Source: an uncultured Clostridia bacterium
GTDB taxonomy: Bacteria; Bacillota; Clostridia; UBA1381
Assembly (NCBI GenBank): GCA_947626075.1
Contig: CANQQW010000014.1
Coordinates: 1 to 36,258, forward strand
Length of the DNA: 36,258 nucleotides
Direction of reading: 5' to 3'
Notes under the pieces: model-generated
Told to the model about the DNA's origin: nothing
The model's database searches: none
The model's input: the letters and a program-made list of their open reading frames with translations, nothing else
Made by a program: the position numbers and the translations under genes
Part shown: positions 1 to 36,258 of the stretch, one piece after another
Position numbering within the stretch: position 1 is the first letter of the stretch
How the letters are laid out: the number at the start of each line of letters is the position of its first letter

Positions 1-225
1 CCGATAGGAATATCGTTCGCGGGCGGACTTTCGGGACTGGGGTTCTTAGCGAAAAACATGGGGCACATATGGCCCTACTCGCTTATGTCCTACGGCATGA
101 ACTCGAATGCGCCGCAAAAAATCGCCGAAAGCGGCGGATACGCGCGGTTTGCCGTTGTGTGCGTTGTGTATATCGCGATATTTACCGTGATCGGAGCGGT
201 TACGGCGGCGAGGAGGGATATATAA
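1..225 (+). CDS. ABC-2 type transporter permease, C-terminal fragment
   Basis: The frame is open from the first base and stops at TAA 223-225, giving 74 residues of a 5'-truncated protein. It has a Gly-rich hydrophobic start, then a short loop of the type HIWPYSLMSYGMNS, then a hydrophobic segment (about residues 49-68) and a short basic tail ending ARRDI. This matches the last membrane part of ABC-2 permeases of the bacitracin/lantibiotic-export kind, where a WPxSLP-like loop precedes the final helix. The family call is inferred from this short tail only; the ATPase partner would lie to the left of the window. Any multi-pass permease with a similar end could be meant. Confidence 0.5.
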   Translation, partial: PIGISFAGGLSGLGFLAKNMGHIWPYSLMSYGMNSNAPQKIAESGGYARFAVVCVVYIAIFTVIGAVTAARRDI

Positions 226-362
226 ACTTTCCCGCTGAGAGGTATACGCTTCCGTTAAAAAGACTTAAAAATATGTTGGTGATAGAGGTGATTGCAAATG
301 CATAATTGCCAAGCAAATTTTGCTTGATTAAAAAGCGGTATGTGAGAATATTGGAATGCCTA

Positions 363-374
363 ATGTCACCATTT
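363..374 (+). repeat. left copy of inverted repeat flanking the tcmP island
   Basis: The sequence ATGTCACCATTT occurs here and in reverse complement at 3029-3040. Reading inward, similarity continues imperfectly: the next base matches, and GAAAT recurs four bases later on both sides, so about 19 of 23 positions agree. Both copies read toward the two minus-strand genes between them. Confidence 0.6.
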
Positions 375-524
375 AAGCGAAATCTTACTCAAAAAAACCC
401 GCATAAAACCTATGTTTTTCAAGATTAAAAGTACCAAAATCAGCATACCTTGTATCGTTATATTACCGTACCCCAAAAATACGTTTTTATATGTCTACGG
501 AGCGAATTTTTAGGTATAGATTAA

Positions 525-553
525 GAGCCGCTTTTCCATTCGGAAAACGGCTC
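525..553 (-). terminator. possible terminator hairpin after the radical SAM gene
   Basis: GAGCCG-C-TTTTCC, a 4-base loop and GGAAAACGGCTC form a 12-bp stem with one bulged C. It lies about 75 bases past the stop of the minus-strand gene ending at 629. The T-run that should follow on the minus strand is poor, so the call is tentative. Confidence 0.4.
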
Positions 554-628
554 AATCTTGCATAAATAAACGATTTAATTCCATTTCCCGCATTTGTCGA
601 GCTGACGTTTTTAATTTTCATAAATATG

Positions 629-1402
629 TTATTCTGTTATCGTTTTTTCCTTTATATGGTATTGTATACCGTTATTCTCGCAAAATGTTATAACTTTTGC
701 TGCCATTAAATTATAAAACTCCTTTTGCTGCTTATACGCAGACACCTCTTTGCAATAATTTGTGCGACCAAATATTATTTTATCTGTAAACGCTACAGCT
801 GTTAAAATATTATCTAAATTCTGATTTATCAGATTAGGTGTCGGATAAGGTTCTATGCTAATCCAAGTTTTGCAGCCCGCTTCATGCAAATTTTTTAATG
901 CTTCGAGTCTGTCGCTGTAAGGGGCCGTTCCCGGTTCTATTTTTTTTCTATAATTTTCATCTAAAGAAACAAGCGTTATCCCATATTCATTTTCATTTGA
1001 GAACTCAGCAAGTTCAATAGGCAGTATTCCTTTTGTAAGAATACAACATTTTATTCCTGCCTCATTTAATTTCTTTATTGCTTGAATACTCATTGCAGCA
1101 ATGTCGTCGTATCCATACATAAATGGATCGGTGGTAAAACATAATTGAACAGATTTAATTTTATTTTTTAATTTAGGTATTTCTTTATCAAGAAGTTCTA
1201 AGGTATTTGAAACTAAGTGCGGTTCAATCCATTCTTCGTAAGAACTAATCTGCCCAAAACGTTTTTTCATCATATAGGCATAACAAGGGAATTTGCACCC
1301 ATGTGAACAGCCTAATACATGATTCATAGTATAATCACCATATTCTACACCTGTCTTATATAGCATGGACTTGCGTTGAATATATCCTTTTACGGCACAC
1401 AT
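629..1402 (-). CDS. radical-SAM-like protein with three-Cys motif (TcmP partner, SPL-like)
   Basis: A 257-residue protein with Cys32, Cys36 and Cys40 in LGCSHGCKFPCYAY, followed by CFTTDPFMYG and an ILTKG stretch. These are landmarks of the spore-photoproduct-lyase-like branch of radical SAM proteins, whose cysteines normally hold a 4Fe-4S cluster. The spacing here is CxxxCxxxC rather than the usual CxxxCxxC. The upstream ATG at 1417 overlaps the GGAGG at 1411-1415, so it cannot use that site. The ATG at 1402 sits 8 bases after it and overlaps the upstream stop as TAATG, so translation is probably coupled to the TcmP gene. The TcmP family takes its name from such a three-Cys neighbour. The substrate is unknown; nucleic-acid modification or repair is only a guess. 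Confidence 0.75.
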   Translation of the reverse strand: MCAVKGYIQRKSMLYKTGVEYGDYTMNHVLGCSHGCKFPCYAYMMKKRFGQISSYEEWIEPHLVSNTLELLDKEIPKLKNKIKSVQLCFTTDPFMYGYDDIAAMSIQAIKKLNEAGIKCCILTKGILPIELAEFSNENEYGITLVSLDENYRKKIEPGTAPYSDRLEALKNLHEAGCKTWISIEPYPTPNLINQNLDNILTAVAFTDKIIFGRTNYCKEVSAYKQQKEFYNLMAAKVITFCENNGIQYHIKEKTITE

Positions 1403-2646
1403 TATTTTAGCCTCCATATGGTAATAGTTTTATCCCTGTCTTCTTCCCAAAATCTTGATATTCGTCTAGTCGGCGTATGTGATGGTTGTCTTTCGATACG
1501 GATAATGCCGGATTGTTCTAATTTTTCCAACGCATTGTATATTATTTTAAACTCACATATTAAACCGTATGTATTTATAAAAGACGCAATAAATGATGTT
1601 AATCGAATAGGTCTTGTCAATTTTGTGATTTGACTATATACATTGTTTTCTATTTCATATATAGAAACAGTATCACCCTCTACAGATGTAAATTCTGTGT
1701 CGCTAACATCAAAAAGAGAGATTTGTCCGCCCTGTTGGATATTTATAAACAATTCTTCTTTCCTTTTTAGCATATTTTGAGCCATAAGGAAACATCCATC
1801 CTCATGATTGCTGACATGCATCATACGATATTTGGGTCTTTGACTGTGTTTTAATCTTATTGGCATATTTAGCACATACTTATACAGTTTATTTAAATAT
1901 TGTTTATACCCTAACGAAATTTCCAGTTCTGCTTGATAGCCATCTATTTCTCCGTTGTTATATCTCATTATAATGGGTTTCCAATATTCTCCTCCCACTA
2001 TATCTGTTAGCATGCGTTGAGATTGCTCACTTGCTGTAAATTTGGTGGGTTCATATTCTACCAACTCGTCTAATCCTTCAATATCATTACGGTAATTCAC
2101 TTTTAAAGCTTTACAGGCGTTTCTAAAAAAACCAAATGAATTGAAATTAATTAGCATCTCAAAAGTACCAAATCCAAACTCTTTAAATCTATCAAGTCTT
2201 GCGGTACTTAAAGACTTTATACCGTAAGGATCAACGTATAAAAACACATTATAATCTTTTTTATCGGCAAGACATGGCTCGATATTATCTTCGTATTTTC
2301 CTTTAATAACCTCATAAGTATTATTTGTAGGAAATAATAACTGGATATTCTTAATAAGTTCATCACCGTGCGTCTTTTCTATAAAACAAGTTTGAATTGA
2401 ACTTGGTCTTCGTGCAATCCTTGATGCTTTTAAACACTCATCTCTTATTTTTAGAGCTATTAATGGGGATCCATCTTTTCCGTCTTGAAATCTGCCTTTC
2501 CCGGCAAAACAATCAACATAATATATCGGATGTCCACTCATTAACAACTTCTGAAAATATGGTTTTAAATATCCGCCTAACAACTTGTCTTTGATTACAG
2601 ACCATTCATTTTTTTCTTTAAAAAATTCTGCATTATTTTTTGACAT
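1402..2646 (-). CDS. tcmP: three-Cys-motif partner protein TcmP, methyltransferase-like
   Basis: A 414-residue protein. The N-terminal half looks like a class I SAM-dependent methyltransferase fold: DCFAGKG at residues 45-51 (motif I, glycine loop), an acidic residue at Glu90 in CFIEK (motif II position), and VDPYG at 138-142 (motif IV position). GSPLIAL at 59-65 is typical of TcmP proteins. The middle carries a HVSNHEDGCFLM segment, also seen in this family. The last about 80 residues resemble a winged helix (ALEKLEQSGIIRIER). Start ATG 2646 follows GGGAGGAG by 5-7 bases; an in-frame ATG at 2706 lacks this. The gene is first in a two-gene unit with the three-Cys radical SAM gene. Methyltransferase activity and target are inferred, not shown. 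The gene is much AT-richer than the core genes to its right, suggesting transfer. Confidence 0.8.
   Translation of the reverse strand: MSKNNAEFFKEKNEWSVIKDKLLGGYLKPYFQKLLMSGHPIYYVDCFAGKGRFQDGKDGSPLIALKIRDECLKASRIARRPSSIQTCFIEKTHGDELIKNIQLLFPTNNTYEVIKGKYEDNIEPCLADKKDYNVFLYVDPYGIKSLSTARLDRFKEFGFGTFEMLINFNSFGFFRNACKALKVNYRNDIEGLDELVEYEPTKFTASEQSQRMLTDIVGGEYWKPIIMRYNNGEIDGYQAELEISLGYKQYLNKLYKYVLNMPIRLKHSQRPKYRMMHVSNHEDGCFLMAQNMLKRKEELFINIQQGGQISLFDVSDTEFTSVEGDTVSIYEIENNVYSQITKLTRPIRLTSFIASFINTYGLICEFKIIYNALEKLEQSGIIRIERQPSHTPTRRISRFWEEDRDKTITIWRLK
1411..1415 (-). promoter_or_regulatory. ribosome binding site fixing the start of the radical SAM gene
   Basis: GGAGG on the minus strand, 8 bases before ATG 1402. 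It lies inside the end of the tcmP-like gene and overlaps the alternative ATG at 1417, which excludes that start. Confidence 0.8.
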
Positions 2647-3028
2647 GATACTCCTCCCATATAGTATGCACAGGTTTATATAACATAAATAATAAAATTT
2701 ACACACCGTGTTTTTCCTTTTTATAAACCAAAAACTGACAATATTATATTCTATTTAAAAGATAAAATCAATAGAAAATTGAATTTGTTTTCATCTTTTG
2801 ACCTATAACAGTCATTAATTCTAAACATAGAAGCGCTTCCATATAAGTACAGAGTATTTTTAGTAAAACTTTTTATGATTCTTGACCGATGAGCACTAGT
2901 GTTATGTAGGAAGTTTAATCCACAATGTTGAAGATAGGAACATAAACATAAGGCGTATACGGGTTTTGACATTTTTGCCGTTAAAAAAGTAAGTATTTAT
3001 GCGGATTTCATAACTCTAAATTTCTTAT

Positions 3029-3040
3029 AAATGGTGACAT
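3029..3040 (-). repeat. right copy of inverted repeat flanking the tcmP island
   Basis: AAATGGTGACAT is the exact reverse complement of 363-374. It ends 4 bases before the terminator hairpin that closes the neighbouring operon, so the island boundary appears to lie right beside that terminator. Confidence 0.6.
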
Positions 3041-3044
3041 ATGC

Positions 3045-3080
3045 AAAAAAGGCATATCGCTTTACACGATATGCCTTTTT
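3045..3080 (-). terminator. intrinsic terminator (bidirectional shape)
   Basis: GGCATATCG (3051-3059) pairs with CGATATGCC (3067-3075) around a 7-base loop. A-run on the left and T-run on the right make it usable in both directions. It is the natural end of the minus-strand run that finishes at 3212. Confidence 0.8.
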
Positions 3081-3211
3081 CTGCACCCTGTCCGACAGTC
3101 TGTCATAAAATTATTGATTATACTGTCTTATGTCATACCATCATATGGCTGTCTTTTTAAATTGCAGCGAGTACGCCAACACTCAGTATTTTATATTTTA
3201 CATAAAAAACG

Positions 3212-4717
3212 TCAATATATCCACTCTCCGACGGAGCCGCCGGTCAGGGCGCTTATGTTCCCGTCAAAATCCGACGCGTAGAGGCGGCGGCTCGTATGGT
3301 CCGTAAAAAACACTATGTCGTTCTTCACGGTAAGTCCGTCTACGTCTCTGTCGTATATTTCAGTCTCGCCGGAGCCGTCCTTGTCCGCGATATAAACTCC
3401 GTTATACGACGCTGCCATTTTTTCCGAGCCGAGCGCTATATCGTCAGCGTAGCAAACGTAACGGTCGTCGGAGCCGTCGAGGTTCACGCGGTACACCTCC
3501 ATTCGCATCGGGTGCTTGTAGTACACTTTATCGCCGTCCCGTGCCGCTATTTCTGTATTGAGCCACGACGGGTCGCCTTTATGAACAAGGTGATCGTCGC
3601 TGCCGTCAATGTTTACGCAGTAAATATCCTGTCCGTTGTCGGGGCTTATATATACGATTTTATCCGACGGTTCCGCGTTTTTAAACAATATCGAATTATG
3701 TTCCGTAAGCGTGCGCACGTCGGCGCCGTCAAGATTTACGCGCGTAATGTTTCCGTACCACATACCGTTTTCTATGAGTATGTAATCTCCGAAAAATACA
3801 CAGTTAAACGGGTACAGCTTTGTGTACGCGCTGTCCCCTATGTCTATAGCGCTCAAAGATTTACCGTCGCGCGTGAGCGAGTATAAGCTGTTGTCGTTTT
3901 CAAGGTTAAAGTACAGTCTGTCACGGTAAAGGCGCGGATACTGCACGGCATTATCCGTCAGCCGCTCGGTCGTGCGCGTTTCCGTGTCAATGCGGTAAAG
4001 CGCTCCGCTGTCCGTCTCGCGGTAATAGGCGTAACCGCCGTCCACGGCGACCTTATCGACGCTTTTATCCAAAACAAGTTCTTCCCCGCTCTTAGCGCTC
4101 GCTCTGTATAAATAACCGTTTCCGTCAGATATATAGTATACGTAACCATCGCACATTTCAAGATCCCGCGCCGCCGCGTCTGACAGCTTAAGCGTTTCGC
4201 CGTCGGGCGTGACCGCGTACAGCCGTCCGTAGTCGGAAAGTGAGGTGTAGTATACCGGCTTATCGATATTCTTCGCGGTTGTAACCGTCACGGAATTGTT
4301 TGATGCGTTCCAATAGACCGACGCGCCGAGCGCTTCCGATACCGCGCGCACCGGCACGTATGTATAGTTGTTTATAATTTTCGCCGGCACGTCGAGAGTT
4401 ATATTGTCAACCGGCACAGCCGCGCCGTCAGAATTGAAAACTCCGACGCTCAGCATGGGGCTGTCTATTGTAAGCTCGGTAAACGCGTCATCGCGCTCGG
4501 CGTACACCGAGCGGGCATCGCCGTCCCATGTTACCTTTGCTCCCAGAGCTTCAAATACCGAGCGCATAGGAACAAGCACGCGTCCGTCAACGTTAAGCGG
4601 CTCCGCGCCGCTAAGCGCTTCACCGTCAACGTAAACTCCAATTTCGCCGCTCGCCGACGCGCCCGCGCAGGTGATAAGCGCGAATAAAAGCGTTAGCGCG
4701 ATCGTAAGCCTTTTCAT
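3212..4717 (-). CDS. secreted protein with copper amine oxidase N-terminal repeats and DUF5050-like domain
   Basis: A 501-residue protein. Residues 1-22 form a signal peptide (KR, hydrophobic core, ending ASAS). Two stalk-type repeats follow: VPMRSVFEALGAKVTWD near residues 50-66 and VPVRAVSEALGASVYWN near 121-137. These belong to the copper-amine-oxidase N-terminal domain, common in clostridial surface proteins and unrelated to the oxidase reaction itself. The remaining about 350 residues repeat short units such as VYYISDGNGYLYR, RVNLDGADVRTL and YCVNIDGSDDHLV, the pattern of DUF5050, which probably folds as a beta-propeller-like extracellular domain. No LPXTG motif or membrane anchor is seen. 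The start lies 1 base after the tmk stop, so it is the last gene of the run. Its ligand is unknown. Confidence 0.8.
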   Translation of the reverse strand: MKRLTIALTLLFALITCAGASASGEIGVYVDGEALSGAEPLNVDGRVLVPMRSVFEALGAKVTWDGDARSVYAERDDAFTELTIDSPMLSVGVFNSDGAAVPVDNITLDVPAKIINNYTYVPVRAVSEALGASVYWNASNNSVTVTTAKNIDKPVYYTSLSDYGRLYAVTPDGETLKLSDAAARDLEMCDGYVYYISDGNGYLYRASAKSGEELVLDKSVDKVAVDGGYAYYRETDSGALYRIDTETRTTERLTDNAVQYPRLYRDRLYFNLENDNSLYSLTRDGKSLSAIDIGDSAYTKLYPFNCVFFGDYILIENGMWYGNITRVNLDGADVRTLTEHNSILFKNAEPSDKIVYISPDNGQDIYCVNIDGSDDHLVHKGDPSWLNTEIAARDGDKVYYKHPMRMEVYRVNLDGSDDRYVCYADDIALGSEKMAASYNGVYIADKDGSGETEIYDRDVDGLTVKNDIVFFTDHTSRRLYASDFDGNISALTGGSVGEWIY

Positions 4718-4718
4718 T

Positions 4719-5390
4719 TTATAAAAACTCCTTTATGACCGAATAAATATCCTCGTGTATGCTTTCAAGGCTTCTTATTTCGCCGTTTTCTACGCATGAA
4801 ATACGCTTCCAGCCGCAGCGTTTGGCGACATACAGCGCGTTATCGTAGCTTTTTTTGAGGTATGTCAAATCGTTTTCGTGTATGTCCTTTTTTTCGGTGC
4901 CGTCAGCCTTGTTCGCCCTGTTCTTCATGAGCGCGGCTCCGTATTCCGGCGGCATATCGAGGAATACCGTCACGTCGGGACGCGGCAGCGAGTATATATT
5001 ATGCTCCAAATTGTCAAGCCAGTCGATAAATATGTCCTTTTCCTTTGTCAGCTCTATTTTGCTCGCCTGATGAATCAAATTGGAAGAAACATACCTGTCG
5101 GCAAGAATAACCGCGCCGTTTTCGTAGTCCTTTCCCCAGTCCGTCCTGTAAGTCGCAAAGCGGTCCGCGGCGTAAAAGGTGGACGTTGCGTAAGCGTTTA
5201 CGTCGGACGGGTGCGCGCCGAAGTCGCCGGCAAGATACATTTTCACAAGCGCTGACGAAGGTTTATCGTATGCGGGGAACGAAACCATTCTGACTTCCCT
5301 GCCCTCATCGGCAAGGCGCTTATACAGAAGCTCGGACTGCGTTTGCTTGCCGCTCGCGTCAACTCCGTCAATAACAATAAGTGTACCCAT
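4719..5390 (-). CDS. tmk: thymidylate kinase
   Basis: A 223-residue dTMP kinase, which phosphorylates dTMP to dTDP in dTTP synthesis. The P-loop is GVDASGKQT at residues 9-17. Gln follows the Lys where most kinases have Ser or Thr; this GKQT form is found in a subgroup of bacterial Tmk proteins. Also present are the substrate-site ADRYVSSNLIHQ and the mobile lid region with KNRANKADGTEKKD. Length is normal for the family. AGGAGA lies 5 bases before the ATG. It lies 8 bases after tagA and 1 base before the secreted DUF5050-like gene, so it is cotranscribed with both. Confidence 0.93.
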   Translation of the reverse strand: MGTLIVIDGVDASGKQTQSELLYKRLADEGREVRMVSFPAYDKPSSALVKMYLAGDFGAHPSDVNAYATSTFYAADRFATYRTDWGKDYENGAVILADRYVSSNLIHQASKIELTKEKDIFIDWLDNLEHNIYSLPRPDVTVFLDMPPEYGAALMKNRANKADGTEKKDIHENDLTYLKKSYDNALYVAKRCGWKRISCVENGEIRSLESIHEDIYSVIKEFL

Positions 5391-5398
5391 AATATCTC

Positions 5399-6136
5399 CT
5401 AATTCTGTTTATATTTTCTGCCTTTGGCTATAACAGTAGCCGCGAATTTGGGCAGCTCCATCATTCTGCCTATGCGCCACGGCTCCTTGCAAAGCCTGTA
5501 AAACCATTCAAGTCCCGTTTTGCAGAAAAAATCCGGCGCTCTGTCAACGCGTCCCGCGAATACGTCAAGACTGCCGCCTATACCCATAGCCACGCGTATA
5601 CCGAGCGCGTCACGGTTACGGTCAATCCATTCCTCCTGTTTCGGCGCTCCCAGACACACAAACAGCATATCCGCGCCGGAGGCGTTTATCTCACGTACAA
5701 TTTCGCTTTCTTCCTCGGGCTTAAAGTAACCGTTTCTCATGCCGACAATATTAAGATTCGGGTAGTCCTTTAAGAGGTTGGCTTTCGCTTCCTCCGCCAC
5801 ACCCGGTTTGCCTCCGAAAAGGAACAGCTTATGTTCGGATTCGTTCATCTTGGTAAGCACAAGCCGCGCTATATCGTAGCCCGCGGCGCGCTCCTTTATC
5901 GGCTTTTTCAGTATCTTCGACGCGTAAACGACGCCTATACCGTCAGCCGTAAGAAGCTCGGCGCGGTTTAAAAGGTCCGCGAACGCGGGATTTTTGTACG
6001 CGTGCATTATAATTTCCGAATTCGGCGTAAATACGGCATGGAATTTGTCCTCTTCCATAAATTCCATTATTATGTCCGCCGCCTGTTCTATATTTACCAT
6101 ATCGACATGCACGCCGAGTATATTTACCTTATCCAT
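5399..6136 (-). CDS. tagA: WecG/TagA/CpsF family glycosyltransferase
   Basis: A 245-residue protein of the GT26 family, which adds N-acetylmannosamine or a similar sugar to undecaprenyl-diphosphate-GlcNAc at the membrane face. This is the linkage-unit step of wall teichoic acid or a related polymer. Visible motifs are LTADGIGVVYASK (with the conserved Asp), LFGGKPGVAEEA, FVCLGAPKQEEWI, GIGGSLDVFAGRVDRAP and the C-terminal LEWFYRLCKEPWR. No other teichoic-acid genes are in the window, so the exact sugar and polymer are inferred from the family only. It follows the citrate synthase gene by 12 bases. Confidence 0.88.
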   Translation of the reverse strand: MDKVNILGVHVDMVNIEQAADIIMEFMEEDKFHAVFTPNSEIIMHAYKNPAFADLLNRAELLTADGIGVVYASKILKKPIKERAAGYDIARLVLTKMNESEHKLFLFGGKPGVAEEAKANLLKDYPNLNIVGMRNGYFKPEEESEIVREINASGADMLFVCLGAPKQEEWIDRNRDALGIRVAMGIGGSLDVFAGRVDRAPDFFCKTGLEWFYRLCKEPWRIGRMMELPKFAATVIAKGRKYKQN

Positions 6137-6148
6137 ACGTTTCTCCTT

Positions 6149-7513
6149 TTAACGTTTATCTATTTCCACATACTTCTTGGTTTTGAGCATCGACTTATAC
6201 GCGGGACGTATTATCCTGTTGCAGCCTATAACCTCCTCGAGGCGGTGCGCGCACCAGCCGACAATTCTCGAAACCGCGAAAAGAGGCGTGTACATATCCG
6301 CCGGTATGCCGAGCATTTTATATACAAAGCCGGAATACATATCCACATTGGCGCACATTACCTTTTCGCTGTGTTTGACATCAGCGAACACTTTCGGAGT
6401 AAGACGTTCAACGGCGCAGTAGAGATTAAACTCTTTTTCAAAATCGGGGTTCTTCTTCACAAGCGTCTGCGCCTTTTCTTTCAGGAGAATACATCTCGGG
6501 TCGCTGTACGTGTAAATGGCGTGACCCATACCGTAAATAAGTCCCGAGCCGTCAAACGCTTCCTTGTTAAGTATCTTGACGAGGTAAGCTTTTACTTCGT
6601 CGTCGTCCTCCCAATTTCTTACGTTGGCTTTTATATCCTCCATCATGCCCATAACCTTAGCGTTAGCGCCGCCGTGTTTTGGTCCCTTTAGGGAGCCTAT
6701 CGCCGCCGCAATCGCCGAATATGTATCTGTATCGGAGGATGAAATAACTCTTGTCGTAAACGCCGAATTGTTTCCGCCGCCGTGCTCCGCGTGTATCATT
6801 AAAAGCACGTCAAGCATTTCCGCTTCCTCGCGCGTGTATTTATTGTCGGGACGGAGCATATAAAGCAAATTTTCCGCCGTTGAAAGGCGCGGCTGCGGCG
6901 CGTGCAGGTAAAGGCTGTTGCCGTCGTGGTAGTGGCTCTTTGCCTGGTAGCCGTAAGCCGCCATTACCGGCAGACGAGCTATAAGCTCAATCGACTGGCG
7001 GATTATATTACCCGCCGTTATCTCATCGGGGTTCGGGTCATATGAGTATGCCGCAAGCACGCTTCTTGCCATTTTATTCATTATGTTCGGGCTCGGCGAT
7101 TTTAAAATCATATCCTCCGTAAAGCCCTCGGGCAGCGGACGCTGATTTCCGATAAACCGCGAAAAATCGGAAAGGGTTTTCGCGTTCGGCAGATGTCCGA
7201 ACAGGAGCAAATACGCAACCTCTTCAAATCCGAATCTGTTTTCCGTTTCACAGCTTCGCACTATGTCTGAAAGGTCGTAGCCCCGGTAACGAAGGTGTCC
7301 TTCCATCGGTATTTTCTCGCCGTCCTCGATATAATATCCGATTACAGCGCCGATCGATGTAAGACCCGCCATTACTCCGGTGCCGTCATCGTTTCTCAGT
7401 CCTCTTTTTACGTGATATGTCTTAAAAAGCTCCTTTGAAAACGGTTTATACACTCCTATTGCCTTTTGCTGAAAAATTTCCTGCAGTCTTTCTCTTTCTT
7501 CCTTGCTAAGCAT
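6149..7513 (-). CDS. citrate synthase (Si type)
   Basis: A 454-residue citrate synthase, condensing acetyl-CoA and oxaloacetate to citrate. Visible catalytic landmarks are HAEHGGGNNSAF, SLKGPKHGGAN (first catalytic His), GMGHAIYTYSDPR (second His) and NVDMYSGF (catalytic Asp). ATG 7513 is preferred over GTG 7522: AAAGGA at 7524-7529 is 10 bases from the ATG but only 1 from the GTG. In an anaerobe it probably feeds glutamate synthesis through a partial TCA branch. That is consistent with, but not shown by, the context: it sits between topoisomerase and cell-envelope genes with no other TCA gene near. Confidence 0.92.
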   Translation of the reverse strand: MLSKEERERLQEIFQQKAIGVYKPFSKELFKTYHVKRGLRNDDGTGVMAGLTSIGAVIGYYIEDGEKIPMEGHLRYRGYDLSDIVRSCETENRFGFEEVAYLLLFGHLPNAKTLSDFSRFIGNQRPLPEGFTEDMILKSPSPNIMNKMARSVLAAYSYDPNPDEITAGNIIRQSIELIARLPVMAAYGYQAKSHYHDGNSLYLHAPQPRLSTAENLLYMLRPDNKYTREEAEMLDVLLMIHAEHGGGNNSAFTTRVISSSDTDTYSAIAAAIGSLKGPKHGGANAKVMGMMEDIKANVRNWEDDDEVKAYLVKILNKEAFDGSGLIYGMGHAIYTYSDPRCILLKEKAQTLVKKNPDFEKEFNLYCAVERLTPKVFADVKHSEKVMCANVDMYSGFVYKMLGIPADMYTPLFAVSRIVGWCAHRLEEVIGCNRIIRPAYKSMLKTKKYVEIDKR

Positions 7514-7557
7514 ATTTGCCACTTCCTTTCCGCCCGCGCCGGACGCGGGTCACAATA

Positions 7558-9768
7558 TTAAATAAGACTCAGCTGCGCGTCGCCCTCCTTTAGGAACGCT
7601 CCCGCCGCGGGGATATTCTTTGTCCTGTATCTGTCGGGTTCTTTAAGTCCGCTGTCTGCGCCCGTCCTTACCAGCGCTACCTTGGCTCCCTTTTTCTTTA
7701 ACGTCATAGCCTGCACTCCCTGCGTGCTCTTTGTAGCCTTTAAGGGTATTTTCTCCGTGTTAAGGCACAGTACCCTGTTGTTGTCGGACATCAGAACAAC
7801 GTCAATATCCTCGGATATAAGACGTATATCGCATACGGGCGACTTGTCGCTGTACGCGCCCACAAGCTTCTTTCTGTTGGTCTTTGTCTCGTAATTTTTT
7901 AGCTCTACCTTTGCCATTTTGCCGTTTTCAAAGGTGAAAAGCATATTGCCGGCGTAATCCGCCGTAACAACAGTATATAATATTTTTTCGTCTTCTTCAA
8001 GTCCCAATATTCCCGGAAGATACTCGCCCATAGTGCTGACCTTTGCGTCGGCAAGGTCATAGGTGCGCATTTTATACGCGTTGCACTTGTTTGAGAAAAA
8101 AATCATTTCCGATTTATTCGTCGTTTCTATAGTCTGCAAAATCTCGTCGTTTTCCTTTAGCTTATGCTCCGTTGTGCTTGACCTTAGGGACACGGCTGAG
8201 ATTTTTTTGATATAGTTCTCGCGCGTAAAGAATATGGTAAGCGCGTAATCGTCTATGCTTTCCTCGATTTTGTACTCCGTCACGTCCTCGCCGGATATAA
8301 GCGTGGTTTTCCTCTCCTGTCCGTACTTTGCGGAGATTTCCTTAAGCTGTCCCGATATGAGCTTCTTTACTTCCTTGTCGTCGCCCAAAATCCTGTTAAG
8401 CTCCTCCAAGTCCTCAATAAGCTTTTCTATATCCGCCGTGCGGTTCAAAATGTACTCTTTATTAAGATTTCTCAGTTTTATTTCCGCGATGTACTCCGCC
8501 TGTATCCTGTCTATCGAGAAGCCGTCCATGAGGTTAGGCACAACATCCGCCTCTCTCTCCGTATGGCGTATAATGGAAATAGCCTTGTCTATGTCAAGCA
8601 GTATCTTTTTCAGTCCCGTCAGCAGGTGAAGTCTTTCGCTCTTTTTTTCTATGTCGTACTTGATGCCGTTTTTTACGCACTCCATTCGGAACTTAATCCA
8701 TTCAAGCAGTATATCGCGCACGCCCAGTACCATTGGGCGCGCCTTTATAAGCACGTTGAAATTACAGCTGAAGCTGTCCTCGAGCGGCGTGAGCTTGTAC
8801 AGCTTAGACATGAGCGCGTCGGGGTCTGTGCCGCGCTTTAGGTCAATAGCTATCTTAAATCCGTCAAGACCAGTCTCGTCGCGCGCGTCGCTTATTTCCT
8901 TAAGCTTGTTCGCTTTCACAAGCTCCATAAGCTTACCGATAATCGCCTCTACCGTGGTGGTGTACGGTATTTCGTTTATCTCTATACAGTTATTCGGCTT
9001 ATCGTATACGTATTTGGCGCGCATTTTGAAGCTGCCTCTGCCGGTTTCGTAAATCGCGCGCATTTCCTTTTCCGAATATATTATATCCGCGCCCATTGAA
9101 AAGTCCGGCGCGGGCATATACTTTATAATATCCGCCTTCTCGTTTTTAAGAAGCTCGCGCGTCGCCTTGCATACCTCGGTGAGATTAAACGAGCATATGT
9201 TGCTCGCCATACCTACCGCGATACCTTGATTGGGGTTTACGAGTATGTTCGGGAATGCCACGGGCAGAAGAGTAGGCTCGCGCATTTCACCGTCGTAGCT
9301 GTCAACAAACTCCACGGTGTTTTTGTTTATGTCGCCGAAAAGCTCCCTGCATATCGGCTCCAGCCTTACCTCCGTGTAACGCGGAGCGGCGTATGCCATA
9401 TCGCGCGAGTACTGCTTGCCGAAGTTGCCCTGCGACTCTATAAGCGGGTGCAGAAGCGCCTCGTTTCCGCGCGTGAGACGTACCATGGTTTCGTATATAG
9501 CCGCGTCGCCGTGAGGATTCAGTTTCATAGTCTGTCCGACCACGTTCGCGGATTTTGTGAGCTTGCCGCCGAGAAGTCCCATTTTGTACATGGTGAATAA
9601 AAGTTTTCTGTGCGCCGGCTTCAGTCCGTCGATTTCGGGTATAGCTCTTGACACGATTACGCTCATGGCGTAGGGCATATAGTTTTTTTCAAGCGTTTCG
9701 GTTATAGGCTGCTCGTCTATCGGCGCGTATACCGTTTCTGCCGTTTCGTTTTTTTTCTTCCTTGCCAT
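7558..9768 (-). CDS. parC: type IIA topoisomerase subunit A (ParC/GyrA family, divergent)
   Basis: A 736-residue DNA-breaking subunit. Catalytic Tyr131 is in DMAYAAPRYTEVRL; the winged-helix region carries SANVVGQTMKLNPHGD (residues 73-88). A long coiled-coil region with many Glu and Lys (around 370-490) and a C-terminal beta-pinwheel follow. The GyrA-box (QRRGGKG) is not present, which argues for a topoisomerase IV-like decatenase rather than gyrase. At the fluoroquinolone-contact positions it has Ala89 and Glu93, where E. coli GyrA has Ser83 and Asp87. The gene starts 34 bases after its partner subunit. Such divergent pairs are often an extra type II enzyme beside gyrase in Clostridia; which cellular role it has is inferred. 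Confidence 0.85.
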   Translation of the reverse strand: MARKKKNETAETVYAPIDEQPITETLEKNYMPYAMSVIVSRAIPEIDGLKPAHRKLLFTMYKMGLLGGKLTKSANVVGQTMKLNPHGDAAIYETMVRLTRGNEALLHPLIESQGNFGKQYSRDMAYAAPRYTEVRLEPICRELFGDINKNTVEFVDSYDGEMREPTLLPVAFPNILVNPNQGIAVGMASNICSFNLTEVCKATRELLKNEKADIIKYMPAPDFSMGADIIYSEKEMRAIYETGRGSFKMRAKYVYDKPNNCIEINEIPYTTTVEAIIGKLMELVKANKLKEISDARDETGLDGFKIAIDLKRGTDPDALMSKLYKLTPLEDSFSCNFNVLIKARPMVLGVRDILLEWIKFRMECVKNGIKYDIEKKSERLHLLTGLKKILLDIDKAISIIRHTEREADVVPNLMDGFSIDRIQAEYIAEIKLRNLNKEYILNRTADIEKLIEDLEELNRILGDDKEVKKLISGQLKEISAKYGQERKTTLISGEDVTEYKIEESIDDYALTIFFTRENYIKKISAVSLRSSTTEHKLKENDEILQTIETTNKSEMIFFSNKCNAYKMRTYDLADAKVSTMGEYLPGILGLEEDEKILYTVVTADYAGNMLFTFENGKMAKVELKNYETKTNRKKLVGAYSDKSPVCDIRLISEDIDVVLMSDNNRVLCLNTEKIPLKATKSTQGVQAMTLKKKGAKVALVRTGADSGLKEPDRYRTKNIPAAGAFLKEGDAQLSLI

Positions 9769-9802
9769 CTATAAAAAATTCCTTTCGTTCTTATTGCCGA
9801 GG

Positions 9803-11821
9803 TTAAGACAAATCCAGCATTTCCATATAGTCTCCGCCGTTCTCGGCAATATAATCCTTTCTGTCCTGTATATTGTCGCCCAGAAGCACGTCAAACATTC
9901 TCGCGGTACGCTCGGCGTTTTCCGGCGTGACGCGTATAAGGCGGCGCGTCGCGGGGTGCATTGTCGTAAGGCTCATCATCTCCGGCTGGTTCTCGCCAAG
10001 TCCCTTGGAGCGTTTTATATCGTAATCGTCATTGTCCTTTGAGAGACCGTCCTTTGTTAAGCGGCGAAGTATTTCCTCTTTCTCTCCGTCGGTATAGGCG
10101 AAGTACTTTTCACCTTTGCGCTTTGTTTTTGTCACCGATATTTCGTACAGAGGCGATTCCGCTATATATACCTTGCCCTTTTCTATAAGCGTCGGCATAA
10201 GGCGGTAAATCATCGTAAGCACAAGAGTTCTTATCTGGAAGCCGTCCACGTCCGCGTCGGTGCATATTATTACCTTGTCCCACCTCAGATTGTCGAGGTT
10301 AAAGCTTTCTATGCCGCGGTTGTTCGACGTTTTTATCTCCACGCCGCAGCCCAGTACCTTTACGAGGTCCGTTATAATATCGCTTTTGAAAATCCTCGGA
10401 TAGTCGGCTTTAAGGCAGTTCAAAATTTTGCCGCGTATAGGCATGATAGCCTGGAACATCGGGTCGCGCGCAAGCTTGCACGAGCCTAAAGCGCTGTCGC
10501 CCTCGACGATGTACACCTCGCGCTTCGTAACGTCCTTTGTGCGGCAGTCCACAAACTTTTCCACTCTGTTTGTTATGTCCATATTGCCCGTAAGCTTTTT
10601 CTTTATGTCAATACGCGCTTTTTCCGCGTTCTCGCGGCTCTTTTTGTTTACCATGACCTGATTGGCTATTTTTTCCGCGTCGGCTTTATTCTCTATAAAG
10701 TACACCTCGAGCTGCGCGCGCAAAAACTCCGTCATGGCGTCCTGTATGAACTTATTGTTTATCGCCTTTTTCGTCTGGTTCTCATAGCTCGTCTGCGTCG
10801 AAAAGGAGTTTATTACGAGCACAAGGCAGTCGGCAATATCGGTAAACGTAATCTTTGTGTCGTTTTTGTTGTACTTGTCGTTTTGCTTTAAATATCGGTC
10901 AATCGCGTACACGAACGCGTTTTTCACCGCCTTGTCGGGCGAGCCGCCGTGCTCGAGGTAGCTTGAATTGTGGTAGTATTCAAGCATATTTACCTTGTTG
11001 GAAAAGCAGAACGCGACCTGCATTTTCATTTTATAATCTTCCTTATCCTCTCTGTCGCGTCCCTCTCGCTCCGTCTCCCACGTCTCCACAGTCGTAAAGC
11101 CGTTGTCTTCGACAGCCTCCTTAACGTAGTCCACGATACCCTGCTCGTAGTAATACTCAAACATTTCAATGCCGGTTCCCGTTTCGTTGTAGAGGACAAA
11201 TTTAAGTCCCGCGTTTACCATTGCCTGCTTATTGAGCACGTCTTGGTAAAATTCAAGCGGAATGTCTATGTCGGTAAATACGTCGGTATCGGGCCGCCAT
11301 TTCTGCGTTGTACCCGTCTGTATACTGCGCGTTTCCTGTTTTTTTAAGCCGCCTATGTTCTCGCCCTTTTCAAAATGCAGCGTGTAAAGCGTCTTGTCGC
11401 GCACTACCGAAACGTCCATGTACTCGCTCGAATACTGTGTGGCGCACGCTCCCAAGCCGTTAAGTCCGAGACTGTATTCATACATGCCGCCCTTATTGTT
11501 CTCATATTTGCCGCCCGCGTACAATTCGCAGTAGACAAGCTCCCAGTTATAGCGTCCTTCGCCCTCGTTGTAGTCGAGAGGGATACCGCGTCCGTGGTCC
11601 TTTACCTCTATCGAGCCGTCCATGAAGCGCGTTACCTCTATAAGGTTGCCGTAGCCCTCGCGCGCCTCGTCTATCGAGTTTGATAATATTTCAAAAAATG
11701 AATGTTCACAGCCCTCAAGTCCGTCAGAACCGAATATTACGGTGGGACGCTTTCTTACTCTGTCCGCGCCTTTTAGACTTGTGATACTGTCATTTCCGTA
11801 TTCCTGTTTCTTCTTCGGCAT
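9803..11821 (-). CDS. parE: type IIA topoisomerase subunit B (ParE/GyrB family, divergent)
   Basis: A 672-residue ATPase subunit. The GHKL ATPase domain shows FEILSNSIDEA (Glu44 and Asn48), DHGRGIP and a GLNGLGA lid motif. The transducer region follows, then a Toprim domain with EGDSALGS, PIRGKILN and DADVDG, then the C-terminal RSKGLGE. Most GyrB/ParE proteins have EGDSAGGSA; here a Leu replaces the first Gly, and PRGKILNVEKA is changed to ILNCLKADYP. AAAGGA at 11834-11839 is 12 bases from ATG 11821 and 3 from an in-frame GTG at 11830, so ATG is preferred but GTG is possible. It is the first gene of a long run behind a near-consensus promoter. Confidence 0.87.
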   Translation of the reverse strand: MPKKKQEYGNDSITSLKGADRVRKRPTVIFGSDGLEGCEHSFFEILSNSIDEAREGYGNLIEVTRFMDGSIEVKDHGRGIPLDYNEGEGRYNWELVYCELYAGGKYENNKGGMYEYSLGLNGLGACATQYSSEYMDVSVVRDKTLYTLHFEKGENIGGLKKQETRSIQTGTTQKWRPDTDVFTDIDIPLEFYQDVLNKQAMVNAGLKFVLYNETGTGIEMFEYYYEQGIVDYVKEAVEDNGFTTVETWETEREGRDREDKEDYKMKMQVAFCFSNKVNMLEYYHNSSYLEHGGSPDKAVKNAFVYAIDRYLKQNDKYNKNDTKITFTDIADCLVLVINSFSTQTSYENQTKKAINNKFIQDAMTEFLRAQLEVYFIENKADAEKIANQVMVNKKSRENAEKARIDIKKKLTGNMDITNRVEKFVDCRTKDVTKREVYIVEGDSALGSCKLARDPMFQAIMPIRGKILNCLKADYPRIFKSDIITDLVKVLGCGVEIKTSNNRGIESFNLDNLRWDKVIICTDADVDGFQIRTLVLTMIYRLMPTLIEKGKVYIAESPLYEISVTKTKRKGEKYFAYTDGEKEEILRRLTKDGLSKDNDDYDIKRSKGLGENQPEMMSLTTMHPATRRLIRVTPENAERTARMFDVLLGDNIQDRKDYIAENGGDYMEMLDLS

Positions 11822-11885
11822 TAATGCCACCGTTCCTTTCCGTGTTATCTATCAATATATAGAAGTTTTATTCTGTATTCTAATA

Positions 11886-11915
11886 ATTATACTACCATAT
11901 ATGATGTTTTGTCAA
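11886..11915 (-). promoter_or_regulatory. sigma-A type promoter of the parE operon
   Basis: Minus-strand -35 TTGACA (11910-11915), 18-base spacer and -10 TATAAT (11886-11891): both boxes match the consensus exactly. It drives parE, parC and the closely spaced genes down to 3212. Confidence 0.85.
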
Positions 11916-11988
11916 ACAAAGGCGTTTCTCTTTTATGTTAAATGATTGTTACAATTACGTTATAAGGGTAAAAAAAATCATTTTCCTA

Positions 11989-12017
11989 TTGTTTTAACGA
12001 TGAAAAGGTGATAAAAT
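11989..12017 (+). promoter_or_regulatory. sigma-A type promoter of the Cys-cluster/VanW genes
   Basis: TTGTTT (11989-11994), 17-base spacer and TAAAAT (12012-12017), with a TG one base before the -10 box (extended -10). It faces away from the parE promoter in the same intergenic region. Confidence 0.6.
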
Positions 12018-12062
12018 ACTATCAAAATATATGTAAAAATCGTTTTATATGTGAGGTTTAGT

Positions 12063-12581
12063 ATGAATACCGCGTATGTTTATTTACAACTGTACAGACT
12101 TTTTGACGAGGTTACGCCGATAGCGGCGGACTGCGGTATGCTTTGCAAAAAGGCGTGCTGTAGGGGCGACGACGCCGGAATGTTCCTTTTCCCCGGTGAA
12201 AAGGAGGTTTTTAAGCTGCTCAGTCCCGACTGGATACGCATTGAGAAAACGGATTTTAACTATATATATGACGGCAGGAAGTACAACGTCCCAATAGCCT
12301 TTTGCAATGGACGCTGCGACAGGTACCAGAGACCTCTCGCATGCAGGATTTTCCCGCTTACGCCGCATCTTGACGCGGACGGCAGGATCGAGGTTATTAC
12401 AGATCCGAGAGGCAAAAGTATTTGTCCCTTGGCAAAGGCGTTTTTCCTTGACGATTTTGACGGCACGTTCCTTAAAAACGTTAAAAAGGCATTTGTTCTT
12501 TTGGCGAAAAACAAGCAGTTTTACGAGTTTTTAAAGGAATATTCAAGCTATTTGGACGAGCTTAGACGATTTTACGACTGA
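12063..12581 (+). CDS. YkgJ-type cysteine cluster protein
   Basis: A 172-residue protein with Cys residues in CGMLCKKACCRG near the start and in FCNGRCDRYQRPLACRIFPLTP in the middle. This is the layout of the YkgJ/UPF0153 family of probable zinc- or iron-binding proteins, where the phrase RPLxCRxFPL is typical. A further Cys is at SICPLAK. No signal peptide or membrane segment is seen, so it should be cytoplasmic. GTGAGG at 12051-12056 acts as the ribosome site for ATG 12063; a GTG start at 12051 would remove that site. It lies 17 bases ahead of the VanW gene and shares its promoter. The biochemical role of the family is not established. Confidence 0.75.
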   Translation: MNTAYVYLQLYRLFDEVTPIAADCGMLCKKACCRGDDAGMFLFPGEKEVFKLLSPDWIRIEKTDFNYIYDGRKYNVPIAFCNGRCDRYQRPLACRIFPLTPHLDADGRIEVITDPRGKSICPLAKAFFLDDFDGTFLKNVKKAFVLLAKNKQFYEFLKEYSSYLDELRRFYD

Positions 12582-12598
12582 GAGGAAGGGTAATTTCT

Positions 12599-14485
12599 AT
12601 GCGGGAAAACAGTACCATAAACGAAAATACGGATAACGGCGGCGTGAACGCGCAAAGCGAAGCGGCGGCTGAGGAAGTTACCGCGGACGCGCAGGTAAGC
12701 GAAAGCGATACGGTAAGCGAAGCGGACGAATATGACACGTCCGAAAAAGGTGCAGACGACGGTTTCTTCACGGGTGACGGTTCAGACGACGGCGACGACT
12801 TTACCGGCGAAAATTTTGATGACGGCGACGATTTTACAGGTGAAAACTCAGACGGCGGCGAGGATTTTACCGGCGGCGATTTCGATAGCGGCGCAAGCGA
12901 TATTGACGATGATGATTTCAGTAACGATACGCGCTTTGACGAGATATTTGACGAATACTCGGGTACGGATGAAAAGAAGCTGCGCAAGGAGGCGGCTAAA
13001 CGCCGCAGGCAGGAGAGTATACGCAATTTTTTAAGGAAAGCAAAAAAGCCGTTCTTTATAACTCTCGCGGCTCTTTTACTTATATTTATCGCGTTTTTCG
13101 TATACGCTCTGAACACTATCGCACCTGACAGAATTATGAAAAACGTCTATGTGGAGGAGCTTGACGTGGGCGGTATGACGTATGACGAGGCGGTCGCGGC
13201 TATAAGCACGGCTTATCTGTTTGACAATACGGAAATCAGCGTTGTAAACGGTGAAAACACGTTCACAATTAACGGCGCGGATATAGGTTTGAGCGCAATA
13301 CCCGAGCAGACAGCCGACAAGGCTATGAGCTACGGCAAAACCGGCAATTTTCTGCAAAACGGTTTTGACGCTATGAAGCTGATATTCCAAAGTCATGTTA
13401 TAGTCCCCGCTCCGCAGTTTGACACGGCGCTTTTGGACGCTAAGCTCGGCGAGTTCGCAAACACCGTGCTCGGCGAGCGCAAGCAGCATTATGTGGAGCT
13501 TGGCGACGACGGTATGGCAACTATATACTCGGGGCAGACAGGCTACGACGGCAATCCGGAGGCCGCGAGGGAAGCGGTGATAAACGCCGTATCGAACGAG
13601 CAGTTTACAAATATAAGCGTTTCATTTAACTCGGCTCCGCCCGATGATATGACGCTTGAAGCGTTTGACGCGCTCGTTTACAAAGACCCGGTGGACGCGC
13701 GGTATGAAATAAACGGTAACAATGTGAGCGTTATCCCCGGAGATACGGGCAGGTACATAAACAAAGAAGAAGCGGCTCCGCTGCTGCAAAACGTATACGA
13801 GGGCTGCGAGCCGGTAAAAATACCGTTTTATGTGTCACAGCCGGAGAAAACGTCCGCGCTTTTAAACGCAAAGCTGTTTGAAACAACGCTCGCCACCTAC
13901 TCCACCTCCTACGGCACATCCACCTCTAACAGATGCGCCAACATAGCGCGCGCGGCGAGTCTCATAAACGGCACTGTGGTAGCTCCCGGCGGCGTGTTCT
14001 CGTTTAACGATACCGTTGGCAGACGTACCGCGGCGAACGGCTTCTACACGGCTACGGAGTATGTGGACGGCAAGAGCGTCGAGGGTATCGGCGGCGGCGT
14101 GTGCCAGGTTTCGAGTACGCTCTACAGCGCGGTGCTCTGCGCCGATATGTCTATTGTCGAGCGTCTTAACCACATGATGACCGTGGGATATGTACCGCTC
14201 GGTCAGGACGCAACAGTCTCCGACGGCAGCGTGGATTTCAAATTTAAAAACAGCAGCGATTACCCGGTAAAAATATCCGCGCGCACGAGCGGGGCGACAA
14301 TTACCGTAAGTATCATAGGCGGCGCATGGGAACCGCCGCGAGACGTTAAAATAGTGAATAATACCTCTACGGTCGGAGAAAATACCGTTGTACACTCGAC
14401 GCGATACGTTTATTCAAACGGCGAGCTTGTATCCACCGATACGCTCAATACAAGCACGTATATGCCGCATAAGAACCAGGAATAA
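12599..14485 (+). CDS. VanW family membrane-anchored protein with acidic repeats
   Basis: A 628-residue protein. Residues 1-148 are very acidic and cytoplasmic by the usual charge rule, including four 11-residue repeats (about 53-96) centred on DDFTGEN, and a basic KRRRQE stretch. A membrane helix is at about 152-171. Outside it are regions resembling the putative peptidoglycan-binding domain found in YoaR-like proteins. Then comes the VanW domain with TSNRCANIARAASLINGTVV, GGVFSFNDTVGRR and GIGGGVCQVSSTLY. VanW domains occur in vancomycin clusters but are much more often, as here, in ordinary wall-associated proteins of Clostridia. No van genes are near, so resistance should not be inferred. 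AGAGGAAGGG precedes the ATG by about 8 bases. Confidence 0.88.
   Translation: MRENSTINENTDNGGVNAQSEAAAEEVTADAQVSESDTVSEADEYDTSEKGADDGFFTGDGSDDGDDFTGENFDDGDDFTGENSDGGEDFTGGDFDSGASDIDDDDFSNDTRFDEIFDEYSGTDEKKLRKEAAKRRRQESIRNFLRKAKKPFFITLAALLLIFIAFFVYALNTIAPDRIMKNVYVEELDVGGMTYDEAVAAISTAYLFDNTEISVVNGENTFTINGADIGLSAIPEQTADKAMSYGKTGNFLQNGFDAMKLIFQSHVIVPAPQFDTALLDAKLGEFANTVLGERKQHYVELGDDGMATIYSGQTGYDGNPEAAREAVINAVSNEQFTNISVSFNSAPPDDMTLEAFDALVYKDPVDARYEINGNNVSVIPGDTGRYINKEEAAPLLQNVYEGCEPVKIPFYVSQPEKTSALLNAKLFETTLATYSTSYGTSTSNRCANIARAASLINGTVVAPGGVFSFNDTVGRRTAANGFYTATEYVDGKSVEGIGGGVCQVSSTLYSAVLCADMSIVERLNHMMTVGYVPLGQDATVSDGSVDFKFKNSSDYPVKISARTSGATITVSIIGGAWEPPRDVKIVNNTSTVGENTVVHSTRYVYSNGELVSTDTLNTSTYMPHKNQE
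12755..12886 (+). repeat. four tandem 33-bp coding repeats in the VanW gene
   Basis: The Phe-Thr-Gly core recurs every 11 residues (Phe57, 68, 79, 90), and the DNA repeats every 33 bases with substitutions. The repeats encode an Asp/Glu/Gly-rich segment before the membrane helix. Confidence 0.75.
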
Positions 14486-14515
14486 AAATTAATTTGTAAA
14501 TTTCTAAATTACCCC

Positions 14516-14544
14516 TTGCAAACATTTTGAAAGTGTGGTATATT
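14516..14544 (+). promoter_or_regulatory. sigma-A type promoter of gatCAB-aspS
   Basis: TTGCAA (14516-14521), 17-base spacer and TATATT (14539-14544). The expected start of transcription is near 14551, which is also the first base of the long hairpin that follows. Confidence 0.7.
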
Positions 14545-14550
14545 ATATAA

Positions 14551-14622
14551 AGGTATACAGCAAAGACGTTGTATGTCAGAATTTATTTTCTGCCATACCG
14601 CGTCTTTTTTCTGTTTATACCT
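14551..14622 (+). promoter_or_regulatory. 72-nt near-palindromic leader, possible attenuator
   Basis: AGGTATACAG (14551-14560) pairs with CTG-TT-TATACCT (14611-14622). AAAGACG (14562-14568) pairs with CGTCTTT (14601-14607). The inner arms GTATG-t-CAGAA and TTCTG-c-CATAC pair around a short loop. The CGTCTTTTTT end looks like an intrinsic terminator. It lies between the promoter and gatC, so it could end most transcripts early. It is too short for a T-box and none of the T-box landmarks is visible. It could alternatively be a small RNA or merely the end of the vanW transcript. Confidence 0.55.
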
Positions 14623-14652
14623 TAAAATTTATCGAAACGGAGATAAACGGCT

Positions 14653-14931
14653 ATGTTTAATTCAGAACTGACAAAGCATCTTGCGGAGCTTTCCAAGCTT
14701 GAGTTTACGGACGAGGAGCTTGACAAGATGACGGAGGACATGACAGATATTATCGCCATTATGGATAAGGTCTGCGGCTTTGACGTGTCAAAGCCCGCGT
14801 ATGCTCTCGACGCGGTAGATTACAACGATTTGCGTCCCGACGCGCACGCGGATTCCTATCCCACGGATAAAATTACCGCTAACGCGAAGAATGTTAAAAA
14901 TAACAGCTTCGTCGTGCCTAAGGTAGTGTAA
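14653..14931 (+). CDS. gatC: Asp/Glu-tRNA amidotransferase subunit C
   Basis: A 92-residue small subunit of GatCAB. It wraps between GatA and GatB and stabilises them. The N-terminal half LAELSKLEFTDEELDKMTEDM and the later DLRPDAH (matching the common LREDE-type segment) are typical, and the length is normal. First of four closely spaced genes gatC-gatA-gatB-aspS; the gap to gatA is 29 bases. Confidence 0.92.
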   Translation: MFNSELTKHLAELSKLEFTDEELDKMTEDMTDIIAIMDKVCGFDVSKPAYALDAVDYNDLRPDAHADSYPTDKITANAKNVKNNSFVVPKVV

Positions 14932-14960
14932 AAATCTAAGAAAGGAACGGTTTTTGTAAA

Positions 14961-16397
14961 ATGGCTTTGAAAGAACTTCGGGATATGCTCGATAAAAAGG
15001 AAATAAGCGCGGTTGAGCTTACCGAGCAGTATCTTGATAAAATCGAAAAGGCGGATAAGAGTATAAACAGCTACATTACCGTTTGCGCCGAAAGCGCTGT
15101 ATCCGACGCAAAAAGGGCGCAGGAGAAAATTGACGCGGGCAGTGCGGACGCTTTTACGGGTATTCCCATATCGGTAAAGGACAATATATGCACAATGAAC
15201 GTAAAGACTACCTGCGCGTCCAAAATGCTGGAGGATTTTGTGCCGCCGTATGACGCAACGGTTATGGAGAAATTAAAAAAATCAAATATAGTAATGCTCG
15301 GTAAGACGAACATGGACGAATTCGCAATGGGCGGCTCGTCTCAGACCTCGTACTTCGGCGGCGTTAAAAATCCGTATGACTTGTCGCGCGTAACGGGCGG
15401 CTCGTCGGGCGGCGCAGCGGCAAGCGTGGCGGCTGATTTATGCGCTGCGGCGCTCGGCTCCGATACGGGCGGTTCGGTGCGTCAGCCGGCGTCTTTCTGC
15501 GGCGTTACCGGTCTTAAGCCTACATACGGCGCAGTATCGAGGTGGGGGCTTATAGCGTTCGCTTCGTCGCTCGACCAGATAGGCGTAGTCGCGAAGTCGG
15601 CGGCGGACGCGGGGTATTTGCTTAACGGTATATACGGCAGCGACATAAACGACGCGACATCGAGCAAAAAAGCGGCGGGCGGTTACACATCGCTTGTCGG
15701 AAGCGATATAAGCGGTATAAAAGTCGGCGTACCCAAAGAGTTTTTTGGAGACGGACTTAACGATGAAGTTAAACAAGCGGTGCTCGGCGCGGCGGAGTAT
15801 TACAAAAAGCTTGGCTGTGAAATGATCGAGGTATCGTTGCCGTCACTCGAGTACGCGGTGTCGGCGTACTATCTTATTTCGTCGGCTGAAGCCGCGAGCA
15901 ATCTCTCGCGCTTCGACGGTATTAAGTACGGCTACCGCTCGGGTCTCGGCGAAGATTACAGCGATCTTATCAAAAATTCACGCCGTGAGGGCTTTGGCAA
16001 CGAGGTAAAGCGCCGGATAATGCTCGGCAACTACGCGCTCTGCTCCGGCTACTACGACGCGTACTACAAAAACGCGACGCGCATAAGGACGCAGATACGC
16101 AAGGAATACGCCGATATATTCGATAAGTGCGATGTTATTTTAACGCCTACAGCGCCGACGACGGCTTACAAAATAGGCGAACAGGAAAACGACCCCGTTA
16201 AAATGTATCTCGCGGATATATACACCGTAACGGTAAATATAGCGGGTCTGCCCGCGATTTCAACGACGTGCGGCTATGACAAAAACGGTATGCCGATAGG
16301 TATGAGCCTTATCGGACGCGCGTTTGACGAAAAGACTATAATTTCTGTATGTGACAGATTTGAGCGTGATTTTGACAGAAAGGAGGCGGCGCTATGA
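14961..16397 (+). CDS. gatA: Asp/Glu-tRNA amidotransferase subunit A
   Basis: A 478-residue glutaminase subunit of the amidase-signature family. It releases ammonia from glutamine for use by GatB. The Ser-cisSer-Lys triad is visible: Lys73 in SVKDN, Ser148 in GGSSGGAAAS and Ser172 in GSDTGGSVRQP. KTNMDEFAMGGS and the C-terminal GLPAIS are also typical. The gene ends in an ATGA overlap with gatB, so the two are translationally coupled. AAAGGAAC precedes the ATG. Confidence 0.96.
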   Translation: MALKELRDMLDKKEISAVELTEQYLDKIEKADKSINSYITVCAESAVSDAKRAQEKIDAGSADAFTGIPISVKDNICTMNVKTTCASKMLEDFVPPYDATVMEKLKKSNIVMLGKTNMDEFAMGGSSQTSYFGGVKNPYDLSRVTGGSSGGAAASVAADLCAAALGSDTGGSVRQPASFCGVTGLKPTYGAVSRWGLIAFASSLDQIGVVAKSAADAGYLLNGIYGSDINDATSSKKAAGGYTSLVGSDISGIKVGVPKEFFGDGLNDEVKQAVLGAAEYYKKLGCEMIEVSLPSLEYAVSAYYLISSAEAASNLSRFDGIKYGYRSGLGEDYSDLIKNSRREGFGNEVKRRIMLGNYALCSGYYDAYYKNATRIRTQIRKEYADIFDKCDVILTPTAPTTAYKIGEQENDPVKMYLADIYTVTVNIAGLPAISTTCGYDKNGMPIGMSLIGRAFDEKTIISVCDRFERDFDRKEAAL

Positions 16398-17812
16398 GAT
16401 ACCAGCCGGTAATCGGTCTTGAAATCCACGCGGAGCTTCTTACCGACTCAAAGGTGTTCTGTACATGTCAAAACGAGTTCGGCGGCAGCGAGAATACGCG
16501 CGTATGTCCGCGCTGCAGCGGTATGCCCGGTACTCTCCCCCTGCTTAACAGGGGCGCGGTGCGTCTCGCGGCAAAAGCGGGTTTCGCTACGGACTGTACC
16601 GTAAACAACTATTCCGCGTTCGACAGGAAAAATTATTTCTACCCCGATCTTCCCAAAGCGTACCAGATTACACAGTTTGAGCATCCGATATGCACGGACG
16701 GTCATATAACGGTCACGGGCGGTAAGGATATACGCATAAACCGTATACACATCGAGGAGGACGCGGGCAAGCTCGTGCATGACGATTACGAGGGCATTTC
16801 CATGGCGGATTACAACCGCTGCGGCGTACCTCTTATCGAAATAGTGACGGAGCCGGATTTTCGCTCCGTCGAGGAAGTGCAGGATTTTGTGGAGCAGATA
16901 GCGCTGCGTCTCAAGTACGCGGGCGTATGCGACGCGAGAATGGAGCAAGGCTCGATGCGCGTGGACGTAAATATATCCATAATGCCCGTAGGCTCGACGG
17001 AGTTCGGTACGCGCGCGGAGCTTAAGAATTTAAACTCGTTAAAGGCAATCGGACGAGCGATTGAGTACGAAATAAACCGTCAGGCGGAAATACTTGACGC
17101 GGGCGGCAAAGTGGTGCAGGAAACGCGCCGCTACAACGATAACCACGGCGACACGAAGGCGCTCCGTTCCAAGGAAGAGGCGCACGACTATCGTTACTTC
17201 CCCGAGCCTGATATTCCGCCCGTGCTTTTAAGCGACGCGGATATGGCTGAAATTAAAGCGTCCATGCCGGAAATGCCTCAAACGCGTTTCGCGCGTTATA
17301 CGAAAGAGTACGGTCTGCCGGAGGATGATTCAAGGCTCATAATTTCAAACAAGGAGTTTTCGGATTTCTACGACGAGTCGGTAAAGGTAAATTCGGACTA
17401 CAAGCAGATTTCAAATATTATGCTGGTGGAGCTTATGCGTCACCTTAACGAGTCTGAAAAGTCTGTAAGCGACCTACTTTTCTCGCCCGCCGACTTGGCG
17501 GAGCTTGTTAAAATGTCAACCGACGGAGTAGTATCGAAAAACGCGGCGAAAGACATTTTAAAAATCATGTTTGACAGCGGCGCAAAGCCGATGAGTATCG
17601 CGAAAGAAAACGGATTTATTATGGATAACGACGCGTCGGGACTGGATGATATTGTAAGCAATGTCCTTGCAGAAAACGCCGACAGCGTGGAAAGCTACAG
17701 AAACGGCAACGAAAAGGTTTTCGGCTTCCTTATGGGTCAGGTGGTACGCGCCGTCGGTAAAGGCGCCAATCCTAAGCTTATAAAGGATTTGCTTACCGAA
17801 AAATTAAAGTAA
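16394..17812 (+). CDS. gatB: Asp/Glu-tRNA amidotransferase subunit B
   Basis: A 472-residue subunit that activates the carboxylate of mischarged Asp-tRNA(Asn) or Glu-tRNA(Gln) with ATP and amidates it. Seen are the start VIGLEIHAELLT, the zinc-site cysteines in CTCQNEFGG and NTRVCPRCSGMPG, DRKNYFYPDLPKAYQITQ, RMEQGSMRVDVN and DYRYFPEPDIPP. The C-terminal helical and YqeY-like region completes it (about residues 290-472). It overlaps gatA by 4 bases and is followed 15 bases later by the AspRS gene. Confidence 0.96.
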   Translation: MRYQPVIGLEIHAELLTDSKVFCTCQNEFGGSENTRVCPRCSGMPGTLPLLNRGAVRLAAKAGFATDCTVNNYSAFDRKNYFYPDLPKAYQITQFEHPICTDGHITVTGGKDIRINRIHIEEDAGKLVHDDYEGISMADYNRCGVPLIEIVTEPDFRSVEEVQDFVEQIALRLKYAGVCDARMEQGSMRVDVNISIMPVGSTEFGTRAELKNLNSLKAIGRAIEYEINRQAEILDAGGKVVQETRRYNDNHGDTKALRSKEEAHDYRYFPEPDIPPVLLSDADMAEIKASMPEMPQTRFARYTKEYGLPEDDSRLIISNKEFSDFYDESVKVNSDYKQISNIMLVELMRHLNESEKSVSDLLFSPADLAELVKMSTDGVVSKNAAKDILKIMFDSGAKPMSIAKENGFIMDNDASGLDDIVSNVLAENADSVESYRNGNEKVFGFLMGQVVRAVGKGANPKLIKDLLTEKLK

Positions 17813-17827
17813 TCGGAGGAATTAATT

Positions 17828-19135
17828 ATGCGGAAAATAGACGGTTCACAGCTTATAAGCGAGCTTACCCTCGGCGATTTGAAAAAGGCGGAAGGCGCTT
17901 CTCTTTCTTTCTGCGCCTGCGTTCACAAGCTGAGAAATATGAGCGGATTTTCATTTGTAATTCTCCGCACCGCAAGATACGTGCTTCAGTCCGTTTACAC
18001 GAAGGACTGCGACGGCGACTTTGACGCGCTCACCGAGGGAGCTTATGTAAGCGTGACGGGTACGGTAAAGAAAGAAAACCGCGCAAATTACGGCTACGAG
18101 ATAATTCTTACGTCATTTGAAATTCTTTCAAAGCCCGCGGCGGAATATCCGCTGCACGTTTCGGCAAAAAAGCTGGGCTGCTCGATTGAAACAAGTATGG
18201 AGTACAGGAGCGTGGCGCTCCGTCACCCGGAGCAGCGGGCGGTATTTAAAATTGCCGAGGGCGTGGTATCGGGTTTCCGTGAGTTTATGCTTTCGGAAAA
18301 TTTTACAGAAATCCACACGCCGAAAATCGTCGCAGCGGGCGCGGAGGGCGGCGCGAATATATTTAAGCTCAAGTACTTCGACAAGGACGCGTATCTTGCG
18401 CAGAGTCCGCAATTCTACAAGCAGACATGCGTCGCGTTCTTTGACCGCGTGTTTGAAATCGCGCCCGTGTACAGGGCGGAAAAGCATAACTCGACGCGTC
18501 ACTTAAACGAGTATATCGGTCTTGACTTTGAAATGGCGTTTATAAACGATATGCACGACGTAATGGCTATGGAAACCGCCATGCTGAAACACGTTATGAG
18601 GTATCTTGCCGAAAACTACGCTCACGAGCTTGAAATGCTTGAAGCGACACTGCCGGTAATAGAAGATATACCCTCGGTCACATTCTTTGAGGCGCTTGAC
18701 ATTCTCGGTAAGTCGCATAACCAGTTTGACCTCGACCCAACGGACGAGGTAAGGCTGTGCGAGTGGGCAAAGGAAAATCACGGCAGTGAGTTTATATTCG
18801 TCGAGAAATTCCCGGGGCTTAAGCGTCCGTTCTACGCGATGGACTCGAAAGATGACCCGAAGCTTGCCGAAAGCTTTGATTTATTATTCCGCGGTCTTGA
18901 AATAACAACGGGCGGTCAAAGAATACACGATTATAACGAGCAGATAGCCAAGTTGAAGCGTTACAACGTCGAGCCGGAGGACTTGGGAGCTTACCTTGAT
19001 ATTCACCGTTACGGCATGCCTCCGCACGGCGGGCTAGGTATCGGTCTGGAGCGCATAGTAATGAAGCTTTTGGGTCTTTCCAATATCCGCGAGGCAAGTC
19101 TGTTTCCGAGAGATATACATCATCTCGATCCCTGA
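17828..19135 (+). CDS. aspS: archaeal-type aspartyl-tRNA synthetase, probably non-discriminating
   Basis: A 435-residue class IIb synthetase. It has the short archaeal/eukaryotic form: an N-terminal OB-fold anticodon domain (to about residue 100) and a catalytic core with no GAD insertion, which bacterial AspRS (about 590 residues) has. Motif 2 contains YRAEKHNSTRHLNEY; motif 3 is GLGIGLERIVMKLLGL; the EGGANIFKLKYF and LAQSPQFYKQ blocks are typical. His33, in the OB-fold, stands where discriminating archaeal enzymes have Trp, and Asn87 where they have Lys. Such changes are associated with charging of both tRNA(Asp) and tRNA(Asn). With gatCAB directly upstream, the expected job is to make Asp-tRNA(Asn) for amidation to Asn-tRNA(Asn). 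GGAGG precedes the ATG. Confidence 0.88.
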   Translation: MRKIDGSQLISELTLGDLKKAEGASLSFCACVHKLRNMSGFSFVILRTARYVLQSVYTKDCDGDFDALTEGAYVSVTGTVKKENRANYGYEIILTSFEILSKPAAEYPLHVSAKKLGCSIETSMEYRSVALRHPEQRAVFKIAEGVVSGFREFMLSENFTEIHTPKIVAAGAEGGANIFKLKYFDKDAYLAQSPQFYKQTCVAFFDRVFEIAPVYRAEKHNSTRHLNEYIGLDFEMAFINDMHDVMAMETAMLKHVMRYLAENYAHELEMLEATLPVIEDIPSVTFFEALDILGKSHNQFDLDPTDEVRLCEWAKENHGSEFIFVEKFPGLKRPFYAMDSKDDPKLAESFDLLFRGLEITTGGQRIHDYNEQIAKLKRYNVEPEDLGAYLDIHRYGMPPHGGLGIGLERIVMKLLGLSNIREASLFPRDIHHLDP

Positions 19136-19144
19136 CAAAAAATT

Positions 19145-19173
19145 AAGGAGCGGCGCGTATGCGCCGCTCCTTT
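19145..19173 (+). terminator. terminator of the gatCAB-aspS operon
   Basis: AAGGAGCGGCGC (19145-19156), loop GTAT and GCGCCGCTCCTT form a perfect 12-bp GC-rich stem that ends in only three T's. It starts 10 bases after the aspS stop. Confidence 0.7.
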
Positions 19174-19297
19174 AGCAAATAAGGGGGTTATTAACCGATG
19201 ACATCGGCTTTTGTAATGTATTTTGTGAGGTCATTTATAGTTATTTCCCCTTTTCTCGTTTTTATACAGTTTTTTTAATATTTTACGTTTGCCGCCG

Positions 19298-19612
19298 TCA
19301 ATCGAGATGGAAAAGCAGGTCTAAATCCGTTGACACGGGGCTGTTATCGGGGTTGGTCTCCATGATGTCCGCCATAAAATCCCACCATTTACGGTTTATC
19401 GCGGTATCCGCGCCCTTTGCCCACAGTTCCTCGTCCTCAATCTCTATGTAGCCGAACAACGTCAGCGTTTCCTTGTCAAGGTAAATTGAGTAGTTTTTTC
19501 CGCCGTGCTCGTGAATCATATCTTTCATTTCCTGCCACAGCTCGTTATGGCGCTTCTCATACTCCTTTTCCTGTCCCGGGTACAGCTTCATTTTAAAACC
19601 TTTGTGTATCAT
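19298..19612 (-). CDS. rhaM: L-rhamnose mutarotase
   Basis: A 104-residue member of the RhaM (former DUF718/YiiL) family, which interconverts alpha and beta L-rhamnopyranose. Visible are MKLYPGQEKEYEKRHNELW (the His belongs to the active-site block), GGKNYSIYLDKETLTLFGY, the RKWWDFMADIMETNPDNSP block and the C-terminal FHLD. Length is exactly typical. GGAGG lies 8 bases before ATG 19612. No other rhamnose genes are near, so the gene stands alone and its sugar pathway is presumably encoded elsewhere. Confidence 0.9.
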   Translation of the reverse strand: MIHKGFKMKLYPGQEKEYEKRHNELWQEMKDMIHEHGGKNYSIYLDKETLTLFGYIEIEDEELWAKGADTAINRKWWDFMADIMETNPDNSPVSTDLDLLFHLD

Positions 19613-19684
19613 GTTTATTCCTCCTTAAATTTTATTTTTTGTTTTAAATTATGATCCTTAATAGTGTATTGATGGTGTCGCTCT

Positions 19685-19800
19685 GCGGGCGAACACGGTT
19701 CGCCCCTACGTAAACGGGCTGTCGAGGGCGCCAGCCCCTACGGCGCAAAATTTCAAAATTACGGGTATAGGGGCGTCAGGCTCGTCCCTCACGGCTTCAC
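19685..19800. repeat. GC-rich intergenic repeat with three small hairpins
   Basis: GGGCGAA (19687-19693) pairs with TTCGCCC (19699-19705), GGGCTG (19716-19721) pairs with CAGCCC (19732-19737), and a third, weaker pair is at 19772-19792. The first two are each followed by CCTACG. This is the form of dispersed intergenic repeats in many Clostridia. It lies between rhaM and scfB and encodes nothing visible. Confidence 0.55.
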
Positions 19801-19801
19801 C

Positions 19802-21172
19802 TTATCCCAGCTTTTTGTGCGCCTCAACCGCTATCGCACATTCAAGGCGTTTTTTTTGAAATTCACAAGCAAGCTCGTAGGGCTTATTTATATCCTTATT
19901 GAAATTATACGCGTTCGCGCTGCAGCCGCCGCTGCAGTAAAACTTTGAGAAGCAGTCCGCGCACTTAGGCTTAGTGTACACATTGGAGCGTTCAAAACGC
20001 TTCACAATATTTTCGTCAAGCGTGTTTTCCTTAACGTTGCCCATGATAAAGTCGGTATTCCCCACAAACTGATGGCATGGGTATATGTCTCCGTTAGGCG
20101 CTACCGCAAGGTATTCATGACCCGCGCCGCAGCCCGACAGGCGCTTTATCGCGCACGGACCTTGGTCAAGGTCTACCATAAAGTGGAAGAAATTAAAGCC
20201 CCTGCCTTCGCCAAAACGTTTCACGTATTCCTCCGCAAGCTTATCGTACTCGGCGCATACAATGTCAATATGTTCTTTTTTCAGCGCGTAATCCTCAGTT
20301 TCCGGCGCTACCACAGGTTCCACGCTCGTCTGCTTGAAGCCGAGATTCGCAAGATGTATAACGTCCTTTGCAAAGTCCGCGTTATACGCGGTAAATGTGC
20401 CGCGCACATAGTAATTATCCTGATTTCTGCTTTCGGCAAGTTTTTGGAACTTAGGCACTATCGCGTCGTATGAGCCGCTGCCGTCCACGCGGCAGCGCAC
20501 ACGGTCGTTTGTTTCCTTTCTGCCGTCAAGACTAAGCACAACATTCGACATATTTTCGTTTATGTACTTCATAATGTCGTCGTTCAAAAGTATGCCGTTT
20601 GTTGTTATGGTGAAGCGGAAATTCTTGTCATGCAGTTTTCCTTGTTCTTTCGCGTACTCCGTTATCTCCTTTACCGCTTCAAAATTCATAAGCGGTTCGC
20701 CGCCGAAATAGTCAATCTCTATATTATGCCGCGTCCCGCTGTTGTTTATAACGAAATCAATCGCCTTCTTGCCTATATCGGCGCTCATAAGACTTCTGCC
20801 GCCGTGAAATTCACCCGTATCGGCGAAACAGTACTTACAGCGCAGATTGCAGTCATGCGCCACATGAAGGCACAGCGCCTTAACCACAGACTGTTTGTTC
20901 CAGTTCTTGGCTATATCGGCGTAGCAGTCCTCCGTAAAAAGCTGACCGCTTTCCGCAAGCGCACATATTTCCGCGTAGCTTTCCTCTATGTCGTCATCGG
21001 CGTACTTCGCTCTAAGCGCCACCTTTATATTTTCGGGACACTTGTCCGCCGCCGTAAACGGCTCGTTTATATAGTCAAGCATATCAAACATAATATCGTC
21101 CACAACGTGTACCGCGCCCGAATATATGTCCATGACTATATTAAGCCCCAACTGTTTATACTTATGTATCAC
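19802..21172 (-). CDS. scfB: SCIFF radical SAM maturase (thioether-forming)
   Basis: A 456-residue radical SAM peptide maturase that crosslinks Cys side chains of the SCIFF precursor to nearby residues. The N-terminal part, starting MIHKYKQLGLNIVMDIYSG, is a peptide-recognition-like region. Next comes CNLRCKYCF (CxxxCxxC, 4Fe-4S/SAM site), FGGEPLMN and TITTNGILL. The C-terminal SPASM domain supplies further clusters: CAIKRLSGCGAG, GDIYPCHQF and CADCFSKFYCSGGCSANAYNF. The start is GTG 21172 behind GGGAG. The precursor gene scfA lies 111 bases upstream on the same strand, which makes the assignment very firm. Confidence 0.95.
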   Translation of the reverse strand: MIHKYKQLGLNIVMDIYSGAVHVVDDIMFDMLDYINEPFTAADKCPENIKVALRAKYADDDIEESYAEICALAESGQLFTEDCYADIAKNWNKQSVVKALCLHVAHDCNLRCKYCFADTGEFHGGRSLMSADIGKKAIDFVINNSGTRHNIEIDYFGGEPLMNFEAVKEITEYAKEQGKLHDKNFRFTITTNGILLNDDIMKYINENMSNVVLSLDGRKETNDRVRCRVDGSGSYDAIVPKFQKLAESRNQDNYYVRGTFTAYNADFAKDVIHLANLGFKQTSVEPVVAPETEDYALKKEHIDIVCAEYDKLAEEYVKRFGEGRGFNFFHFMVDLDQGPCAIKRLSGCGAGHEYLAVAPNGDIYPCHQFVGNTDFIMGNVKENTLDENIVKRFERSNVYTKPKCADCFSKFYCSGGCSANAYNFNKDINKPYELACEFQKKRLECAIAVEAHKKLG

Positions 21173-21227
21173 TTAAAAAAACTCCCTGAATCAATATTTT
21201 TCTGTCATTGTATGAAATTAGAAGAAA

Positions 21228-21251
21228 ATCACCGACCATAAAGCCGATGAT
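21228..21251 (-). terminator. hairpin between scfA and scfB (partial terminator)
   Basis: On the minus-strand RNA, AUCAUCGGC pairs with GUCGGUGAU through nine base pairs including two G-U pairs, around a 6-base loop, and is followed by UUUUCUUCU. It would let most transcripts stop after scfA, giving more precursor than enzyme. Confidence 0.55.
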
Positions 21252-21283
21252 TAACTCTAATGTTCATTTATCCGGCAAAACAA

Positions 21284-21427
21284 TCAGTTTGCTTGTTCAC
21301 ATTTTTGGTTTGCAACCGTGCATGACGTTTTGCAAGCCGACTGACATGAAGTTTGGCACTCGCCGCAGCCGCCGTGCTTCGCTGAATTCTTTAAATTAGC
21401 GCTGTTTAGTGTCTGTACGTGCTTCAT
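21284..21427 (-). CDS. scfA: SCIFF precursor peptide
   Basis: A 47-residue peptide beginning MKHVQTLNSANLKNSAKHG. It has six cysteines at positions 21, 24, 28, 32, 36 and 43 (CGECQTSCQSACKTSC and then one more), which is the definition of 'six cysteines in forty-five residues'. The N-terminal leader is for recognition by ScfB; the Cys-rich core becomes thioether-crosslinked. AGGAGG lies 8 bases before ATG 21427. SCIFF is nearly universal in Clostridia; its final role is not known. Confidence 0.95.
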   Translation of the reverse strand: MKHVQTLNSANLKNSAKHGGCGECQTSCQSACKTSCTVANQKCEQAN

Positions 21428-21463
21428 TGCTAAGTCCTCCTTGTATGTATTTCATCTTTAACC

Positions 21464-21472
21464 ATTGTATCA
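21464..21472 (-). promoter_or_regulatory. extended -10 promoter of scfA
   Basis: Minus-strand TGATACAAT gives an extended -10 element (TG, one base, TACAAT) 36 bases before the scfA start codon. The -35 region (TTTATT at a 17-base spacing) is weak, as is usual for extended -10 promoters. Confidence 0.5.
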
Positions 21473-21523
21473 CACTTTATTGAAAAAATAAAGGGGTTTT
21501 TTACATTTTTTTCTGATTTTTAA

Positions 21524-21880
21524 TCATTTTCCTATAATCAGTCCGAGAAAGCCCGCCGCAAATGTGCCGCAGACTACCGCGAAAAAGTGAGAATTGAACG
21601 CTATGCCCTTATTTATGAGCGCCGATATGCCCACGAGTACCGCGAGGTATATAAGGCATACAAGCATAACGTGGATAAACGCCTTCCCCGCCGCCGCACG
21701 CGATACCGCTATAGTACCCAGTAATACGCCCGCCGCCACCGACGCGTAAACGCAGGCGCTTACTACCGTTTCGCTTATGCCGGTAAAATAAGACAAGAGC
21801 GAAAGTATGAATATAATCAGCATTGTAACAAGAATTGAGAATATGCTCCCTTTTATCACGCCTTTAATATTGACAGACAT
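21524..21880 (-). CDS. TIGR04086 family membrane protein
   Basis: A 118-residue protein that is almost all membrane: four hydrophobic segments at about 10-30, 38-58, 68-88 and 97-116, joined by very short loops. It matches TIGR04086, small four-helix proteins of Clostridia commonly encoded between yajC and the SCIFF genes, as here. Function is unknown. Its ribosome site GGGAGG lies inside a hairpin stem (21887-21926), so translation may be controlled by that structure. It follows yajC by 62 bases. Confidence 0.75.
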   Translation of the reverse strand: MSVNIKGVIKGSIFSILVTMLIIFILSLLSYFTGISETVVSACVYASVAAGVLLGTIAVSRAAAGKAFIHVMLVCLIYLAVLVGISALINKGIAFNSHFFAVVCGTFAAGFLGLIIGK

Positions 21881-21886
21881 AAAAAT

Positions 21887-21926
21887 AACCTCCCTAATAT
21901 TTTATTATAAATATATTAAGGAGGTT
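21887..21926 (-). promoter_or_regulatory. hairpin holding the ribosome site of the TIGR04086 gene
   Basis: AACCTCC and TAATAT (21887-21900, one unpaired C) pair with ATATTA and GGAGGTT (21913-21926) around a 12-base AT loop. On the minus-strand RNA the 3' arm contains GGGAGG, the ribosome site, followed by ATTTTTATG. The same structure could end yajC transcripts or hide the site. Confidence 0.6.
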
Positions 21927-21942
21927 GTTTTTTTATACTAAT

Positions 21943-22356
21943 TTAATTTTTTGCGCTTTCCACCGAACGAACCGCGTCCCTCTCCATTTTTATGACGCTC
22001 TTTTCGTCCTGAGTACCGATATTGCCTGTTTCTATCCAAACAAACTCGTCCTTTATTTTGCTGACCTTACCGCATATGCCGCCAATCGTTACGACCTTAT
22101 CGCCGACTTTCATCGCGTTAATCATTGCCTTGGTTTCTTTCTCACGCTTTCTTTGCGGTCTTATCATCATAAAATACAGAAGCACAATGACCAGCACAAG
22201 CGGCAGGATTGTTACTATCGTGCTCATAACCGGATTTGCCGGAGGATTCTGCGCCGCTCCGGCGGCAGTTCCCGCAGCAGTACCAGAAGCCGTTCCCGCA
22301 GCGCCCGTTGTTCCCTCGCCTTCCGCGAATACAACCGTTTCTAAAATATTCGTCAT
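21943..22356 (-). CDS. yajC: preprotein translocase subunit YajC
   Basis: A 137-residue accessory subunit of the Sec translocon (with SecDF). There is one membrane helix at about 45-64 (IVTILPLVLVIVLLYFMMI), then the hallmark RPQRKREKE, then VGDKVVTIGGICGKV and a small beta-rich cytoplasmic domain. The first about 40 residues are an unusual Ala/Gly/Thr-rich extension (GTASGTAAGTAAGAA). It has its own promoter (22393-22421). Confidence 0.93.
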   Translation of the reverse strand: MTNILETVVFAEGEGTTGAAGTASGTAAGTAAGAAQNPPANPVMSTIVTILPLVLVIVLLYFMMIRPQRKREKETKAMINAMKVGDKVVTIGGICGKVSKIKDEFVWIETGNIGTQDEKSVIKMERDAVRSVESAKN

Positions 22357-22392
22357 AACAGTTCTCCTTTTAATTATTTATTTTCCATACGT

Positions 22393-22421
22393 ATTATACT
22401 ATGCTTATCCGATTTTTTCAA
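22393..22421 (-). promoter_or_regulatory. sigma-A type promoter of yajC
   Basis: Minus-strand -35 TTGAAA (22416-22421), 17-base spacer and -10 TATAAT (22393-22398), 36 bases before the start codon. Confidence 0.7.
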
Positions 22422-22437
22422 TACTTTTTTGCCAAAT

Positions 22438-23040
22438 TTATGTAAGCTGCTTTATTTTTTCGGTCATTTCAAAAAGTTTTGTACCTTTTGCTATAAGAGT
22501 GCCATGCTCCTTTATGTAAGTAATCTGCATGGGATATATGGATCGTTTCGCCGAAAATTCAAGCATAATATGAATACATTTTTTGTGACACGCCTTGTTT
22601 GGGATAGTAAAGCAATAAGTGCTGTTCAGACGATACAGACCGGCGGAAATAAGCGATGCGTCCTCAATCCGAATGAGCGCGCCGCACAAGTCCGAAAAGT
22701 TTTCAAAATAAAATATTTCGGTCTTTTCCTTATGCTTCGGCACCGCCTTTATGTTTGACGCGGTATTAAACTGCCGCTTTGTAACGCGTTTCGCCGCTGT
22801 GTTCAGGCGGCTTACGGTTATGCTCATGCCGTCCCTTGAGGGGGAGGCCTCTACTATAACCTGTCCGTTGTAGGGATTAAATCCCGTTTCCTCCCGTATG
22901 GTTTCCATTATATGAAACAGGAATGTGTGCAATTCGCGCGAGTCGGGAGTTAGCTGTTCCATATCTATGTCAAAATTCATCAAATCCGCGGTTGTAAGAG
23001 TGACTTTTACTTTGTCGCTGTTAAGCCGTTCTATTCTCAC
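22438..23040 (-). CDS. mecA: MecA-like adaptor protein
   Basis: A 200-residue protein starting MRIERLNSDKVKVTLTTADL, the conserved N-terminal block of MecA, which captures substrate proteins. An acidic/basic linker is followed by a C-terminal domain (about 105-195) with IFYFENFSDLCGA, the part that binds ClpC. In Bacillus, MecA hands ComK and others to ClpCP for degradation; here the targets are unknown. The start is GTG 23040 with AGGTGG about 6 bases before it. The promoter is ambiguous: a TTGAAA at about 23090-23095 could be paired with more than one AT-rich -10. It lies upstream of yajC on the same strand, but yajC has its own promoter. Confidence 0.85.
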   Translation of the reverse strand: MRIERLNSDKVKVTLTTADLMNFDIDMEQLTPDSRELHTFLFHIMETIREETGFNPYNGQVIVEASPSRDGMSITVSRLNTAAKRVTKRQFNTASNIKAVPKHKEKTEIFYFENFSDLCGALIRIEDASLISAGLYRLNSTYCFTIPNKACHKKCIHIMLEFSAKRSIYPMQITYIKEHGTLIAKGTKLFEMTEKIKQLT

Positions 23041-23207
23041 AACTGACCACCTACTTTCTGTTTATATAATCTATTATACTATATATTTTTCAATTTGGGA
23101 ATAGTGTTTTTTATATTTATTTATTAAAATTTTTTCCATGCGGGGTATAATCGAGAAAAATAAGGAAACAATACTAAATACTACAACAAAACATTGGAGG
23201 ACTTAAT

Positions 23208-23984
23208 ATGAGTAAACAAAACCAAAAGGAAACAAAAAAGCTGCCGGGCTTTTACATAGCACTGTGCTGCTGTGTATTGGTAATCGGTATAGCGGGATAT
23301 TTTACGGAGAAACAGACCGACGACTCGTCGCCGGCGGTTAGCACCGAAGTGAGTGAAAATGAAAATTCCGATCTGCCGGTATTCTCGGACGAAGTGGAAA
23401 AGTACTCCGAAACCGTAATCCCTACCCCTACCCCCGCAGTCTCGGTCGAGACGCAAAGCGAAGATGTTACGGACGGCGCGGATAGCGAGAATGTTCCTGT
23501 AATGGCGCAGGATGAATACGTCATGGACTACGCGGTCGACAATCCCGACCTTGAAGAAGGCGCGATCACGGTCTCTTCACAGGAGCCGGTATTTGTAATG
23601 CCGGTAAGCGGCGAGGCGCTTGAAGCCTTTTCCGACGGGCTTGTATACAACTCCGCGCTTGAGGACTGGCGTACTCACAACGGCGTTGATATAGCCGCCG
23701 AAACAGGATGCAGCGTTCAGTCCGCGGCGGACGGCGTTATCGATAAGATAACCGATACAGCCATGGGTACAAGCGTGCAAATATCGCACGCGGCAGGCTT
23801 TGTGACAACGTATACCGGTCTTGACAGTGTGGAAAACCTGACCGAGGGTAAGGAAATACACTCGGGCGAGGTAATAGGCACTTTGGGCGAATGTAAAGGT
23901 GAAAACGTAACGCAGCCGCATTTGCACTTTGAAATCAGCAAAGACGGCGAGGCTGTAAATCCTTCCAATTATCTTCCTTATTAA
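23208..23984 (+). CDS. M23 family peptidase, SpoIIQ-like
   Basis: A 258-residue protein with one membrane helix at about 14-34 (FYIALCCCVLVIGIAGYF), then an acidic, Pro/Thr-rich linker and a LytM/M23 domain (about 135-255). The zinc-binding pattern is complete: HNGVDIA (His, Asp) and HLHFEI (HxH). The SALEDWRTHNGVD phrase and the membrane-anchored layout are like clostridial SpoIIQ, which in the forespore membrane connects with SpoIIIAH and, unlike the Bacillus protein, keeps catalytic residues. A general cell-wall endopeptidase is the alternative. TTGGAGGAC precedes the ATG. A TATAAT at 23146-23151 is a likely -10 box but its -35 is poor, which could fit another sigma factor. Confidence 0.8.
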   Translation: MSKQNQKETKKLPGFYIALCCCVLVIGIAGYFTEKQTDDSSPAVSTEVSENENSDLPVFSDEVEKYSETVIPTPTPAVSVETQSEDVTDGADSENVPVMAQDEYVMDYAVDNPDLEEGAITVSSQEPVFVMPVSGEALEAFSDGLVYNSALEDWRTHNGVDIAAETGCSVQSAADGVIDKITDTAMGTSVQISHAAGFVTTYTGLDSVENLTEGKEIHSGEVIGTLGECKGENVTQPHLHFEISKDGEAVNPSNYLPY

Positions 23985-24017
23985 CCCCTTAAATATATCC
24001 GTTGCGCTTTTGGCGCA

Positions 24018-24051
24018 AAAAAACAGCCGTCCGTTCGGACGGCTGTTTTTT
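24018..24051 (+). terminator. bidirectional terminator between the M23 gene and the DUF1858 gene
   Basis: AAAAAACAGCCGTCC, loop GTTC and GGACGGCTGTTTTTT form a perfect stem with an A-run on one side and a T-run on the other. It ends both the plus-strand M23 gene and the minus-strand operon whose last gene stops at 24061. A smaller hairpin, TTGCGC/GCGCAA, lies just left at 24002-24018. Confidence 0.9.
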
Positions 24052-24060
24052 GCGTAAAGC

Positions 24061-24261
24061 TTAGTTTTTGGCTAAAAAGTCGTTAATTTTATTAACAAGC
24101 TCGTCGGGGTCGATACCATGCACCGCGCAAGCGTCGCCAATCGACTCCGCCTGTGACGCGGGGCAGCCGAGGCAGTGCATACCTATTCCCATGAGTATGG
24201 GGGCTATCTCTCTGTTCATCTCCAGCGCCTCGCCTATTAGCGTATCCTTAGTTACCTGCAT
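24061..24261 (-). CDS. DUF1858 domain protein
   Basis: A 66-residue protein fully covered by the DUF1858 domain (ScdA-N-like): an [14 protein letters not shown]-like start, then GIGMHCLGCPAS with a CxxC, then the helical end PDELVNKINDFLAKN. The related N-terminal domain occurs in iron-sulfur repair proteins of the RIC type; a redox or metal role is possible but not shown. AAGGAGGAAACG lies before ATG 24261, inside the end of ftsH, with which the gene overlaps by 14 bases. It is the last gene of the operon. Confidence 0.85.
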   Translation of the reverse strand: MQVTKDTLIGEALEMNREIAPILMGIGMHCLGCPASQAESIGDACAVHGIDPDELVNKINDFLAKN

Positions 24262-26059
24262 TTTCGTTTCCTCCTTTTTCTATATTAAAACATTCCTCAA
24301 ATTCCGCATTGTCTATGGTTTCCTTTTCTATAAGCTTTTCGGCTACCTTTGTAAGTACTTCCATATTGTCTGTTAGAATTTGTTTTGTTTTAGCGTATCT
24401 CTCCACGAGGATTTTCTTTACCTCGCTGTCAATTTCGGCGGCTGTCTTTTCGGAATACGGCTTTGAATGAGCGAAATCACGTCCTATAAACACCTCGCCG
24501 CCATCGTCGTAGGAAACGGGTCCCACAATGTCCGACATACCGTATTTTACAACCATCTGCCGCGCTATCTCCGTAGCGCGGTTAAGGTCGTTGGACGCGC
24601 CGGTGCTTATATCGTCAAGCGTTAAGTCCTCAGCCGCTCTGCCGCCCAAAAGCTCCATTATACGCGTAAGCATTTCGTTTCTCGACGTATACTTCTTATC
24701 CTCCTCCGGCACAGACAGCGTAAATCCGCCCGCTCTGCCGCGAGGCATAATGGAGACCTTATGCACATGCGTATCGTCCGAAATAAGCCGAGTAATTACC
24801 GCATGCCCCGCCTCGTGATACGCGGTAAGCCTCTTTTCCTTGTCGCTTATAATCTTTGAACGGCTCTCCGAGCCTATCATTACCTTTAAATTGGCATCCT
24901 CTATATCACGGCGCGTTATTTGCGTATGGTCGCGGTTCGCCGCGAGTATTGCAGCCTCATTCATAAGGTTCTCAAGATTCGCTCCCGAGTAGCCTATAGT
25001 TGCTTTTGCAATTTCAAGCAAATCCACGTCCGGCGCGAGCGGTTTGTTTTCGGAATGGACTTTAAGTATCGCCTCACGTCCCTTTAAATCCGGCATATCC
25101 ACAACAACCTGCCTGTCGAAACGTCCCGGGCGCAGCAGTGCCGGATCGAGCACGTCGGGACGGTTTGTAGCCGCGATAATAATTATACCGTCATTGTCGG
25201 CGAAGCCGTCCATTTCCACGAGCAGCTGGTTCAATGTCTGCTCCCTTTCGTCGTTACCGCCGCCGAGACCCGCGCCGCGCTGTCTGCCTACCGCGTCAAT
25301 CTCGTCTATAAAAACAATACACGGCTTGCATTTTTTCGCCTGAGCGAACAAGTCTCTCACGCGCGACGCGCCCACTCCGACGTACAGCTCCACGAAGTTG
25401 GAACCACTCATGGTAAAGAACGGCACGTCCGCCTCGCCGGCTACCGCCTTTGCAAGCAGCGTCTTACCTGTACCGGGAGAACCGACAAGCAGTACTCCCT
25501 TAGGTATCCGCGCGCCGAGCGCGGTGAATTTGGCGGGATTTTTCAGGAACTCAACGACTTCCTCCAATTCCCTCTTTGCCTCGTCCGCACCCGCCATGTT
25601 TTTAAACGTAATTCCAGGCTTGTCATAAACAAGGCGCGCGGTGTTTTTCGTAAAACCGCCTCCGCCGCCGCGTCTGCCGAGAAGTATTACCATGAAGGCA
25701 ATCACAATTATCGTTGACAGTATATTGCTTATGGCTATCCATGATATATTGGATTCGTGAGCCGTCTGGCGAAGCGTGCCGTCGGACATCTGTTCGTTTA
25801 TTTCCTTGCCGATGTCCTCCTGCATCGTTTCAAGAGACGGTATCTCTACCTCCGCTTTTCGATTGTCCGTAAGCTCCGCTGTCACGTTGTTGCCGGTTAT
25901 TGTCATCGCCGTAACCTGACGCGTCTTTACCGCCTTCACAAATTCGGAGTAATCCATGTCCGGCGTCGCCGTTATAAGGTTCACGGCTATTGAATAAATA
26001 AGATATACGGCTAACATAAGCGCCAGCCATACTCCTATTCCCGTAAATCGCTTTTTCAA
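24248..26059 (-). CDS. ftsH: ATP-dependent zinc metalloprotease FtsH
   Basis: A 603-residue membrane protease that unfolds and degrades membrane and short-lived cytosolic proteins. Two membrane helices (about 8-29 and 103-125) flank a small external domain. A Gly-rich linker leads to the AAA+ module with Walker A GSPGTGKT (Ser where most have Pro), Walker [13 protein letters not shown] and [19 protein letters not shown] (second region of homology). The zinc motif HEAGH follows. The start is TTG 26059, which overlaps the tilS stop (TTGA). GGAGG at 26067-26071 lies 7 bases before it, which supports the unusual start codon; the next ATG is inside the first helix. Confidence 0.96.
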
Positions 26060-27402
26060 TCCTCTACCTCCAAAGACTTAAATTCTATTTTAACTCCGCT
26101 GTCGGTAAACAAAAAATTTCTGTCCACTCTTTTGCCCACCGCCGCTATAACGCCGTTAATCACAATTATGGGTACGGAGTTACGCTTTTCCTTAGGTATT
26201 TTTTTGTTTATAAGGTATTCCTTGACTTTCTTGCTGCCCGTCATGCCGTATGGGTAAAATCTGTCACCCTCGCGCCGGCTCCTTATAACGATTTTATCAT
26301 CGGCGCCGCACGCGAGATATACCGCGCCGCCGCTTTGTCTTTTTACCGCCGCCGTAACGGTGACGGTCTTTGAAATTTCCTTTATGAAAGTCGTTTCACC
26401 CTGTCTTACCTCCGCAAAAAACGGCTGTATCGCCTCCGCTTCGCGCTCAATCACAAGCTTGCCGTATTCGATGCGCGCCGTTACGTTATCCGCGAGGTGT
26501 ATTTTTGTGCCGCTTTGTTTCGCCGCGAGCGAAAGAATGTCGCGGACGTATCCCGAGGTGACATCGTTTAATCCGCCGTATACATCGCGGAGCATATAAC
26601 GTATGATACGTCTCGCCGTTGAAGGCGGCTCTTTAAGCAGCGCTTCCGCGGCAATGGCACCGTCTTTCACAAGAGACAGATAGCTTTCTTTCGCCGCGTT
26701 TTCAAGATAATCACTGTCATCCTTTATAAGCAGCGCATTGTCCGCGGCGGTATTTATAAAATTAGCGTTAAATTCTTTCTCGATAAACGGCAGAAGCGTA
26801 TGACGTATTTTATTCCTTGTGTAGCCGTCGGTATTATTTGTGCTATCCGTCACATACGAAAGACCGTTTTCGGCGCAGTAGCGCTCGATTTGCGTCCTGT
26901 CGGCGCAAAGAAGAGGGCGTATTATATTGCCGCGCTTTGCGGGTATGCCGCAAAGTCCCGCAATAGCGCTGCCGCGCATGAAATTCATCAAAATCGTTTC
27001 GGCGTTATCGTTTTTGTTGTGCGCCGTTGCGATTTTTGTTATATTATATTTTTCACACAAGTTATTAAAAAATTCATACCTGTATTTTCGTCCCGCCGTT
27101 TCCTCGCTTATTCCCAGTTCGCGTGAAAGCGCCGGAATATCGGCTGTTTCGGTAAAGCATTTTATTCCCAGCATTTTTGTAAAATTTTTCACAAAATTTT
27201 CGTCGCGCTCCGCTTCCGCGCCGCGTATGCCGTGATTTAAATGTGCTGCGTAAACCGTAATCCCCAATTCATCGGAAAGCGCGCATAGCGCATGGGTAAG
27301 GCATACGCTGTCCGCGCCGCCGGACAGTCCGACGAGCACGCCGTCGCCCTTTTCAATCAGATTATATTCCTTAACCGCGCGTTTAATTATATCTAATATC
27401 AT
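26056..27402 (-). CDS. tilS: tRNA(Ile)-lysidine synthase
   Basis: A 448-residue enzyme that attaches lysine to C34 of the CAU anticodon of tRNA(Ile), changing decoding from AUG to AUA. The ATP PP-loop SGGADS is at residues 27-32; HLNHGIRGAEAERDENFV and ATAHNKNDNAETILMNFMRGS are further core motifs. The middle and C-terminal tRNA-binding domains include the KKVKEYLINKKIPKEKR block. It overlaps dnaB by ATGA upstream and ftsH by TTGA downstream, so three proteins are translationally coupled. Confidence 0.95.
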   Translation of the reverse strand: MILDIIKRAVKEYNLIEKGDGVLVGLSGGADSVCLTHALCALSDELGITVYAAHLNHGIRGAEAERDENFVKNFTKMLGIKCFTETADIPALSRELGISEETAGRKYRYEFFNNLCEKYNITKIATAHNKNDNAETILMNFMRGSAIAGLCGIPAKRGNIIRPLLCADRTQIERYCAENGLSYVTDSTNNTDGYTRNKIRHTLLPFIEKEFNANFINTAADNALLIKDDSDYLENAAKESYLSLVKDGAIAAEALLKEPPSTARRIIRYMLRDVYGGLNDVTSGYVRDILSLAAKQSGTKIHLADNVTARIEYGKLVIEREAEAIQPFFAEVRQGETTFIKEISKTVTVTAAVKRQSGGAVYLACGADDKIVIRSRREGDRFYPYGMTGSKKVKEYLINKKIPKEKRNSVPIIVINGVIAAVGKRVDRNFLFTDSGVKIEFKSLEVED

Positions 27403-28754
27403 TCTTCTTCCCTGTACACAAGATTAGAAAACTTTGTATACTCGCCTCTCCAGCCGAGTTTGAATGTGCCGGTCTCACCGTTTCTGTTCTTGGCTATAAT
27501 ACATTCCGCGATATTTTTTTCGTCCGTGTCCTTTTTATAGTAATCGTCGCGGTATAGGAACATTACGATATCCGCGTCCTGCTCTATCGCACCCGATTCG
27601 CGCAAGTCCGACAGCATCGGGCGTTTGTCGCTCCTGTTTTCGCTCGCGCGTGAAAGCTGGGAAAGCGCGATTATAGGCACATTAAGCTCCTTTGCGAGTA
27701 TCTTTAACGAACGCGAGATTTCCGCGATCTCCTGCTGTCTGTTATCTACGCGTCCGCTCGACTGCATAAGCTGCAGGTAGTCTATTACCACAAGTTCCAG
27801 ATTCTTTGTCTGTTTCAATCGTCTGCACTTTGCTCTTATTTCCGCCACAGTTATAGAAGCGGTATCGTCTATATACATCGGCGCTGTCGCCACCCTGTCT
27901 ACCACCGAGCTGATTTTTTCCCAGTCCTCACCCGTCATATCGCCCGTGCGTATCTTGCTTAAGTTCACATACGCCTGTGAGCAGATTATTCGGTTTACAA
28001 TCTGTTCACGCGGCATTTCAAGGTTGAAAACGGCTACAGTTTTTTTATCGAAAATGCTTAGGCTTTCCGCTATATTGACCGCGAACGATGATTTGCCCAT
28101 ACCCGGACGACCCGCGATAAGCACAAGCTCGCCGCCGTGCAGACCGCCCGTGCGCCTGTCAAGCTCGGTAAAGCCGCTCGATATGCCGGTTATGCCGCCC
28201 TCGTTCATAGAATCTTCTACCAGTTTCTGATAGCTGCCCATAAATATATCGCTTATAGGCAGTATTTCTCCGCTTTCACGCGAAGCGGAAACATCAAAAA
28301 TAAGCTGCTCCGCGCGGTCAACGACGCGGTCAACCTTATCCTCCTCGCCGTATGCCATATCAGATATGGCGTTCGCCCTCTGTATCAGCGAGCGCAGCGT
28401 TGATTTGTCTTTGATTATATTTGAGTAATACGTCACATGACGCGTGGTGGGAACGTTTGTCGCGGCGTTTCTCAGATAGGTAACGCCGCCTACGGCTTCC
28501 AGCTTATCTTTCTGACTTAAACGGTTTGACACTGTAATGAAATCTATCGCAAGATTTTCATTAAACAACTCCAGTATCGTTTCGTATATTTCTCTGTTCT
28601 GATAGAAATAAAAGTCAGACGGTTTCACTATTTCCGCAGATTCCGCCACGCTGTTGGAGTTCGTCAGCGCGCTGCCGATAACGGCAAGCTCCGCGTCCTG
28701 ACTGTACGGCAGTTCTCTGCCCATTACATCAACCGTGTTTGATGCTTCCGGCAT
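27399..28754 (-). CDS. dnaB: replicative DNA helicase DnaB
   Basis: A 451-residue replicative helicase that unwinds DNA at the fork as a hexamer. The N-terminal domain begins LPYSQDAELAVIGSAL; the RecA-like C-terminal part has Walker A AGRPGMGKSS, FNLEMPREQIVNR, the VVIDYLQLM Walker B, and SQLSRASENRSDKRP with DLRESGAIEQDAD. (In Bacillus this gene is called dnaC.) GGGAGG is 5-6 bases before ATG 28754. It follows rplI by 15 bases, the normal order in Firmicutes. Confidence 0.97.
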   Translation of the reverse strand: MPEASNTVDVMGRELPYSQDAELAVIGSALTNSNSVAESAEIVKPSDFYFYQNREIYETILELFNENLAIDFITVSNRLSQKDKLEAVGGVTYLRNAATNVPTTRHVTYYSNIIKDKSTLRSLIQRANAISDMAYGEEDKVDRVVDRAEQLIFDVSASRESGEILPISDIFMGSYQKLVEDSMNEGGITGISSGFTELDRRTGGLHGGELVLIAGRPGMGKSSFAVNIAESLSIFDKKTVAVFNLEMPREQIVNRIICSQAYVNLSKIRTGDMTGEDWEKISSVVDRVATAPMYIDDTASITVAEIRAKCRRLKQTKNLELVVIDYLQLMQSSGRVDNRQQEIAEISRSLKILAKELNVPIIALSQLSRASENRSDKRPMLSDLRESGAIEQDADIVMFLYRDDYYKKDTDEKNIAECIIAKNRNGETGTFKLGWRGEYTKFSNLVYREEE

Positions 28755-28769
28755 ATTTACCTCCCAAAT

Positions 28770-29216
28770 TTACAGCTTTTCCACTACTACCTTAAGCTTA
28801 CCCGTAACGCCCGTATGAAGCTTTACGTCAACAATCGTCTCTCCGAGCGATTTTATACCCTCGGGCATTACAAACTTCTTCTTGTCAAGCTTTATATGGT
28901 GCTGGCTCGTCAGCGCCTCGCTCACATCCTTTGACGTTACCGAGCCGAACAGCTTTCCGTTTTCGCCCGCCTTCGCTTTTATATTAACCTGTATGTCCTT
29001 CATTTTTTCGGCTACGGCGTTAGCCTCGTCAAGCTCCTTTTTCATTCTGTATTCCAGCGATTCCTGTTTACCCTTTAACGCGTTTATATTCGACTTGCTT
29101 GCAACCTCGGCAAGTCCTCTCGGCAAAAGGTAATTTCTCGCGTACCCGTCCGATACGTTTACCATCTGACCTTTCTTACCTTGTCCTTTTACGTCCTGTT
29201 TCAAAATAACCTGCAT
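28770..29216 (-). CDS. rplI: 50S ribosomal protein L9
   Basis: A 148-residue L9 that binds 23S rRNA near the L1 stalk and extends to the next ribosome. The start MQVILKQDVKGQGKKGQMVNVSDGYARNYLLPRG is the RNA-binding N-terminal domain (its last part is the family signature). A long helix (about 40-75) joins it to the C-terminal domain with LFGSVTSKDV. Length is typical. GGAGG lies 8 bases before the ATG. Confidence 0.97.
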   Translation of the reverse strand: MQVILKQDVKGQGKKGQMVNVSDGYARNYLLPRGLAEVASKSNINALKGKQESLEYRMKKELDEANAVAEKMKDIQVNIKAKAGENGKLFGSVTSKDVSEALTSQHHIKLDKKKFVMPEGIKSLGETIVDVKLHTGVTGKLKVVVEKL

Positions 29217-29231
29217 TGTCTTACCTCCACT

Positions 29232-31250
29232 CTAATTTCCGTTATTTGAAAGGTATTCGCTCACGGCGTTTATTACGTCGTCAACTACCATATCAACATT
29301 TTTGTCCTTTATCTGCGCTCCCGCGACGGTACTGTGTCCGCCTCCGCCCAGTTTTTCCATAATAAGCTGCACATTCACGTCTCCCAGCGACCTCGCGCTT
29401 ATTCCGACGCTTCCCTCAAGCGGATATACTACTATAGACGCGTATGTATCTCCTATATTAAGCATTTCGTCAGCCGCCTGCGATGCTACCACCCTTATAT
29501 TCGGTATTTTCCCGTAGCAGTGCGCGACCGCTATATGCGGAGCGATAACTTTTGATGTTTTGACTATATCGGCTCTGTGGTCGTAATCAGCCTTGCTGAC
29601 GTTAAACAGCTTTTTTATATCTATTGTGTTAAGTCCGAGCCGTCTCAAATAAGAAGCCGCGTCAAACGTCCTTACGCCGGTTTTTACAAGGAAGTTCTTT
29701 GTGTCCATAAGTATGCCGGTATAAAGACATTCAGCCTCTTTGTTCGTGAGCGAGCTGCCTATGTTCATGTACTCCAAAAGCTCGGTAGCCATCTCGCAGG
29801 CAGACGAAGCGTAAGGCTCGTGATAAATAAGCGAGCATGGGTTTATGAAGTCGGTTGAGCGTCTGTGGTGGTCTATGAGCACAGTCTTTGCCGCCCTCTG
29901 CACAAGCTGAGGGCATGGCAGCATGGACGGTCTGTGCGTGTCAAGAATTACCACAAGCGTATTCGGTGTTAGCTCCTGAAGCGCTTCCTCCGCGCTTATG
30001 AACATCCCCTTATACTCCGGCACATTCCGAAGCTCATCATAAAGCTCTCTGATTGCCGGAGAGTTATTATCGTAAAGGATATACGGCGTTTTGTTCATGG
30101 TGCGCACAGCGCGCTGAAGTCCCATTGCCGCGCCGAAGCAGTCATAGTCCGCGCCGGAATGTCCCATAAATATTACCTTGTCCGAGCCGTTTATAAAATC
30201 CTTGAGCGCCAGCGCGAACGCGCGCGTTTTAACTCTCGTGCTGCGCTCGTAGTCACGCGCCTTGCTGCCGTAGAATTTATACTGCGTGTCATCCTTGACG
30301 CTTACCTGGTCGCCGCCGCGTCCGAGCGCCATGTCGAGCGCGTTTCTTGCGCTGTTCTCATTTTCGAGTACGCCCTCCGAAGTGCCTATGCCGATACTCA
30401 CACTGAGCGGCATCTTTATCTGCTCGCCTACAGCGCGTACCTTGTCCAAAATATCAAACTTGTTTTCTATATATTTTTCAAGATACTTATGCTCGAACAC
30501 AAGGAAATACCTGTCGCGGTCGGTTTTTTTAACCATCGCGTGTCCCTCGGCTCCCCATTCGTTTATAATGGTTCGTATCTGCGAATTTACCGACTGTTCC
30601 TCGATGTCCGTCACGCGCTGCAAAACCTCGTCGTAGTTATCTATGCTGATTACAGCCACGTCCGCGCGTTCGCTTTGGTAAAGCGTTCTAAACTCCGTTT
30701 CATCCGTCTTGTCGAAAAGGTACATATACACCGAGTACTTGTCCTCATCGCTGTCCGATACAGACGTTTTTTCTTTTACAAGTCTGCCTATAATTGTATA
30801 AAACTTTTCATTAATACGTATATTAGCCTCGATTTCCGCGCCTTTTTTTAGAATTTCACCCCATTTTAGTTCGGGAAATATACTTTCAACAGTGGCTCCA
30901 AACAGGTTTTTATCCGTAAAAAGCTCGGAAAAAAGCTCATTATACCACCCTATTGTACCGTCTATATGCGCCATAAGCATTGGCGCAGGGAAGCTTGAAA
31001 CAATATCAGTTGCCGCCGCGCCGGAGTCGCTGCGCACGCTGTGCAAAAAGTCCGTCATCTGTACTTTTCGCATTTTCCCCAAAACCGAAGCCGTCACAAG
31101 CGCAATAATACCCGCGCTGCATTCAACCGCTCCGACATAAATGTCAGCGGTGAAAAACGCGGTGAAAATACCGCACAGTGTAAGCGCCGCAGCAACACAT
31201 ACCGACAAGGCGGCGTAATAGCGCACAATCCTACCATATCGCTTCTTCAT
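29232..31250 (-). CDS. gdpP: cyclic-di-AMP phosphodiesterase GdpP
   Basis: A 672-residue membrane phosphodiesterase that degrades c-di-AMP, controlling potassium, osmotic balance and wall stress. Two N-terminal membrane helices (about 9-30 and 33-54) are followed by a PAS-like domain (about 85-160) and a degenerate GGDEF domain (its sequence GRGGDQVSV is not a working cyclase motif). The DHH domain shows GHSGADYDCFGAAMG, DTHRPS and LIDHHRRS; the DHHA1 domain shows GGGGHSTVAGAQI. GGAGGAGC is 6-7 bases before ATG 31250. It is second in the operon after the MazG-like gene. Confidence 0.94.
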   Translation of the reverse strand: MKKRYGRIVRYYAALSVCVAAALTLCGIFTAFFTADIYVGAVECSAGIIALVTASVLGKMRKVQMTDFLHSVRSDSGAAATDIVSSFPAPMLMAHIDGTIGWYNELFSELFTDKNLFGATVESIFPELKWGEILKKGAEIEANIRINEKFYTIIGRLVKEKTSVSDSDEDKYSVYMYLFDKTDETEFRTLYQSERADVAVISIDNYDEVLQRVTDIEEQSVNSQIRTIINEWGAEGHAMVKKTDRDRYFLVFEHKYLEKYIENKFDILDKVRAVGEQIKMPLSVSIGIGTSEGVLENENSARNALDMALGRGGDQVSVKDDTQYKFYGSKARDYERSTRVKTRAFALALKDFINGSDKVIFMGHSGADYDCFGAAMGLQRAVRTMNKTPYILYDNNSPAIRELYDELRNVPEYKGMFISAEEALQELTPNTLVVILDTHRPSMLPCPQLVQRAAKTVLIDHHRRSTDFINPCSLIYHEPYASSACEMATELLEYMNIGSSLTNKEAECLYTGILMDTKNFLVKTGVRTFDAASYLRRLGLNTIDIKKLFNVSKADYDHRADIVKTSKVIAPHIAVAHCYGKIPNIRVVASQAADEMLNIGDTYASIVVYPLEGSVGISARSLGDVNVQLIMEKLGGGGHSTVAGAQIKDKNVDMVVDDVINAVSEYLSNNGN

Positions 31251-31265
31251 ATAAGCTCCTCCAAA

Positions 31266-31283
31266 GCGCCGAACGCGCGGCGC
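31266..31283 (-). other. small GC hairpin before gdpP
   Basis: GCGCCG (31266-31271) pairs with CGGCGC (31278-31283) just upstream of the gdpP ribosome site, followed on the minus strand by TTT. It may slow or partly stop transcription between the MazG-like gene and gdpP; no long T-run is present. Confidence 0.3.
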
Positions 31284-31289
31284 GTCTTA

Positions 31290-31592
31290 TTAACGGTTCT
31301 TTAAATATTTCTTTAGTTCGGACATGTCAGAAAATTCAATCTCCAGTTCATGTCCGCTTTCCTCGCCTATGGTAAGCAGTTCGGAAATTTTATTGTCTAT
31401 ACCCGAAAAGCTTACGCCGAGACGTCTCGCAAGTATGTAATCCATCGCTATAACGGTAGCGATTTTATTTGTAATGCTGTCATACTCGCCTATCTCGTCA
31501 TAGTCAGCCAAAGCCTTGTAAAGATTGGCTATCTCCGAAAGGATTTCGCCCTTTATCATGTCGATTGCCCTTAGATTTGATGAAATATTCAT
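31290..31592 (-). CDS. MazG-like family protein
   Basis: A 100-residue, mostly helical protein. The start NISSNLRAIDMIKGEILSEIANLYKAL and the middle TVIAMDYILARRLGVSFSGID match the short MazG-like proteins found upstream of gdpP in Clostridia. True MazG hydrolyses NTPs with an EExxE-type site; I do not see that site complete here, so activity is uncertain. AGGAGG lies 8 bases before ATG 31592. It is the first gene of the operon behind the promoter at 31643-31671. Confidence 0.65.
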   Translation of the reverse strand: MNISSNLRAIDMIKGEILSEIANLYKALADYDEIGEYDSITNKIATVIAMDYILARRLGVSFSGIDNKISELLTIGEESGHELEIEFSDMSELKKYLKNR

Positions 31593-31642
31593 AACGCAGT
31601 CCTCCTGATGCTTTAAAATTGTGTAGTCCTATCTGAGTTTAT

Positions 31643-31671
31643 ATTCTATCACAAAGTTAATATCAAGTCAA
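31643..31671 (-). promoter_or_regulatory. sigma-A type promoter of the MazG-like/gdpP/rplI/dnaB operon
   Basis: Minus-strand -35 TTGACT (31666-31671), 17-base spacer and -10 TAGAAT (31643-31648), with TG one base before the -10 box. Genes follow without long gaps down to the terminator at 24018-24051. Confidence 0.75.
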
Positions 31672-31700
31672 TATAAAGAAATAATTTTTCCAAGATATGT

Positions 31701-31736
31701 AAAAATCTCTTGAGGCTTAATTCCCCAAGAGATTTT
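31701..31736 (-). terminator. terminator of the leucine operon
   Basis: AAAATCTCTTG (31702-31712) pairs with CAAGAGATTTT (31726-31736); two more G-C pairs extend the stem inside after one mismatch. On the minus strand it ends in TTTTT. It starts 3 bases after the leuB stop. Confidence 0.85.
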
Positions 31737-31739
31737 ATC

Positions 31740-32825
31740 TTACAATTTTTCGGCTATAAGCCTTGCCATTTCCTTTGTTCCGACCTTAGTCATACCGTCG
31801 GACATTATATCGCCGGTTCTGTATCCCTCGTCGAGTACCTTTGAAACAGCCGCTTCAATCGCGTCCGGCTCGTCTTTCATGTCAAGCGAGTACCTGAGAA
31901 GCATTGCGGCAGAAAGGATCGTCGCTATAGGATTTGCTATATCCTGTCCCGCTATGTCGGGCGCGCTGCCGCCCGACGGCTCGTACAAGCCTAATTTCGT
32001 TTCGTTAAGGCTCGCCGAGGGCAGCATACCTATTGAGCCTGTTATCATCGAAGCCTCGTCGGATAAGATGTCGCCGAACATATTTTCCGTAACCATTACG
32101 TCAAACTGAGCGGGGTCTTTTACGAGCTGCATGGCGGAGTTGTCAACGAGCATATGCTCAAGCTCTACCTCAGGATAGTCCTCTGCGACCTCGTTTACTA
32201 TTTTTCTCCAAAGTCGTGACGAGTCGAGCACGTTCGCTTTATCGACGCTTGTTACTTTCTTTCTGCGTTTCATAGCAACCTCAAACGCCTGAACCGCTAT
32301 TCTGCGGATTTCGTTCTCGTTGTATGTAAGCGTGTCAATCGCCGTCATAACGCCGTCGATTTCCTCGGTCTTACGCGCGCCGAAGTAAAGTCCGCCGGTA
32401 AGCTCGCGCATGATGAGCATATCAAAGCCTTTAGCGCTTATTTCCTCTTTTAGAGGACACGCTCCGCTAAGCTGCGGGTAGAGTAAGCACGGTCTTAAAT
32501 TGGCGAAAAGTCCGAGTTCCTTGCGTATGCCGAGAAGTCCCGCCTCGGGGCGCAGGTTCGCCGGAAGCTTGTACCACGGCGATGTTGTGGTATTGCCGCC
32601 GATTGAGCCCATTAAAACCGCGTCGGACTTTTTGCATATTTCAAGCGTTTCGTCCGGCAGCGGCACGCCGAATTTGTCAATGGCGCAACCGCCCATGTAC
32701 ACTTCCGTAAAATTGAATTTATGTCCATACTTAGCCGAAACAGCGTCAAGCACAGTGACAGCCGCCGCGACAATTTCGGGACCTATTCCGTCGCCCGGAA
32801 TAAGGGCGATATTGTATTCTCCCAT
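31740..32825 (-). CDS. leuB: 3-isopropylmalate dehydrogenase
   Basis: A 361-residue NAD-dependent oxidative decarboxylase that makes 2-oxoisocaproate, the third step of leucine synthesis. The start [18 protein letters not shown], the substrate-loop [10 protein letters not shown], the [16 protein letters not shown] block and the metal-site stretch [24 protein letters not shown] are all present. Length is typical. It follows the antitoxin-like gene by 17 bases, and is separated from leuD by that gene and the DUF4258 gene. Confidence 0.96.
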
Positions 32826-32842
32826 GATTATTTTCCTTTCTT

Positions 32843-33067
32843 TTATGCCGCTTTTGTGTAATCCACTACGGCAACGTCGTTTATAACCTGTTTAAGCGTC
32901 ATTACAATTTGTTCGAGGCGTTCAAAAACCTCGTCCGAGTAATACGCCTCACCGCATGAGCAGATATATGCCGGCACGTTTTTTATAACTATCACGCAGT
33001 TTTCAAGATTTGCAACATACGTTTTGTTCTTCATAATCATTTCTTTTCCGCATTCAGCACATTTCAC
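32843..33067 (-). CDS. YgiT-type zinc finger protein, probable antitoxin
   Basis: A 74-residue protein with two cysteine pairs, CAEC at residues 3-6 and CSCGE in the middle (a CxxC/CxC zinc site), followed by a C-terminal helix [19 protein letters not shown]. This is the YgiT/MqsA N-terminal zinc domain without the DNA-binding HTH of full MqsA. The start is GTG 33067, overlapping the stop of the upstream gene as GTGA, with GGAGG 8 bases before it; an in-frame ATG at 33103 lacks a comparable site. It is paired with the DUF4258 gene, a common partner in type II toxin-antitoxin-like loci. Confidence 0.75.
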
Positions 33068-33393
33068 AGCGTATTCCTCCTTGTTTTGAAATCGTTTTCC
33101 CATTTAAAGAGATTAGGCTCGTAAGCGGTAATAATGTAAATATATCCGTTGTCCATGCTGCACACAACATGAACAGGTTTGCCCGCTTTGGAAAATCCCA
33201 GTACAAGACAGCTCGGTATCGGATAATCTTCGGAATATTCCTCGATTATCTCCCCTTGCATAACAGACCGAATAACCTCACTTCTTAATATCCCGCGTTC
33301 AAGCATCCTATCCGCCGCATGTTCGCGCCATATAATACGCCTTTGTTCACATGCGGTTCTCAATTCTTTTATAGTATATGGCAGCATTGACAC
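33064..33393 (-). CDS. DUF4258 protein, probable toxin
   Basis: A 109-residue protein matching DUF4258. Features are WREHAADRMLERGILRSEV (His and Arg positions typical of the domain), a GEIIEEYSEDYP turn, CLVLGFSKAGKPVHVV and IYIITAYEP near the end. The fold is thought to be related to RelE/BrnT-like small toxins, but RNase activity is inferred only. The start could be GTG 33393 (AGGTG 5 bases before) or ATG 33387. It sits 17 bases after leuD and overlaps the zinc-finger gene by 4 bases, so both are cotranscribed with the leucine genes. Toxin first, antitoxin second is the order seen in mqsRA-like pairs. Confidence 0.72.
   Translation of the reverse strand: MSMLPYTIKELRTACEQRRIIWREHAADRMLERGILRSEVIRSVMQGEIIEEYSEDYPIPSCLVLGFSKAGKPVHVVCSMDNGYIYIITAYEPNLFKWENDFKTRRNTL
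33076..33080 (-). promoter_or_regulatory. ribosome binding site fixing the antitoxin-like start
   Basis: GGAGG inside the end of the DUF4258 gene, 8 bases before GTG 33067. It decides for GTG against the ATG at 33103. Confidence 0.75.
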
Positions 33394-33410
33394 TTCTACA
33401 CCTATTACCT

Positions 33411-33902
33411 TTAACCGTTATTCTTCTTAATATACTCAACCAAACCGCCGGCGTTGATGATTCCCTGCATGAACGGCGGGAAGGCTGCCGCCTGGTATGT
33501 AGCGTTCTTTGTCTTGTTTGTGATAACGCCGGTGTCGAAATCTACCTCTACCTCGTCGCCCGCGTCAATGTCAGCCGACGCTTCGGCACATTCGAGTATC
33601 GGGAGACCGATGTTTATCGAGTTTCTGAAAAATATTCTCGCGAAATCCTTTGCAATCACGCACGAAATACCGCTCGCCTTGATCGCTATCGGAGCGTGCT
33701 CGCGCGACGAGCCGCAGCCGAAATTTGCGCCGCCTATCATTATGTCGCCCTTGGAGTGATTATTTACGAAATTCTTGTCTATATCCTCCATGCAGTGTGA
33801 CGCTAATTCTCCCGGGTCGGTCGTGTTCAAATATCTCGCGGGGATTATTACGTCGGTGTCTATATTATCGCCGTATTTTATGGCTTTTCCGTTTGCTTTC
33901 AT
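33411..33902 (-). CDS. leuD: 3-isopropylmalate dehydratase small subunit
   Basis: A 163-residue small subunit that, with LeuC, isomerises 2-isopropylmalate to 3-isopropylmalate. [15 protein letters not shown] and [20 protein letters not shown] are the defining motifs. ATG 33902 has AAAGGA 9 bases before it; a longer frame to 34007 runs into the repeat between leuC and leuD and is not used. It lies 126 bases after leuC, the gap being filled by that repeat. Confidence 0.96.
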
Positions 33903-33940
33903 AGTCTCATTCCTTTCGCAAATTATTATTTTATATACGC

Positions 33941-34019
33941 GGCGGGCCGAAGTGAACAACACGCTTGCGTGTTGTAGGCATAGGGCTTTGCCCGTATGCC
34001 TTAGCAAATGCAGCCCGCC
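33941..34019. repeat. cloverleaf-shaped intergenic repeat between leuC and leuD
   Basis: An outer stem, GGCGGGC (33941-33947) with GCCCGCC (34013-34019), encloses two hairpins. The first is ACAACACGC (33956-33964) with GCGTGTTGT (33967-33975). The second is AGGCATA-GGGC (33976-33986) with GCCC-g-TATGCCT (33990-34001). As in the repeat at 19685-19800, CCTAC follows on the plus strand. It encodes nothing visible. Confidence 0.7.
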
Positions 34020-34028
34020 CTACAATTC

Positions 34029-35288
34029 TTATACAACATCTTCGGGTGCTGTTATTTTGCCGGTAATCGCGCTTGCCGCCGCAACCTCGGGGCTTGCAAG
34101 ATATACCTCGCTTTCGACGTGTCCCATACGTCCCACAAAGTTTCTGTTCGTGGTCGAAACGCATCTCTCGCCCTCGGCTAAGATACCCATATGACCGCCC
34201 AAACAAGGTCCGCAGGTCGGCGCGGAAATTACGCAGCCCGCCTCAACTAGAGCTGCGAGCGTTCCGTCCTTTAACGCTTCGAGATAAACCGCTTGAGTAG
34301 CCGGGAACACGATAGCGCGTATACCTTTCTTTACCTTTTTGCCCTTTAAAATTTCAGCGGCGTGTCTTAAATCGGAAATTCTTCCGTTTGTGCATGAGCC
34401 AATCACAACCTGGTCGATTGCGACATCGCCCCAGTTTTCGGGAGTGCGCGCGTTTTCCGGCAAGTGCGGGAACGCAACCGTATGCGGAACCTTTGACAAA
34501 TCTATATCTATGACCTTAACGTATTCCGCGTCCGCGTCGGCTGTGAATACCTTGTATTCTCTGTTTGAATGAGATTTCATATACTCAACCGTGAGGTCGT
34601 CAACCTCGAAAATGCCGTTCTTCGCTCCGGCTTCGATCGCCATGTTCGCTATAGTGAAACGGTCGTCCATCGTGAGTGAGTGCATACCCTCTCCCGTAAA
34701 CTCCATTGACTTATAAAGCGCGCCGTCAACGCCTATCATGCCGATTATATGCAAAATCAAATCCTTGCCGCTCACATACTTGTTGAGCTTGCCCGTGAGA
34801 TTAAACTTTATCGCCTCGGGAACCTTGAACCACGCCTTGCCCGTAGCCATACCGGCTGCCATATCCGTCGAGCCTACGCCCGTCGAGAACGCTCCGAGAG
34901 CGCCGTATGTACAGGTGTGCGAGTCCGCGCCTATCACAACGTCGCCCGCTACAACAAGTCCTTTTTCGGGAAGAAGCGCGTGTTCGATTCCGACCTCGCC
35001 TACCTCAAAGTAATTTACGATGTCGTTCTCGTTAGCGAATTTGCGTACCTTTAGCGCCTGCTGCGCCGATTTAATATCCTTGTTCGGCGTGAAATGGTCG
35101 GGTACGAGCGCGATTTTCGCCTTGTCGAACACGCCGCCGCCAATCTTATCAAGCTCGTTGATAGCTACCGGCGATGTTATGTCGTTGCCCAGAACCAAAT
35201 TCAAATCAGCCATAATCAAATCTCCCGCCTTGACGGACTCCTGTCCCGAAGCCGCGGCGAGAATTTTCTGCGTCATTGTCATTCCCAT
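34029..35288 (-). CDS. leuC: 3-isopropylmalate dehydratase large subunit
   Basis: A 419-residue aconitase-family subunit that carries the 4Fe-4S cluster. It shows [37 protein letters not shown] (His/Cys), [17 protein letters not shown] and [17 protein letters not shown], whose cysteines are the cluster ligands. The length of about 420 is that of the two-subunit bacterial/archaeal type. AGGTGAT is about 6 bases before ATG 35288. It is the first gene of the leucine operon; leuA is not in the window. Confidence 0.96.
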
Positions 35289-35321
35289 GTAAATATCACC
35301 TCTAAGTTTATAATTGTTATT

Positions 35322-35350
35322 ATTTTATCACTTTTTTTCAAATCTTGCAA
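35322..35350 (-). promoter_or_regulatory. sigma-A type promoter of the leucine operon
   Basis: Minus-strand -35 TTGCAA (35345-35350), 17-base spacer and -10 TAAAAT (35322-35327), with TG one base before the -10 box. The leader to leuC is only about 30 bases, so no T-box or long attenuator fits; regulation would have to be through the promoter. Confidence 0.7.
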
Positions 35351-35367
35351 TACGTTTTCATGATTTT

Positions 35368-36258
35368 TTACTCACGCAGTATCCGCTTGCTGCGCGCGGC
35401 GAACATTACCGTTGTGGTGCAAGCCGCTATAACGTCGCTTACGGGTTCAGCCAAGAGCAGTCCCCACACGCCCATGCCGCCGATTTTGGGCAGTATCAGC
35501 GCGAGCGGGAAAAGAAGTATTATTTTTCTAAGACACGCCAGAAACATTGATATTTTCGCCTCGCCGAGCGCAAGAAACGTCTGCTGACACGCGCTCTGCG
35601 CGCCCATTATCGCCATACCCGCCAAAAATACGCGTACGCCGCCGCGTCCTATATGTATAAGCTCCGCGTCGCTTGTAAAAAGCCGCAGGAACAAATCGGG
35701 AAAGGCTTCGATTACGCCGATTACCGCGACCGAAAATATCACGCTCGTTATGAACAGAACCTTGAACGCCTTTTTCACTCTGTCCATATTCTTTGCGCCG
35801 AAATTGTAGCTTATGATTGGCTGCGCGCCCTGCGAGAAGCCCTGCATCGGCATCCAGATAAGCTGCGTCAGGCTGAACAGTACCGACATAAGCGCAACGT
35901 GCAAATCGCTGCCGTATTTGAGCATACCGTTGTTGAACGTTAATTGTATCAAACATTCCGTTGCGTTCATCACAAACGGCGAAATTCCGAGAGACAGCAC
36001 CGACAGTACTACCGCGCCGCTAAGTTTAAGATTTTTAAGCCGTATTTTAAGTATAGTCTTTTTGCCGGTCAGGAATTTAACGACCCATACGCACGACACC
36101 GCCTGCGCTGTTATCGTCGCGAGCGCCGCGCCCTTTACTCCCATATGTAACGCGTAAATAAAAATCGGGTCGAGAATTATGTTTATCACCGCGCCGATAC
36201 AGACCGTCGCCATACTGATTTTCGTAAAGCCCTGATTGGTGATGAACATATTAAGTCC
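35368..36258 (-). CDS. MATE family efflux transporter, C-terminal part
   Basis: The frame is open to the right edge, so the start lies outside the window; 296 residues are visible. They begin GLNMFITNQGFTK, the typical end of the first MATE half, and continue through about eight hydrophobic segments. Within these, MQGFSQGAQPIISYNFGAKN is the second-half MATE motif, and QTFLALGEAKISMFLACLRK is a further family segment. The substrate (drug or metabolite, driven by Na+ or H+) cannot be told. It ends 17 bases before the leucine promoter -35 box, in the same direction, without a clear terminator between. Confidence 0.88.
   Translation of the reverse strand, partial: GLNMFITNQGFTKISMATVCIGAVINIILDPIFIYALHMGVKGAALATITAQAVSCVWVVKFLTGKKTILKIRLKNLKLSGAVVLSVLSLGISPFVMNATECLIQLTFNNGMLKYGSDLHVALMSVLFSLTQLIWMPMQGFSQGAQPIISYNFGAKNMDRVKKAFKVLFITSVIFSVAVIGVIEAFPDLFLRLFTSDAELIHIGRGGVRVFLAGMAIMGAQSACQQTFLALGEAKISMFLACLRKIILLFPLALILPKIGGMGVWGLLLAEPVSDVIAACTTTVMFAARSKRILRE

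Follow-up and report, generated by a model that had tools for sequence, protein, structure and literature searches.

A probable single-hexaloop ANTAR attenuator at the predicted start of gatCAB-aspS transcripts in a clostridial family

Introduction

The published signs of an RNA target of an ANTAR protein are A1/G4 hexaloops that overlap a terminator (PMC3369931, PMC8934654). According to the accessible parts of these reports, ANTAR antiterminators contain two such hexaloops, P1 and P2, which in eut leaders are separated by a linker of 5 to 12 nt, and two closing pairs, A-U and C-G, are conserved under the eut loop (PMC3369931). Antitermination in eut requires both hexaloops (PMC3369931, PMC8934654), and eutP loses induction when P1 is absent (PMC3369931). 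The ANTAR dimer is nevertheless described as binding one hexaloop at a time; the same report allows that single-hexaloop sites may exist, leaves open why two hexaloops are needed, and calls for work on single hexaloops (PMC8934654). In Clostridium saccharobutylicum, the ANTAR-family protein NitR, which is capable of antitermination, induces GS/GOGAT genes upon nitrogen limitation (PMC6316151), and similar control has been suggested for C. thermocellum (PMC4676874), again as far as the accessible text of these papers goes.

Here, we describe an element at positions 14516-14622 (+ strand) of a 36,258-nt stretch of DNA from an uncultured Clostridia bacterium (GCA_947626075.1, contig CANQQW010000014.1), hereafter called the window. 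The element resembles the ANTAR targets in its A1/G4 hexaloop and in the overlap of that hairpin with a terminator, and it differs from them in carrying what appears to be a single hexaloop, placed at the predicted start of the RNA. An earlier note on this DNA had described the region as a promoter followed by a 72-nt near-palindrome and had offered several readings of it, which we take up below where the relevant evidence is given.

Results

Two mutually exclusive structures behind a predicted promoter

The operon behind the element has the order gatC-gatA-gatB-aspS, with all four genes on the + strand. These are gatC (14653-14931; Pfam PF02686, TIGR00135), gatA (14961-16397; TIGR00132, 612.2 bits versus a cutoff of 481.1), gatB (16394-17812; PF02934 and PF02637), and aspS (17828-19135), which encodes a non-discriminating aspartate--tRNA(Asn) ligase (NF003483, 524.8 bits versus a cutoff of 353; TIGR00458, 386.5 versus 368.4). 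In tRNA-dependent asparagine formation, the amide donor is glutamine. Because the AspS is of the non-discriminating, tRNA(Asn)-charging type, gatCAB-aspS should make Asn-tRNA(Asn) with an amide taken from glutamine. Transamidation as the only route to asparagine was rejected, as asparagine synthetase is present in 16/16 genomes of the genus. A search for tRNA genes across the window retrieved none. Downstream of the operon, on the opposite strand, are two genes (19298-19612 and 19802-21172) that we take to encode an L-rhamnose-mutarotase-like protein and a radical-SAM/SPASM-like protein, respectively.

A sigma-70 type promoter is predicted at 14516-14544 (+), with a -35 hexamer TTGCAA (14516-14521), a 17-nt spacer, and an extended -10 hexamer TATATT (14539-14544) preceded by TG; transcription would start near 14551. 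The promoter scan found one site versus 1.3 expected from shuffles of the region, and the scan alone is no proof. Relatives possess a like arrangement at the matching place before the gatC element. Among the 37 gatC loci with the element, TG lies ahead of the -10 in 35, as judged by a script that gave TG extra score, and the promoters of two (L158 and L160) are poor.

The strand from 14551 to 14622 folds at -30.8 kcal/mol, compared to a shuffled mean of -8.65 (standard deviation [SD], 2.38; z = -9.3), and 0/200 shuffles fold as well. The promoter and the palindrome of the earlier note are thus both present in the window, and the promoter arrangement recurs in relatives, but inspection by eye shows clear outer arms of the palindrome (about 14551-14560 with 14611-14622) in no leader other than those of the window and L009, its nearest relative. 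What relatives conserve of the palindrome is the inner hairpin plus the T run. As read from the fold, the outer 3' arm (14611-14622, +) pairs with 14551-14560 only once the T run has been transcribed; such arms should act on read-through RNA, if at all.

Nested within the palindrome are two alternative structures. The first is a putative ANTAR-type antiterminator hairpin at 14552-14577 (+), assigned from the fold and from covariation over 32 distinct relatives. It comprises 10 bp (14552-14561 with 14568-14577) around the hexaloop AAAGAC at 14562-14567 (A1, A2, and G4) and folds at -7.3 kcal/mol, with 1/200 shuffles as good. The second, read from the fold of 14551-14622, is an intrinsic terminator at 14562-14610 (+), in which a lower stem (14562-14569 with 14600-14607) supports two upper stems (14571-14575/14594-14598 and 14577-14581/14588-14592) and is joined by a T run at 14605-14610; the span 14562-14607 folds at -21.2 kcal/mol. 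A separate terminator scan did not list 14562-14610, its sole match there being the hexaloop hairpin at 14552-14577. Pairing of 14552-14561 with 14568-14577 around the loop excludes the terminator lower stem (14562-14569/14600-14607), and the two structures are mutually exclusive. The small hairpin is complete before the terminator gets transcribed in the window, and the fold energies suggest that, with nothing to keep the hairpin in place, the terminator would beat it by about 14 kcal/mol. The statement in the earlier note that no antiterminator partner is obvious was therefore mistaken: the 5' arm of the palindrome is itself half of the antiterminator.

Conservation and covariation upstream of gatC

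We surveyed 70 genomes of the family to which the window's organism belongs. GatC was found in 49 of them, 47 of which were assessable; the gatC leaders of G025 and G027 are cut by contig ends and were left out. The element, behind a predicted promoter, was found upstream of gatC in 37/47 genomes, representing 12 genera. Conservation of the stem upstream of gatC in relatives, which the earlier note had named as the point to check, is therefore borne out. Ten genomes do not have the element before gatC (G004, G016, G017, G018, G019, G021, G026, G028, G039, and G044). The leader in G004 (L168/L043, G004:C394) instead has a different GC-rich hairpin, and the GatC protein of this genome is divergent.

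The first gatC leaders collected (n = 21; 19 relatives' loci, the window, and G001) all display ACARC-AANGRC-GYTGT or a close variant at the predicted RNA start. ACARC pairs with GYTGT around the six-base loop, while GRCGYTGT doubles as the 5' arm of the terminator. Across 32 distinct gatC-leader cores, 90.2% of the cells of the small hairpin are paired, and changes occur on both sides at 6/7 hairpin pairs, a count reached by 4/500 shuffles. The covariation score was 0.472, compared to 0.261 for shuffled cores (SD, 0.024; 0/500 as high) and 0.048 to 0.184 for slid partners. Loop bases A1, A2, and G4 are invariant in 32/32 distinct cores (loop consensus, AANGRN), with the qualification that genus cores were found by sequence motif and more distant ones by listing A1/G4 hexaloops, which favors pairing and loop constancy among the latter. 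In a control comparing hexaloop types over 46 gatC upstream regions of the family, A1/G4 was the commonest type at every stem length tried, exceeding the next type by 26 to 14 regions (at least 6 bp), 31 to 17 (5 bp), and 37 to 28 (4 bp). The pair closing the loop is C-G in 32/32 cores, and the next pair is GU in 12, GC in 11, AU in 7, and UA in 2. With each leader folded as far as its T run, loop base G4 is paired with the arm that immediately precedes the T run in 37/37 cases; thus, the hairpin and the terminator exclude each other throughout.

Beyond the family, none of 20 gatC leaders (15 from ANTAR-negative and 5 from ANTAR-positive genomes) has the element. Two 4-bp AANGR hexaloops were seen there, one at a ribosome site (L174) and one 166 nt upstream in other sequence (L184). 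As far as sampled, the gatC link appears to be a trait of this family. In three genomes of a single genus (L141, L145, and L146), a weak second hairpin, GTTT-ATTGCG-RRGT, follows the terminator about 60 to 70 nt past the hexaloop.

The element recurs before other nitrogen operons

The leader of the glnA-ANTAR operon has a promoter, then GAGC-AAAGGT-GTTT or similar, and then a terminator. Searching 16 genomes of the genus with a pattern for the element gave 80 matches, compared to 36 for a reversed-pattern control; thus, nearly half of the matches may be due to chance, but not the recurrent ones. The element occurs before glnA-ANTAR in 16/16 genus genomes, where the leaders were placed by distance to the ANTAR match (in G011, to a cut gene) and glnA itself was read in seven. 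The corresponding count for gatC is 13/16 by pattern and 15/16 with leader comparison added. Near-identical, element-bearing glnN leaders are present in 13/16 genus genomes, with the gene read in six and a Pfam GSIII assignment for one. A gltB leader with the element was found in G001, G003, and G010 (gene read; Pfam for G003) and, beyond the genus, in G030. Leaders that look alike occur in G000, on a contig that stops short of the gene, and in G006 and G007, with the gene unconfirmed in both. In G021, one of the genomes without the gatC element, a 7-bp hairpin with an AAAGAC hexaloop precedes an unrelated split, ferredoxin-domain glutamate synthase (L216, G021:C68).

At the level of the order, the pattern outnumbered its reversed control only in genomes with ANTAR, giving 303 matches versus 172 in 63 ANTAR-positive genomes and 58 versus 85 in 32 ANTAR-negative genomes; these counts ignore kinship, and the ANTAR-negative set includes incomplete genomes (G011 among them). 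Fifteen glnA leaders from the family were examined, five of which have a stem of at least 4 bp and four a 3-bp stem (by eye), with no such hexaloop in the remaining six. Of five ANTAR loci from elsewhere in the order, none showed the element. Among 20 ANTAR loci from beyond the order, 12 had a recognizable glnA-like frame, and 7 of these 12 glnA leaders show one AANGRN hexaloop hairpin (L219, L221, L222, L224, L225, L227, and L235); a script called the accompanying terminator in five of the seven, and it was seen by eye in the remaining two. No second A1/G4 hexaloop with a stem of at least 4 bp was found upstream in these seven leaders. An eighth glnA leader of this layout, with a different loop, may be L231. 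The single-hexaloop mode may therefore be a broader property of glnA-linked ANTAR regulators, with the gatC link particular to the present family.

The promoter-hexaloop-terminator layout was also seen, with a 4-bp stem, in two genomes from different genera (L210, G002:C32; L211, G017:C17), where it precedes a circularly permuted ATP-grasp gene, a possible further member of the regulon. A similar element with a 3-bp stem (L212, G005:C40) precedes a gene for a PucR-family regulator, followed by a gene resembling an ABC transporter.

A single ANTAR protein linked to glnA

An ANTAR domain is encoded in 15/16 genus genomes and 58/70 family genomes, never more than once per genome; genomes of the wider class contain up to three, and 14 control genomes contain none. 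The protein from G000 matches PF03861 with 54.6 bits versus a cutoff of 27.3. All but one of the 37 genomes bearing the gatC element have an ANTAR domain match; the exception is G011, whose ANTAR gene is present but truncated by a contig end. An ANTAR domain also occurs in 9/10 family genomes without the gatC element; thus, its presence does not predict that element inside the family. In the window's genome, glnA is immediately followed by the ANTAR gene, and at five other loci of the genus a glnA start occurs at the matching distance before the ANTAR gene. A 6S RNA (L089 8407-8598, - strand; Rfam RF00013, 68.9 bits) is encoded near the glnA-ANTAR cluster of the window's genome.

The ANTAR protein of this genome aligns with EutV across both the receiver and ANTAR parts (E = 3.4e-4), while Pfam finds the ANTAR domain only and gives no receiver match. 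Regulator residue positions were placed by the motif AY-x7-M. The phospho-acceptor Asp (EutV LVLMD) is replaced by Gly, Glu, or Ser in 28 aligned family sequences from 26 genomes; thus, the regulator likely responds to something other than phosphorylation, and a candidate partner is the glutamine synthetase encoded by the neighboring gene. EutV Tyr164 is described as stacking on G4 (PMC8934654); its equivalent is His in 40/40 family sequences (some genomes being counted twice) and, among 21 sequences from outside the family, His in 11, Tyr in 5, and Phe in 5. The position of EutV Met172 is also Met in the protein of the window's genome.

Discussion

Proposed mechanism and alternatives

We consider it probable that the element is a single-hexaloop, start-proximal ANTAR attenuator that places tRNA-dependent asparagine formation under NitR-like nitrogen control. 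The parts of this reading differ in strength. Judged from sequence comparison, it is near certain that the element is an attenuator and likely that the ANTAR protein is its reader; a single hexaloop in the gatC leader is likewise likely, given a start site that is predicted. Direct support exists for two alternative structures that are conserved, covary, and lie at a predicted promoter, as well as for an element common to four nitrogen operons and for the presence of an ANTAR gene. Several observations weigh against the reading: eut antitermination requires two hexaloops, only one of the two eut closing pairs is fixed here, His replaces the Tyr that stacks on G4 in EutV, some glnA leaders of the family show no such hexaloop, and ANTAR does not predict the gatC element within the family.

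For binding, antitermination, the sign of the response, the signal, the physiology, and the start site, we infer the following scheme. Without the regulator, the RNA would fold into the terminator, and RNA polymerase would leave after about 60 nt. When active, the glnA-linked ANTAR protein (NitR-like, one per genome) would grasp the loop of the first hairpin (ACARC-[AANGRC]-GYTGT). With the hairpin held, the lower 5' arm of the terminator would be unavailable, and RNA polymerase would continue into gatCAB-aspS. The elements ahead of glnN, gltB, and the glnA-ANTAR operon that encodes the protein itself would be read by it too; with one reader for all of these leaders, the glutamine-consuming formation of asparagine on tRNA would therefore be co-regulated with glutamine and glutamate synthesis.

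One alternative keeps the start-proximal attenuator and both of its structures but gives it a reader other than ANTAR, such as AspRS or GatCAB acting in autoregulation, a tRNA, or a small molecule. The products of the gatCAB-aspS operon do bind RNA, one closing pair of the stem differs from that of eut, some genomes of the family have ANTAR but not the gatC element, and the ligand of the gatC hairpin is one that we infer. A reader of this kind would, however, have to account for the same loop and layout before glnA-ANTAR, glnN, and gltB, none of which is a tRNA gene, and for a single ANTAR gene that is linked to glnA. We therefore regard a non-ANTAR reader as unlikely.

Two hexaloops are the known rule and the start sites used here are predictions, so that the gatC leader might be a canonical dual-hexaloop ANTAR target with transcription starting further upstream than predicted and a first hexaloop located there. 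The distances argue otherwise, as the predicted +1 lies 0 to 8 nt 5' of the hairpin in 34/37 loci (16, 10, and -1 nt in the other three), based on the TG-favoring promoter script. We sought P1 (an A1/G4 hexaloop with at least 3 bp at a fitting distance upstream) in the 37 gatC leaders and obtained candidates in only 5/37, which overlap the promoter; upstream A1/G4 candidates were also rarer than six other loop types. A conserved first hexaloop thus seems to be absent, and the predicted start would leave no room for one. A dual-hexaloop target appears distinctly unlikely.

The earlier note had also raised a stable small RNA. Under such a reading, the region would encode a short, stable RNA and the terminator that ends it, and gatC would be served by leaky, unregulated read-through. 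The terminator is strong and is indeed expected to yield an RNA of about 60 nt, so that a stable small RNA is possible as a by-product of termination. As a complete account it is very unlikely, since it leaves unexplained both a covarying hairpin incompatible with the terminator and the occurrence of the element before four nitrogen operons. Finally, the near-perfect 72-nt palindrome of the window could suggest the mobile palindromic element mentioned in the earlier note, or a recent duplication, but we give this a negligible probability because the 72-nt element is single in its genome at the DNA level (15 matches, the other 14 with E values of 0.058 or worse), occupies the same place before gatC in 12 genera, and has outer arms that, by eye, are not generally conserved.

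Several further candidates were rejected. A T-box was dropped: Rfam gave 0 matches over the whole window at the gathering threshold, and a search of 14480-14700 with E values up to 10 gave 21 matches, none of which is a T-box. Those 21 are mostly eukaryotic snoRNA and microRNA models, with a few from bacteria, and every one scores far under its gathering cutoff. Over nine relatives' loci, Rfam gave one match, a 6S RNA. A CsrA-like GGA loop does not fit, since GGA is not conserved (loops AAAGAC, AATGGC, and AACGGC). By eye, there is no anticodon-like loop that would suggest a tRNA mimic, and the ATG in the stem has neither a ribosome site nor a conserved frame that would suggest a leader peptide. 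A DNA operator palindrome was set aside because frequent G-U pairs in the covarying stem favor RNA. The suggestion in the earlier note of a non-T-box attenuator for an Asn-tRNA operon agrees with the presence of the element in 37/47 genomes, with the lack of an Rfam T-box match, and with an operon of gatCAB and a non-discriminating ligase.

A broader proposal, which we slightly favor, is that clostridial glutamine-linked (NitR-like) ANTAR regulators antiterminate with one hexaloop at targets that begin with the hairpin, nearness to the polymerase leaving the promoter replacing the recruiting first hairpin. One family would have extended this mode to gatCAB-aspS, making the formation of asparaginyl-tRNA depend on nitrogen status, and its regulators, without a phospho-acceptor, would take their state from a different partner, possibly the adjacent glutamine synthetase. 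The leaders described here provide a natural set of one-hexaloop terminators at four operons that could share one regulator, with the hairpin mostly at the very start of the RNA, and such a set offers a direct test of the purpose of the first hexaloop. They would also link nitrogen control to tRNA(Asn) charging, a connection that searches of the open-licence literature did not bring up. In the accessible parts of that literature (including PMC8164766 and PMC3369936), there is no apparent account of ANTAR control of gatCAB or aspS, nor of a natural start-proximal single-hexaloop antiterminator.

Comparison with known antitermination systems

Like T-box leaders, the gatC element presents a choice between terminator and antiterminator upstream of an aminoacylation operon, but it is far too short, lacks a specifier domain, and gives no Rfam T-box match. 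LicT, SacY, and BglG are antiterminators that act through a structured RNA held by the protein. The scheme proposed here is similar in that a protein-held RNA structure would exclude the terminator, and it differs in both the protein family and the RNA.

The resemblance to the dual-hexaloop ANTAR targets, as described in the accessible parts of the literature (eutP of Enterococcus faecalis with EutV, nasF with NasR, and amiE with AmiR; PMC3369931, PMC8934654), is closer. Common to both are the A1/G4 hexaloop, the overlap of its hairpin with the 5' arm of an intrinsic terminator, an ANTAR protein in the genome, and nitrogen genes downstream. In contrast to those targets, the gatC element appears to have one hexaloop rather than two, its hairpin begins within a few nucleotides of the predicted start, and it serves a tRNA-amidation operon. 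C-G alone is fixed under the loop, unlike in eut, and unlike regulators of the EutV type, the ANTAR proteins of the family are without the phospho-acceptor Asp, with no Pfam receiver match in the protein of the window's genome. There is also a likeness to NitR, which the available text presents as an antiterminator of the ANTAR type acting on genes for glutamine synthetase and glutamate synthase (PMC6316151, PMC4676874); the difference is that the targets here would include gatCAB-aspS.
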